NCBI GenBank assembly: GCA_026415155.1
Contig: JAOAHQ010000007.1
Location: 62,001 to 126,000 of the forward strand
Direction: 5' to 3'
From: Rhodocyclaceae bacterium
GTDB lineage: Bacteria; Pseudomonadota; Gammaproteobacteria; Burkholderiales; Rhodocyclaceae
Length of the DNA stretch: 64,000 nucleotides
Under the pieces are notes generated by a model. That model was not told the DNA's origin and searched no databases. It saw only the letters and a list, made by a program, of their open reading frames with translations. Positions 1 through 64,000 of the stretch are shown piece by piece; position 1 is the first letter of the stretch; each line of letters opens with the position of its first letter. The position numbers and the translations under genes were made by a program.

Positions 1-2
1 TC

Positions 3-527
3 TTGCCCGAGCAGGAGGTGCCCGCCTACCTGCAGGCCCAGATGGATCTGGGCGCACTCGTCTGCACGCGCCTGAAGCCCCGCTGCGGGGCCTGTCCTGT
101 GAGGGACGACTGCCTCGCCCGCCGGCAAGGCCTTGTTACAGAACTGCCAACGCCGCGGCCGAAAAAGCCCCTGCCCGAGCGCGAGGCCACCTTCCTCGTC
201 CTCAAACACGGCGAGCGCGTGCTCTTCGAGCTGCGCCCGCCGGCAGGCATCTGGGGCGGGCTGCTCTCGCTGCCCGAACTGCCGGCAGGCCGCGAGGCGG
301 TCGACTACGCGGCGCAGCGCTTCGGGCTCACCGTCAAGGCCGTCTTCCCAGCGCCGAGTTTCACGCATGTCTTCACCCATTTCCGCCTGCGCCTTGCCCC
401 CCTCGTCTGTGCCGTCGGGCCGTCCGCCAGCGTCGCCGAACCAGCGCTTCGCTGGCTGACTGCCGAGCAGTGGGCGCAGGCGGCCCTGCCTGCGCCGATC
501 CGCAAGATGCTCAGCGCGATCCCTTGA
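3..527 (+). CDS. mutY: A/G-specific adenine glycosylase MutY, C-terminal part (truncated by window edge)
   Basis: CxxxxxxCxxC Fe-S region (CTRLKPRCGACPVRDDC) followed by a NUDIX-like C-terminal domain (GIWGGLLSLPE, FTHFRLRL). Confidence 0.9.
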   Translation: MPEQEVPAYLQAQMDLGALVCTRLKPRCGACPVRDDCLARRQGLVTELPTPRPKKPLPEREATFLVLKHGERVLFELRPPAGIWGGLLSLPELPAGREAVDYAAQRFGLTVKAVFPAPSFTHVFTHFRLRLAPLVCAVGPSASVAEPALRWLTAEQWAQAALPAPIRKMLSAIP

Positions 528-2025
528 TGAGCCGATCGTTCGTCGGCTGCACCGGCCGCGCGTTGTAGGGATAAAGCCGCGCGAAAATTGCGATCTGCTC
601 GGGAGAAACCTGCACCGGCTGCTTGAACACCATCCACAGCACGTTCTCGGTGCAAGGCGGCGTCGTCAGCGAGCCCATGTAGGTGAAATACTCGCGCTTT
701 TCGGGCAAGAGGCGGGCCAGATCGATCAAAACGCCGGGCGGGGCCACTTCCATGCCGACTTCGAGCGGCATGTGGTTCCAGAGCGTCTGGATGACCGGGT
801 GTTCCGCGCCTTTCTCGAGCAACACGGCGACCACGGCGAGGCTGTTGTCGTAATCCTTATGCACGAAGTGGATCACCATGTCGTAAGCCTTGCCGTTGAT
901 GCGCTCCTCCGACGGACGATGGAAATGGAACTGCACGAGCGGATAGGTGCGCCCCATGACCGTGATGCTGTTGCCTTCGCCGACCTCGACCTGCACCGTG
1001 TGGCCATTATCGACGATGCGGAACTGGCTCGGCTTGTAGTCGAACTGAATCGGCTCGAGATCGACCTTGATGCCGCCGCGGATATCGATCGGCGATTGCC
1101 GCTTGCCCGTGGCACACAGCGCATAGTCCGGCCGCAGCTTGTGCCAGTTCTCCGGCCCGCCGAGCCCCGTATAGCCCCAATGGACGTGCGAAAAATCGGG
1201 CGCGGGCGGCGCGCTCTCCTCGCTTTTCTTCTTCACCGCCTTGCGCGGCCCCGAGGTGGCGAGCATCAGTTCGCGCTGCTGCCGGCTCGGCTCTTGAATG
1301 ATGACGGGAGGAGGCGGCACTTTGGCAGCGGCGGCCGGCGCTGCCACGGGTGCAGCGGCGGGCTTCGCGGCTGCGGGCGGAGCCGGCGGCGGCAGGTTCT
1401 TGTAGGGGTCTTCGGCCTTCGACTTGTCGATGACGGGCAGCTCGATGAAACGCGGCTTTTCCGACGGCGCCGCATCGGCCACCTTCATCGCGCGCGGCGC
1501 AGCCGCTTCGCCCGCACTCACGAGCTCGGCGCGCATCGGCCGAGGACGCGGCGCCTCGGCGAGCGCGCGGGCAAGCTCGGCTACGCGCGCCGCGGTCTCA
1601 TGCAACTCGCCCACCGTGCGCGGCCGGCAGACCGCCTCGAGGAGGCGCGCATCGAGGCTGTCGGGCACGACGAACTGCTCGCGGGCCGCTGCGGCCTCAG
1701 CGCGAATTTCCCGGCCATCGAGAAGATAAATGCGCTTTTGCGTCGCGAAACTCCCTTGCGCGCAATCGTAGTGGTTGAGCGCCAAGACGGCCGTGTAACG
1801 CAGCCGGTTCTCGAAATCGAGCACCGGATGATCGAGCGTCAAACGCGTCCATGCAGCGGTCTTGCCATTCTTGAGCCGGCTGATGCGGCCAGCGTCGAGC
1901 TCGACGCGGCTGCCGGCTTCTTGGGCGATGGTCTGCCAGGGCGCAGCGAGAACGCTCGCCGGCGCTGCGCAAGAGAGGGCCAAGAGGGCGGCCCACAGGG
2001 ATGGGCGGTGCTTGAGGATGGACAT
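511..2025 (-). CDS. Alpha-carbonic anhydrase with N-terminal extension (adhesin E-like domain plus Pro/Ala linker)
   Basis: QSPIDI, QFHFHRPSEE, GSLTTPPCTENVLW motifs of alpha-CA; signal peptide; ~270 aa N-terminal extension. Confidence 0.9.
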   Translation of the reverse strand: MSILKHRPSLWAALLALSCAAPASVLAAPWQTIAQEAGSRVELDAGRISRLKNGKTAAWTRLTLDHPVLDFENRLRYTAVLALNHYDCAQGSFATQKRIYLLDGREIRAEAAAAREQFVVPDSLDARLLEAVCRPRTVGELHETAARVAELARALAEAPRPRPMRAELVSAGEAAAPRAMKVADAAPSEKPRFIELPVIDKSKAEDPYKNLPPPAPPAAAKPAAAPVAAPAAAAKVPPPPVIIQEPSRQQRELMLATSGPRKAVKKKSEESAPPAPDFSHVHWGYTGLGGPENWHKLRPDYALCATGKRQSPIDIRGGIKVDLEPIQFDYKPSQFRIVDNGHTVQVEVGEGNSITVMGRTYPLVQFHFHRPSEERINGKAYDMVIHFVHKDYDNSLAVVAVLLEKGAEHPVIQTLWNHMPLEVGMEVAPPGVLIDLARLLPEKREYFTYMGSLTTPPCTENVLWMVFKQPVQVSPEQIAIFARLYPYNARPVQPTNDRLIKGSR

Positions 2026-2350
2026 AAGACTCCCCTTCTTCTTTACGTCTGCGGAGTTACGGCAGTTTTTTCGTGCACTTTAGCCTGAAACGCCCTGCGT
2101 GCCTGGGTGGTGAGGTTTCTGGGTGTAAGCCACCTTTGCGCAGCGTCTTCGACATCTGCGGATGCGATGGCTCTAGACCGATTTGCTTTATTGCCCAAAA
2201 AAGCGCATAGTGCGGCCTACGATTTTCAGGCAGTGCCGTTTTTGGTAGCGCTCGCGATCGCCGCGAGAAGTTTTTCCTTCACGTCGTACCGTCTCGATAG
2301 TCGTCTTCCGGGGATTTCCCCATCATCATTTTTTCTAGGAGTTTCAAGAC

Positions 2351-2554
2351 ATGGCAACAGGTACCGTGAAGTGGTTCAACGATTCCAAGGGTTTCGGTTT
2401 CATCACCCCCGAGGGCGGCGGCGACGATCTCTTCGCCCATTTTTCCGCGATCCAGGGGCAAGGGTTCAAGACCCTCAAGGAAGGTCAGCGCGTGACTTTC
2501 GATGTCACGACCGGCCCGAAGGGCCAGCAGGCGTCGAACATCCGCACGCTCTGA
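2351..2554 (+). CDS. Cold shock protein (CspA family)
   Basis: [34 protein letters not shown]. Confidence 0.97.
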
Positions 2555-2572
2555 TCCCGGCGCAGCCTCGCC

Positions 2573-2602
2573 AAAAAAGCCCGGCCCGGCCGGGCTTTTT
2601 TT
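2573..2602. terminator. Rho-independent terminator, probably bidirectional between csp and the autotransporter gene
   Basis: aaaaaagcccggcccggccgggcttttttt: GC-rich palindrome flanked by A and T tracts between convergent genes. Confidence 0.9.
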
Positions 2603-2614
2603 CGCCGGGGCCGC

Positions 2615-4627
2615 TCAGAACGCCATCCGCCAGCCGACGGTGAGGTTCCAGTCGGGGTCGCCGCCGCCCGTCGTCGCGGCGCCGGCCCCGAAGGAAAGCA
2701 CGCTGCCGCCGGCGAGGCGGTGGTCGATGTCTGCCGTCGCGCGCAGCCAGTCGCGCTTCGTCTTCTCGCCGGGCAGTTCGAAGCGCCACAGGCCCAGGAG
2801 ATCCACGGTCTGCGCGCGGCCGTCGCCGGCGGAGTCGTCGATGCGGCGGTTCGCTTCCAGCGCGAGGCGCAAGGCGGTGGCGCCGGAGAGCGCCCCGTGG
2901 GCGGCGAGCCCCAGGCGCAGGTCGTCGCTGCGCGAGCGCACGGCGCCGTAGGCGGCCGGGAAACCGCCGCCGGTTTCGGTGTAGGCGTCGAGCCGGCTTT
3001 CCGCATGGGTGTAGGACGCGTAGGGGCTGAGCGCGAAGGCGCCCAGCCGGGCCGCCTCCTTCCAGTCCGCGCGCAGGCGCAGCGCCGTGCCGCGCAGGTC
3101 GGGCGTGCCGCGCGAGGCGTCGAGGCTCGCGCCGTTCATGTAACGGCGGTCGAAGCGCGCGTCGAAGCGGCCGTGCCAGACGAGGGCGCTTCCTTCCCAG
3201 CCGCCATCGAAGGCGCGCGCCGCTTCCAGGACCAGATACTGGCCCTCGATGCGGGCGCCGCCGCCGAGTTGCCAGTCCTGCCGCGCCGTCTGCGCGCCGA
3301 GCCCGGCGCCCAGCCGCCAGGCGCCGACATCCCGGCAGGCGCCGACCTCGGCGAGTTCCATGCGCGTGTCGCTGGCGCGATAGTCGGCGGCGTCCGCCGT
3401 GGCCCAGGCGCAGGCGCCGCCGGCCGTGCGGGCGAGGCCGTTGTCGAGCAGCGTGCGGTGATGCGCGCCGAAGAGCGGCAGGTTGGCGAGATCCATTCCC
3501 GCCCGCGCGGCGCGCCGGGCGCTCTGCAAGAGGCTCGCGTTGAAGGCCGCGACGTCGGTGATGAGCCCCGCGCCCGCCGGGCCGACGCGGGCGAGCCAGG
3601 AATGACCGACCCAACTGTCGTCGTTTCCATAGCCGACCACCACATTGCCGCCGGCATCGACGCCGGTGGCCTCCTGCAGCACCCAGCTGGCGGGCACGGC
3701 GACACCCGCCCCGGCAAGCCAGGCTTCCACCGACTGCATGCCCGTGGCCTGTGTCCAGCGGAAGGCCACTTGGTCGCTGCCGTCGTGGCTCGCGCCCACC
3801 ACCACCTTGCCGTCGGCGGAGACGGCTTTGCCCCGGCTCCAGCCCCCGCCGAGGTGGCCCAAATCCACCATGCCGCCGGCTTCGGTCCAGCGGAAGGCGC
3901 GGTGGTTACCGCCTGTCACATTGGCCGTGCCCACGATCACGGAACCGTCGGCCGAAATGCCGTTGGCCTCGCTATACGTGCCCCCAGAGAGCAGGCCGAG
4001 GCTTTGCATGCCGCCGGCCTGGGTCCAGCGGAAGGCGCGGTAGGGCCCGCCTGACGTTTCGTTGCTCGCGCCGGCGACCACCGATCCGTCGGCGGATACG
4101 GCATACGCGATGCTGGAATTGCCGGTGCCCAGCACGCCGAGGCTTTGCATGCCGCCGGCCTGGGTCCAGCGGAAGGCGCGATAGCCGCCGCCGCCGCCGA
4201 TCTCCGACCGGCCGACCACCACGCCCCCGTCGGCGGAAACGGCGCGGGCCTCGCTCTGGTTGCCGCCGGAGAGCACGCCCAGATCCTGCATGCCGGCCGC
4301 CGTCCAGCGGAAGGCGCGCCAGTAGCCGTCGGCATTTTCGGCCCAGCCGACGACGACGCTGCCGTCGCGGTTGGTGCCGTTGGCTAGGCTTTCGCTGCCG
4401 CCGAGGGTGCCGAGGTCTTCCACCCCGCCGGCGGCGGTCCAGCGGGCGGCATGCCAGTTGCCGAAGTTGTGCTCGCCCACCGCCACGCGGCCGTCGGCGG
4501 AGAGGCCGTAGAGGTAGGTTTTGTTGGGGATGACGATTTCGACGAAGGTCTGGGCGGCGGCGGGCGCGACGAACAGGGCGGCAAGGGAGAGCGGCGCGAG
4601 GCGGCGGCCAAAATGGCGGCGGTGCAT
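2615..4627 (-). CDS. Autotransporter with HAF-type extracellular repeats and C-terminal beta-barrel
   Basis: Signal peptide; at least six AxRWT(Q/A/E)AGG repeats; C-terminal barrel ending in WRMAF. Confidence 0.85.
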   Translation of the reverse strand: MHRRHFGRRLAPLSLAALFVAPAAAQTFVEIVIPNKTYLYGLSADGRVAVGEHNFGNWHAARWTAAGGVEDLGTLGGSESLANGTNRDGSVVVGWAENADGYWRAFRWTAAGMQDLGVLSGGNQSEARAVSADGGVVVGRSEIGGGGGYRAFRWTQAGGMQSLGVLGTGNSSIAYAVSADGSVVAGASNETSGGPYRAFRWTQAGGMQSLGLLSGGTYSEANGISADGSVIVGTANVTGGNHRAFRWTEAGGMVDLGHLGGGWSRGKAVSADGKVVVGASHDGSDQVAFRWTQATGMQSVEAWLAGAGVAVPASWVLQEATGVDAGGNVVVGYGNDDSWVGHSWLARVGPAGAGLITDVAAFNASLLQSARRAARAGMDLANLPLFGAHHRTLLDNGLARTAGGACAWATADAADYRASDTRMELAEVGACRDVGAWRLGAGLGAQTARQDWQLGGGARIEGQYLVLEAARAFDGGWEGSALVWHGRFDARFDRRYMNGASLDASRGTPDLRGTALRLRADWKEAARLGAFALSPYASYTHAESRLDAYTETGGGFPAAYGAVRSRSDDLRLGLAAHGALSGATALRLALEANRRIDDSAGDGRAQTVDLLGLWRFELPGEKTKRDWLRATADIDHRLAGGSVLSFGAGAATTGGGDPDWNLTVGWRMAF

Positions 4628-4728
4628 GGTTTCCTCCGGCAGAAGCGGGCGAACGGCCGGGCAATCGGGATGGCCCCGGTGTCAAAATGGCTTATTCTTC
4701 CGCCCCACCGTTAGCAAACCGTTAGCCG

Positions 4729-6195
4729 ATGACCGACCCCGTCCGCCACAGGCTCCTGCTGCTGGGCGAACCCGTCCTGCTCCTCGACCGCAGCCCGGTG
4801 GCGGCGCCGATCCACCGCAAGCAGTGGGCCCTCATGGCCTTTCTCCATCTGGAAGGGGAACGCAGCCACGCGCGGGAGAACCTCGCCGCGATGTTCTGGC
4901 CGGGCCTGGATGCCGCGGCGGCCCGCAACAACCTGCGCCAGACCCTCCACCAGCTGCGCCATCTCCTCGGCGCGGATGGCCCGATCGCCGGGTGCGAGGC
5001 CGTGCGCCTGCGGCCGGAGAGCATCGCGAGCGACGCGGCGGATTTCCTCGCCGCCGCGGATGTCGAAGACATCGAGGCCATGGAGCGCGCCGCCCGGCTG
5101 TGGCGCGGCGAGTTCCTCGCCGGCCTGGAGATCGGCGAGGCGCCGGAATTCGAGGCCTGGCGCGCCGCGCGGCGGAACTGGAGCCTTGGGACGAGGCGGC
5201 GCAGCGGGCGCTGATGCGCCTCCTGACGGCCGCCGGACGGCGGGCCGAGGCGCTCGCGGCGTTCGAGACCTGCCGGGAATGGCTGCGCCGCGAACTGGAC
5301 GTCGAGCCCGAGGCGGAGACGCTGGCGCTCGCCGAAAGCCTGCGCGCAGGCGGCGCGCCGCTCGCCGGCGCGTCGCTCGTCCGCCTCGTGGCGGGCTATT
5401 TCCATATGGAAGCCCTGCCTGCGGGAGGCGGGCCGCACGCCTGCCGCGTGCTCGGCGAGACGGGGCGAGTTGCCGCCTCGATGCCGCCGCCACCCTGTTG
5501 CCGCTGGTGGGGCGCGACGGCGAGCTGGCGCGGCTTTCCGCCCTCTGGGACGAGACCTGGCGCGGCAAGGGCCGGCGCCTGGTGCTCTCCGGCGAGGCCG
5601 GCATCGGCAAGTCGCGCCTCCTGCGCGCCTTGCGCGAATCGCTCGCCGAGGTCTCCTGGTCGATCCGCGAACTGCATTGCCGCGAGGAGTGGCGCGAGAT
5701 GCCGCTCAAGGCGACGACGGCGCTGATCGAACGCCTGCTCGCCTTCGGCCCCGACGACACCCCGCAGGAGCGGCGCGACCTGCTGCGGGCCTATCTGTCG
5801 GTCTACCACGCGCCATTTTGCGACAGGGCCTATCCCCCGATCGAGGCGCTGCTCGGCATCGGCGCAGATTCGCCGGCGCCGAGCGGCTGGAGCTCGCGCC
5901 CCTCGATGCCAAAGCCATGACGACGCTGGTCGAGGAGGCGGAAGCGGGACTCGCGCACGATGCGGTGCGCGCCATCGTCGCGCGGGCCGAGGGCGTGCCG
6001 GCGGGCGGCGACCGTTACCGCTTCCGGCATGTGCTGCTGCGCGATGCGGCCTATGCGTCGCTCACGCAGGCCGACCGGCGCGCGACCCATCGCCGGGTCG
6101 TCGAGATCCTGCGCGCGCATTTCCCGCAACGCCTGCGCCTCGATCCGGCCGAGGCGGCCCGCCATCTCGCGGCGGCCGGCGCGACGCGCCGGTAG
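4729..6195 (+). pseudogene. Degraded transcriptional activator: winged helix/BTAD N-terminus plus AAA ATPase, multiple frameshifts and internal deletion
   Basis: Continuous homology moves through three frames: MTDPVRHRLLLLGEP...EAWRAARRNW -> ALMRLLTAAGRRAEALAAFETCREWL -> LVGRDGELARLSALWD...LSGEAGIGKSRLL -> RFRHVLLRDAAYASL. Confidence 0.8.
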
Positions 6196-6266
6196 AAGGC
6201 GAAGAGATAGAAGAGGGCGCCCAGGCCCCGGACAGTCCAGGCGAGAGCGAGCGGCGGGTGGCTCAT
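6180..6266 (-). pseudogene. 5' stub of an MFS transporter fused to the regulator pseudogene
   Basis: [27 protein letters not shown] (typical MFS TM1 start), ATGA overlap with the tlpA-like stop, then abrupt loss of homology. Confidence 0.6.
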
Positions 6267-6802
6267 GAGGCGACGTGCTCCGCCCACCACAGCCGTGCGG
6301 CAAGCCCCAGCGTCGTCGCGTAGCCGACGACGCGAAAACGGATGTGGCCTTGCGGGTCGAGCACGAAGTGCGTCGGCACGCCGCGCACGCGCCAGGCGGC
6401 GGCGAGGGCGCCGTCGTCGTCGATGACGGCGGGGAGCTCAAGGCCGCGTGCCTTGAGGTATTTCGTGACAGCGGCCGCATCGCCCGATTGCATCGCCACC
6501 GAGACGACCGGCCAGTGGCGGGCGATCATCTCGACGTTGCCTTCCTCGGCGCGACAGACCGGGCACCAGCTCGCCCAGAACACGACCAGTTGGGCCGTCG
6601 GGCCAGCGCCGACTTTGACGAGGCTGCCATCGCTGCGCACGCCCTCGAGCCTGGGCGCCGGCCCTTCGGGCAGGCCGCGGTTTTGCCAGACGGAGACGGC
6701 CGCGACGAGCGCGACGAGGATCAGGGCTTCGAGGGCCCAGCGCCGCCAGCGCCGCATATCGCGCCACGCGGCAAGCCATGGCATGAGTCGCACGCGCTTC
6801 AT
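6263..6802 (-). CDS. TlpA/ScsD-like thioredoxin-fold protein disulfide oxidoreductase
   Basis: [15 protein letters not shown] active site; N-terminal [14 protein letters not shown]. Confidence 0.9.
6594..6616 (+). repeat. Dispersed 23-bp repeat, inside tlpA-like gene
   Basis: gccgtcgggccagcgccgacttt. Confidence 0.75.
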
Positions 6803-9295
6803 CGGTCAGCCGCGCGCGTGCAAAGCTCGAGGATGCGGTCGAAGCGATAGCCCTCGACGAGGCGGGCGAGACACTCTGCCTCTTGCGGATGGGTGTCATA
6901 AAGCCGCGCGATGAGCGCGCGCGTCGCTTCGACGTCGAGCATCTCCGAGGCGCGCGCGAGCTCCGTGCGGATCTCTGCGGGCAGGGCGGCAAGATCGAGC
7001 TCGCGCGGCGCGGCGGCCGCCGGCGCATCGCCATGCACGAAGCACAGGCCAGTAAGCCGCGCCATCACCGCGAAGAGCTCCTCCCCCTCGACCGGCTTTT
7101 TGAGGAGCTCGTCGCAGCCGGCGGCGAGGATGGCGGCGCGGTCTTCCTCGAAGGCGCTCGCCGTGAGCGCGACGATCTTGACCTCGCGGCCGCCGGGCAG
7201 CTCGCGGATCTTGCGCGTCGCTGCGTAGCCATCCATGACGGGCATGCGCATGTCCATCCAGATGAAATGCGGATGCCAGCGTTCGAAGGCGGCGACGGCC
7301 TCTTTGCCGTTGCCGACCGCCTGCACCGGCAGGCCGACGGATTCGAGCAGGCGCACGATGAGCTCGCGGTTGTCGGCGTTGTCTTCGGCGACGAGCACGC
7401 GGCATTCGGGCTGGCCAGGCGCCAATGCCACGACGGGCCCCGGGGCCGCGCGGCGCTCGGGCGCGGCGGTGGCCGGCAGCGGGATCGTGAAGGCGAAGGT
7501 GCTGCCCTTGCCGACTTCGCTCGCCACGGTCAATTCGCCGCCCATGAGGCGCACGAACTCGCGGCTGATCGCAAGCCCCAGCCCTGTGCCCTCGCCTTTC
7601 TTGATGCCGAGCTCGGTCTGGTAAAAGGCCTCGAAGATGCGTGGCTGGTCTTCCGGCGCGATGCCGGGCCCCGTGTCGCTGACGGCAAAACGCAGGCGCT
7701 CGCCGTCCTCTTTCGCGACGGTGAGGCGCACGCTGCCGGCTTCGGTGTATTTGATGGCATTGCCGAGCAGGTTGAGGAGCACCTGACGCAGGCGATGGGC
7801 ATCGCCCAAGACGAAGGACGGCAAGTCGCCGCTGCGCTCCACAGTAAAAGCCAGACCCTTGGCTTCGGCGCGCAGGCAGATCATTTCTTCGATTGCCGCG
7901 AGCGTTTCGGTGAGCGAGAACGCCTCGCGCGCGAGCGAGGTACGGCCGGCCTCGATGCGCGAGATCTCGAGCACGTCGTTGATCAGCGACAACAGATGGC
8001 GGCCGGCGCGGTCGATGGTGGCGAGCTCGCGGCCGTGGCGGGCAGCGAGCTCAGCATCGCGCGCGAGGATCTGCGCAAAGCCCAAGATCGCATTCAAGGG
8101 CGTGCGAAGCTCATGGCTCATGTTGGCGAGAAACACGCTTTTGGCACGGTTGGCGGCCTCGGCGGCATCCTTGGCTTGGGAAAGCTCCTGGGTGCGCTGC
8201 GCAACGATCTCCTCGAGCCGATCGCGGTGCTCTTGCAAGGCAGCCACCGTCTCATCGAGGCGGCTTGTCATCGCATTGAAGGCTTCGGCCAGTTCGCCGA
8301 TCTCATCGTCGCTGGCGACCTCGACGCGCCGCGCAAGATCGCCATCGCGGATGGCGCGCACCGCATCGGCGACGGCGACGATCGGCCGTGCGATGCGGCG
8401 CGTCAGCACCAGCCCCAGCGCGATCGCAGCAGAGAGCACCAGGATGATGATGCCGCCGGTGAGCAGCATGCTTTGGAAGACCGGGCGCAGAATCTCCGCG
8501 GCATTCTGTTCGACGACGACGCGAAAGCGTTGCCCGCCGAGTTCGAAGGCTTCGCTCGCGATGAAGACATCCGCCGCCGACAGCCCCGCCTGACGAAGCC
8601 GCCCGGGTTCGAGGGCGAGCCGGGTTTCGGCCAGCACGAGCGAGGGATTGCGGTGCGCGAGTAGCCGTCCATCCTCCGCGAGCAGATAGACCTCCTCGCC
8701 GCTGGCGCGCGGCAGGCTGGCAATCAGGTGCCAGAGCGGCTTCATGCGCATTTCGGCCACGATGGCGCCGGCCAGGGCATCATACTGGCGCATCTCGATG
8801 GGCAGCGCGTAGAGCATCAAGGGTTCGTTGTTGTCGGGGTGGTAATAGATCGCGCTCAAAAGAGGCCGGCGATCCTCGAGCGCTGCTTCGGCCGCGGCGC
8901 GAAAAGCCGCCGGCAGCTCGGCTTCAGCGGCCTGCAGCCGGGCATTCGAAAGCAAGAGCGGCGTGCTGCCGTCGGCAGGCAGGAAGGCGATCTCGCGAAA
9001 AGCGCTTCTCGTCGCAAGCAAGCGCTCGAGGATGCGCCGCCGCTCCGCAGCATCGGCCGAGGCGAAACCCGACAGGCGCACGCCGTCTTCGAGCATATGG
9101 GGAAAGCGCGCCAAGACGCCTGCGACCTCGACCGCGACGCGGTGCGCGATCTCCTGCTGGCGCGAGCGGGCCGCCTCGATATCGGTTTGGTAGCCATGCC
9201 AGACGAACAGCGCGCCGACCAGTAGCAGCGGCAGGGTGGCCACGCCGACGAGGGCGGCAAGAAGTCGGCGGCGGAGGCTGGAACGCCGGTTCATT
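6799..9295 (-). CDS. Hybrid sensor histidine kinase (periplasmic sensor, HAMP, HisKA, HATPase, REC)
   Basis: [45 protein letters not shown]; start placed at [10 protein letters not shown]. Confidence 0.93.
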
Positions 9296-10277
9296 CGCGC
9301 ACGATGCGTTCGGCCTGTTCGATGATCGCCTCGGGCAGGGCAAGGCCGATCTTCCGCGCCGTGGCGAGGTTCAAGGAAAGCTGGCTTTCCGCCATCTCGA
9401 CGGGCAGATCGCCCGGCTTGACACCCGCGAAGATCTGCAGCGCGAGCCGCGCCGCCTGGCGGCCGATCTCCGTATGCACGAAGCCATAGCTCATCAAGGC
9501 GCCGGCCTCGACCTGGGTGAGGCTCGGCGCGCACAGCGGCAAGCGCCGCGCCATCGCCGTGGCGACGAAGCGCGCAATGGCCGCCTCGACGCGGCTATCG
9601 CGCGGCAGAAAGATCGCATCGATGCCCTCCGGCAGCGCGGCCAGGGCGGCGGCGATCTCGGCTTCATCGCGCACCGCCTGGGAAGACAGCCGCAGGCCGA
9701 GCCGCTCGGCGGCCGGCGCGATTTGGGCCAGCGTCGTCTCGGCGCTCTTGTCGCCCGGCGTGTAAGGCACCCAGACATGCCGCGTCTTGGGCGCAAGGCG
9801 CTTGAGCCACTCGAGGCGCAGATCGTCTCTGGTGGGCAGGCGGATGCCGGTGATCATGCCGCCCGGCCGCTTGAGGTCAGTCACGATGCCGGCGGCGAGC
9901 GGATCATTGACCGGCGCGAAGACGATCGGGATGGCGAGATCGGCGGCAAGCCGCTTGACCGCCTGGGTGGCGGGCGTGCTCGAGACCATGATGAGATCGG
10001 GGCGCTTGGCCAGATGCGCGCGGATCAGCGGCTCGAGGCGGTCGACCGAGCCGGCCGGCCCTTCATCGAGATAGACGACTTCTTTGCCTTCGCGCCAGCC
10101 TGCTTCGGCAAGCCCCGCCTTGAAGCCGGCGACGGTGCGGGCATCGACGTCGGTGAGCTGGACGAGCGCGATCGTCTTCGGCTGCGGCGGCGCCTGGCCG
10201 GGCAAAGCGAGCCAGAGCGCGCCAGCGGCGAAGAGCAGGCCCAGCACGATGGGCAGCAAGACAATGGTTCTCTTCAT
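9291..10277 (-). CDS. ABC transporter substrate-binding protein (ABC_sub_bind-type)
   Basis: [13 protein letters not shown] signal; [42 protein letters not shown]; overlaps the downstream kinase start. Confidence 0.8.
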
Positions 10278-10296
10278 CGCGAGAAGTCTAAGGCAT

Positions 10297-10320
10297 GCCG
10301 TGCCGCCGGTGCCGACTTTT
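10297..10320 (+). repeat. Dispersed 23-bp repeat, intergenic before hsp20 cluster
   Basis: gccgtgccgccggtgccgactttt. Confidence 0.85.
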
Positions 10321-10337
10321 CGCACCCCGTCACCAGG

Positions 10338-10366
10338 CTTGAAGTTTCGGCTGTCAAACCTATCAT
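10338..10366 (+). promoter_or_regulatory. Candidate sigma-32 heat-shock promoter for the hsp20 cluster
   Basis: CTTGAAG-N14-CCTATCAT upstream of the first hsp20 gene; resembles CTTGAAA-N13/14-CCCATnT. Confidence 0.6.
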
Positions 10367-10417
10367 CAAGGCAGGGATGCCAAAGAAGGCGTCCGCAGGA
10401 AACGAAAAGGAGGGATC

Positions 10418-10855
10418 ATGTTCTATCGCAGCCTATTTCCCCGCGACCTGTTCGCGGAACTGGACCGCCTGCAACGCGCGTTGCAGTGGAGCGATGAATT
10501 TTCGCCGAGCATCCGCGGCGTGCGCGGCGGCTTTCCGGCCATGAACGTCGGCAGCACGCCGGCGGCGGTCGAGATCTATGCCTTCGCGCCCGGCATCGAC
10601 CCGGCCAGCATCGAGGTCGTCATCGAAAAGGGCGTGCTCACCATCGCCGGCAGCCGCGAGCTCGACTACGGGGCAAGCGACGAGAAGAGCGCGATTCACA
10701 TCGACGAGCGCTTCTCGGGCCGCTTCCGCCGCGTCGTGAGCCTGCCGGACGACATCGACGCCGATGCCGTCTCCGCGAAGTATCGCGATGGAGTCTTGCA
10801 CATCACCGTGCCGCGCCGCGCCGCTGCGCTACCGCGCCGCATCGCCATTCAGTAA
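10418..10855 (+). CDS. Hsp20 family small heat shock protein 1
   Basis: PGIDPASIEVVIEKGVLTIAGSRE ... YRDGVLHITVPRRA. Confidence 0.95.
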   Translation: MFYRSLFPRDLFAELDRLQRALQWSDEFSPSIRGVRGGFPAMNVGSTPAAVEIYAFAPGIDPASIEVVIEKGVLTIAGSRELDYGASDEKSAIHIDERFSGRFRRVVSLPDDIDADAVSAKYRDGVLHITVPRRAAALPRRIAIQ

Positions 10856-10867
10856 GGAGGACGCATC

Positions 10868-11239
10868 ATGAGCGAAACCGTAGCCAAAACCGAAGCCGTG
10901 CGGGATGAAGCCGCCTTGCTGCCGCCGGTGGATGTCGTCGAGAATGCTTCCGGCATCACGCTCTACGCCGATTTGCCCGGCGTGCCGAAGGAGCAGCTGC
11001 GCCTGCAGATCGAGGCCGATACGCTGACCATCGAAGGCGAGGTGCGCCTTGACATGCCGGAGGGCATGGAGTCGACCCATGCCGAGGTGAGCCTGCCGCG
11101 CTACCGGCGCGCCTTCACGCTCTCGAAGGAGCTCGACACCGAGAAGATCACGGCCGAGTTCAACCAGGGCGTGCTGAAACTCACCATTCCAAAGGTCGCC
11201 CACGCGCAGCCAAAGCGGGTCGAAATCCGTGTCGAATGA
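10868..11239 (+). CDS. Hsp20 family small heat shock protein 2
   Basis: DLPGVPKEQLRLQIEADTLTIEGEV...FNQGVLKLTIPK. Confidence 0.95.
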   Translation: MSETVAKTEAVRDEAALLPPVDVVENASGITLYADLPGVPKEQLRLQIEADTLTIEGEVRLDMPEGMESTHAEVSLPRYRRAFTLSKELDTEKITAEFNQGVLKLTIPKVAHAQPKRVEIRVE

Positions 11240-11262
11240 CGCTTCTTTTCCAGGAGGATGCC

Positions 11263-11769
11263 ATGAAACTGGAGTCGCTTCGCGAAGGTTTTGAGGCTTT
11301 CCTCGATTCTGTCGCGGAAGGCTGGCGCCATCTGCGCGAATCCGCGAGCCAAGCCCTTACCCGCTTCCGGCCGGGCAAGGACACGCAACTGCCCGCGCCG
11401 GCCGAGGTCGACGACCCGTTTTACCTGCCGACGCGCGGCTGGGCGATGTTAGGCGGCGAGGTGTTCGAGGACGACAAGCGCCTCGTCGTGCGCCTTGAGA
11501 CGCCCGGCCTGGAGAAGGAAGACATCGCCATCGAGGTCGAGGGCGATCGGCTCGTCGTGAGCGGCGAGAAGCGTTTCGCGCGCGAGGGCACGGAGGGCCG
11601 CTGGCGCGTCATGCAATGCGCCTATGGCTCCTTCCGCCGCATTGTGCCGCTTCCCGTGCCGGTGGTGCCCGACGCCGCCAAAGCGACCTATCGCAACGGC
11701 GTGCTGCGCATCGAGCTGCCCAAGCTCAACCCCGGCAAGCCGCAAGCGAAGACGATCAAGGTGGAATGA
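11263..11769 (+). CDS. Hsp20 family small heat shock protein 3
   Basis: ETPGLEKEDIAIEVEGDRLVVSGEKRF...YRNGVLRIELPK. Confidence 0.93.
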   Translation: MKLESLREGFEAFLDSVAEGWRHLRESASQALTRFRPGKDTQLPAPAEVDDPFYLPTRGWAMLGGEVFEDDKRLVVRLETPGLEKEDIAIEVEGDRLVVSGEKRFAREGTEGRWRVMQCAYGSFRRIVPLPVPVVPDAAKATYRNGVLRIELPKLNPGKPQAKTIKVE

Positions 11770-11778
11770 GGCCGGCGG

Positions 11779-11797
11779 GCCGTCCCGCCAGCGCCGA
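11779..11797 (+). repeat. Dispersed 23-bp repeat (partial), after hsp20 cluster
   Basis: gccgtcccgccagcgccga. Confidence 0.85.
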
Positions 11798-11875
11798 GAC
11801 GCTCAAGGTACGCGAGGGCGGCGGGATATCCATTTTTTGCGCGCGGGTGTATGCTCAGGGCAAGATGTTTGACGC

Positions 11876-14603
11876 TTGCCTGCGATTTTGAAGCCTTCAT
11901 CGACCATTTCTTCTTTTCGCTGGCTTGTCTTCGCCAGCCTCCTCGTCATTCTGGCGGGCCTCTGGCTGTGGCGGGATTATCGCGGCATCCTCGCCAATGC
12001 CGACCGCCAGCAGGCCAACGTCGCCCGCCTGCTCGAAACCTATACCACGCACATCATCACCAATACCGACAACGTCCTCGCCCGCGTCATCGACGAGGTG
12101 CGCGACCATGACATCCTGGGCGCGGGGGCGGATCGGCGCTGGCCGCTTTTCGTCGAGATGGCCAAGCAATTGCCGGCCAAGGGGCGGCTATGGCTCTACC
12201 GCGCCGATGGCTCGGCGGTAATGGCTTCCCATTTGCGCCATTCGACGAACAACGCCAACGACCGCGAGTATTTCACCGCCCACCGCGACCGCGCCGACAT
12301 CGGGCTTTTCATCGGCGAGACGATCATCGGCAAGACGACCGGCCGGCGCGTGTTCAACTTGAGCCGCCGGCTCGAGACGCCCAGCGGTACCTTCGCCGGC
12401 GTGGCGATGGCTGCGATCGAGGTCGAGGCCTTCGCCGATCTCTTCAACCCAGATTGTCCATTAGACCGGGCAGGCCATCCATGAGGAAGCTCAACGACAT
12501 TCGCACTGCCCTACGCGGCGGCGCACGGGCTGCGGGCGGCATCTGCGCGCCCGTGCTCCTCGTCCAGAGGCAACGCTATGGACTCGTCGCCCGTGCGCGC
12601 ATCTCCTCGCCCTCGCCGGCGAGCGCCGCTCGCGTTCCAATGGACAATCTGGGTTCAAGGAACTGCGCCTGGGCGAGACGGCCGCGCTCACCCTGGTGCG
12701 CGAAGATGGCGCGGTGATCGTGCGGCATCCTGATGCCGGCGCGACCGGCAAGCGTTTCAGTCTCAAGCTCTTCGACTACATCCAGCAGCAGCCGGTCGGC
12801 CATTACACCTCGGTCTCGCCGATCGATGGGCTCAAGCGGCGCATCGCCTACCGCAAGCACCCCGACTATCCGCTTGCCATCGTCGTCAGTGTCGGTCAGG
12901 ACGAAATCCTCGAGCCATGGCGGCAGCACGTCGCCGTGGTCGCCGGCACGATGCTCGTCGTGTTTTTCGTCGTCGGCCTCTTCTCGCTACGCGCGCAGCG
13001 GGCGGCGCAGCGTGAGCGGCAGGCGATCCAACGTATGAAGACCGTGCTCAACACGGTGGCGGAAGGCATCTGCGGCTTGGATGGCGAAGGGCGCATCCGC
13101 TTCATCAATCCAGCCGGCGCACGCCTGCTCGGCTTTGCTCCCGAGGAGCTCCTCGGCAAGCCGATGCACGAGCTCTGCCATCATTCGCATCTCGATGGCA
13201 CGGTCCATACCCGCGAGGAATGCGCGATTCACCGGCTGCTCGCCGAAGGCGGCGAGAAATTCGGCACCGACCACTTCTGGAACCGGCAGGGCAAGAGCTT
13301 CCCCGTCGAATATGCGGCCGTCAAGGTCGATGAACGCGAGGAAGGCATCGGCGCCGTCATCGCCTTCCGCGACATTACCGAACGGCTGGCCGGCGAGCGC
13401 GAGTTGCGCGCCGCGCTCGACGCGCTGGAAAAAAGGAGCGCCGAGGCCGAGGCGGCCAATGTCGCGAAAAGCCGCTTCCTCGCCACGATGTCGCATGAAA
13501 TCCGCACGCCCTTGAACGGCATCCTCGGCATGGCACAACTGCTGCTCATGGATGGCGCCAACGAGACGGAGCGGCAGGACTACGCGCGCATCATTTATCA
13601 CTCCGGCCAAACACTCCTTGCACTGCTCAACGACATCCTTGATCTTTCGAAGATCGAAGCCGGCAAGGTCGAGCTCGAAGCGCTCGTCTTCTCGCCGGCC
13701 CAGCTCATCGACGAAATCGCCCGCCTGTTTGCCGAACCGGCCGCCGCCAAAGGCCTGCGGCTCGAGGCGCGCTGGCAGGCCGATCCCGCGCTGCGCTACC
13801 GCGGCGACCCGCTGCGCCTGCGGCAGATGCTCTCCAACCTCGTCAATAACGCGATCAAGTTCACGCCAAGCGGCTTCGTGCGCATCGAAGGCCGCGTCAT
13901 CGAAACCGCCGCCAAGGCGCTGCTCGAATTTTCCGTCACCGACAGCGGCATCGGCATTCCCGCCGACAAACAGGCGCTCCTCTTCCAGCCTTTCACGCAG
14001 GTGGATGCCTCGACGACGCGCGAATATGGCGGCACGGGGCTCGGTCTCTCGATTGTGCGCCAGCTCGCCTTGCTGATGGGCGGCGAGGTCGGGCTCTCCA
14101 GCCGGCCCGGCGAAGGCACGCTTGTCTGGTTCCGTGTGCCGCTCGAGCCCATCGCCGAGAACACCGAGAGCCGTCAAGCGCCGCGCGAAGGCAATACCAC
14201 CTCGGCTGCGCTGCCCTCGCCCGATGCAAAGCTCGTGCTGATCGTCGAAGACAACACGACCAACCGCCTCGTCATCGAGGCGATGATGAAGCGCCTGGGA
14301 TTGCGCTACGAAAGCGTCGGCAACGGCTTGGAGGCCGTCGAACGCCTCCGCGCCGGCGCCCTGCCCGATCTCGTGCTGATGGATTGCCAGATGCCGGTCA
14401 TGGATAGCTTCGAGGCGACCCGGCGCATTCGGCAATGGGAAACCGAGCACGGCCGCCCACGCCTGCCGATCATCGCCCTCTCGGCGGGCGTCTATGCCGA
14501 CGACCGCGAACGCTGCCTCGCCGCCGGCATGGACGATTTTCTCGCCAAGCCGCTTGACATCGCCCTGCTCAAGACGGCGCTCAGCAAGTGGCTGCCGGGC
14601 TGA
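11876..14603 (+). pseudogene. Cache-PAS hybrid sensor histidine kinase gene interrupted by a MITE
   Basis: Cache N-terminus (11876..) and rest of Cache/PAS/HisKA/HATPase/REC (12696..14603) separated by the 208-bp element; removing the element plus one TCA restores ADLF-KELRLGETAALTLVREDG in frame. Confidence 0.9.
12447..12654. mobile_element. MITE-like element, copy 1 (208 bp)
   Basis: Perfect TIRs ACCCAGATTGTCCATT ... AATGGACAATCTGGGT; flanked by TCA direct repeat; near-identical copy at 22482. Confidence 0.92.
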
Positions 14604-14606
14604 CGG

Positions 14607-14629
14607 GCCGTGCCGTCAGCGCCGACTTT
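14607..14629 (+). repeat. Dispersed 23-bp repeat, after kinase stop
   Basis: gccgtgccgtcagcgccgacttt. Confidence 0.85.
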
Positions 14630-14688
14630 CGAGGGGATGCGGTGGGCTAGAATCGCTTAGGTCGCGAGCAAAGGAGCAGCTCAGGGGA

Positions 14689-16320
14689 ATGCGTATCGTG
14701 AAACTTCTGGTGGCAATAGGCTGCCTGTGCCTGGCGGCCCTCGTCCAGGCGGCTACCTCAAAGGATCTCAATCTCGCCGGCGAACTGCTGGCGAATGGCA
14801 ATTACTCGGCCGCAGAGGCCAGACTCGACCGCATCATCGCCGAAGGGATCGATGAGGTGCTCATCGGCGATGCGCTCACCGATCAGGCGCAAGCCTTGCG
14901 TGTCATCGCGCGCGCCGCGCAGGGCAAGCTCGACGCGGCGGCGGCCGATGCCGCGGCGCTCGCCAAACCGCGCAGCGCGCTGACCGTGACGGAGAGCGCC
15001 GTGCTGCTCGATGCGCTCGTGAAGATGAGGCGCAACGAGCGCGCCGCGGCGCTCGAGGCTTACGACCGCGCCGTCGAGATGGCGGGAAAAGGCATGGCCA
15101 GCGGCCTGCGCCGCGCGGCGGCCTTGGCGCAGCGCGCCTGGGCGAGGCTCTATTTCGACGACGTGGCCGGTGCACGCGCCGACTTCGAGGCAGCGCTGGC
15201 GAGTGACGGGGCGATCCTGTTCGGCGATCACCTGGCCTTGCAAAAGACCTTCTGGCGCGCACTGCTCGACGAAGCGCTGCCGCTCTTCGCCGCCGGCAAG
15301 ACGAAGGAGGGCGTCGAGCGTGCCGAGGCGATCGGCCTGCGGCTCGATCTGCTCGGCAAGCTCAGGGAGGACAACCGAAAAGGCGGCGGCTCGGTTGAAG
15401 GCTCCAGCGCGAAAAGCATCCTCTGGTATGAACTGCAGGCCGGGGCGCTCGCCTTGCGCGAGAAAGCGGCGGCAGAAGCGCGCGCCCAGGCCGATGCGGC
15501 GCGCCGCGTGCGGCTCGCCGAAGCGCAGCAGGCGCTCTTGGACAACGATCCGCGCCGCGCTTTCGAGGCCTACGTCGCCGCCTTCCGCGAAGCCCAGGAT
15601 GCCGAGGGGCGCAATCAGGCAGTGGCGGGCCTCGCGACGGTCATGAAACTGTTGCCACAAAAGCCGCCCGTGCCGGAGGAGACGCGCCGCCTGCTCGTGA
15701 AAGCCAAGGTGCTCGTCGAGGAGAAGGATTACAAGGGTGCGATCGAGCTCTACGCCCAGGCCTATCGCCAGACGCCTTGGCTTGCGCAGCTTTTCTACGA
15801 CCGGGCACTGCTCATCGGCCAGATCGCGCGCACGCCGGCCGATTACGACGCGGCAATGGCCGAGATGCGCCGCTTTTTGACGCTCGCCCCCGATTCGCCC
15901 GACGCGCGCGCGGCGCAGGACAAGATCTACGAGTGGGAAGTGAAGCGCGATCGCACAAGGAACGTGCTACCTGAGATCCAGCCGCTGCCGCGCGGCATGT
16001 CGGCCACCGCCGCCGGCAGTGAGGATTGCTTCATCGCCACCGCGGCCTACGGCTCGCCGTGGGAGCCGCACGTCGCGAGCCTGCGCGCCTTCCGCGACCG
16101 GGTGTTGCTGACGAACGCCGCCGGCCGCTGGCTCGTCGCGCGTTACTACGAATTCTCGCCGCCCGTGGCCGAGTTCATCCGCGGCCGCGAGGGCTGGCGC
16201 GCCTTCGTGCGCGCGTTGCTCACCCCGCTCGTGTTCGCGATCGAAGCGCCCCTTGCTGCGCTAGCGCTCACCCTGGCGGCCCTGTTTGGATTCACGCTAT
16301 GGCGGCGCCGTCACGCCTGA
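14689..16320 (+). CDS. TPR-containing exported/membrane protein with CFI-box C-terminal domain
   Basis: Signal peptide MRIVKLLVAIGCLCLAALVQA; TPR-like repeats; CFIATAAYGSPWEPHVASLRAFRDRVL; C-terminal TM. Confidence 0.75.
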   Translation: MRIVKLLVAIGCLCLAALVQAATSKDLNLAGELLANGNYSAAEARLDRIIAEGIDEVLIGDALTDQAQALRVIARAAQGKLDAAAADAAALAKPRSALTVTESAVLLDALVKMRRNERAAALEAYDRAVEMAGKGMASGLRRAAALAQRAWARLYFDDVAGARADFEAALASDGAILFGDHLALQKTFWRALLDEALPLFAAGKTKEGVERAEAIGLRLDLLGKLREDNRKGGGSVEGSSAKSILWYELQAGALALREKAAAEARAQADAARRVRLAEAQQALLDNDPRRAFEAYVAAFREAQDAEGRNQAVAGLATVMKLLPQKPPVPEETRRLLVKAKVLVEEKDYKGAIELYAQAYRQTPWLAQLFYDRALLIGQIARTPADYDAAMAEMRRFLTLAPDSPDARAAQDKIYEWEVKRDRTRNVLPEIQPLPRGMSATAAGSEDCFIATAAYGSPWEPHVASLRAFRDRVLLTNAAGRWLVARYYEFSPPVAEFIRGREGWRAFVRALLTPLVFAIEAPLAALALTLAALFGFTLWRRRHA

Positions 16321-17507
16321 TCTTCGCCGCGCTTGCCGTGCAACTCTCGTGCGCGGCGTTCGCCCAATCGGCCTGGGAGCAGGCCAAGGAAATGGCCGGC
16401 CCCAACTACCGACCGCCCGAGTTGCCGACGCCAGGCATGCAGTGTGTCACCTGTGGCAGCCGCAGCGCGCCACAGAGTGCGCCGCAGACGAGTCGGCCTG
16501 CGCCCCGCCCTACCAAGAGCGCGCCGGCAACGCTGCCCCTGGGCGCGACGATGGGCATGGCGATCTTCGGCTCGATCCTCCAGCAGGCATTGAGCTTCGA
16601 TCTCGATACAGGCCCTGATCCGGCGGAGCTCGCACGCCAGGAGGAGGCGCGCCGCCAGGCCGAAGCCGAAGCAAAGCGCCGCGCCGCCGAGGAAGAGGCG
16701 CGCCACCGGGCGCTCGTGGCCTCCTTGAAAGCTATCCCGCTGCCGTCGTCTTCCGCCACGCCGCCGGCCTCCAGCGGGCTGGGACTGAAGGCGCTCGAAG
16801 CGCTCGACCGCCCGCAGAGCAGCGAAGCATTGCGCGAGACGGCCGCCCTCGGCTGGGATACGCGCGACGTTCGCTTCGCGGTGCGCCACCGGCCACTGGC
16901 GGTCTCGGAGGCCTTGCCCGTCCATGCGCCGCAGACCGTCTGCGATGCGTCGGGCTGCCGCTGGCAAAAGGCCGGACCGCCCGTCGCGCCCCGCCTCCAG
17001 CACAAGCCGACCCGTCACCAGCGTCTCGAGGGGCCGGCCCTCGTCGATCTGATCGCCGCGGGCCAAAAGCCGCAGGCCAACCCGCGCGATCTAGTGATGG
17101 CGCGCCTTCTCGAGCGGCCGCCGGACAAGGAGGCGAGCATCTTCGCCCAGCTGCGCCGCCTTTTGGACAAGGGCCGCAAGACGCTGTGGGCGATCGTCTG
17201 GGCCTGGGGCGGCCTCTTCATCGACGAGTTCGTGCCCGGCGGCAAGCAGTTGATGCTGATGAAGGACGTCTATGAGCTCGCCGACCAGAGTCTGTCGGAT
17301 GCCGTGAAGGCGGCCGGCTGGCTGGGCAGCATCGAGACGGAGGCACCGCCCGAGATCGTCTCGGTCGAGGAAGCGGCCCAGCCCTTCCTGTTCCGCGGCG
17401 TCACCGAGAACGAGAAGGTGGCCAAGGAAATCAAGGAAGGCGTGACGGTCGTCACCGAGGGGCTCTCCTTGGCCAAGAAGCTGATGGAAATCTGGGAGGT
17501 CAAATGA
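16299..17507 (+). CDS. Uncharacterised exported protein
   Basis: Signal peptide; GPNYRPPELPTPGMQCVTCGS; coiled-coil Ala/Glu-rich stretch; overlaps both neighbouring genes. Confidence 0.7.
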   Translation: MAAPSRLIFAALAVQLSCAAFAQSAWEQAKEMAGPNYRPPELPTPGMQCVTCGSRSAPQSAPQTSRPAPRPTKSAPATLPLGATMGMAIFGSILQQALSFDLDTGPDPAELARQEEARRQAEAEAKRRAAEEEARHRALVASLKAIPLPSSSATPPASSGLGLKALEALDRPQSSEALRETAALGWDTRDVRFAVRHRPLAVSEALPVHAPQTVCDASGCRWQKAGPPVAPRLQHKPTRHQRLEGPALVDLIAAGQKPQANPRDLVMARLLERPPDKEASIFAQLRRLLDKGRKTLWAIVWAWGGLFIDEFVPGGKQLMLMKDVYELADQSLSDAVKAAGWLGSIETEAPPEIVSVEEAAQPFLFRGVTENEKVAKEIKEGVTVVTEGLSLAKKLMEIWEVK

Positions 17508-18283
17508 GACGCTGGCTGGCCTGCTGCTGGCTTTTGATCGCCGCCGCGGCCTGGGGCGAGGAAGGCCTGCGTCTGGCCCCCGGCTTCGCCATCCAGAAGC
17601 TGCCCGCGGCGATGATGCCTGCCGGTGCGTGGCCCACGCAGCCTGCGCTGTGCGTGCGTAAAGACGGCCTGTGGTTCGCGACGCGCGAGAACCTCTATCG
17701 CCTGGGCGCGCGCGCCGGCGTGCTCGAAGTGCCCTTGCCGCTCGAAGGCTTCGCCTGCAGCGCGCAAGGCACGCCCGTGCTCGTCGCGGCGGGCAAGCTC
17801 GGCCCCGTTGCGGGTCGGCTCTTCGTGCCGCGCGTGCCACTGCCTTCGCCCGCGACACGCATCGCAAGCGGCACGGGCGATAGCCTGATCCTCTTCGAGA
17901 CGGCCGCGCCGGCGCGGCTGTTTCGTTTCGACGGCCGGCAGGCCCAGCTCGTCGCGACGCTCACCGAGCCGATCCTTGCGGCTGCGCCGGCGGGCGATTT
18001 CGTGCTCGTCGCGACGGCGACGGGCATTTTTCGCGTGCGCCCTGGCGAGCCGCTCGGCCTGCTGTTTCCGCTTGCCGACATGAAGCCGGTGGTCTCGCTC
18101 GCCGTCCATCCGCGCACCGCGGAAATCCTCTTTGCGACCGAGGATGAGATCTTCCTTCTCGACGACGGCCGCGCCACCCAGCTGGCGGAAGGATTGGGCG
18201 GCGCGCTGGCGGCGACCGAGACGACGGTCTTCGTCGCCGATGGCCGGCGCCAGGGCATCTACGCGCTCAGGCCGGCGCGCTGA
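17504..18283 (+). CDS. Uncharacterised exported beta-propeller-like protein
   Basis: Signal peptide; repeated DGLWFATRENLYRLG / ILFATEDEIFLLDDG / TVFVADGRRQGIYALR blade-like motifs; ATGA overlap. Confidence 0.65.
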   Translation: MRRWLACCWLLIAAAAWGEEGLRLAPGFAIQKLPAAMMPAGAWPTQPALCVRKDGLWFATRENLYRLGARAGVLEVPLPLEGFACSAQGTPVLVAAGKLGPVAGRLFVPRVPLPSPATRIASGTGDSLILFETAAPARLFRFDGRQAQLVATLTEPILAAAPAGDFVLVATATGIFRVRPGEPLGLLFPLADMKPVVSLAVHPRTAEILFATEDEIFLLDDGRATQLAEGLGGALAATETTVFVADGRRQGIYALRPAR

Positions 18284-18676
18284 CTAGCATTGCTCCCAAG
18301 GCAGGCCGTCGAAGCGCCAGCCATTGAGCGTGCCGCGGTGATGATGCTCGTCGAGCTCGCCTTCGAAGCCGTGCAAGACGTTATAGACGCGCGTGAAGCC
18401 GGCCGCTTCGAGCGCCTTGCCAGCATCGACCGAGCGATTGCCCGAGCGGCAGATCAAGACGACCGGCCGGTCATGCACGTGTCCCGCGAGCTTCTTGACC
18501 TCGCCGACGAAATGCGGATTGATCTCCCAATCCGGGCCGTCGTTCCAGGGCACGTTGAGGCAGCCGGTCGGATGGCCGACGAAGAGGAATTCCATCTCGC
18601 TGCGGCAATCGATGAAGAGGGCCTTGGGGTTGTCATGCAGAAACTGGGCGGCTTCTTTGGGGGTGAGGTGTTCCAT
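18284..18676 (-). CDS. Rhodanese-like domain protein
   Basis: FIDCRSEMEFLFVGHP; VVLICRSGNRSVDAG. Confidence 0.93.
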   Translation of the reverse strand: MEHLTPKEAAQFLHDNPKALFIDCRSEMEFLFVGHPTGCLNVPWNDGPDWEINPHFVGEVKKLAGHVHDRPVVLICRSGNRSVDAGKALEAAGFTRVYNVLHGFEGELDEHHHRGTLNGWRFDGLPWEQC

Positions 18677-18756
18677 CTGTCGGTCTCCTTCTTGATGAAC
18701 GCGAACAATATTACTAATCACATCATAAATCAAGCGAATATTAGAGGCATGCTAAG

Positions 18757-22481
<3,725 letters not shown>

Positions 22482-22482
<1 letters not shown>

Positions 22483-22689
22483 CCCAGATTGTCCATTAGA
22501 CCGGGCAGACGATCCATGAAGAGACTTTCCGACACTTACAGTGCCCTACGCGGCGGCGCTCGGGCTGCGGGCGGTATCTACGCGCCCGTGCTCCTCGTCC
22601 AGAGGCCGCGCTATGGACTCGTCGCCCGTGCGCGCATCGACTCGCCCTCGCCGGCGAGCGCCGCTCGCGTTCCAATGGACAATCTGGGT
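22482..22689. mobile_element. MITE-like element, copy 2 (208 bp), abutting the metH stop codon
   Basis: Same TIRs, same length and same interior as copy 1. Confidence 0.92.
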
Positions 22690-22715
22690 TTAACCCCCCA
22701 ACGAGGAGACAGACG

Positions 22716-23180
22716 ATGACAGACCCACAAGAAAACGATGGCCGCCTCTCTTTCAAGGAAGCCGTGGCCTATGTGATGCGCGAGAGGCGGGCTGCCTTCT
22801 GCGCGATGCCGGTGTTCGGCGAAGTCACTGGCGATGAGGAGCAGACCGCCGAAGGCGCACGCATCTTCATCCTCGAATACGATGGCGAAGGCGATTGGCA
22901 GCTGCGCTTCATCGCCGGTCCGTTCTTCTCGAACGCCTATGCCGCGAATGAAATCCTCGCCCCGGGCGAGGTGCCCGACAGCGTGCGCGAACTGCGCTTC
23001 ATGCCCTGCGCGCCGATCGAACCGGCCTGGCTCGACGAGCAGATCCAGATCCTGATCCAGAAGCTCGTCAAGGCCGCCGGCATCGCCGCGCAGATGCCGG
23101 ATTACGAGGCGATGCCGAGCCGGCAGGCCGATGCGCAGACCGTCTTTCCCATCTCCTTCATCGGCAGATCATCCCATTGA
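22716..23180 (+). CDS. Hypothetical protein
   Basis: Intact ORF with upstream aacgaggagac RBS; four-gene-spaced context; no family recognised. Confidence 0.6.
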   Translation: MTDPQENDGRLSFKEAVAYVMRERRAAFCAMPVFGEVTGDEEQTAEGARIFILEYDGEGDWQLRFIAGPFFSNAYAANEILAPGEVPDSVRELRFMPCAPIEPAWLDEQIQILIQKLVKAAGIAAQMPDYEAMPSRQADAQTVFPISFIGRSSH

Positions 23181-23183
23181 GTC

Positions 23184-23759
23184 ATGACTGATCAACACGC
23201 AGGCAGCACCAACGCCGCACCCCCCGCACCCGACTGGAACCAGGCACGGCAGACCGTCTTGATGCTCGAGCTCGCCGCCGGCCAGGTCGAGGCGGCGATG
23301 AAAGACTCGAACAGCTCGGTCGAGGTGCTCACCGACAGCTTCACCTCCCTCGTCGACACCTTGCAGCTCGTCGAGGCCGCGATCGATACGCTGCCCGACA
23401 CGATCGGCAATGGCCTCGTCAAGCAGGAGATCCAGTCCAACACCCGTTTCATCGGCGAAAAGATTCGCCAGGCGATCGTCGCCTTTCAGTTCTACGACCG
23501 GCTCGTGCAGCGCCTCGACCACGTCTGCCGCGGCCTCGATGGGCTCGCGGAACTGCTCGCCGATCCTGCGCGCAAGGGCGACCCGGCCGAGTGGCGTGCC
23601 TTGCAGGAGAAGATCCTCGCCAAATACACGCTCGCCGAGGAGCGCGCCATGTTCGATGCCGTGCTCGCCGGTACACCAGTGCAAGAGGCGCTCAAGCACT
23701 ACCTCGAGACGCGCCTTCAGGAAATCAAGAACCGCGGCGGCGAGATCGAGTTGTTCTGA
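23184..23759 (+). CDS. Helical protein with CheZ-like DxxxQ motif
   Basis: AFQFYDRLVQRLDHVCRGLDGL; long amphipathic helices. Confidence 0.55.
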   Translation: MTDQHAGSTNAAPPAPDWNQARQTVLMLELAAGQVEAAMKDSNSSVEVLTDSFTSLVDTLQLVEAAIDTLPDTIGNGLVKQEIQSNTRFIGEKIRQAIVAFQFYDRLVQRLDHVCRGLDGLAELLADPARKGDPAEWRALQEKILAKYTLAEERAMFDAVLAGTPVQEALKHYLETRLQEIKNRGGEIELF

Positions 23760-24101
23760 TCAGACGCCCCAGACGACCGGCTTTTTTTCCGCCAGCGAAA
23801 TCTTGAACATCTCGACGAGCGGCAGCGCGCGCTGCGTGAGTGAGACGCGCGGCCGCGCACCGCCATGGCCGTCGGGTTCCGTAGCGGGCTCCTCTTCCAA
23901 AAGCTGGCGGCGATGTGCCTCGCGGTCGGCGGCAATCGCCGCTTCGAGCCGGGCGATCGCCTCGGGCAGCTGCTCGACGGTCACGATGCCTTGCTTGGCC
24001 GGCACCTTGCCGATGAGTTCCAGCAGGCGCTCCGCGACATCGGCGAAATAGATGACGTCGGCCGCGGCCTGCGACTTGAAGGTGACAAGACCGCCGTTCA
24101 T
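23760..24101 (-). CDS. DUF1840 family protein
   Basis: LVTFKSQAAADVIYFADVAERLLELIGK. Confidence 0.8.
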   Translation of the reverse strand: MNGGLVTFKSQAAADVIYFADVAERLLELIGKVPAKQGIVTVEQLPEAIARLEAAIAADREAHRRQLLEEEPATEPDGHGGARPRVSLTQRALPLVEMFKISLAEKKPVVWGV

Positions 24102-25387
24102 AGCAAGCGATCAGAGGAATAGGCAAGATGCCCGTCGATCAGCGTGTAGCGCACTTCGCCGAAAAGCCGCTGGCCGAGGAAAGGTGTGTTCTTGCCTTGG
24201 CTTTTGAGCCGCTCGCGGCTGACGACGAACTCGGCTTCGGGATCGAAGATGCACAGATCGGCCGGCGCGCCCGCGGCAATGCGGCCGCAATCGAGGCCGA
24301 GCAAGCGCGCCGGATCGCTGCTGATGCGCGCAAGCGCCCGGGCAAGCGGCAGGCCGGCATCGCGCGCCCACTTGAGCGCAAGCGGCAAGAGGAGTTCAAG
24401 GCCCGTCGCGCCGGCTTCCGCCTCGCCGAACGGCAGCTGCTTGGCATCGTCATCGACCGGCGTGTGATCCGAGACGAGCGCGTCGATGCTGCCGTCGGCG
24501 AGCCCCGCGGCGAGCGCCGCGCGGTCGGCGGCGGCCCGCAAGGGTGGATCGAGGCGCGCCATCGGATCGAAGAAGCCGATGTCCTCGTCACAAAGATGCA
24601 GGTGGTTGATCGTCACGTCGCAGCTTACCGCCGCGCCTGCCGCGCGCGCGGCGCGGATCAGCTCGAGCGCCGCCGCCGAGGAGACGCGCCGCACGTGCAG
24701 GCGGCAGCCGGTCTCGCGCGCTAGCTGCAGAAAGGTCGACAACGCCACCGTCTCGGCGACGACCGGAATGCCGGCAAGCCCCAAGCGCGCCGCGACCGCC
24801 CCATCGTGGGCCACACCGCCCCTTGCGAGATGCGCATCCTGCGCCTGCAGCCAGACGGGAAAGCCGAAGGTCGCGGCATACTGCATCGCGCGCAAGAGCA
24901 CCTGCGTGTCGACGATGCTGACACTGGCTTGACCGAAGGCGATGCAGCCGGCCTCAAAAAGCTCGACCATCTCGGTGAGCCGCTCGCCGGCCAGGCCCAC
25001 CGTGAGCGCCCCGATCGGATGCACATGCGCATACCCCGGCTGCCGGGCACGGTGCTTGAGCATCTCGACGAGCCCCGGTTCATCAAGCGGCGGATCGGTA
25101 TCCGGCGGGCAGACGAGCCTGGTTACGCCACCCGCTACGGCTGCCGCCATCTCCGATTCGAGGGTGGCCTTGTATTCGAAGCCCGGCTCGCGTAAGCGCG
25201 CCGAGAGGTCGATGAGACCCGGGCAGACGATGCAACCCGTCGCATCGAGCACGGCCTCGGCGCGAAAGCCGCCGGGCGCCGCCGCGCCGACGCCGACGAT
25301 CTTCTGCTCGGCGATGAACACGCTGGCCAGGCCATCGAAGCCGCTGGCCGGATCGATGACGCGGCCGTTCTTGATCTCGATCTTCAT
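24098..25387 (-). CDS. pyrC: Dihydroorotase
   Basis: IVCPGLIDLSARLREPGFEYKATLESEMAAAVAGGVT; SDHTPVDDDAKQLPFGEAEAGATGLE. Confidence 0.93.
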   Translation of the reverse strand: MKIEIKNGRVIDPASGFDGLASVFIAEQKIVGVGAAAPGGFRAEAVLDATGCIVCPGLIDLSARLREPGFEYKATLESEMAAAVAGGVTRLVCPPDTDPPLDEPGLVEMLKHRARQPGYAHVHPIGALTVGLAGERLTEMVELFEAGCIAFGQASVSIVDTQVLLRAMQYAATFGFPVWLQAQDAHLARGGVAHDGAVAARLGLAGIPVVAETVALSTFLQLARETGCRLHVRRVSSAAALELIRAARAAGAAVSCDVTINHLHLCDEDIGFFDPMARLDPPLRAAADRAALAAGLADGSIDALVSDHTPVDDDAKQLPFGEAEAGATGLELLLPLALKWARDAGLPLARALARISSDPARLLGLDCGRIAAGAPADLCIFDPEAEFVVSRERLKSQGKNTPFLGQRLFGEVRYTLIDGHLAYSSDRLL

Positions 25388-25995
25388 GCTTCGACCCCGA
25401 TCAGAATCAGCGGCACGGCGGGCACGCCGCGTCCCTGGCGCACTACGTTGTAGAGCTCGCCCTCGTAATAGGCCACCCCGGAGCTCATCTGTGCCTGCAT
25501 CGATTTCATCGGCAGGATCTCGATACCGACGTCGATCCGGTCGCCGACGAAGAAGGCGAGATGTTTGACGAAAAGATCGTAAGCGACGAAGGCATACTTG
25601 CCGAACTGAACTTCCACTGCAACGCGGTCTTTGACGAAATCGGTTTGGTTGTAGCTGTAGATCGCGGTTTCTCCACTGGCGGCGATCTCCTTCTTCTGTT
25701 CTTCCGGCGGCAGCGTCAGGGTGCGCCTGATCAATTTGGCATCCTTGGTCACCCAGTAGGCAACTCGGCTTTCGCCCCAGCCGAGATGCCCCAGTTTTTC
25801 TTTAAAGGCTTGGTTCATCGCAATTGGACTAAAGAGCCTCTTGCCACGCATGGTTTTCTCTTTCGAGATTTTGGTCTGGTAAGCGGCGGCATCGATCGAG
25901 GCGATGACGGCCTGCAATTCCTCCCATAGCGCGGGCTTATGGACGAGCAGGAATTCAAGCCCGTTCAGATGCGAATAGGTCTCGGCGATCTTCAT
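25384..25995 (-). CDS. Type II restriction endonuclease, BstYI/BglII-like
   Basis: NQTDFVKDRVAVEVQFGKYAFVAYDLFVKH (D...ExQ catalytic signature); adjacent to DNA methyltransferase. Confidence 0.85.
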   Translation of the reverse strand: MKIAETYSHLNGLEFLLVHKPALWEELQAVIASIDAAAYQTKISKEKTMRGKRLFSPIAMNQAFKEKLGHLGWGESRVAYWVTKDAKLIRRTLTLPPEEQKKEIAASGETAIYSYNQTDFVKDRVAVEVQFGKYAFVAYDLFVKHLAFFVGDRIDVGIEILPMKSMQAQMSSGVAYYEGELYNVVRQGRGVPAVPLILIGVEA

Positions 25996-26954
25996 TTCTC
26001 GCAAGACGCCTCAGACTCAGGAAGACAAAAGAGATCCGTCTGCTGAGGAGAAGAGATGGTGTGAGGCCAGGGCGGGTCTCGCAGGCGGCTGCTGGCGTTT
26101 TCTGGGTCGTACTTGGGCTTGCCCATTGGGCGAACGCGCAAGGTGCCGGCGGCCGCTTCAATGATTCTCGTCCTGGCAAGATCGACATACTCGGCCACGA
26201 TTTCTGCGCCGACGCCGCGCCGCCCATGCCGGATGGCGGCGACGATGGTCGTGCCGACGCCGAGGAAGGGATCGAGCACCCAATCACCGGGGCGACTCAT
26301 CGACAACACCAGCCGCTCGACCAGTTCGACGGGAAACTGGCAGGGATGATCGGTCTTCTCGACATGGTTGTTCTTGACGTTGGGAATGTCCCAGACATCG
26401 CCCGGATTTTTGCCGAGCGGATGGCAGGAATACTGGCCGGCCTTGGGCCCCTTGAAATGTTTCTTGCCAGGGTACTTTTGCGGCACGCGCACCGGATCGA
26501 GATCGAACACGTAATCCTTCGTCTTGCGCGTATACCAGTTGATGGTTTCATAGCGGCCGGAGAAGCGCCGCGTGCAATGCAGGCCATGCTCGAAATGCCA
26601 GACGATGCGATTGCGCATCACCAGCCCCAGCTTGCGGAAGATGGGATAGAGCAGCGTATCCAAGGGCACGATCGCGCCCGCCTCGACATAGTTGCCGACC
26701 TGCCAGCAGATGCTGCCGCCATCGGTCAGTACGCGCGTGCATTCGGCAATCACCTCCGTCTGCTGCTGCACGTAGCAGTCGAGATCGAGCCTTTTCTCGT
26801 ATTCCTTGCCGATGTTGTAAGGGGGCGAAGTGACGACGAGCTGGATAGCCTTGTCGGGAATCTGGCGCAGCAGTTCTAGACAACTCCCCGCATAGACGAC
26901 GGCTTGAGCGTCGGGGGTAAAGCGATCGCGAATCGTGAAATTCTCTCCCCTCAT
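25992..26954 (-). CDS. DNA methyltransferase (beta-class, TSPPYN motif) of type II R-M system
   Basis: [40 protein letters not shown]. Confidence 0.92.
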
Positions 26955-27937
26955 TGCGCGCCTCCTCCCGCGAGCATGCTCATCACCGCCATGCGCACGG
27001 CGATGCCGAAGGTCACCTGCGGCAGGATCACCGCCTGCTTGCCGTCGGCCACCGCCGAGTCGATCTCGACGCCGCGGTTCATCGGCCCCGGGTGCATGAC
27101 GATCGCATCGGGCTTGGCGAGCGCGAGCTTCTCGGGCGTCAGCCCCCAGGACTTGAAGTATTCCTGTGGGCTTGGCAAGAGCGCGCCTTGCATGCGCTCG
27201 TTTTGCAGCCGCAGCATCATCACGACATCGACGCCGACGAGCCCCTTGGCGAGATCGTGATAGACGGTGAGCGGCGCGCCGGGGATCATCTCGGCGGCGG
27301 CCGTCGGCAGGAGCGTCTTGGGGCCGATCAAGCGGATGTCGGGCACGCCGAGGGTGGCGAGCGCATGCAGCTGGCTTCGCGCGACGCGCGAATGGAGGAT
27401 GTCGCCGACGACGGCAACCGACAGCTTCGTGAAATCCTTCTTGTAATGCCGGATCGTGTACATGTCGAGCAGCCCCTGCGTCGGATGGGCATGGCGCCCA
27501 TCGCCGGCATTGACGACATGGATGTGATCGCGCCCCGTGGCAGCCAGATGCCGCGCGATCAGATAGGGCGCGCCGGAGGAGGCATGGCGCACGACGAACA
27601 TGTCGGCCTGCATCGCGGCGAGGTTGTCGATCGTATCGAGCAGGGATTCGCCCTTGGCCGCCGAAGAGGTGCTGATGTTGAGGTTGATGACGTCGGCCGA
27701 CAGGCGCTTCGCCGCGATCTCGAAGGTGGTGCGGGTGCGCGTCGAGTTCTCGAAAAACAGGTTGAAGACGCTTTTGCCGCGCAGGAGCGGCACTTTCTTG
27801 ACTTCGCGTTCGGCGACCTGGGTGAAGGGCTCGGCGCGATCGAGGATGGACAGGATCATCTCGCGCGAGAGGCCCTCGAGCGAGAGCAGATGCACGAGCT
27901 CGCCGCGCGCATTGACTTGCGGGTTGGCGGAGGTCAT
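26951..27937 (-). CDS. pyrB: Aspartate carbamoyltransferase catalytic subunit
   Basis: [43 protein letters not shown]. Confidence 0.97.
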
Positions 27938-28431
27938 TTTTCCCTCAGGCTGAAAGAGAGCGAGCCATCGGACTCGCGCGCAAGCTCGAGGCTCTGGCTT
28001 GCCGGCAAGGCCAGTGAGAGCGCGCAGTAATCGGCGGCGATCGGCAATTCGCGGCCGCCGCGGTCGACGAGCACGGCCAGCTCGACGCGGGCCGGCCGGC
28101 CATAGTCGAAGAGTTCGTTCATCGCCGCGCGCACCGTGCGGCCGGTATGGAGCACGTCATCGACGAGCACGAGGTGAGCGCCTTCGACGTCCGGCAGCTG
28201 CGTGATGCGGCCGCCGGCCTTGAGGCCGTTGCCGAGGCGGTGATCGTCGCGGTGAAAGGAGACGTCGAGCGTCGCGAGCGGCGTTTCAAGCCCCAAGGCG
28301 GCGTGCAAGGCTTCGGCCACCCAGACGCCGCCGGTATGGATGCCGACGAGCAGGGTCTTGGGCGCCAAGCGCGGCCTCATTTGGGCGACGAGCCGTTCGA
28401 TGAGCTCACGGACGGGAGGCAGGAAGGACAT
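27934..28431 (-). CDS. pyrR: Bifunctional pyr operon regulator/uracil phosphoribosyltransferase
   Basis: [42 protein letters not shown]. Confidence 0.92.
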
Positions 28432-28840
28432 GGCGTTGGTCGAACCAGGCTTGCAGGAGGATAGCCGCGGCCTCGGCATCGAGGCGCGCCTTGAGCTTGC
28501 GTTTGTCGCCGGACGTCGCCGCCTCGGCGATGACCGAGGTATAGCGCTCATCGGCGAGCTCGACTGGGAGCCGAAAGCGAGCCGCGAGCTGGCGCGCAAA
28601 GCGCGCGCAGCGCGCGGCGAAGGGGTGCTCGCGATCATCGAGCTGGCGCGGCAGGCCGACGACGAGGCGCGCCGGACGCCAAGTGTCGATGAGCTTGCCA
28701 ATCGCGGCGAAGCGGCGCTCGTTCGAGGATTCGGCGATCGTGGCGAGCGCGCGCGCTTGTCCCAGCAGGGTCTCGCCGATCGCCACCCCGATGCGCTTCT
28801 CGCCGAAATCGAAGGCCATCACGGTTTCCGACTCAGGCAT
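28406..28840 (-). CDS. ruvX: Holliday junction resolvase-like RuvX/YqgF
   Basis: [38 protein letters not shown]. Confidence 0.92.
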
Positions 28841-29420
28841 GGCCGGCGACTTCGCTCAGGTTGGCGAAATCGACCCCGAGAAGCTGCATCGCCGCCGGCA
28901 GGCGCTCTTCGGGCGGGACGGAGAAGATGATCTCGGGGTCGGCCGGCACGGTGAGCCAGGCGTTCTGGGAAAGCTCCCACTCGAGCTGGCCGGCCGCCCA
29001 GCCTGCATAGCCGAGCGTGACGAGCACGTCCGAGGGCTCGCCCTGTTCGCACATCGCCTGCAGGATGTCGCGCGAGCTCGTCAGCGCGATCTCGCTCGTC
29101 ACGACGAGCGTCGACTGCCACTGCCCCGCCGGCCGGTGCAGCACGAAGCCGCGGTCGGTCTGCACCGGCCCGCCGAAATAGACGGGCAGCTCGTTGTATT
29201 TGGCCTGGTGCGCGCCGGCGGCAAGCGGCAGGCTGACGCGCTCGAAGAGGGTGGCGAGGTTGAAGTCGAGCGGGCGGTTGATGATGAGGCCGAGCGCCCC
29301 TTCGCTCGTGTGCTCGCACAGATAGGTCAGCGTGCGCGCGAAATAGGGGTCGGCCATCGCCGGCATGGCGATCAGGAAATGGTTGGCGAGGCTGATGGCG
29401 TGGTTCGTGGCGGCGCTCAT
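28833..29420 (-). CDS. YqgE/AlgH family protein
   Basis: [40 protein letters not shown]. Confidence 0.95.
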
Positions 29421-29448
29421 GATCGGCTTCCATTGTAATCTCTCCCCG

Positions 29449-30864
29449 ATGGGAAAAGACTCGGCCGCCCTCGTCTGGTTCCGCCGCGACCTGCGCGATT
29501 TCGACCACGCCGCCCTCGCCGCCGCGCTGCGCGGCCACGCGCGCGTCCATTGCGCCTTCGTCTTCGATCGCGACCTCCTCGCGCACCTCCCAAAAGATGA
29601 CCGGCGCGTCGATTTCATCTATCGCAGCCTGCGCGAACTCGAGCGGGCGCTTGCGGCGAAGGGCGGTGGGCTCATCATCCGCCATGGCCGCGCCGTCGAA
29701 GAGATTCCGCGCCTGGCGGCGCAATTGGGTGTGGCGGCCGTGCATGCCAATCGCGATCACGAGCCCTATGCGCGCTGGCGCGATGGCGAGGTCGCGGCGC
29801 GGCTCGCTGCCGACGGGCGGCGTTTTTTCGATCACAAGGATCAGACCATCTTCGAGCGCGACGAGCTCCTCACGCGCGCCGGCACGCCTTTCACGGTCTT
29901 CACGCCCTACGCGCGCGCCTGGCGCGAGAAATTGTCGCCGGAGGACCTTGCCGAGCACGAGTGCACCCCCCGGCCTGGGCAGCTCGTGCGCCCCGCGGCC
30001 GTCCCGCCCGCGCCGACTTTGGCGGAAATCGGCTTCAATTCGACGGACTTGCGGCTTCCCGCCGGTATGAGCGGCGGGGCGCGGCTTTTCGCGGATTTTT
30101 TGACGCGCATCGGGCGCTATCACCAAACGCGCGACTATCCGGCCATCAGGGGCGTCTCGTACCTTTCGCCGCACTTGCGCTTCGGCACGGTGTCGATCCG
30201 GCGTCTCGTCGCCGCGGCGCTCGAGCGCAGCCTCGCCGCTGACGGCCAGGGCGCCGCCGCTTGGCTCACCGAGCTCATCTGGCGCGAGTTCTACCAGATG
30301 ATCCTCTGGCAGCGTCCCGATGTCGTCGAGCACTGTTATCGGCGCGAATGCGATGCGCTCGTCTGGGACGACGCGCCCCACCTGTTCTCCGCCTGGTGCG
30401 AGGGGCGCACGGGCTACCCACTCGTCGATGCCGCGATGCGCCAGCTTGCGCAAACCGGCTGGATGCACAACCGGCTGCGCATGCTGACGGCCTCCTTTCT
30501 CACCAAGAACCTCGGCCTCGACTGGCGGCTGGGCGAAGCCCATTTCGCACGGCTTTTGCTCGACGTTGAGCTCGCCTCGAACAACGGCGGCTGGCAGTGG
30601 GCGGCGGGCACCGGCTGCGATGCCCAGCCGTGGTTTCGCATCTTCAATCCGGTGACGCAATCCGAAAAGTTCGACCCGCAGGGGCAATTCATCCGCCGCT
30701 ACCTGCCGGAGCTTGAAGGCGTGCCGGATGAGTTCATCCATGCGCCCTGGAAGATGCCGCGCCCGCCGGCAAACTACCCGCCGCCGATCGTCGATCATGC
30801 GGCAGCGCGGCAAAGGACGCTTGTGCGCTTTGGCAGGATCAAGTCTTCGTCAGCGCGGCGATGA
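29449..30864 (+). CDS. phrB: Deoxyribodipyrimidine photolyase
   Basis: [66 protein letters not shown]. Confidence 0.96.
29998..30020 (+). repeat. Dispersed 23-bp repeat, inside photolyase gene
   Basis: gccgtcccgcccgcgccgacttt. Confidence 0.85.
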
Positions 30865-33800
30865 GGCTCAAGAGCTCGCCTTCATCATAAGGCTTGCCGA
30901 GGTAGTGGCGCACGCCGAGTTCGGCGGCCACCTGGCGGTGCTTGTCGGCGATGCGCGAGGGGATCATGATCACGGGCAGCGCGGCGAAGCGTTGATCGGC
31001 ACGCAGATGCCGCACCAGCTCGAAGCCGTCCATCCTCGGCATTTCGATGTCGGCGAGGATCACCGCGGGGCGCTCGTGCTCGAGCCGTTCGAGCGCCTCG
31101 ACGCCATCCTTGGCGGTCTGCACCCGGTAGCCGGCGCGCTCCAGGAGGCGGCCGGTGATCTTGCGCACGGTGAGCGAATCATCGACGACAAGCACCCGCG
31201 GCGCTGCCGGCGCATCGGCCGCGGGGCGGGCGGGTAAAGTCGGCCGTGGCAAGACGGCGCGCTGCGCGAGGGCGACGGGGTTGACGATCAAGGCGACCCT
31301 CCCCTCGGGCAGCACCGTGGCGCCCGCAAGCCCCGGCACGCGGGATAGCTGCTTGCCGAGCGGCTTGACGACGACTTCCTGCTTTTGTGTGAGTGAGGCC
31401 GCCTCGAGCGCGATCGACGCGCCGCCGCTTTTGAGCAGGAGCTGCCAGCGCGGCAAGGCCTCCTCCTCGGGCAGGCCATAAAGGCGCGGCAGGCTGTGCC
31501 AGGGGTAATGGCGGCCATCGACCGTCAGCGCGCCGGCGGCCCGGCGCGCGGCGGCCTCCTCCTCGCCAAGCTCGCGCGCTTCCTCGACCATTGCGGCGGG
31601 AATCGCCCAGGGCCGGCCGGCGGCGGTGACGAGCATGACCGGCATCATCGCGAGCGTCATCGGCAGCACGATCCTAAAGCGCGCGCCGTGGCCGGCTTCT
31701 GAACTCACGTCGATGCGGCCGCCTAATTGGCCGACTTCGCTTTTGACGACGTCGAGGCCGATGCCGCGGCCGGCGATCTCGCTGACCGTCTCGGCGGTCG
31801 TAAAGCCTGGCCGGAAGATGAGCTCGGCAAGCTCCTCCTCGCTTGCCTCGGCGGCCACGTGCCCGCGCGCGAGGGCGCGGGCGCGGATCGCGGCGTAATC
31901 GAGGCCGGCGCCGTCGTCTTCAAGCGTCAGCACGATCTCGTTGTCGGCCTGGGCGATGGCAAGGCGGATCTCGCCCTGCCCGGGCTTGCCAACGGCGCGG
32001 CGCGCCTCGGGCGGCTCGATGCCGTGGGCGACGGCGTTTCTGAGCAGGTGTTCGAGCGGCCCGACGAGGCGTTCGAGCACGTGGCGGTCGAGGGCGGTCT
32101 CCTCGCCCTCGAGCTCGAGCTGGGCCTCGCGGCCGAGCTCCTTGGCCGTCTGGCGCACGACGCGGTGCAGGCGGTCGGCGATGGTGGCAAAGGGCAGCAT
32201 GCGGGCGCGCAACAGCGCATGCGAGAGCTCGCGGGTATGGCGCGACTGGCTCGCGAGCGCTTCGCCTGCCACCTCGCTTTGGCGGCGCAAGGCATGCTCG
32301 ACGGTCGCGACGTCGGCGACGCTTTCGGCCATCATCCGGGTGAGCTCCTGCAGGCGCGTGAAGCGATCGAGTTCGAGCGGATCGAAATCGCGCCGCGCAG
32401 CCTCGCCCGCCACAAGCTGCGCCGGCATGCTCGCCTCGGCGAGGATCTCGAATTCGCGCAGCTGCCCTTGCAGGCGGCTCACGTTCTCGGCGAGATCGAT
32501 GAGGGCGCCCTTGATGGCTTTCACGCTGCCTTCGAGGCGGCCGCGCGCACTGGCAAGCTCACCGGCCTCGTCGACGAGATGATCGATGAGCTCGGCGCGC
32601 ACGCGCAAGAGCACGGCCGGCGCCCCCTCCTGGGGAGGCGGCGCAGCGGCCGGTGCGCTTTGCTGTGCCGCCATGGCGGCCTGCTCGCGCACGCGGGCGA
32701 CGAGCTCATGGGCGCGGCCAAGCGCCGCCTTGAGGCCCTCGATCACGGCTTCCCTTTGACCGGCATCGGCAAGCGCCTCCTCGATGCGCGTCTCCATCGC
32801 GTGGGCGAGCTCGCCTACGCCCATCGCGCCGCACATGCGCGCATCGCCCTTGAAGGTGTGCAAAAGGCGCGCGAGGTGCTGGCCCAGCCCGGCCTCGCGG
32901 GGATTGGCGCGCCAGGCGGCGAGCGCCGCTTCGAGCTCGGCGAGCTTCTCATCGGCCTCTTCGAGAAAGAGCGCGGCCAAAGCCGGATCGATTTCGTCAT
33001 CCGGGCGCGCCATGCGCCGCTCGGCGAGCGGCGAAAGATCTGCCGCCGGCGCCGGCGCAAGCGCCGCCAGTGCAGCGATGAGCGCCGCTTCCTCGGCCGG
33101 TGCGCGCTGCTGCGCGATCGCGCCGATCATGCCTTCGAGCGCCCCGACGGCGCGCGCGAAGAGCATGCGGGTAGTCTCCAGAGGCGGGGTCTGGGCCAGC
33201 GCATGATGCACCAGCGCCTTCTCGAGCGCCTGAGCGAGTGAGTGCACCGGCGCGAAGCCGGCGCTTGCCGAAATGCCGGCGAGCGTGTGCGCGTCGCGGA
33301 TCAGCGCGCGCGAGGGAATGCCGGCCGGGCCGGTGAGCTCGCGGCGCAAGGCGGCGAGATGGCCTTGGGCTTCCTCGACATAGCGCCGCCAGAGCGTCGC
33401 CGGCAGCGCGCGCACGCCGATGCTGACCTGGGCGGGCGAGGCGGCGGCCGTCGCCGGACCCGGCGCGGGCGAGGCCGCGGGTGATTCGCCCAGGCGTGCT
33501 TGGCAGCGCGCAAGAAGCGCATCGGCCGCCGGCGCGGGCTCGCCCGCGGCGAGCGCCTCGACCCAGTCGGCGAACGCCTGGCGCGCCGCTTCGAGCAAGG
33601 CGAGCAGCTCGGCATCGGCCGGCGTGCGCCGCTCAAGCTGCCGGTTGAGCACGCGCTCGACGGCATGGGCGGCGTCGGCAAGTTCCGCCAGGCCCACCAT
33701 GCGGCCGCTGCCCTTGAGCGTATGAAAGTCGCGCCGGATCGCCAACAGCGCTTCATCGTCCTCCGGCGCTTGGGCAAGCCGCGGCTGGGTGGCGGCGAGG

Positions 33801-35542
33801 GTGGCGAGCACCTCGCGGGCTTCCTCGAGGAAGATGGCGATAAGCTCGTCCTCCTTCGTGGCGACGGGCCCGGCCGGGCTCGCTTCGCAACTCGGCGCTG
33901 GCAAGACGGCCTTTTCTGCGAGAAGCCCCTCGGCGCGCGCGAGCACGCTGCGCTCGGGCTGGCCGCGCCGCAGCGCATCGGCAAACTGAGCGAGGGCGGC
34001 AAGGTCTTCGGCAAGCTCAGCGAAATCTCCCGCCGCTCCCGATGCGAGCGCGGCCACGCGGCCGGCAAGCGAAGCCGCGAGCCGCGCGGCCGCCTCTTCC
34101 TCGATGAGCGTGAAGATCGAGGCAAGCTCTTTGAGCCTCGCCGCCGCCCCGGGCAAGGGTGCCGTGTCCGCGGGCGAGCGGAAGAAGGCCTCGAGCGCCG
34201 CTTCGAGCGCGGCAAGCTCGGCGCCGATTTCGCGGGCAAGCTCGCTCACAAGCCGCGCTTCGCGCCAGCGCCGGGGAGGCGGCGGGGTCAGATCCGCGCT
34301 GCCGGTGGCGCGGATCCGATCAAGCCGGCCGATCTGCGCCGAGACCTCGTCGGCGAGGAGTAAAGCCTCGGCTGGAGCGCGCGCCCCCTCGCCTTCGCTC
34401 GCCTCCTCGAAGAGCACCAAGGCGCTCGCCACTTCGAGCGCCATCGCATGATCGAAGCGCTCCGGCTTTTGACGCAGCCAAGCGGCAAAATCGACGATGG
34501 CGGCGGAAAGGCGCGCCAGTTCGGCGTCCTGGCTTTGCCGGGCGGCCTCGGCCAAGAGCTGGGTGACCTCGGCAAAGCGCATGAGCGCGATGGCGCTGCC
34601 TTGATCGAAGCGCTCCCATTCGGCCATCGCGGTCGCGAGCGGCGCGCGGCAGGCGGCACGCTGGGTCTCGCCACCGAGCGAAGCGGTGGGAATGAGTTCG
34701 GCAAGGCGATAGGCGGCGCGCACGCTCTTAATGAGCTCGCTGTGCGCCGGCGTCACGGCGAGGTCATAGAGCAGGCCCGCAAGCAGCGTCTCTGGCGGTG
34801 CCTCCGCGGTCCAGCGCCCTTCGGCGAGGCGCTCGCACTGCTCATCGAGGGCCGCCAGCAGCGCCTCGTCCGGCGCGGGCGACTTTGCCGCGAGGATCGC
34901 CTCGAACCAGGCTGCCGCGATCCACCACAGGGCGCGCTCGGCGCCTTCCCGAAAGCCTTGTTCGATCGCGGCGATGGCATTCTTCATCTCGACGAGGCCG
35001 CGCGCATCCTGGGCCCGCCATTTGGCGAGCCCGCGCGCAAAGCCAAGCCGCATGGCCTTCGCGCGCGCCGGCGTCAAGGGGGAAACCTCCGCCGTGCGGC
35101 GCGGCGGGCGCTGGGTCAGATCGGGAAAGAAGAGTTCTCGCGGCGAGGGCTCGGGCCTTCCGGCGGCGAGGAGGAGGGCGCGATAGGCCGGGAAGAGCTT
35201 GAGCGCCTGGTCGGGGTGGCCCGCCATGAGCTCGTCGAGATAGCGGCGCAAGGCGGCCATCGCGGCGCCGGCGGCCGCCGCCACCGCGACGACCTCGCGC
35301 GCATCCTCAGAAGCGGCGAGCTCGGCAAGCCGCGCTTCGATGGCCGCGCACAGGCGGCTTGCCCCTTTCACCCCGACGATGGCAAGCGCGCCGCTTGCCT
35401 GGTGCACAAATTCGCGCGCTTCGGCCAGCGGCCTGGCTTCCGCAGGCGAAGCGGCATGACGCGCGAGCGCCTCGCTCGCCTGTTCGAGCGCGAGATCGAT
35501 CTCGTCTTTGACCCAGGCGAGCGTGCCGGTATCGGGCGCCAT
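30839..35542 (-). CDS. ChpA/PilL-type CheA histidine kinase with multiple Hpt domains and receiver
   Basis: FHTLKGSGRM and FKGDARMCG Hpt motifs; LEDDGAGLDYAAIR; GRGIGLDVVKSEV; C-terminal VLVVDDSLTVRKITG. Confidence 0.93.
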   Translation of the reverse strand: MAPDTGTLAWVKDEIDLALEQASEALARHAASPAEARPLAEAREFVHQASGALAIVGVKGASRLCAAIEARLAELAASEDAREVVAVAAAAGAAMAALRRYLDELMAGHPDQALKLFPAYRALLLAAGRPEPSPRELFFPDLTQRPPRRTAEVSPLTPARAKAMRLGFARGLAKWRAQDARGLVEMKNAIAAIEQGFREGAERALWWIAAAWFEAILAAKSPAPDEALLAALDEQCERLAEGRWTAEAPPETLLAGLLYDLAVTPAHSELIKSVRAAYRLAELIPTASLGGETQRAACRAPLATAMAEWERFDQGSAIALMRFAEVTQLLAEAARQSQDAELARLSAAIVDFAAWLRQKPERFDHAMALEVASALVLFEEASEGEGARAPAEALLLADEVSAQIGRLDRIRATGSADLTPPPPRRWREARLVSELAREIGAELAALEAALEAFFRSPADTAPLPGAAARLKELASIFTLIEEEAAARLAASLAGRVAALASGAAGDFAELAEDLAALAQFADALRRGQPERSVLARAEGLLAEKAVLPAPSCEASPAGPVATKEDELIAIFLEEAREVLATLAATQPRLAQAPEDDEALLAIRRDFHTLKGSGRMVGLAELADAAHAVERVLNRQLERRTPADAELLALLEAARQAFADWVEALAAGEPAPAADALLARCQARLGESPAASPAPGPATAAASPAQVSIGVRALPATLWRRYVEEAQGHLAALRRELTGPAGIPSRALIRDAHTLAGISASAGFAPVHSLAQALEKALVHHALAQTPPLETTRMLFARAVGALEGMIGAIAQQRAPAEEAALIAALAALAPAPAADLSPLAERRMARPDDEIDPALAALFLEEADEKLAELEAALAAWRANPREAGLGQHLARLLHTFKGDARMCGAMGVGELAHAMETRIEEALADAGQREAVIEGLKAALGRAHELVARVREQAAMAAQQSAPAAAPPPQEGAPAVLLRVRAELIDHLVDEAGELASARGRLEGSVKAIKGALIDLAENVSRLQGQLREFEILAEASMPAQLVAGEAARRDFDPLELDRFTRLQELTRMMAESVADVATVEHALRRQSEVAGEALASQSRHTRELSHALLRARMLPFATIADRLHRVVRQTAKELGREAQLELEGEETALDRHVLERLVGPLEHLLRNAVAHGIEPPEARRAVGKPGQGEIRLAIAQADNEIVLTLEDDGAGLDYAAIRARALARGHVAAEASEEELAELIFRPGFTTAETVSEIAGRGIGLDVVKSEVGQLGGRIDVSSEAGHGARFRIVLPMTLAMMPVMLVTAAGRPWAIPAAMVEEARELGEEEAAARRAAGALTVDGRHYPWHSLPRLYGLPEEEALPRWQLLLKSGGASIALEAASLTQKQEVVVKPLGKQLSRVPGLAGATVLPEGRVALIVNPVALAQRAVLPRPTLPARPAADAPAAPRVLVVDDSLTVRKITGRLLERAGYRVQTAKDGVEALERLEHERPAVILADIEMPRMDGFELVRHLRADQRFAALPVIMIPSRIADKHRQVAAELGVRHYLGKPYDEGELLSLIAALTKT
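31236..31258 (-). repeat. Dispersed 23-bp repeat (diverged), inside cheA-like gene
   Basis: aaagtcggccgtggcaagacggc. Confidence 0.6.
33888..33910 (-). repeat. Dispersed 23-bp repeat (diverged), inside cheA-like gene
   Basis: caactcggcgctggcaagacggc. Confidence 0.6.
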
Positions 35543-35549
35543 CGTCGGC

Positions 35550-37265
35550 TCAGACCTTGAAGCCGGCCACCGAGCCTTTGAGCTCGCGCGTGAGATTGGC
35601 CATCTGGCCGACCGAGTTGGCGGTCATGCGCGTGCCGGCCGAGGTCTCTTCGGTGATCTTGAGGATGCCCTGCATCGCCTGGGCGATGGCGCGGGCATTC
35701 GCGACCTGCGTGCGCGTATCGGCGGCGATGGCTTCGATCAAGGCGGCGAGACGGTTGGTGACGGCGCGGATTTCGGCGAGCGCCTGGCCGGCCGCATCCG
35801 AGCGGCGCGCGCCCTCGACGACGCCTTTCGTCGAGTGCTCCATCGCGGCGACGGCATCGTGGGTGTCGGCCTGGATGGTCTTGACGATCGCGGCGATCTC
35901 GCGGGTGGCTTCGGCGGAACGCTCGGCGAGCCGCTGCACTTCCTCGGCGACGATGGCGAAGCCGCGCCCGGCGGCGCCGGCGCTCGCGGCCTGGATCGCC
36001 GCATTGACGGCGAGCACGTTGGTCTGCTCGGTGATGTCGGAGATGAGCTCGACGATCTCGCCGATCTCCTGCGAGGACTCGCCGAGCCGCTTGATGCGCT
36101 TGGCGGTTTCCTGGATCTGGCCGCGGATGTCGTTCATGCCGGCGATCGCCGCCGCCACGGCGGCATCGCCCTGGTCGGCGGCGGAAAGCGAAGAGCGCGC
36201 GACCTGGGCGGTCTCGTCGGCGCGCTCGGAGACGCCTTGCAGCGAATCGGCGAGCGCGAGCACCTGGGCGCTTGCATCGCGGATCTCGTGCGATTGCCGC
36301 TCCGAGGCGGCAAGCAGCGTGGCGGAGATGTCCTGCGCCTCCTGGGCGGCGAGATCGACGCGCAAGGCGGCCTCGTTGATGCGTTTCACGAGCACGGCGA
36401 GCTCTTCGATGGCGTAATTGACCGCCTCGGCGATCGCGCCGGTGATGTCCTCGGTGACCGTCGCGCGCGCCGTGAGATCGCCGCCCGCCAGATCGCCAAG
36501 CTCGTTCATGAGGCGCAAGATGGCCGCCTGCGTCGCATCCTTGGCGGCCTCGGCAAGGCGGCGCTGGCGTTCGGCCTCGGCCTGGCGCGCGTTGGCGTCA
36601 TCGTTCATGACCTTGAACATCAGCACCAAGAGGCCGAGCGCGAGCGAGCCGAGCACCGTGGCGATGCCGGTGCGCAGCTCGCGGCCTTCGAGGGCGCGCG
36701 CATAGTCTTGCGAAAGGCGCACGATGGCGCCGTCGAGCGCGGCCGTGTCCTTGCCGAGCGCAGCGATCGCCTCGGCAAGAAGCGTGGGAAGCTGGGCGGC
36801 GGCAAAGGCTTCCCGCTGGTCTGCGTGGGCGAGGAGAAGGGCGATGTGGCGGTCATGCCCATTCCACAGCCCGCGCAAGGCTTCGAGCGCGCCGCGCGCG
36901 GCCTCGGGCGTCGGCGGCACGTTGCTGCCGCCGTAATTGCCGCCCACGGTGAGCAGATGGAGCGTGGCGTTGAAGCGCTCGCGCGCCGCGGCAAGCTCCC
37001 TGAAGCCGCCCGCTTCGCCTTGTCTGGCCAAGAGGCTTGCCTTGGCGATCTGCTGGGCGAGCGTGCGCATCTCACCCGTGGCGGAAAGCCAGGCGGCGGT
37101 ATGGCTTGCGTTTCGGTTGTCGACGAAGACGATGTAGGTGGCGATGGTCAGAAACAGCAAGAAGACTGCGCCGAGAATCTGCAGTTCGAGGCCAAGCCGG
37201 CGGCGCACGCCGCCGGCGGGAGAGGGGGCGGTGCCGAAACGGGGGAATTTGAGTGCGAAGGCCAT
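35550..37265 (-). CDS. pilJ: PilJ-type methyl-accepting chemotaxis protein
   Basis: IVELISDITEQTNVLAVNAAIQAASAGAAGRGFAIVAEEVQRLAERSAEAT; two TMs. Confidence 0.93.
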   Translation of the reverse strand: MAFALKFPRFGTAPSPAGGVRRRLGLELQILGAVFLLFLTIATYIVFVDNRNASHTAAWLSATGEMRTLAQQIAKASLLARQGEAGGFRELAAARERFNATLHLLTVGGNYGGSNVPPTPEAARGALEALRGLWNGHDRHIALLLAHADQREAFAAAQLPTLLAEAIAALGKDTAALDGAIVRLSQDYARALEGRELRTGIATVLGSLALGLLVLMFKVMNDDANARQAEAERQRRLAEAAKDATQAAILRLMNELGDLAGGDLTARATVTEDITGAIAEAVNYAIEELAVLVKRINEAALRVDLAAQEAQDISATLLAASERQSHEIRDASAQVLALADSLQGVSERADETAQVARSSLSAADQGDAAVAAAIAGMNDIRGQIQETAKRIKRLGESSQEIGEIVELISDITEQTNVLAVNAAIQAASAGAAGRGFAIVAEEVQRLAERSAEATREIAAIVKTIQADTHDAVAAMEHSTKGVVEGARRSDAAGQALAEIRAVTNRLAALIEAIAADTRTQVANARAIAQAMQGILKITEETSAGTRMTANSVGQMANLTRELKGSVAGFKV

Positions 37266-37268
37266 GGG

Positions 37269-37796
37269 TCAGCTCTCCGGCAAGGCGGCATCGAGAAAGA
37301 CGGGGTCGGCGAGGAGCTGCTCTACTTCGAGGCGGCGCCAGAGGCCGCCCGAGGCGTCGGTATAGGCGGGGCCGCACCAGTCGGCCTGGCAAAGGGCGGG
37401 TGCGCCTTCGGCCTCGGCAAAACCATCGGCGCGTTTGACGCCCAAGAGGCGGGAGACGAGCAAGGCGACGCGATAGCCCGGCTCCGTACCGATGCAGATG
37501 AGCCGTGCGCTTATCCCACGCGGCGCCGGCGCGAGCCCGCAAAAGCGCGCGAAGTCGACGACGCCGGCAAGCTCGCCATGCACGTTGGCAAGCCCTGCGA
37601 ACCAGTCGCGCGTCAAAGGCACCGGCGTGAGCTCGGGCACGGGCAGCACCTCGCCGGCGGCAGACAGATCGACGAGCCAGCGCTCCCCCCCTGCCTCGAA
37701 GCCGAGCAGCGCCGGCACGCCGCCGCCGGCCTCGGCGGCCGCCAGCCGCGCGGCGATCGCTTCCTGATAGGCGGCAAGATCGATGCGTTGCGCCAT
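37269..37796 (-). CDS. pilI: PilI-type CheW-like protein
   Basis: CheW-like fold; WFAGLANVHGELAGVVDFARF; position upstream of pilJ. Confidence 0.85.
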   Translation of the reverse strand: MAQRIDLAAYQEAIAARLAAAEAGGGVPALLGFEAGGERWLVDLSAAGEVLPVPELTPVPLTRDWFAGLANVHGELAGVVDFARFCGLAPAPRGISARLICIGTEPGYRVALLVSRLLGVKRADGFAEAEGAPALCQADWCGPAYTDASGGLWRRLEVEQLLADPVFLDAALPES

Positions 37797-37844
37797 CTAA
37801 CCGAACGGCGAATCATCGACGACGAGGATGGGGCGGATCGGCAT
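37797..37844 (-). pseudogene. pilH remnant (15 codons)
   Basis: MPIRPILVVDDSPFG* between pilG and pilI: start of a response regulator receiver domain followed by stop. Confidence 0.7.
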
Positions 37845-37848
37845 GGCC

Positions 37849-38247
37849 TCAACTCGACTGGGCTTGCGCGTAAGCGGCGAGCGCCGCATGGAGCGTTTCG
37901 CGCGTGAAGGGCTTGGTCAGATGGGCGGAGGAGCCGGCAAGCCGTCCGCGCGCGCGGTCGAACAGCCCGTCCTGCGAGGAGAGCATGATGACTGGAGTGT
38001 GCGCAAAGTGCGGGTTTTTCTTGATCAGCGCGCAGGTCTGGTAGCCATCGAGCCGCGGCATGAGGATGTCGCAGAAGACCACATCGGGCGCATGATCGGC
38101 GATCTTCGCCAAGGCCGCGAAGCCGTCTTCGGCCAGGAGCACCGTATGGCCGGCTTCGCTGAGGAAGAGCTCGGCGCTCTTGCGGATGGTGTTCGAATCG
38201 TCGATCACCATCACCTTGAGAGGGCGCGGCAGGGCGGCTTCGCTCAT
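37849..38247 (-). CDS. pilG: PilG-type response regulator
   Basis: KVMVIDDSNTIRKSAELFLSEAGHTVLLAEDGFAALAKI; MLSSQDGLFDRARGRLAGS. Confidence 0.92.
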   Translation of the reverse strand: MSEAALPRPLKVMVIDDSNTIRKSAELFLSEAGHTVLLAEDGFAALAKIADHAPDVVFCDILMPRLDGYQTCALIKKNPHFAHTPVIMLSSQDGLFDRARGRLAGSSAHLTKPFTRETLHAALAAYAQAQSS

Positions 38248-38340
38248 GAGAGAGGCTGCAAGGCTTTCGGTTAGAATCGCCGCCATCATACCGCAGGCAT
38301 CCCGCGACCTTATCCGCCCTCCCACCGCCCATTTCACCGC

Positions 38341-39204
38341 ATGGCCACTTCGTCCTCCCTTCTGGCGCCGCCGGTCGTGATGAGCTTCGCGGCCGCCGAT
38401 CCGACCTGCGGCGCTGGGCTGCAAGCCGATCTGCTCACCATCGCCGCCTTGGGCTGCCAGCCGGCGACGGTGGTGACCGCGCTCACGGTGCAAGACACCG
38501 TCGGCGTCGAGGCCGTGCTGCCGATCGAGGGCGGCTGGGTGGCCGACCAGGCGCGCGCCGTGCTCGAGGACATGCCGGTGGCCGCCTTCAAGCTCGGGCT
38601 CTTGGGCAGCGTCGAGGCCGTGCTCGCGATTGCCGAGGTGCTTGCCGATTATCCCGACGTGCCGGTGGTCTGCGACCCGGTGCTCGCCTCGGGGCGGGGC
38701 GATTCCCTCGCCGACGAAGAGCTCGTCGCGGCGCTCATCGAGCTCATCCTGCCGCACACGGATCTCCTCACGCCGAACAGCCTCGAGGCGAGGCGTCTTG
38801 CGCAGGAACTCGCCGCACCCCATGAGGAGCTTTCCTTGCCCGACTGCGCGCGGCGCCTCATCGCGGCCGGCTGTGCGCACGTGCTCATCACCGGCACGCA
38901 CGAGGCCTCCGCCCGCGTCGTCAATACGCTCTACGGCTCGCACGGGCCGCTCGCCCGCGACGAATGGGAGCGCCTGCCGGGCAGTTACCACGGCTCGGGC
39001 TGCACTTTGGCCGCGGCGATCGCCGCCGAGCTCGCCTTGGGCCGGCCGCTTCTCGATGCGGTGCGTGCAGCAGAGCGCTACACCTGGATGAGCCTCGCGG
39101 CAGGGTTCCGTCCCGGCATGGGCCAGTTCCTTCCCAACCGCCTGTGGCGCGCCGCCCCGCGCAGCGAGGGAGCGATTGGAGCCAGCGATGCCCGCTACGC
39201 CTGA
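38341..39204 (+). CDS. thiD: Hydroxymethylpyrimidine/phosphomethylpyrimidine kinase
   Basis: AAADPTCGAGLQADLLTIAALG; CDPVLASGRGD; YHGSGCTLAAAIAAELALG. Confidence 0.92.
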   Translation: MATSSSLLAPPVVMSFAAADPTCGAGLQADLLTIAALGCQPATVVTALTVQDTVGVEAVLPIEGGWVADQARAVLEDMPVAAFKLGLLGSVEAVLAIAEVLADYPDVPVVCDPVLASGRGDSLADEELVAALIELILPHTDLLTPNSLEARRLAQELAAPHEELSLPDCARRLIAAGCAHVLITGTHEASARVVNTLYGSHGPLARDEWERLPGSYHGSGCTLAAAIAAELALGRPLLDAVRAAERYTWMSLAAGFRPGMGQFLPNRLWRAAPRSEGAIGASDARYA

Positions 39205-39835
39205 TCTGCCCCTTTGCGGCCTCTACGCGCTCACGCCGGACGACAACCTGACGCCGCGGCTTGCCGCGCTCGTCGAAAGCGCCTTGAAAGGCGGCGTCAA
39301 GTGGGTGCAATACCGCAACAAGATCGCGCCGGCGCCCCTGCGGCGCGCCCAGGCGGCGGAACTGTTGCGCCTGTGCCGCGGTTATGGCGCGAAGCTCATC
39401 ATCAACGACGATGTGTGGCTCGCCATCGAGCTTGGCGCCGATGGCGCGCATCTGGGCCGCGACGATATTCCCGGCGGCAGCTTGCAGACGGCGCGCGATG
39501 CGCTCGGTGCCCATCGCATTCTCGGCATCTCCTGCTACGACGATCTGGCGCGCGCCGAGGTGGCCGTCGAGGCGGGTGCCGACTACATCGCCATCGGCAG
39601 CGTGTTCGCCTCGGTCAGCAAGCCCGCCGCGGCGCGCGCCTCGCTGGAGGTCCTCGCCGCGGCCAAGCGGCGCTTTGCCGTGCCCGTCTGCGCGATCGGC
39701 GGCATCACGGTCGACAACGCCCCCCAGGTGCTCGCCGCCGGCGCCGACATGCTCGCCGTGCTCTCCGATCTCTTCAACGCCATGGACATCAAGCGTCAGG
39801 CGGAAAGGTTTCTCGCCCTCTTCGATGCCCGCTAG
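39188..39835 (+). CDS. thiE: Thiamine-phosphate synthase
   Basis: GLYALTPD; VQYRNK; LIINDDVWLA; DYIAIGSVFAS; VCAIGGITVDN. Confidence 0.94.
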   Translation: MPATPDLPLCGLYALTPDDNLTPRLAALVESALKGGVKWVQYRNKIAPAPLRRAQAAELLRLCRGYGAKLIINDDVWLAIELGADGAHLGRDDIPGGSLQTARDALGAHRILGISCYDDLARAEVAVEAGADYIAIGSVFASVSKPAAARASLEVLAAAKRRFAVPVCAIGGITVDNAPQVLAAGADMLAVLSDLFNAMDIKRQAERFLALFDAR

Positions 39836-39846
39836 AGCGGCAGAGG

Positions 39847-39868
39847 GCCGTGCCGCCTTCGCCGACTT
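39847..39868 (+). repeat. Dispersed 23-bp repeat, thiE-hemL intergenic
   Basis: gccgtgccgccttcgccgactt. Confidence 0.8.
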
Positions 39869-39883
39869 GCAAAGGAGCGCTCC

Positions 39884-41161
39884 ATGACCCGCAATGAAAT
39901 CCTCTTTTCTCGTGCCCAGGCCAGCATTCCCGGCGGCGTCAATTCGCCCGTGCGCGCCTTCCGCTCGGTGGGCGGCACGCCGCGCTTCTTCACGCGCGGC
40001 GCAGGGGCCTACGTCTGGGATGCCGATGGCGTGCGTTACATCGATTACGTCGGCTCCTGGGGGCCCTTGATCCTCGGCCATGCCGAGCCCGACACGGTGG
40101 CCGCGGTGCAGGAGGCGGCCGCGCGCGGGCTTTCCTTCGGCGCGCCGACCGAGGCCGAGATCGAGCTCGCCGAGCTTCTCAAAGAGCGCGTGCCGAGCCT
40201 CGAGCTCGTGCGGCTCGTCTCCTCGGGCACCGAGGCGGTGATGAGCGCGATTCGCCTTGCGCGCGGTTTCACCGGCCGCGATCTCATCATCAAGTTCGAA
40301 GGCTGCTACCACGGCCACGCCGACAGCCTGCTCGTCAAGGCGGGCTCCGGGCTTTTGACCTTCGGCAACCCTTCCTCGGCCGGCGTGCCGGCGGAGCTTG
40401 CCAAACACACGCTCGCGCTCGACTACAACGACAGCGAAGGGCTCGCCGAGGCTTTCGATAAGCATGGCGACCAAATCGCTTGCGTGATCGTCGAGCCCAT
40501 CGCCGGCAACATGAATCTCGTCCTGCCCCGGCCCGAGTTCTTGCGCACGATGCGCGAGCTTTGCACCAAGCACGGCGCGGTGCTGATCTTCGACGAGGTG
40601 ATGACCGGCTTTCGCGTCGGCCCGGCTTCCGCGCAAGGACTCTATGGCATCGCGCCGGATCTCTCCACCTTCGGCAAGGTGGTGGGCGGCGGCCTGCCCC
40701 TGGGCGCCTTCGGCGGGCGGCGCGACATCATGGAGAAGATCGCCCCTTTGGGGCCGGTCTATCAGGCCGGCACCTTGTCGGGCAATCCGCTTTCGGTCGC
40801 CGCCGGCCTCGTAACGCTCAAGAAAATCGCCGCGCCGGGCTTTTTCGAAGCGCTGGCCGCCAAGACGCGCGCGCTTGTCGAGGGCTTGCGCCAGGCGGCG
40901 CAAAAGCACGGCGTGACCTTCTCTGCCCAGTCAGTCGGCGGAATGTTCGGCATCTACTTCGCCGCCGAATGTCCAGCTTCCTTTGCCGAGGTGATGGCCT
41001 GCGACAAGGAGGCCTTCAACCGCTTCTTCCACGCGATGCTCGCACGAGGCATCTATCTCGCGCCCTCGGCGTATGAGGCGGGCTTCGTCTCGGCGGCGCA
41101 TACGGAGGCCGACATCGCGGCGACCGTCGCGGCGGCCGAGGCGGTGTTCGCCGGCCGCTGA
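39884..41161 (+). CDS. hemL: Glutamate-1-semialdehyde 2,1-aminomutase
   Basis: [57 protein letters not shown]. Confidence 0.98.
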
Positions 41162-41183
41162 CCGGCATGCCCGGGCAGGTGGC

Positions 41184-41522
41184 ATGAAGGCCTTGACGCC
41201 CGCAGCCGCTTGGCTTGTCCTGCTGCTCGCCGGCCTGTGCGAGATCGGCTGGGCGATCGGCCTCAAATACACCGAGGACTTCACGCGCTTTTGGCCGAGC
41301 TTTTGGACCATCGTCGCCATGATCGCCTCGATCGTGCTGCTCGCCTGGTCGCTCAAGGCCCTGCCGGTGGGCACCGCCTATGCAGTATGGACCGGCATCG
41401 GCGCGGTCGGCACGGCCCTCCTCGGCATTGTGCTCTTCAATGAATCGCGCGAGGCGCTGCGGCTCGTCTCGATAGGCCTCATCGTCGTCGGCATCCTCGG
41501 CCTGAAACTGGTGACGAAATGA
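41184..41522 (+). CDS. SMR family transporter, SugE/Gdx-like
   Basis: [50 protein letters not shown]. Confidence 0.9.
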
Positions 41523-42669
41523 AATCCGCTTCCCGGCTGTTCCTCCTCATCCTCCTCGTTGCCGTGCTGGGCTTGGCCCTCTGGTGGCTGTCGCGCCCCA
41601 AGCCGATCCCGGTGCGTCTCTACGAAGTCGCCGCCGGCCGGGTCGAAGCGACGCTTGCCAACACGCGCGCCGGCACGGTGGAAGCCTGTCAGCGCACGAA
41701 GCTGTCGACGATCGCCGGTGGCCGCATCGAGCTGCTCGCCGTCAAGGAAGGGGATCGCGTCGAGAAAGGCCAAGTGCTGATGCGCCTGTGGCATGAAGAC
41801 CTCGCCGCGCGCCGCGCCGTGGCCGAGGCGCAACTTGCCACGGCGCAAAGCCGCCGTGCGGAGATCTGCACTGTCGCGGAAAACGCCGAGCGCGAAGCCT
41901 CCCGCCAGGAAGCGCTCGCCGCCCAGGGCTTCATCTCGGCCTCGCGCGCCGAGGCCGCGCGCACCGAGGCGAAGGCGCGCCGCGCCGCCTGCGAAAGCGC
42001 CCAGCGCGACGTCGTCACGGCAAGCCGGCAGCTCGCTGCCGCGAGCGCCGATCTCGCCCGCACCGTCATCACGGCGCCCTTTGCCGGCACGGTGGCGAAG
42101 ATCGTCGGCGAAGTCGGCGAGTATTCGACGCCTTCGCCGCCCGGCGTGCCGACGCCGCCGGCGATCGACCTCATCGATGCCTCCTGCCTCTACGTGAGGG
42201 CGCCGCTCGATGAGCTCGATGCGCCGAAACTCTCTCCCGGCCAGGCCGTGAAGATCCGCCTCGATGCCTATCCGGGCCGCACTTTCTCCGGCCGCGTGCG
42301 GCGCATCGCGCCCTACGTCACGGCGGTGGAAAAGCAGGCGCGCACCGTCGATGTCGAGGTCGACTTCGTCAATCCCGCCGAGGCCAAGGGGCTTTTGGTC
42401 GGCTATAGCGCCGATGTCGAGATCCTGCTCGATGCCAAGGAGGGCGTGCTGCGCGTGCCGACCGCCGCCTTGCAGGAGGGCCAACGGGTGCTCGTCGTCG
42501 GCGCCGATGGGAGACTGGCCGCGCGCCAGCTCACGCTGGGGCTGGCCAACTGGGAATGGAGCGAAGTGCTCGCCGGCCTTTCCGCCGGCGAGCGCATCGT
42601 GCTTTCGCTCGAGAAGGAAGGCGTGAAGCCCGGCGCCTTCGTCGTCGAGGAAAAGCCCACGGCGCAGTG

Positions 42670-42670
<1 letters not shown>
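41519..42670 (+). CDS. HlyD-type efflux periplasmic adaptor subunit
   Basis: Single N-terminal TM; biotinyl-lipoyl halves, [31 protein letters not shown]. Confidence 0.88.
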
Positions 42671-43347
<677 letters not shown>

Positions 43348-43348
43348 G

Positions 43349-43371
43349 GCCGTCCTGCCGGCGCCGACTTT
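43349..43371 (+). repeat. Dispersed 23-bp repeat, between ABC ATPase and Phd/PIN module
   Basis: gccgtcctgccggcgccgacttt. Confidence 0.85.
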
Positions 43372-43445
43372 CGGTGCGTCGATTGACCGCCCCCCTGCCG
43401 CCGGCTAGACTTGGCTAATGATGTTAGCCAATCTGGTGCCGCACC

Positions 43446-43670
43446 ATGCCGCAGGTCAATATCCATCACGCCAAGACGCATCTGTCGGAACTCATCGCGG
43501 CTGCCGAGCGCGGCGAAGAGGTCATCATCGCGCGCGCCAACCGTCCGGCGGTGCGCCTCGTGCCGGTCGCGGCCGAGCGGCGCGCCCGCACACCCGGTCT
43601 TCATCGCGGCGCGCTTTGCATGGCCGAGGACTTCGACGCGCCCTTGCCGGAAGATTTCTGGAATTCTTAG
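43446..43670 (+). CDS. Phd/YefM family antitoxin
   Basis: MPQVNIHHAKTHLSELIAAAERGEEVIIARANRPAVRLVPV. Confidence 0.9.
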   Translation: MPQVNIHHAKTHLSELIAAAERGEEVIIARANRPAVRLVPVAAERRARTPGLHRGALCMAEDFDAPLPEDFWNS

Positions 43671-43683
43671 CTCCGCCGCGGCC

Positions 43684-44016
43684 GTGGGCCTGCTGCTCGA
43701 TACGCATGCCTTCATCTGGTGGGCGAGCGACCCCGAGAAACTCCCGGCAGCGCTCTTGCAACGCTTGATGGGCGAGGAGCCGTTGCTGCTTAGCATCGCC
43801 AGCCTGTGGGAGATGCAGATCAAGATCGGGCTCGGCAAGCTTGCGCTGCACCAGCCCTTGCGCCGCGTCGTCGAGGAACAACAAGCCGCCAATGGCCTTC
43901 GCCTGCTGCCCTTCGACCGCCTGCTGATCGCCCAGGCGCATTGCGACGAGCTGATCCTCGTCAGCCGCGATCAGGCTTTCGACGCCTACCCGATCCGCCG
44001 TTTTTGGCACGGATGA
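43684..44016 (+). CDS. PIN domain toxin (VapC-like)
   Basis: VGLLLDTHAFIWWASDPEKL; LLSIASLWEMQIKIGLGKL; LPFDRLLIAQA. Confidence 0.88.
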   Translation: MGLLLDTHAFIWWASDPEKLPAALLQRLMGEEPLLLSIASLWEMQIKIGLGKLALHQPLRRVVEEQQAANGLRLLPFDRLLIAQAHCDELILVSRDQAFDAYPIRRFWHG

Positions 44017-44028
44017 AGCGCTACGGCG

Positions 44029-45231
44029 ATGAAACCGGCCGACACCTTGCGTTTCGCGCTCCAGGCCGCCGCAGGCTATCCCTTGCGCACCTTCCTCATG
44101 GTGCTGGCGATGGCGATCGGCGTCGCCGCCGTCGTCGTGCTCACCGCCCTGGGCGATGGCGCGCGCCGCTATGTCGTCGATGAGTTTGCCGCGCTCGGCA
44201 GCAACCTCGTCATCGTCCTGCCCGGCCGTTCCGAGACCGGCGGCTTCAGCCCCATCAATGCGATCACGAACACGCCGCGCGACCTGACCGTCGAGGATGG
44301 CGAAGCGCTCGCGCGCGCGCCGGCGGTGCGGCGCGTCGCGCCGATCGTCGTCGGCACGTCCGAAGCCGCCTTTGGCGGCGCCTTGCGCGATGTCACCCTC
44401 GTCGGCACGACGGCAGAATACTTCGCGATCCGCGGCCTGAAACTCGCCCAGGGGCGGCCCTTGCCCGCCGAGGCGCCACACGCCGCCGTCGCCGTGATCG
44501 GCGCGAAGCTCCAGGCCGAGCTCTTCGGCAGCACTCCGGCCGTCGGCCAGGTGCTGCGCATCGGCGATCGGCGCTTCCGCGTCATCGGCGTGCTCGGCCA
44601 GACCGGCCAGGGGCTCGGCATGAACGCCGACGAAATCGTGATCTTGCCGGTGGCACAGGCGCAGGCGATGTTCAACACGAATACGCTGTTTCGCCTCCTC
44701 ATCGAGGCGAAGAGCCGCGCGGCGATTCCAGCGGCCAAGGCCCAGGCGACCGAGCTCATCAAGGCGCGCCACGATGGCGAGGAGGATTTCACGGTGATCA
44801 CCCAGGATGCCGTGCTCGCCACCTTCGATCGCATCCTCTCGACGCTCACCTATGGCGTGGCCGGCATCGCCGCGATCAGCTTGGGCGTCGCCGGCATCCT
44901 CGTCATGAACGTGATGCTCGTCGCAGTGACCCAGCGCACTGCCGAGATTGGGCTTTTGAAGGCGCTCGGCGCCGAAGGCACGGCGATTCGTAACGCCTTT
45001 CTCGCCGAGGCGGCGCTCTTGTCGGCTACCGGCGCGCTCGCTGGTTATCTGCTCGGCGAGCTCGGCGCCTGGGGCCTGCGCAGCGCACTGCCGGCGCTGC
45101 CGGCCTTTCCGCCCGCCTGGGCGGTGGCGGCCGCGTTTCTCACCGCGCTCGCCACGGGGCTCCTCTTCGGTGTCCTGCCGGCGCGCCGCGCCGCGCGCCT
45201 CGATCCGGTCGCGGCCTTGATGAGGCACTAG
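44029..45231 (+). CDS. MacB-like ABC transporter permease 1 (FtsX domain)
   Basis: MacB periplasmic core and FtsX TMs; VTQRTAEIGLLKALGAEG; LPARRAARLDPVAALMRH. Confidence 0.92.
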   Translation: MKPADTLRFALQAAAGYPLRTFLMVLAMAIGVAAVVVLTALGDGARRYVVDEFAALGSNLVIVLPGRSETGGFSPINAITNTPRDLTVEDGEALARAPAVRRVAPIVVGTSEAAFGGALRDVTLVGTTAEYFAIRGLKLAQGRPLPAEAPHAAVAVIGAKLQAELFGSTPAVGQVLRIGDRRFRVIGVLGQTGQGLGMNADEIVILPVAQAQAMFNTNTLFRLLIEAKSRAAIPAAKAQATELIKARHDGEEDFTVITQDAVLATFDRILSTLTYGVAGIAAISLGVAGILVMNVMLVAVTQRTAEIGLLKALGAEGTAIRNAFLAEAALLSATGALAGYLLGELGAWGLRSALPALPAFPPAWAVAAAFLTALATGLLFGVLPARRAARLDPVAALMRH

Positions 45232-45235
45232 GCGC

Positions 45236-46435
45236 ATGCTGGCCGGCGACTTGTTCACCCTTGCTTCACGAGCACTCTTTGCCCACCGGCTCAGAAGCTT
45301 TCTGACGCTCCTGGGCATCGCGGTCGGCATTGCCGCCGTGATCCTGCTCACGAGCATCGGCGAAGGAGTGCATCGTTTCGTGCTCGAGGAATTCACGCAA
45401 TTCGGCACCCACGTCATCGAAATCGCGCCCGGCAAAACCCAGGCAAGCAAAGGACCAGGGGGCCTCCAGACGACGGTGCGGCTCCTCACCCTCGAGGATG
45501 CCGCAGCGCTTGCCCGCGTGCCCGGGGTCGTCGCCGTCTCGCCGAATGTCTGGGGCAATTCCGAAGTCTCGGCCAATGGCCGCGTGCGGCGCACCACGGT
45601 GCAGGGCGTGGGCCCCGCCTTGCCCGAGATCTTCCGCCTTTCCGTCGCGGCGGGCCATTTCCTGCCCGCTGAGCCCGCCGAGCATGCACGCCCCTTCGCC
45701 GTGCTGGGGGCGAAGCTTGCGCGCGAGCTCTTCGGCAGCGAGCCGGCGCTCGGGGCACGCCTGCGCATCGCCGGCCGGCAGTTCCGCGTCATCGGCGTGA
45801 TGGCCGAGAAGGGCCAGTTCCTCGGCATGGACCTCGATGACACGGTCTATATCCCGACCGCGCAGGCGCTCGCCCTCTATAACCGCGAGGGGCTCATGCG
45901 CATCAATCTCATCTACCGTCCAGGACTTGAGGCCGCCGATGTCGCGGCGGCCGTCAAGTCGGCGCTCATCGGACGGCATGGCCGCGAGGATTTCACGCTG
46001 ACGACCCAGGAAGACATGCTGAAGACGCTTTCGAAGATCCTCGACGTGCTCACCGCCGCGGTCGGCGCCTTGGGCGGCATCTCGCTCGTCGTCGGCGCGG
46101 TCGGCATCGTCACGATCATGACGATCGCGGTGGCCGAGCGCACCCATGAGATCGGGCTTTTGAAGGCGCTCGGCGCACGCGAAGCCACGATCCTCGGCCT
46201 CTTCCTCGCCGAGGCAGTGGCGCTCTCGGCGCTCGGCGGGGTCTTGGGCCTCGCCTTGGGCATCGGCATCGCGCAGCTTGCCCAATTCGCGCTGCCGGCG
46301 CTGCCGGTGCACACGCCTTTTTCCTTCGTGCTGCTCGCCGAAGCGGTGGCGATCGCCATTGGGCTCGCGGCCGGCGTGTTGCCGGCGCGGCGCGCCGCGC
46401 GGCTCGATCCCATCGAAGCCTTGCGCAGCGAGTGA
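45236..46435 (+). CDS. MacB-like ABC transporter permease 2 (FtsX domain)
   Basis: FLTLLGIAVGIAAVILLTSIGEG; VAERTHEIGLLKALGARE; LPARRAARLDPIEALRSE. Confidence 0.92.
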   Translation: MLAGDLFTLASRALFAHRLRSFLTLLGIAVGIAAVILLTSIGEGVHRFVLEEFTQFGTHVIEIAPGKTQASKGPGGLQTTVRLLTLEDAAALARVPGVVAVSPNVWGNSEVSANGRVRRTTVQGVGPALPEIFRLSVAAGHFLPAEPAEHARPFAVLGAKLARELFGSEPALGARLRIAGRQFRVIGVMAEKGQFLGMDLDDTVYIPTAQALALYNREGLMRINLIYRPGLEAADVAAAVKSALIGRHGREDFTLTTQEDMLKTLSKILDVLTAAVGALGGISLVVGAVGIVTIMTIAVAERTHEIGLLKALGAREATILGLFLAEAVALSALGGVLGLALGIGIAQLAQFALPALPVHTPFSFVLLAEAVAIAIGLAAGVLPARRAARLDPIEALRSE

Positions 46436-46457
46436 TCGCGTAGAATCCGGCCCGATC

Positions 46458-47186
46458 ATGGCAGCGCGCCCCCCTGACTTTTCCATCGTCATTCCCGTCT
46501 TCAACGAAGCCGACAACCTTGCGCCGATGGTGCGCGAGATCGAGGCGGCCTTCGCCGGCCGGCCCGAGACTTACGAAATCCTCTTCGTCGATGACGCGAG
46601 CACCGATGGCAGCGCCGCCTTGCTTGAAGCGCTTGCCCGCGACCATCCCGCCGTGCGCACCTTGCGCCATCGCCAAAACTTCGGCCAGAGCGCGGCCGTG
46701 GCCACCGGCTTTCACGCCGCGCGCGGCGAGTGGATCGGCACGCTCGATGGCGATGGGCAGAACGACCCGGCCGATCTGCCCAAGATGCTCGACGAGGCGC
46801 GCCGCCTTGCTGTCGATTGCGTCACCGGCGTGCGCGAAAAGCGCCAGGATTCCTTTCTGCGGCGCCTTTCCTCGCGCGTCGGCAATGCCTTCCGCAATCT
46901 TCTGACGGGCGATGAGGTCACCGACAGCGGCTGCGGCGCGCGCGTCTTGCGGGCCGAGTGCGCGCGGGCACTGCCGGTCTTCAACGGCCTGCATCGCTTC
47001 ATGCCGACGCTGTTGCGCGCCCAAGGCTTCACGGTCGTCGAGCGGCCCGTCAATCACCGGCCGCGCTTGGCCGGCGTCTCCAAATACGGCGTGCACAATC
47101 GATTGTGGCGCGGCATCCGTGACTGTTTCGGCGTGCGCTGGCTCAAAGCGCGCGCCGTGCCCGCCCGCCGCCTGCATGAGGAATAA
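46458..47186 (+). CDS. Family 2 glycosyltransferase (DPM1/ArnC-like)
   Basis: SIVIPVFNEADNLAPMV; FVDDASTDGSAALLE; TLDGDGQNDPADLPKM. Confidence 0.94.
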   Translation: MAARPPDFSIVIPVFNEADNLAPMVREIEAAFAGRPETYEILFVDDASTDGSAALLEALARDHPAVRTLRHRQNFGQSAAVATGFHAARGEWIGTLDGDGQNDPADLPKMLDEARRLAVDCVTGVREKRQDSFLRRLSSRVGNAFRNLLTGDEVTDSGCGARVLRAECARALPVFNGLHRFMPTLLRAQGFTVVERPVNHRPRLAGVSKYGVHNRLWRGIRDCFGVRWLKARAVPARRLHEE

Positions 47187-47919
47187 CGGCTCCCTGCCCG
47201 AGCGCGGCGAGGCGCTGCCCGAGCTCGACGAAGAGTCACTTTCGCTCGCCGCCGTCGAGCCGGGCCTTAAGCGCGAGATCCGGCGTCTCGCCCTCTCCTT
47301 GGCCCTCGCCTGCGCCGCCTTCGCGCTTGTCTATTTCACGCCGCTGGCCGCAATCGTGCGCGATGTCGAACACATCCGCACTTATCTTTCCGGCGACGAT
47401 TGGCTGGCCGAGCTCACCTTCACCGGCTTGGTGGCGCTCTTCGTCGCGGTGGGCGTGCCGCGGCTCATGTTCTATGGCGTCGCCGGGCTCGCCTTCGGCT
47501 TCTGGCTCGGGCTTTTGCTTGCCCAGGCAGGAGCGCTCTTAGGCTCCTGGCTCAGCTTCTTCGCGATCCGCCACGGCGGCCGCGGCTGGCTGCATAAGCG
47601 CTTCGGCGCGCAGCGCTTCTTTAAGAAGGCCTTCCGCGTGCGCTCCTCGGTCAAGGCCGTCGCCCTCGTGCGCCAGCTGCCCTTGCATGGCCTCATGATC
47701 ACCGCTGCGCTCGCGCTCTCGGAAGTGCGCACGCGCACCTTCCTCCTGGGCAGCTTCATCGGCTTTCTGCCGCAAGGCGCGATCGCCACCCTGATCGGCA
47801 GCGGCCTCGTCGCGGCCGAGGCGATGGCCGGCTTCATGCAGCTCTTCATCGCCGCGGCGGCGCTCCTCCTTGCCGTGGTCTGGCTCAAGCGCTGGCGGAA
47901 ACGGCGGGGAGAGGAATAG
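47176..47919 (+). CDS. TVP38/TMEM64 (DedA-like) membrane protein
   Basis: Multiple TMs; FYGVAGLAFGFWLGLLLAQAGALLGSWLSFFAIR. Confidence 0.85.
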   Translation: MRNNGSLPERGEALPELDEESLSLAAVEPGLKREIRRLALSLALACAAFALVYFTPLAAIVRDVEHIRTYLSGDDWLAELTFTGLVALFVAVGVPRLMFYGVAGLAFGFWLGLLLAQAGALLGSWLSFFAIRHGGRGWLHKRFGAQRFFKKAFRVRSSVKAVALVRQLPLHGLMITAALALSEVRTRTFLLGSFIGFLPQGAIATLIGSGLVAAEAMAGFMQLFIAAAALLLAVVWLKRWRKRRGEE

Positions 47920-47926
47920 CGGGCCG

Positions 47927-47950
47927 AAAAATCGGCGTTGGCGGGACGGC
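47927..47950 (-). repeat. Dispersed 23-bp repeat, convergent intergenic gap
   Basis: aaaaatcggcgttggcgggacggc. Confidence 0.8.
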
Positions 47951-47956
47951 CTCGTC

Positions 47957-49561
47957 CTAGCCGAGGCCTTGTGGCTGCACGGCGCAGACGCGCAGCGCCT
48001 CCCGCTTGCCCTTGACCCGCAGGGCAAACGGCTTGCCGAAGCGGAAGGCGCCGGGCTGCCTGGCCTCGACCGTCTCGCGCAGCGTCTCGCTCACCAAGAT
48101 GCCGCCTGGCGTGCAGCCCTTCTCGATGCGCGAGGCGGTATTGACGACATCGCCGATCGCTGTCCAGTCGAGCCGCTCGGCCGTGCCGACGTTGCCGATG
48201 ACGACCTCGCCCCAGTGGATGCCGATGCGCAGCTGCAAGGCTTGCCGACCCGAATCGGCGCGCAGGGCATTGATGTCGGCCGCGTGGCTTTGCATGTCAA
48301 GCGCCGCGCGCACGGCATCGGCCGGATCGTCGAAGAGCGCCATCAGGCTATCGCCCATGAACTTGTCGATGGCGCCGCGGTAGCGTTTCACCGGGGCCGC
48401 CACGCGGCGCAAGATGGTGTTGAGCGTCTCGATGACCGATTCGCTGCCACCATGCCGTTCGACCCAGGCCGTAAAGCCGACGATGTCGCAAAAGAGCACC
48501 GCCACCGGCCGTTCCTCGTTGGCGAGACTCGTGCGGCCGAGTCGCACGGCCTCGCGCGCCTTCTGCTCGACGAGCTGCGGCACATAGTTTTTCGTGATGT
48601 TATGCACGCGTACCTCGCCGAGGATGGTGCCTTCGGCCAGCTGCACTTCGCCACTGGCCTCCGCGACGACCTGCCAGAGGGAATAGATCGCACCGTCGGC
48701 GGCGCGAAAGCCGCTGACGTTGAAAAGGATCGTCAGCCCCACCGAGCCGGGCACATAAAGACGGATGCGATAGTTCTCGAAGACGCCCTCCTCGTTTTCG
48801 AGCGCGAGCCCCCAGACGACGTCGTCGAAGAAGGCCGGCGGAATCGCCTGGGGCAGGGCCGCGAGCGCATCGTCGCGATCGTCGAGCCTTAATCGAGCGA
48901 GCATCGCCGGCGAGGCGGCTTGCACTTCACCGGCCGGGGAAAAGACGATCACGCCATAGCCGAGCTGGTCGCCGATCTCGCCGATCGCGGCAAGGCTTGC
49001 CGCCGGATCGAGGAGGCGCGGCGGGGGCGCAGTCTGCGCGCCCTTCGATTCGCGCAAGACGAGTGTGCTTGCCGTTCCCCTTACTTCGACATCGAGCGCA
49101 AAACCCAGCGCGTTCAGCAGCCGCGCATGGCGCTCAAGCTCCAGCGCCGGCGCAAATGGCAGTTCAAGGATGCAGAGCGTGCCCGTAGCATCGGCTGGAA
49201 ATCGCAAGGCGATCTCCCAGCCCGCCTGGCGGCAGGCATGGGTGAGATTGCGCGTGCCGTGCTCGCCGAGTTCGGCGCGATAGAGCGCCTCGATCTCCCC
49301 GTCGCTCTCACCGGCGGGCAGACCGACTTCGGTGGCCAGGATGCGGCGGAAGATCTCGAAATGCATCTGCCGCATCGCCTCGTCGAGCAGATGGTGTAGC
49401 ACGCGCACCAAGGGTGCCATACGGCTGGCATGCCCGCGTGAAGCACAGGCGGCCGCAAGGCGCGCCCGCGCCTCCTGCCACGTCGCATGGTTCAGCTCGA
49501 CGCATGGGAGGGCCTCGCTCGTTTCCGACGCCTCAGAGGTTGGCACAGAGCTGATAGGCAT
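47957..49561 (-). CDS. Adenylate/guanylate cyclase
   Basis: VAVLFCDIVGFTAWVERHG; YRGAIDKFMGDSLMALFDDP; GIHWGEVVIGNVGTAERLDWTAIGDVVNTASRIE. Confidence 0.92.
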   Translation of the reverse strand: MPISSVPTSEASETSEALPCVELNHATWQEARARLAAACASRGHASRMAPLVRVLHHLLDEAMRQMHFEIFRRILATEVGLPAGESDGEIEALYRAELGEHGTRNLTHACRQAGWEIALRFPADATGTLCILELPFAPALELERHARLLNALGFALDVEVRGTASTLVLRESKGAQTAPPPRLLDPAASLAAIGEIGDQLGYGVIVFSPAGEVQAASPAMLARLRLDDRDDALAALPQAIPPAFFDDVVWGLALENEEGVFENYRIRLYVPGSVGLTILFNVSGFRAADGAIYSLWQVVAEASGEVQLAEGTILGEVRVHNITKNYVPQLVEQKAREAVRLGRTSLANEERPVAVLFCDIVGFTAWVERHGGSESVIETLNTILRRVAAPVKRYRGAIDKFMGDSLMALFDDPADAVRAALDMQSHAADINALRADSGRQALQLRIGIHWGEVVIGNVGTAERLDWTAIGDVVNTASRIEKGCTPGGILVSETLRETVEARQPGAFRFGKPFALRVKGKREALRVCAVQPQGLG

Positions 49562-50378
49562 CGTCTTCCTTGAGGCGCTCGACGAATTCCTCGGCGAGCC
49601 AGGTCTCACAGAGCGATTCATCGCGCGCGAAGCGGAGCAAGGCGGCCTTGCGCATTTCCGGATCGTTCGCGGCCGCGCCGCCGATGCCGGCGCTCTCGAG
49701 CAGGCAGTTGGCCGCTGCGAGACTCGTCCAGACCCGATCCTCGCTTCGCTCCGGGCAAGGGCGTGCAAGATCCTCTCCCAGGTAGTCGGCGAAGCGCTCG
49801 GGTAGATTCCATTGCTTGACGGCCTCGCGGCCCACTTCGCAACGGTCGCAGCCGAATACCTTGCGTTCGGCCGAGAGCGGCTCATGGCCTCGTTCGAGGA
49901 TGAGCGACAACACCTCGCGATAGCGCGCCGGATCGTGGGTGAAGAGAAGCACGCTGCCCATGTCGTGCATGAGACCGGCGACGAAGGCCTCATCCTTCTC
50001 GCGGCGGCTGCCGAGCGCCTCGCAGATCGCGCGCGCCGCGATCGCCGCAAGCAGCGAGTGCTGCCAGATGTGCAGGCGGAACGCCGGATCGCGCGAGCGC
50101 GCGAACAGCGAGCGGCTGAAGGCGAGCAGGGCAAGCGAGCGCACCACGTTGAAGCCGAGCAGGCTGATCGCGACGGGGATCGTGGCAATCTGCCGGCCGC
50201 GGCTGTAAAGCGGCGAATTGACGACGCGCAGCACGAGCGCCGCTACCCCCTGGTCGGAGCGCACGAAGCCATCGAGCTCGCGAAAACAGTCATTGGCCTC
50301 CGGGTCGAGCCGGATGATGCCGGAGAGCACGTCGGCCTGCACCGGGATGTTCCGGTAGTCGATCGCCTTGGGGTTCAT
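49533..50378 (-). CDS. HDOD domain protein
   Basis: VLRVVNSPLYSRGRQIATIPVAISLLGFNVVRSLAL; FVAGLMHDMGSVLLF. Confidence 0.92.
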   Translation of the reverse strand: MNPKAIDYRNIPVQADVLSGIIRLDPEANDCFRELDGFVRSDQGVAALVLRVVNSPLYSRGRQIATIPVAISLLGFNVVRSLALLAFSRSLFARSRDPAFRLHIWQHSLLAAIAARAICEALGSRREKDEAFVAGLMHDMGSVLLFTHDPARYREVLSLILERGHEPLSAERKVFGCDRCEVGREAVKQWNLPERFADYLGEDLARPCPERSEDRVWTSLAAANCLLESAGIGGAAANDPEMRKAALLRFARDESLCETWLAEEFVERLKEDDAYQLCANL

Positions 50379-50489
50379 GGTGCCGTCTTCAGGAAGACGT
50401 CATGATAGCCGAGGAGGGGCGCCGCTATAATCGCGCGCAACCCGCCCGCGCCTGGTCTGCCTCCCTTCATCCTTTACGCGAGGTCGCTC

Positions 50490-52025
50490 ATGCTCCTCTG
50501 GTTCGTGATCCTCTACCTGATGGTTTCGGTGGGCATCGGCCTCATCGCCGCGACGCGCGTGCATAGCGCCAAGGACTACGCCGTCGCCGGCCGAAGCCTG
50601 CCCTTGCCGGTGGTCACCGCGACCGTGTTCGCCACCTGGTTCGGCGCCGAGGCCGTCTTCGGCGTCTCGGCGACCTTCGTCAAGGACGGCCTCACCGGCG
50701 TGGTGGCCGATCCCTTCGGTTCCTCGCTGTGCCTGATCCTCGCCGGCATCCTCTTCTCGCGTTACCTCTACCGCCTCAACATCCTGACGCTCGGCGACTT
50801 CTACCGGCTGCGCTACAACCGCAGCGTCGAGGTGCTCACGACGCTGTGCATCGTCGCTTCCTATCTCGGCTGGGTCGCGGCGCAGATCAAGGCGCTCGGC
50901 CTTATCTTCTACATCGTCACCGACGGTGCGGTCAGCCAAGACACCGGCATGATCCTCGGCGCGGCGATCGTGCTCACCTATACGACCTTCGGCGGCATGT
51001 TCTCGGTGGCCATCCTCGACTTCGTGCAGATGGCCGTCTCGATGGGGGGCTTGCTGTTCATCGCCTGGGTGGTGAGCGGCAAGGTCGACGGCGGCACGGT
51101 CTCAGTCGTCCATCATGCGGCGGAAGCAGGCAAGCTGAAATTCTTCCCCGAGATGGATCCGCTCAAGTGGGTAGCCTTCCTCGGCGCCTGGGTGACGATG
51201 ATGCTGGGCTCGATTCCGCAGCAGGACGTCTTCCAGCGCGTCACCTCGGCAAAGAGCGCCCAGATCGCGCTCTGGGGCTCGGTGCTCGGCGCCTCGATCT
51301 ATTTTTGCTTCACCTTCGTGCCGATGTTCATCGCCTATTCGGCCACCCTCATCGACCCCACCCTCTTCGCCAGGCTGATCGAGGAAGACTCGCAGCTCGT
51401 GCTGCCCACGCTCGTCTTGCAGCACACGCCGCTCATCGCCCAGGTGTTCTTCTTCGGCGCGGTGCTCTCGGCGATCATGAGCTGCTCGTCGGCCACCTTG
51501 CTCGCGCCCTCGGTGACCTTCGCCGAGAACGTGATCCGCGGCTTCTACCCGAAGATGGGCGATCACCGTTTCCTCTGGGTGATGCGCGGCACCTTGGTCG
51601 GCTTTGCCTGCCTCGTGCTCGCCTTCGCGCTCAATTCCGAGGCGTCGATCTTCAAGATGGTCGAGAACGCCTACAAGGTGACGCTCGCCGGCGCCTTCGT
51701 GCCGCTCGTCTTCGGCATCCTCTGGAAGCGCGCCACGACGCAAGGGGCGCTCGCCGCGATCTTCGGCGGCATTCTCTCGTGGCTCCTGGTCGAGGTGCTG
51801 ATCGCGCATGGCGAAGGCGGCGGCGAATATGCCTATGCGCTCGTCGGCGAGGAGGGCATTCCGCCGCAGCTCATCGGTCTTGCCGTGTCGGCCGTCGGCA
51901 TGATCGCAGGGTCGCTCTTGCCGCAGTGGGTCGGCCACAAGGTGCCGGGCCGGCCCTTGCACGAATTGCAGCATCATGCTGCAATGGAAACGCACCACGT
52001 CGCGGAACACCCCCACCATCATTGA
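50490..52025 (+). CDS. Sodium:solute symporter (SSS family)
   Basis: AKDYAVAGRSLPLPVVTATVFATWFGAEAVFG; about 13 TMs; His-rich C-terminus. Confidence 0.93.
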   Translation: MLLWFVILYLMVSVGIGLIAATRVHSAKDYAVAGRSLPLPVVTATVFATWFGAEAVFGVSATFVKDGLTGVVADPFGSSLCLILAGILFSRYLYRLNILTLGDFYRLRYNRSVEVLTTLCIVASYLGWVAAQIKALGLIFYIVTDGAVSQDTGMILGAAIVLTYTTFGGMFSVAILDFVQMAVSMGGLLFIAWVVSGKVDGGTVSVVHHAAEAGKLKFFPEMDPLKWVAFLGAWVTMMLGSIPQQDVFQRVTSAKSAQIALWGSVLGASIYFCFTFVPMFIAYSATLIDPTLFARLIEEDSQLVLPTLVLQHTPLIAQVFFFGAVLSAIMSCSSATLLAPSVTFAENVIRGFYPKMGDHRFLWVMRGTLVGFACLVLAFALNSEASIFKMVENAYKVTLAGAFVPLVFGILWKRATTQGALAAIFGGILSWLLVEVLIAHGEGGGEYAYALVGEEGIPPQLIGLAVSAVGMIAGSLLPQWVGHKVPGRPLHELQHHAAMETHHVAEHPHHH

Positions 52026-52038
52026 CTGAGGAGCGCGG

Positions 52039-53124
52039 ATGGCGCTTCTGGAGCTGAAAAACCTCACCCGCCGCTTCGGCGCGCTCGAAGCGGTGAAGGA
52101 TGTCTCGCTTTCCATCGAGGCCGGCGAGTTCTTCACGCTGCTCGGCCCCTCGGGCTGCGGCAAGACGACGATCCTGCGCATGATCGCCGGCTTCGACGCG
52201 CCGGACGAAGGCGAGATCCTGCTCGACGGCGTCTCGCTTGCCGGCGTGCCGCCCGAGCGGCGGCCGCTGCACACGGTGTTCCAGAGCTATGCGCTGTTTC
52301 CGCACATGACGGTGGCCGGCAACGTCGCCTTTCCGCTCGAGATGATGAAGCGCCCGCGCGAGGAGATCCGCCGCCGCGTGGCCGAGGCGCTCGAGCTCGT
52401 GCATCTGTCCGACAAGGCGGCAAGCTTCCCGCACGAGCTCTCGGGCGGGCAAAAGCAGCGCGTGGCGCTCGCGCGCGGCCTCGTCAATAAGCCGCGGCTC
52501 CTCCTGCTCGACGAGCCCTTGGGTGCGCTGGATGCCAAGCTGCGCGTCGAGATGCAAAGCGAACTGATCGCCTTGCAGCGCGAGGTCGGCATCACCTTCG
52601 TCTTCGTCACCCACTCGCAGCAGGAGGCTTTGGCGCTCTCACACCGCATCGCCGTGATGCGCGATGGCCGCATCGAGCAGTGCGACGAGCCGGACAAGCT
52701 CTACACCCAGCCGGCGAACCGCTTCGTCGCCGACTTCATCGGCAAGATCAACCTGATCGACGTCGAGGTGATCGCCGCAAGCAAGCTGCGGCTCAACTTG
52801 AAGGCGCCGGGCCTAGGCGAGATCGAGGCCGTCGATGCCCGCCCCTTGCGGCCTGGCGAGCGCGGCGTGCTCGCCTTGCGGCCGGAGCTCATCCGCGTGC
52901 ATGGCCACAAGGAGTCGGCCGATCTGAAGAACCGCTTCGCCGGCCGTATCAAGGGACTGCTTTACCTCGGCGACGTGACGCATTACCAGATCGAACTCGC
53001 CGATGGGCGGGTGATTGCCGCGCTCTTGCCCAATGCCGCGCCGGGACGCGCCAAGTTCCACGAGGTTGGCGATCCGGTGTGGATCTGCTGGCGGCATGAT
53101 GCAGGAGTGTTTCTCCGTGACTAA
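52039..53124 (+). CDS. potA: Spermidine/putrescine ABC transporter ATP-binding protein
   Basis: LLGPSGCGKTTILRMIAGFDAPDEGEILLDG; LSGGQKQRVALARGL; C-terminal TOBE. Confidence 0.93.
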   Translation: MALLELKNLTRRFGALEAVKDVSLSIEAGEFFTLLGPSGCGKTTILRMIAGFDAPDEGEILLDGVSLAGVPPERRPLHTVFQSYALFPHMTVAGNVAFPLEMMKRPREEIRRRVAEALELVHLSDKAASFPHELSGGQKQRVALARGLVNKPRLLLLDEPLGALDAKLRVEMQSELIALQREVGITFVFVTHSQQEALALSHRIAVMRDGRIEQCDEPDKLYTQPANRFVADFIGKINLIDVEVIAASKLRLNLKAPGLGEIEAVDARPLRPGERGVLALRPELIRVHGHKESADLKNRFAGRIKGLLYLGDVTHYQIELADGRVIAALLPNAAPGRAKFHEVGDPVWICWRHDAGVFLRD

Positions 53125-54010
53125 CGCCGCATCGCCGGCCTCGGCCCACTCGCAGTCGGCGAAACGCCCGACGTTGTGGTCGGCAGGTAAGGCGTTCCAG
53201 GCCAAATGGCTCGTCACGCTGCCGCCGACGCTGTTTCTGCTCGCCTTCTTCCTTGCGCCGGCGCTGATCGTCGTCGGCGCGAGTTTCCGCGAGCCGGGTG
53301 AATTCGGCGGGCTCGCGCCGCTCGAAAACCTCGCCGGCCTTTCGCTGGAAGCCTACCGCTTCTTGCTGGGCGACGTCATCTATCTCGAAATCTTCGCGCG
53401 CTCCTTCCTCGTCGCCGCGGCGACCACCTTGATTTGCATCGTGCTCGCCTATCCGCTCGCCTGGCTGATCGCGAAGAGCCCCGCCAAGCGCCGCGACCTC
53501 CTCGTGCTGCTGGTGATCCTGCCCTTTGCGAGCAACTTCCTCGTGCGCATCTATGCCTGGATCATGATCTTGGGCCCGGCGAACCTCCTCTACACGCCTG
53601 TCGCGGTGATCGTCGGCATGGTCTATGTGCATCTGCCGTTCATGATCCTGCCGCTTTATACCAACCTCGAGAAGCACGACCCGGCGCTCCTCGAAGCCGC
53701 GCAGGACTTGGGCGCCTCGGCCTGGACGCGCTTTTGGCGCATCACCATCCCGCTCTCGCTGCCGGGGCTCTTCTCGGGAGCGGTGCTCGTCTTCATCCCG
53801 GTGCTCGGCATGTTCGCCGTGCCCGAGCTCTTGGGCGGCACCGGCGATCTTTTGATCGGCAACCTGATCAAGGAGCAGTTTCTCGATAACCGCGACTGGC
53901 CCTTGGGCGCGGCGCTCTCGATCATCCTCACGCTCCTCGTGCTTGCGCTCGCGGGACTCGCGGCCTGGGCGGCGCGGCGGGGCTTTGCCGGCACGGAGGC
54001 CGTCTCATGA
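53096..54010 (+). CDS. potB: Spermidine/putrescine ABC permease
   Basis: EAAQDLGASAWTRFWRITIPLSLPGLFSG EAA loop; six TMs. Confidence 0.92.
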   Translation: MMQECFSVTNAASPASAHSQSAKRPTLWSAGKAFQAKWLVTLPPTLFLLAFFLAPALIVVGASFREPGEFGGLAPLENLAGLSLEAYRFLLGDVIYLEIFARSFLVAAATTLICIVLAYPLAWLIAKSPAKRRDLLVLLVILPFASNFLVRIYAWIMILGPANLLYTPVAVIVGMVYVHLPFMILPLYTNLEKHDPALLEAAQDLGASAWTRFWRITIPLSLPGLFSGAVLVFIPVLGMFAVPELLGGTGDLLIGNLIKEQFLDNRDWPLGAALSIILTLLVLALAGLAAWAARRGFAGTEAVS

Positions 54011-54783
54011 TGTCGCGCTTCTGGCTGTGGGCCGCGGCGCTGGCCGTCTATGCCTTCCTCTACGTGCCGCTCGCCGTGGTGGTGATCTTCTCGTTCAACG
54101 ATTCCCAGCTCAACGCCGCCTGGGTGGGCTTCACGACCGACTGGTACGCGAAGCTCTTCCAAAACGAAGAGATGCTCGCCGCCGCCGCCAACTCGCTCTC
54201 GATCGCCTTGCTCTCCTCGACGCTCGCCACCGTGCTCGGCGCGATGGCGGGGCTCGCGATGCACCGCTGGCGCTTCCGCTGGCTGCCCTTCCTCGTGCTC
54301 ACGCCGGTGGCGATGCCCGAGATTTTGCTCGGCGTCTCGCTGCTCCTCTTCTTCCGCCAGGTGCTGGATCTCACGCTCGGCTTCTTCTCGATCCTGATTG
54401 CCCACATCACCTTCTCGATCGGCTTCGTCGCCATCATCGTGCGCGCGCGGCTCGCCGGCATGGACGAGAGCCTTTTTGAAGCGGCGCGCGATCTCGGCGC
54501 CACGCCCTGGGCCACCTTCCGCCGCGTGACTCTCCCCTTGATCCTGCCGGCGCTCGTCGCCGGTTTCCTGATGAGCTTCACGCTCTCGATCGACGATTTC
54601 GTCATCACCTTCTTCGTCGCCGGCGTCGGCGTCACCACCTTGCCCTTGCAGATCTACTCGATGATCAAGGTCGCGGTGACGCCTGAGGTCAATGCCGTCT
54701 CGACGCTCCTGATGGCGCTGACCCTCACGCTGGTGCTCATCGCCAGCCGCTTCGCGCCCGATGTGCTGAAGGCGCGCACTTGA
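54007..54783 (+). CDS. potC: Spermidine/putrescine ABC permease
   Basis: EAARDLGATPWATFRRVTLPLILPALVAGFLMSFTLSIDDFVITFFV. Confidence 0.94.
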   Translation: MMSRFWLWAAALAVYAFLYVPLAVVVIFSFNDSQLNAAWVGFTTDWYAKLFQNEEMLAAAANSLSIALLSSTLATVLGAMAGLAMHRWRFRWLPFLVLTPVAMPEILLGVSLLLFFRQVLDLTLGFFSILIAHITFSIGFVAIIVRARLAGMDESLFEAARDLGATPWATFRRVTLPLILPALVAGFLMSFTLSIDDFVITFFVAGVGVTTLPLQIYSMIKVAVTPEVNAVSTLLMALTLTLVLIASRFAPDVLKART

Positions 54784-54792
54784 AGAGAGCAC

Positions 54793-55062
54793 ATGCCGAT
54801 CATTTCGATCTTTTTTGGCATCATCGTGCGCATGTGGCATGACGACCATCCGCCGCCGCATGTCCATGTCGAGTACCAGGGCTGGGAAGCGCTCGTCGAT
54901 ATCGAAAGCGGCGAGATCATGGCCGGGCGGCTGCCCAAGAAGGCGGCCGCGCTCGTCCGCGAATGGTGCCTTGCCCATCAGGCGGAATTATTGGCAAACT
55001 GGCAACGTGCGCAGCGCTTCGAGCCGCTGGAGCGCATTCCGGGAGCAGATCAGGATGATTAA
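54793..55062 (+). CDS. DUF4160 family protein
   Basis: PIISIFFGIIVRMWHDDHPPPHVHVEYQGWEALVDIESGEIMAGRLPKKAAALVREW. Confidence 0.9.
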   Translation: MPIISIFFGIIVRMWHDDHPPPHVHVEYQGWEALVDIESGEIMAGRLPKKAAALVREWCLAHQAELLANWQRAQRFEPLERIPGADQDD

Positions 55063-55303
55063 GCTCGTCAGTGCCCGCTACCTGGGCGATTTTCGCCTCT
55101 GGCTGGAATTCTCCGATGGCAGCGCCGGCGAATTCGACGGTCGCAGCCTCTTGAAACGGCAGGGGCCGCTGCTTGAGCCGCTGCGCGACGAAGCCTACTT
55201 CCGCCGCTGTTTCATCGACGCCGGCGCCCTGTGCTGGCCCAATGGTCTCGAGCTCTCGCCCGCCCGGTTGCATGAGCGCGTGCATCAGCTCGAAACCCTC
55301 TGA
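55055..55303 (+). CDS. DUF2442 family protein
   Basis: VSARYLGDFRLWLEFSDGSAGEFDGRSLL...FRRCFIDAGALCWPNGLELSPARLHE. Confidence 0.9.
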   Translation: MIKLVSARYLGDFRLWLEFSDGSAGEFDGRSLLKRQGPLLEPLRDEAYFRRCFIDAGALCWPNGLELSPARLHERVHQLETL

Positions 55304-55304
55304 C

Positions 55305-56381
55305 ATGCCGTCCCGCCAGCGCCGACTTTTGGTCGTTGGCGCCTTGACCCTGCCTTGGCTGCGGCCGGCGCGCGCCGCCGATGTGCTCCACCTCTACAAC
55401 TGGAACAACTACATCAGCGCCGCGACGATGGCGCGCTTCGAGGCAGGCTGCGGCTGCCGCGTCAAGGAGGACTACTACTCCGACAACGAGGAGATGCTCG
55501 CCAAGCTCGAAGCGGGCGCGGTGGGCTACGATCTGCTCGTGCCGACCGGCAACGCCGTCGAATCGCTGATCCGCCGCGGGGCGCTCAGACCCATCGACCG
55601 CTCGCTGCTGCCGCACTTCGCGAACCTCAAGCCAGCCTTCACGAACCTCTGGTTCGACCCCGGCAACCGCTACTCGGTGCCTTATGCCACCTCGATCACG
55701 CTGATCGGCTACAACATCGAGAAAATGCGCGCGCTCGATCTGCCGACGGACAGCTGGGCGCTGATCTTCGAGCCGAAGCATCTGGCAAAAATCAAGGGCA
55801 AGGTCACAGTCCTCAACAGCCAGCGCGAGCTGATGGCGGCGGCGATGAAGTATCTCGGCCATTCGGTGCAATCGACCGACGCCCGGCAGTGGGAAGAAGC
55901 CAAGCGCCTCATCCTCGCCGCCAAGCCCTACTGGGCGACCTTCTCGAACAGCACCTACATCAAGGATCTCGCGATCGGCAACATTTGGGTCGCGCATGGC
56001 TACTCGAACGACATGTTCCGCGCGCGTGAGGACGCCAAGGCCGCCCATCGCCCCTTCACGATCGGCTTTGCGACGCCGAAGGAAGGCGCGGTGCTCGCCA
56101 TCGATAGCTTCGTGCTGCACAAAAGCGGCCAGAATCCAAGGCTTGCCCACCGCTTCATCGACTTCATGCTCGAAGGCGAAAATGCTGCCGACGTCTCGAA
56201 CCTGATCGGTGCCGGCAACACCAATGCCGCGGCCATGCCCTTCATCCGCCCCGAGATCGCCAGTGACCCCGGCATCTTCCCGCCGCCGGAAATTCTCGCC
56301 CGCCTCGAGATGCTGCGCGACTTCGAGCCCAGGCTGCGCCGCACGCTCTCGCGCCTATGGACGGAGATCAAGGTGCGCTGA
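55305..56381 (+). CDS. potD: Spermidine/putrescine ABC substrate-binding protein
   Basis: DVLHLYNWNNYISAATMARFEAGCGCRVKEDYYSDNEEMLAKLEAG. Confidence 0.95.
   Translation: MPSRQRRLLVVGALTLPWLRPARAADVLHLYNWNNYISAATMARFEAGCGCRVKEDYYSDNEEMLAKLEAGAVGYDLLVPTGNAVESLIRRGALRPIDRSLLPHFANLKPAFTNLWFDPGNRYSVPYATSITLIGYNIEKMRALDLPTDSWALIFEPKHLAKIKGKVTVLNSQRELMAAAMKYLGHSVQSTDARQWEEAKRLILAAKPYWATFSNSTYIKDLAIGNIWVAHGYSNDMFRAREDAKAAHRPFTIGFATPKEGAVLAIDSFVLHKSGQNPRLAHRFIDFMLEGENAADVSNLIGAGNTNAAAMPFIRPEIASDPGIFPPPEILARLEMLRDFEPRLRRTLSRLWTEIKVR
55307..55330 (+). repeat. Dispersed 23-bp repeat, overlapping potD start codon
   Basis: gccgtcccgccagcgccgactttt. Confidence 0.9.
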
Positions 56382-56419
56382 TAGGATGGCGTTTCCACTC
56401 ACCCCTTCAGGAGAATGTC

Positions 56420-56713
56420 ATGAAGCAACTGATCGTCGCCAGCTTGATCCTCGCCAGCCAGTTTGTCGTGGCCCCGGCCGCGCTGGCCGATGCCAAGGCC
56501 GAGTGTGAGGCGAAGGCCGTCTCGAAAGACGGCAAGCCTTTGGCGGGCGCCGCCAAGTCCTCGTTCATGAAAAAGTGCATGCAGGAAGCGACGCCGAAAG
56601 AACACGCCGAATGTGCGGCAAAAGCCATCGGCAGCGATGGCAAGCCGCTCCATGGCGCGGCGCGTTCGGCCTTCATGAAGAAGTGCGTCGCCGAAGCTGG
56701 CGGCGCGAAGTAA
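56420..56713 (+). CDS. PsiF repeat family protein
   Basis: Signal peptide; two repeats AKAECEAKAVSKDGKPLAGAAKSSFMKKCMQEA / HAECAAKAIGSDGKPLHGAARSAFMKKCVAEA. Confidence 0.9.
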   Translation: MKQLIVASLILASQFVVAPAALADAKAECEAKAVSKDGKPLAGAAKSSFMKKCMQEATPKEHAECAAKAIGSDGKPLHGAARSAFMKKCVAEAGGAK

Positions 56714-57592
56714 TCAGCGCAGCACGCTCACCACGGCAGGCGGCGGGTCTTCCTCGTCGAAGGCCCGGTCGCCCTCCGGGTCGGCCACCCCAGTGGCCTT
56801 CAGATGCGCAAAGTCGTAGAGCTTCGCATCCATCAGATGCGAAGGCACCACATCCGACAGCGCCCGGAACATCGTCTCGATGCGGCCGGGAAAGCGCTTC
56901 TCCCACTCGCGCAGCATCTCTTTGATCTGCGCGCGCTGCAGGTTCGGCTGGCTGCCGCAGAGGTTGCAGGGGATGATCGGAAACTGCCGCCACTTCGCCC
57001 AGGCGGCGAGATCCTTCTCCGGGCAATAGGCAAGCGGCCGGATCACGATGTGGCGGCCATCGTCCGAGACGAGCTTGGGCGGCATGGCCTTCAACTTGCC
57101 GCCAAAGAACATGTTCAGAAACAGCGTGGCGAGGATGTCGTCGCGATGGTGGCCGAGCGCGATCTTCGTTGCACCCAATTCGCTCGCGACGCGGTAGAGC
57201 ACGCCGCGCCGCAACCTTGAACACAGCGAGCAGGTCGTCTTGCCCTCCGGGATCACGCGCTTGACGATGGAATAGGTATCCTCCTCGACGATGCGGTAAG
57301 GCACGCCGCGCTTTTCCAGATAGGCCGGCAGCACGTCGGCGGGAAAGCCCGGCTGCTTCTGATCCAGATTGACCGCAATCACCTCGAACTCGATCGGCGC
57401 ACGCTCCTTCAAGGTGAGCAGGATGTCGAGCAGGGAATGCGAATCCTTGCCGCCCGAGAGCGCGACCATGACGCGGTCGCCGTCCTCGATCATCCGATAG
57501 TCGGCGATCGCCTTACCGACCATGCGGTAGAGGAACTTGGCAAGCTTGTTGGCCTCGTATTCGGCCTTGTGGGCTTGTTTGTGGGTGGTCAT
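56714..57592 (-). CDS. ttcA: tRNA 2-thiocytidine biosynthesis protein TtcA
   Basis: [55 protein letters not shown]. Confidence 0.97.
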
Positions 57593-58587
57593 GGACAGTT
57601 CCGCAAATCGATTTCGACCGCCTTCGCGGCTTTCGCTCCCGAGGCGATGGCTGAAGCCACATTCGGAAAATCGGGATTGCACACATCGCCTGCCGCATAG
57701 ATGCCGGGAATGCTGGTGCGTCCCCATCCATCAACCTTGAGATAGCCGGCGGAATCGAGCTCCAGATGACCTAGCGATGGGCTCAGCGCCGTTTCGAGGA
57801 AGAGCGTATTCGGCGCATACCCTGCCAGCACATGGATTTTTCGGACCCTCAGCGTTTCCGCTTTCGACGCGCTCAACAACGAAACCTCGATGCAATCGTC
57901 GCCGCGACGCAAACTTTCGATGCGGGCATGAGTAAGCAGCGCGTACTTCGACACAAAAGCCTGCACCGCTTCGCGCAACCGGGTCTGGGCACGCGGAAGG
58001 CTGCGGCAAACCAGCGCCACACGGGCACCGGCTTCCAGCAAAAAGTGGGCGTTTTCATAAGCATTGTCGCCGCAACCGACTATCAGCACCGACTCTCCGG
58101 CAAGCTTTTCCATGCCCAGAAAGGCATAAGGGCCATAGACGATATCGTCGGCTCCCAGGTCGCCGAAGCCCGGCACCGCCTCCAGAACTTCTTGTGCGCG
58201 GTAGCGCAAGCCCGTTGCGATCAGGACTGCGCGAAATGTGGTCGCAAGCGTTTCGTTGTCCGACGTGCGAAGGGCAATGGCGAACTGCCGTCCCGCAGGT
58301 TCGATCGATATGGGCGAGCAGCCGAATTCTATGGGAATGCGCTCGGCCGCCATGTGCTCGGCGAACTTCGCACCCAGTTCGGGGCCGGTGAGGCCCGGTT
58401 GCCCAAGCACCCATTCGTTGCGCAGGAAATTCAACTGCTGCATCCCTCCCGCCTGCCTCGCGGTCTCGATGACTACGGGAGAAAAGCCGAGGTGTTTCAG
58501 CCAAAGTGCCGCCGACATGCCGGCCGGACCGGCTCCCAGCACGGCGATACGGCCATCATCAGGACCGGAGCAACGAGTGGCCATCAT
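57589..58587 (-). CDS. FAD/NAD(P)-dependent oxidoreductase (thioredoxin reductase-like fold)
   Basis: [66 protein letters not shown]. Confidence 0.9.
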
Positions 58588-59383
58588 GGATCACGGAATA
58601 GGCGAACGCGCGCAGATCCCAGGCGAAATGCAATTTCGCCGCCGGATTCCAGAGGAAATCGGCGGGCAGACTGCGTCTGGCGATCAGCAGCAGATAGCGC
58701 TGTCCGTCGCGCGTCGTTTCGACCGGCTCCTCATCGAACACATAGCCTTCATGTATCGCGCCCCTCATCGTCGGCGTCATCAATTCCCGGATATTTTGGG
58801 GGTCGGCTTCCGCCCGCTTGGGCAGAAAGAAAACGATGACGGCTTTATCGACGTTAACGCTCACCGTCAGGCGAAGCGCCCCTTCCTTGTCTTCCGATCG
58901 GTATTGCAGGCGGTAATGGGCGGAAATGCTTCCGGCTGGATGCGAAGCGGCAACGGCGCACGATTCAATGCCATCGGAGTATGTCGAGGCTACATCCCCC
59001 TCGCTGCGCAGCGCCTGTGGAACGATTTTCTCCAACAATTCGTCGGTACGGCGCGCCAGCGAACGCATTCCTGTTTCCGCAAAAACCAGATACAGGATCG
59101 CTACCACGGGGACGAGGGCAGCAACAACGATTTCGATGCCTTGCGCTATCCATTTTTCGTGGCAGACGATTCCGTCCCCCAGCCAGTCTTTCATGAATTC
59201 GGCACAGCCGAGCCACCCTCCCCAGATCAGCACTATTCCAGGAAGGAGCACGGCGAGGGAGAGGATGAGCGCCAGCGCCCTTGCCCAAACCGGCACCGAT
59301 ATCTGCCGGATTTGCGCTACCCAATCCTGCGGCGGCGCATGAATTCCCGAAGGGGCCGGGCCCGATTTTTCGCTAGCCGACAT
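58559..59383 (-). CDS. Hypothetical membrane protein
   Basis: Two N-terminal hydrophobic stretches; intact ORF overlapping downstream oxidoreductase. Confidence 0.6.
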   Translation of the reverse strand: MSASEKSGPAPSGIHAPPQDWVAQIRQISVPVWARALALILSLAVLLPGIVLIWGGWLGCAEFMKDWLGDGIVCHEKWIAQGIEIVVAALVPVVAILYLVFAETGMRSLARRTDELLEKIVPQALRSEGDVASTYSDGIESCAVAASHPAGSISAHYRLQYRSEDKEGALRLTVSVNVDKAVIVFFLPKRAEADPQNIRELMTPTMRGAIHEGYVFDEEPVETTRDGQRYLLLIARRSLPADFLWNPAAKLHFAWDLRAFAYSVIHDGHSLLRS

Positions 59384-59403
59384 TTGCTTTCTTCAGTCGG
59401 ATG

Positions 59404-59994
59404 CTAAACGACTTGGCACGCCTCGTCGAACGCCAGCCGCGGGTTCCTGGGAAAGAGCTTCGCAGGGTCGCCCTGGCCGAGATTGACGAGGAAGACCGAC
59501 TTGACGGTCATGCCGGCGAAGAAGGCGGCATCGACCATCGCCTTGTCGAAGCCGCCCATCGGCCCGCAGTCGAGCCCCAGCGCGCGCGCGGCGAGGATCA
59601 GATAGGCGCCCTGCAAGGCGGCATCGCGCAGCGAGGTTTCCTCGATCAGGGCTTCATTGCCGACGAACCAGCTCTTCGCGTCGGTATGCGGGAAGAGAAC
59701 GGGCAGCTTTTCATAAAAGGCGAGATCGCGGCCGACGATCACCGTCACCGGCGCAGCCATCGTCTTCTCGACATTGCCCGGCGCGAGCGCGGGCCTGAGC
59801 TTTTCCTTCGCCTCTTTCGACTTGACGAAGACGAAGCGCGCCGGACAACCATTGGCCGCCGTCGGCCCCCATTTGAGCAGCTCATAGAGGGCATGCAGCG
59901 TCTCGTCGGTAACGGGCGCGTCGGTAAAGCCGTTGTGCGAGCGGGCGGCGCTGAAGAGCTGCGCAAGTGCGGCATCGGCGAGCGGAGCGTTCAT
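59404..59994 (-). CDS. Nitroreductase family protein (RutE/HadB-like)
   Basis: [54 protein letters not shown]. Confidence 0.9.
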
Positions 59995-60782
59995 GATGGG
60001 GTCTCCTCCGGTTTCGGTCGCAGCAGTATACCGAGCGCCCAGCTTGCTGCCGCGAGGCCGAAGGCAGCGGTGACCGCCATCGACGAGCCGTAACCGGCGC
60101 AAGAGAGCCCGTGCAGGCCTGCTTCATCCATATCGCAGGCCAAGGTCTGCGGCCGCCGGATCGGCTCGTCCGAAAACACGCAAGGCACGCCGAATTTCTT
60201 TTTCGGATCGCGCGGGAAGCCGTAGTCGCGCCGCAGCTTCGCGCGCAGCTTGCTGGCGAGCGCATCCTGCGTCGTGCGGGCAAGATCGTCGATCCGCACG
60301 CGCGTCGGATCGGTGCGGCCGCCCGCACCGCCGGTGGTCACGATGGGAATCCTCTGCCGCCGGCAATGGGCGATCAGCGCCGCCTTCGCCTTGACCTGAT
60401 CGATGCAATCGAGCACGAGATCGCAGGCGGGAATCAGCGCCGCGACGTTTTCGGGCGAAACGAACTCCTCGACACACGCGACGCGGCAGGCCGGGTGGAT
60501 GTCCGCAATGCGCGCCTGCATCGCCAGCCCCTTGGCCTGGCCGAGTGTGGCTTCGAGCGCATGCACCTGCCGGTTGAGATTGCTCTCGGCGACATGATCG
60601 AGATCGATCAGCGTGAGCCGTCCCACCCCAGAACGCGCCAGCACTTCCGCCGCCCACGAACCGACGCCGCCCAAACCCACCACGCAGGCGTGCGCGCTGC
60701 CCAGCCGCGCGAGGCTGCCCGCGCCGTAAAGCCGTTCGATGCCGCCGAAGCGGCGCGCCGTCCCGCCGGCGCCGACTTTCAC
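59991..60782 (-). CDS. tcdA: tRNA threonylcarbamoyladenosine dehydratase TcdA (GTG start)
   Basis: [63 protein letters not shown]; start overlaps intI stop. Confidence 0.9.
60757..60779 (+). repeat. Dispersed 23-bp repeat, at intI/tcdA junction
   Basis: gccgtcccgccggcgccgacttt. Confidence 0.9.
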
Positions 60783-61795
60783 AGCCGATCCAGCGGGCTC
60801 AACACCCCGCGTCCGCCGCGATTCAAGACATGCGTATAGATCATCGTCGTGCGCACGTCGCTGTGGCCCAAAAGCTCCTGCACCGTGCGGATGTCCTGCC
60901 CGGCCTCCAGCAGATGCGTGGCGAAGGAATGCCGCAGCGTGTGCGGCGTGGCAGGCTTCGCCAGCCGCGCCGCCGTCACCGCCTTCTTCATCGCCCGCTG
61001 CAAGAGCTTCTCGTCGATGTGATGCCGCCGCTCGACGCCCGAACGCGGATCGACCGAGTAGGAGCCCGAGCAGAACACATACTGCCAGCCCCATTCCGTC
61101 GGCGCCTGCGGATACTTCCTCGCCAGCGCATCCGGCAGCCAGACTTCCGCCTTGCCGTCGCGCAGATCGTCCTCGTAAATCACGCGCCGGCGCGCCAGAT
61201 GCTCCTGCAACGGCCCCACCAGAGCGTCTGGCAGCATCGTCACCCGATCCTTCGCCCCCTTGCCATCGCGGATCAAAATCTCGTTGCGGCCGAAATCCAC
61301 GTCCTTCACCCTGAGCCGCACGCACTCCATGAGCCGCATGCCGGTGCCATACAGAAGCCGCGCCATCAGGCCATACACCCCGTCCATACGCTCCAGCACC
61401 GCACGCACCTCGGCGGGCGTGAGCACCACCGGCAGCCGCTGCGCGGGCTTCGCGCGCGTGACATTCTCCAGCCACGGCAGATCGACCTCCAGCACCTCGC
61501 GATAGAGAAACAGCAAGGCCGAGAGCGCCTGATTCTGGGTGGACGCCGCCACGCGGCCATTGACCGCCAGATCGGACAAAAACGCCTCGACCTCCCGCGC
61601 CCCCATCTCGCGCGGATGGCGCAGGCCATGGAAGCGGATGAAGCGCTTAATCCAAAAGACATATTGACCTTCCGTGCGGATGGAGTAATGTTTCGTCCTG
61701 AGCCGCGCCCGCACTTGGTCGAGCAACTTCGGCGGCGGGGGCGAGCTTGGCGCGGCGAGAGGTATATTCACCGGAGAGGAAGAAGTTGAACTCAT
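60779..61795 (-). CDS. intI: Integron integrase (IntI-type tyrosine recombinase)
   Basis: [27 protein letters not shown]; IntI-specific segment [89 protein letters not shown]. Confidence 0.96.
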
Positions 61796-61886
61796 ACGAT
61801 TCAGGATGTTATCTCGCTGACTTGCAGAGTAGACACCTTGCTAGTCAGCTTTATACACCTTTTTCTGCGTTCACTAGACGTTAGGC
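61796..61886 (+). other. Probable attI region, core site GTTAGGC at 61880
   Basis: Sequence between intI start and first cassette ends ...cactagacGTTAGGCccc. Confidence 0.75.
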
Positions 61887-62172
61887 CCCAGTCACCGTGA
61901 TGTCTTGGTCTGTCACCGCCCGCGCCAACCGGTTCCGCTCGCGCTCTGCGCAAACGCCGCTTGTCCCGCAACCGCCGCAGGCGTCCGCCCGTGCGATCTT
62001 GTCCGCTCTCGCGTCGTTACCCCGCGCAGCGGTGGCTGACCCGCGCCCATCTCTTCCCACCTTGCGCCGCTGCGCTTCGCGCTTCGTCCAAGCGCCGCCG
62101 TCCGCCCGCCGCGCTCTGGCGTCCGCCGCTTTCCTGTCCTCGGGGGCGGGCCACTTGGCGCCCTACCCCGCT

Positions 62173-62193
62173 GCCGTCTCGCCAGCGCCGACT
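62173..62193 (+). repeat. Dispersed 23-bp repeat, integron cassette 1
   Basis: gccgtctcgccagcgccgact. Confidence 0.85.
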
Positions 62194-62234
62194 GTGGCGC
62201 GGTCTCGCCGGCTCTCGCTCTTGCGAGCGTCATC

Positions 62235-62306
62235 GCCTAACATTGCGCTCCAGAGGGACGCTCCGCCGGCAAGCCGGCTTCGCGCCCCTGAGCTTGAACG
62301 TTAGGC
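62235..62306 (+). other. attC site of cassette 1
   Basis: GCCTAAC ... palindromic arm cgccggcaagccggcttcg ... GTTAGGC. Confidence 0.9.
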
Positions 62307-62328
62307 AACTTTTACAAGGGGGAACTCA

Positions 62329-62838
62329 ATGGCTTTGACCAAATGTAAAGAATGCGGCAAGGAGGTTTCAACAAACGCCAAGACTTGCCCTCATTGCGGC
62401 GTCAAGAATCCTGGCGTCAGGGCAAAAGATATGGTGATCGGCTTGCTGGTGATAATTTTCGTTGGGTGGCTCGTTACCCAATGCTCATCGAGCGACAAAG
62501 GGCCCGAGAAAACCAAAAAGGCCGAAGTAGATGATGCAACATGCAAACAAGACCTTCAGTGTTGGGGGGATAAAAACAGTATAGGCGCAAGCGTTTATTG
62601 CAAAGACTATGTTGAGAAGCTAGCAAAATATAGTGCCCGATGGACAGACGGAACTTTTGAAACAAAATTCAGCCATTTCAGGTGGCTCAACAAAGACAAG
62701 GCAACACTCACATATATCGGCGACAAAATCGAATTTCAGAACGGATTTGGGGCCTATCAAGCGCACATATATGAGTGTGATTTTGATCCTGCATCAAAAA
62801 CTGTCCTCGATGTACGGGCGCGACCTGGGCGTCTATAA
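62329..62838 (+). CDS. Integron cassette 2 protein: zinc-ribbon, single TM, uncharacterised domain
   Basis: CKECGKEVSTNAKTCPHCG zinc ribbon; IGLLVIIFVGWLVTQCSSS TM; lies wholly between two attC sites. Confidence 0.85.
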   Translation: MALTKCKECGKEVSTNAKTCPHCGVKNPGVRAKDMVIGLLVIIFVGWLVTQCSSSDKGPEKTKKAEVDDATCKQDLQCWGDKNSIGASVYCKDYVEKLAKYSARWTDGTFETKFSHFRWLNKDKATLTYIGDKIEFQNGFGAYQAHIYECDFDPASKTVLDVRARPGRL

Positions 62839-62841
62839 GCT

Positions 62842-62922
62842 GCCTAACACTTCGGTCGAGAGGGACGCTCCGCAAGCGGGCTTCGCCCGCTCGCTCCGCG
62901 CCCCTCACCTTCAACGTTAGAC
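62842..62922 (+). other. attC site of cassette 2
   Basis: GCCTAAC ... aagcgggcttcgcccgct ... GTTAGAC. Confidence 0.9.
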
Positions 62923-62957
62923 GGTTGCCCACGTGCTCATGCTTCCCGCCCCTGCCC

Positions 62958-62981
62958 GCCGTCTCGCCAGCGCCGACTTTT
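62958..62981 (+). repeat. Dispersed 23-bp repeat, integron cassette 3
   Basis: gccgtctcgccagcgccgactttt. Confidence 0.9.
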
Positions 62982-63167
62982 GCGCTCCGCTCGGGCGTTG
63001 GGGTTCGCTCTCCGTCGGGCCTTCGTCGGTAACTTCGTCTCGCCGTGCTTCGTTGGGCCGCTGGCTTCCCGCCTCGCGGGTTCGGCCCGCGTCGCTTTCT
63101 TCCCGCGCCGCAGCGCCTTCCGCCGCCGGTCGCGGGTGTGTCCGCTCGCGCTCTTGCGAGCATCATC

Positions 63168-63240
63168 GTCTAACATTGCGCTCCAAGGGGACGCTTCGCG
63201 GCGCAAGCGCCGCTCGCGCCCCTGAGCTTCGACGTTAGGC
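63168..63240 (+). other. attC site of cassette 3
   Basis: GTCTAAC ... gcggcgcaagcgccgc ... GTTAGGC. Confidence 0.9.
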
Positions 63241-63276
63241 CGTTCCCGCCCATGTCCGCGTTTTCCGCCCTTCCGT

Positions 63277-63300
63277 GCCGTCCCACCAGCGCCGACTTTT
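63277..63300 (+). repeat. Dispersed 23-bp repeat, integron cassette 4
   Basis: gccgtcccaccagcgccgactttt. Confidence 0.9.
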
Positions 63301-63484
63301 GCGCTCCGCACCGGGCCTGGGGCAGGCGCTCCGTGGCTCGGTCGTCGGCAATCTCTAGCGACCGTGCTTCGCTTCGCCCTTCGGCCCCGTCGCGGGCTCG
63401 CAGGGTTTCGGGCTCCTCGTCCGCCGCCGCCTTTGCCTGCGCCGGGCGGGGGTTTCTGGCCTTGGCGCTCTTGCAGGCGTCAGC

Positions 63485-63556
63485 GCCTAACACTGCGCTC
63501 CAGAGGGACGCTTCGCCTGCTGCGCAGGCTCGCGCCCCTGAGCTTCGACGTTAGCC
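63485..63556 (+). other. attC site of cassette 4
   Basis: GCCTAAC ... gcctgctgcgcaggc ... GTTAGCC. Confidence 0.9.
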
Positions 63557-63559
63557 CTT

Positions 63560-64000
63560 ATGAAATTTGCCGACCTCGTAACCATTCTGATGGTGCTGAC
63601 CTTCCTGCCATTCAACGAGGGCATCATTGCAAAGTCACCGCGTTGGAAGAAGCTGGCCGACCTCATCGAGATCGGAACGCTCAAGGCATTTACGTGGCGG
63701 GCAAACGCCAACGTCACAAACGAACTTGAAGTATTGGAGCGCTATTTCAAGCGTGCGTCGATTGTGGCGGGAGCTATATTTCTCCTCGCCTTCTTCCTAA
63801 AGTCACAGCCTCTCTTTCTTTGGTCGTCGCTTGCCTTTGGCACGTGTTACTTCGCTTGGTTTTCTTTCAAGTGGACGTTCAAACACAAGGAAGCCATCCA
63901 ACCGTTTGCCCCTATGGTCGGCTACAGCCTCGCCGGCCCTTGGGCACTATTCGCGCTTGACTATCTTTCCCCAGAGGCTGGCCTCATGAAGGCGCTTGCT
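63560..64000 (+). CDS. Integron cassette 5 membrane protein, truncated by window end
   Basis: Open from ATG 63560 (MKFADLVTILMVLTFLPFNEGIIAK...) to window end, starting 4 nt after attC4; not in supplied ORF track because it has no stop. Confidence 0.75.
   Translation, partial: MKFADLVTILMVLTFLPFNEGIIAKSPRWKKLADLIEIGTLKAFTWRANANVTNELEVLERYFKRASIVAGAIFLLAFFLKSQPLFLWSSLAFGTCYFAWFSFKWTFKHKEAIQPFAPMVGYSLAGPWALFALDYLSPEAGLMKALA

Follow-up and report, generated by a model that had tools for sequence, protein, structure and literature searches.

Gene-less integron cassettes that carry a dispersed genomic word and an open frame in Rhodocyclaceae: candidate passengers of DNA uptake

An integron array rich in gene-less cassettes

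The DNA analysed here (the window) is a stretch of 64,000 nt from a Rhodocyclaceae bacterium (G000:C70:62001–126000), whose genome assembly of 2.38 Mb in 70 contigs is 84% complete. Close to the end of the window, the minus strand encodes an integron integrase, IntI, of 338 amino acids (60779–61795), which scores 499.9 bits against TIGR02249 (integrase_gron; cut-off 265). The interval between intI and the cassette array holds the attI region (61796–61880, plus strand), with the crossover in ACGTTAGG at about 61878–61885 and GTTAG at 61880. Counted by attC crossover sites, the array has 14 cassettes and extends beyond the window almost to the end of the contig. Every cassette ends in an attC with a GTTAG crossover and a true integron integrase adjoins the array, which identifies these units as integron cassettes. 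Five of them contain an ORF (c2, c5, c7, c8 and c13), and the other nine have no recognisable gene.

Among the ORF cassettes, cassette 2 (62301–62916, plus strand; ORF 62329–62838) encodes a zinc-ribbon domain (PF13240), and cassette 5, which begins in the window (63551–64000, plus strand; ORF from 63560), is the first of ten cassettes that continue towards contig position 130754 (L021). The ORF of cassette 13 has an HNH domain; this putative nuclease (L021:5082–5966) bears a weak likeness, below the cut-offs, to IscB and to restriction enzymes of phosphorothioated DNA. The attC of c14, the last cassette, is shortened beside an apparent insertion element (L021:6340–6755) with a first ORF that is IS3-type by eye.

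The gene-less cassettes form two families. Family A comprises c3, c4, c6, c9, c11, c12 and c14, which measure about 305–320 bp and share 65–90% mutual identity; family B consists of c1 and c10, of 420 bp, which are 86% identical in the part before attC. Three of the nine lie in the window, all on the plus strand and bounded by attC sites: cassette 1, a family B copy and the first cassette of the array (420 bp, 61881–62300; attC 62235–62306), and the family A copies cassette 3 (318 bp, 62917–63234; attC 63168–63240) and cassette 4 (316 bp, 63235–63550; attC 63485–63556), which are 69% identical over their full length. A conserved segment immediately before attC, CGCTCTTGCGAGCATCATC in cassette 3 (63149–63167, plus strand), has homologues at 62216–62234 and 63466–63484; cassette 1 shares the pre-attC segment GCTCTTGCRRGCRTCA with cassettes 3 and 4. 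This segment is common to both families, and their remaining similarity is weak. An earlier note on this DNA had described cassettes 1, 3 and 4 as related integron cassettes and had linked cassette 1 to the others by a repeated word and the pre-attC segment. Both descriptions hold, and the search for further members that it proposed extends the set from three cassettes to the nine in this array (c6, c9, c10, c11, c12 and c14 lie past the window edge) and to relatives in other genomes.

A dispersed 23-bp word

Each of the nine gene-less cassettes contains, always in plus orientation, a 23-bp word (kGCCGTCyyGCCAGCGCCGACTTT) that is absent from all five ORF cassettes of the array, cassette 2 among them. 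It lies at 62173–62195 in cassette 1 (one mismatch), at 62958–62980 in cassette 3 (exact) and at 63277–63299 in cassette 4 (one mismatch, outside the two variable positions). The earlier note had proposed that this repeat is dispersed through the genome, and the counts bear this out: allowing up to three mismatches, the host genome has 459 matches (229 forward and 230 reverse) against one for the reversed pattern, and the window has 14 against an expectation of 0.00. Chromosomal copies in the window include 55307–55329 and 60757–60779. In a 415-kb sample, the word has sharp boundaries and unconserved flanks. Intergenic copies make up 36 of 108 in 404 kb, although a home-made gene caller scores about 92% of this DNA as coding; the coding copies are mostly in codon phase 0 and fall in linker-like protein segments.

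A survey of 151 genomes from the family found the word in abundance in six of the 68 sampled genera (g1, g2, g9, g38, g46 and g64, with dozens to hundreds of copies) and rarely or not at all in the other 62. Hundreds of copies in both orientations, in coding and intergenic DNA and within a restricted set of taxa, are what is expected of a DNA uptake sequence. Neisseriaceae (DUS) and Pasteurellaceae (USS) have uptake sequences that are likewise short, taxon-restricted and present in hundreds of copies on both strands in permissive places (PMC3630211, PMC1939737), but their cores span 9–12 bp as opposed to 23 bp, and the present word belongs to another family, the Rhodocyclaceae. Its density is about one per 5 kb, compared with one per 0.4–1.1 kb in Neisseria (PMC7371117). 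On this DUS/USS-class pattern, we regard the word as a candidate sequence of this kind in part of the Rhodocyclaceae, with a presumed role in uptake. It begins with GCCGTC, like the Neisseria DUS core, possibly by coincidence. A pilin of the ComP_DUS family occurs in all 28 genomes tried, with or without the word, and does not separate the word-bearing genera.

In word-poor genera, such copies as exist lie within tens of kilobases of one another, outside integrons (L073/L074, G083:C1:1461266–1502244; L075/L076 in G023; L077/L078 in G056), as if segments had been imported from word-bearing relatives, or as if binning had erred in fragmented genomes. That such clusters are themselves integrons was considered and rejected, as attC sites lie near them only in G057. 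One genome placed in the same genus as the host, G248, went unmatched in searches that recovered the word or the cassette context from every other genome of that genus, and may lack the word.

Within the cassettes, the word is conserved beyond its surroundings. In an alignment of nine family A copies (seven from the host array and those of genomes G340 and G057), 20 of 23 word columns are invariant compared with 32% of the columns in the remaining body. The word positions that do vary are largely those that vary genome-wide, and the word retains both of its A residues where the background has 3% A. Because it is read in different codon frames in the two families (as CRLASADF in A and AVSPAPT in B), it is not kept as protein, and selection, if any, acts on the DNA. 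Against reading the word as an uptake tag, every family A copy, and perhaps family B too, may have inherited it from one ancestor, so that the nine copies do not count as independent events.

Also against the tag reading, arrays elsewhere in the word-bearing genera mostly lack the word. A scan for more cassettes by the pattern of an attC end plus the word recovered only the known family A copies above chance. A second word-bearing cassette of the same type, of unclear homology, occurs in G001 (genus g2); it has a start codon near its head, the word, 5% A and a frame that ends inside attC. Single word copies are also found in ORF cassettes, at L148:592–614 (G330) and in the reverse complement of L134 near 3034 (G126), where they sit between attC and the start codon or between the stop codon and attC. 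In the literature searched, we found no report of an uptake sequence inside integron cassettes.

Depletion of A and tests for RNA and promoters

The earlier note had called these cassettes pyrimidine-rich on the plus strand. The direction of that bias is right but its extent was understated: A makes up only 2.4–5.6% of the plus strand in family A bodies and about 7% in family B. The dinucleotide GA occurs at 0.28–0.37 of expectation, and the two families together contain 17 six-base palindromes compared with 47 expected. In the cassette bodies of 61881–63550 and L021, up to 127 bases pass without an A on the plus strand. Next to chromosomal word copies, A content averages 16–17% on either side. 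No A-poor DNA is tied to those copies; the single striking case, at L037:13037, is the end of a gene, followed by a gene resembling one for a hydrophobic membrane protein. The A-poor state belongs to these cassettes and not to the chromosomal copies of the word.

The suggestion that the cassettes encode an RNA found no support. Folding of the nine bodies on both strands resembled that of dinucleotide shuffles (z −1.4 to +2.1); the proposed covariation analysis of the aligned cassettes, run with RNAalifold, gave −32 kcal/mol with a covariation term of +0.18, and so no net covariation; and Rfam returned a single chance snoRNA match (E 0.2). The companion suggestion of a promoter fared no better in sequence scans, which lent no support to one of the sigma-70 type. 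In 2.4 kb of gene-less cassettes, TANNNT occurs three times on the sense strand (1.25 per kb) and not once antisense, compared with 23 sites (7.6 per kb) and 22 sites (7.2 per kb) on the respective strands of ORF cassettes totalling 3.0 kb; no promoter-like site was found within the gene-less cassettes, and terminator-like sites appear at the shuffled rate.

A sense frame that stays open through attC

Where the earlier note had seen no convincing sense ORF, all 11 intact copies (eight in the host array and those of G340, G057 and G681, four genomes in all) have a sense frame. It starts at an ATG or GTG 15–17 nt inside each copy and remains open through attC to a TAG at the junction, which is completed by the next cassette. 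In the window, the frame runs on the plus strand from GTG at 61897 to 62304 in cassette 1 (135 codons), from GTG at 62933 to 63238 in cassette 3 (101 codons) and from ATG at 63252 to 63554 in cassette 4 (100 codons). The frame distances (302, 299, 290, 293 and 404) are all 2 modulo 3, the leaders of 15, 16 or 17 nt vary freely, and between the two main subfamilies a +1 change to the body is offset by −1 in attC. The sole broken frame is that of c14, whose attC is truncated. As for the ORF cassettes of the same array, four of the five end at the TAA of R'' and the fifth just before attC.

The amino-acid sequence of this frame appears free to drift. Synonymous changes, compared with the same changes placed at random, stand at chance level in nine family A pairs and in the pair of c1 and c10 (z_S −1.6 to +0.5), and the frame of cassette 1 shows no purifying selection; constraint like that of IntI would give about +5 over the length of a cassette, and the IntI control gave +10 to +12. 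Amino-acid identity is 0.52 in the sense frame against 0.54 and 0.50 in the other two frames, the predicted protein has no Pfam or NCBIfam match, and its host codon score is negative. A conserved protein under purifying selection, which the earlier note had named as the finding that would speak against its reading, was not found (z_S about 0), but the sense frame is maintained. Its statement that ORFs on neither strand are mutually conserved therefore stands for the antisense strand and fails for the sense strand, where the frame is open in every intact copy and the amino acids are unconstrained. An antisense ORF from a conserved ATG before attC was rejected: four family A copies (c4, c6, c9 and that of G681) have early stops, and the frames differ.

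An open frame costs little, because the plus strand is A-poor: at this composition, its chance per copy is 0.3–0.7 with the frame relation given and 0.11–0.25 otherwise. The start codon is not preceded by a Shine–Dalgarno-like sequence in any of the eight copies checked, which weighs against efficient independent initiation at the cassette RTG, but four of the array's five ORF cassettes are without one too. As evidence of translation, we rate the maintained frame as moderate and short of decisive. The word-tagged cassettes are apparently gene-less in content, not in frame.

Relatives in other genomes

Full family A copies occur in two other genera, represented by Azovibrio SKW93 (G340; 80% over the query) and G057 (76%), and in G681, a member of another family (70%), the last being 77–78% identical to c3 and c12. 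The presence of full copies in these three genomes indicates mobility between arrays. The G057 copy is 91% identical to c9, compared with 76% identity between the IntI proteins of the two hosts. In both G340 and G057 the copy is the first cassette after attI; in G681 it is the first in its array, with no integrase seen nearby; and in the host array, the first cassette is of family B. Fragments of the cassettes are present in G160 and G019, with a tail in a Tepidimonas array; beyond two family members, that tail was all that a pattern scan of all species genomes returned, and a plasmid search for the cassettes gave no match. In three genomes (L043, L044 and L072), cassettes resembling toxin–antitoxin modules, HicA/HicB-type by eye, adjoin cassette remnants.

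The earlier note had also considered that these cassettes were made from host sequence. Apart from the word, neither family body matches elsewhere in the host genome (84% complete), and capture from the host chromosome was rejected on these grounds. Its view that the word ties the cassettes to this lineage is upheld, as the word is a genus-level signature. In the cassette copies of G057 and G340, the word has no mismatches. G681 has no genome-wide word, and its sole good match is the cassette copy, with two mismatches. Near relatives thus sit in hosts where the word is scarce or absent, which implies that the cassettes were exported from word-bearing hosts.

Discussion

Gene-less cassettes described in Vibrionaceae and Treponema are, like these, attC-bounded, devoid of a recognisable gene and found inside or at the head of arrays (PMC11014356, PMC6557892). 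Those of Vibrio were chosen for having no ORF of more than 210 bp, and most show promoter activity, chiefly on the sense strand (PMC11014356); the cassettes described here have an open frame of 300–408 bp and so fall outside that selection, and they differ further in having no promoter-like sequences in sequence scans, in forming repeated related families in one array and in bearing a genome-wide word. The sRNA-Xcc1 cassette of Xanthomonas is, similarly, a recurrent and transferred integron cassette with a non-protein element, but that element is a small RNA next to symE (PMC12444791), whereas we detected no RNA signal. It is very unlikely that our cassettes carry promoters or regulatory RNAs as these do. 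Their position, first in the array or between ORFs, resembles that of promoter cassettes, and 2.4 kb contain three −10-like words on the sense strand; yet the plus strand has almost no A, such words are about six times rarer than in the neighbouring ORF cassettes and absent antisense, and the scans gave no promoter-like site, no excess folding, no net covariation and no convincing Rfam match. A fast-evolving gene for a small protein of about 100 amino acids, rich in Arg, Ser, Ala and Pro and either disordered or under diversifying selection, would fit the retention of start codon and frame and the indels after the start, which either come in multiples of three or cancel out (between the two subfamilies, +1 in the body against −1 in attC). 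We consider it improbable, given that no pair has an excess of synonymous changes (about +5 being expected from IntI-like constraint over this length), that this frame has no advantage in amino-acid identity over the other two, and that neither domain matches nor a positive host codon score were obtained.

Former gene cassettes that multiplied by chance and are drifting without present function would account for the lack of a protein, RNA or promoter signal. That history is quite unlikely, however, for copies that keep the word and the start codon while the rest has fallen to 61–70% identity, that have spread across genera and families, and whose frame is broken only where attC is truncated (c14). 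ORF-11 offers another precedent: lying in attI1 of class 1 integrons, it couples translation to the first cassette, and changes to its amino acids have little effect (PMC8876359). The frame described here shares with ORF-11 the small importance of the amino acids and a TAG within the GTTRRRY of the next cassette, just before the next start codon. ORF-11, however, has 11 codons, sits in attI1 and has a Shine–Dalgarno sequence, in contrast to 100–135 codons in a mobile cassette that read through attC without such a sequence. The cassettes could accordingly be translational relays, cassette-sized analogues of ORF-11 that serve chiefly to carry ribosomes through the cassette and the attC hairpin to the next cassette, with the word incidental and inherited from a word-bearing ancestor. 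In favour are the RTG at 15–17 nt in all copies with its frame to the junction TAG in every intact one, the passage of that frame across an attC that the normal ORFs of the array do not enter, the scarcity of Shine–Dalgarno sequences among the ORF cassettes (absent from four of five), and the place of gene-less copies as first cassette in four of four arrays. We nevertheless judge a relay unlikely: the cassette RTG itself has no Shine–Dalgarno sequence, an open frame has a sizeable chance given the composition, and the extra conservation of the word is left unaccounted for.

Our preferred reading, held tentatively and somewhat short of probable, is that these are mobile passenger cassettes with no conserved gene product, which bear the word as a likely uptake tag and are kept translatable. 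Its more specific form, in which the word genuinely acts as a DNA uptake sequence in part of the Rhodocyclaceae and each cassette is a selfish pairing of uptake tag and attC that rides transformation into kin, is inserted by IntI and stays translatable, is a possibility on the doubtful side. In this passenger reading, attC is the part by which IntI moves the cassette, as its anatomy and the copies in other genera show. The word, whose conservation is observed, would be kept as DNA, most likely as a DNA uptake sequence, and kin that read it would preferentially take up cassette DNA. That DNA would enter single-stranded, the form in which IntI recombines a folded attC; in Vibrio cholerae, the endogenous integrase inserts cassettes acquired through natural transformation at attI (PMC8191803). 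In the filler body, a start codon lies close to the cassette head, and the first stop is the junction TAG. Ribosomes may therefore travel across the body and the attC hairpin as far as the start codon of the next cassette, and the open frame would keep a passenger cassette from blocking or silencing those downstream. Avoidance of stops in one frame does not demand the near absence of A, and the passenger reading leaves the A depletion unaccounted for.

Integron biology has yet to explain gene-less cassettes, for which the functions reported so far are promoter activity and a small RNA. If the passenger reading is correct, these cassettes would add a third role, that of passengers which make use of DNA uptake and are tolerated because translation can proceed past them. 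One small piece of DNA would then bring together the specificity of uptake and capture by integrons, and the Rhodocyclaceae would offer a candidate uptake sequence in addition to those of Neisseriaceae and Pasteurellaceae.
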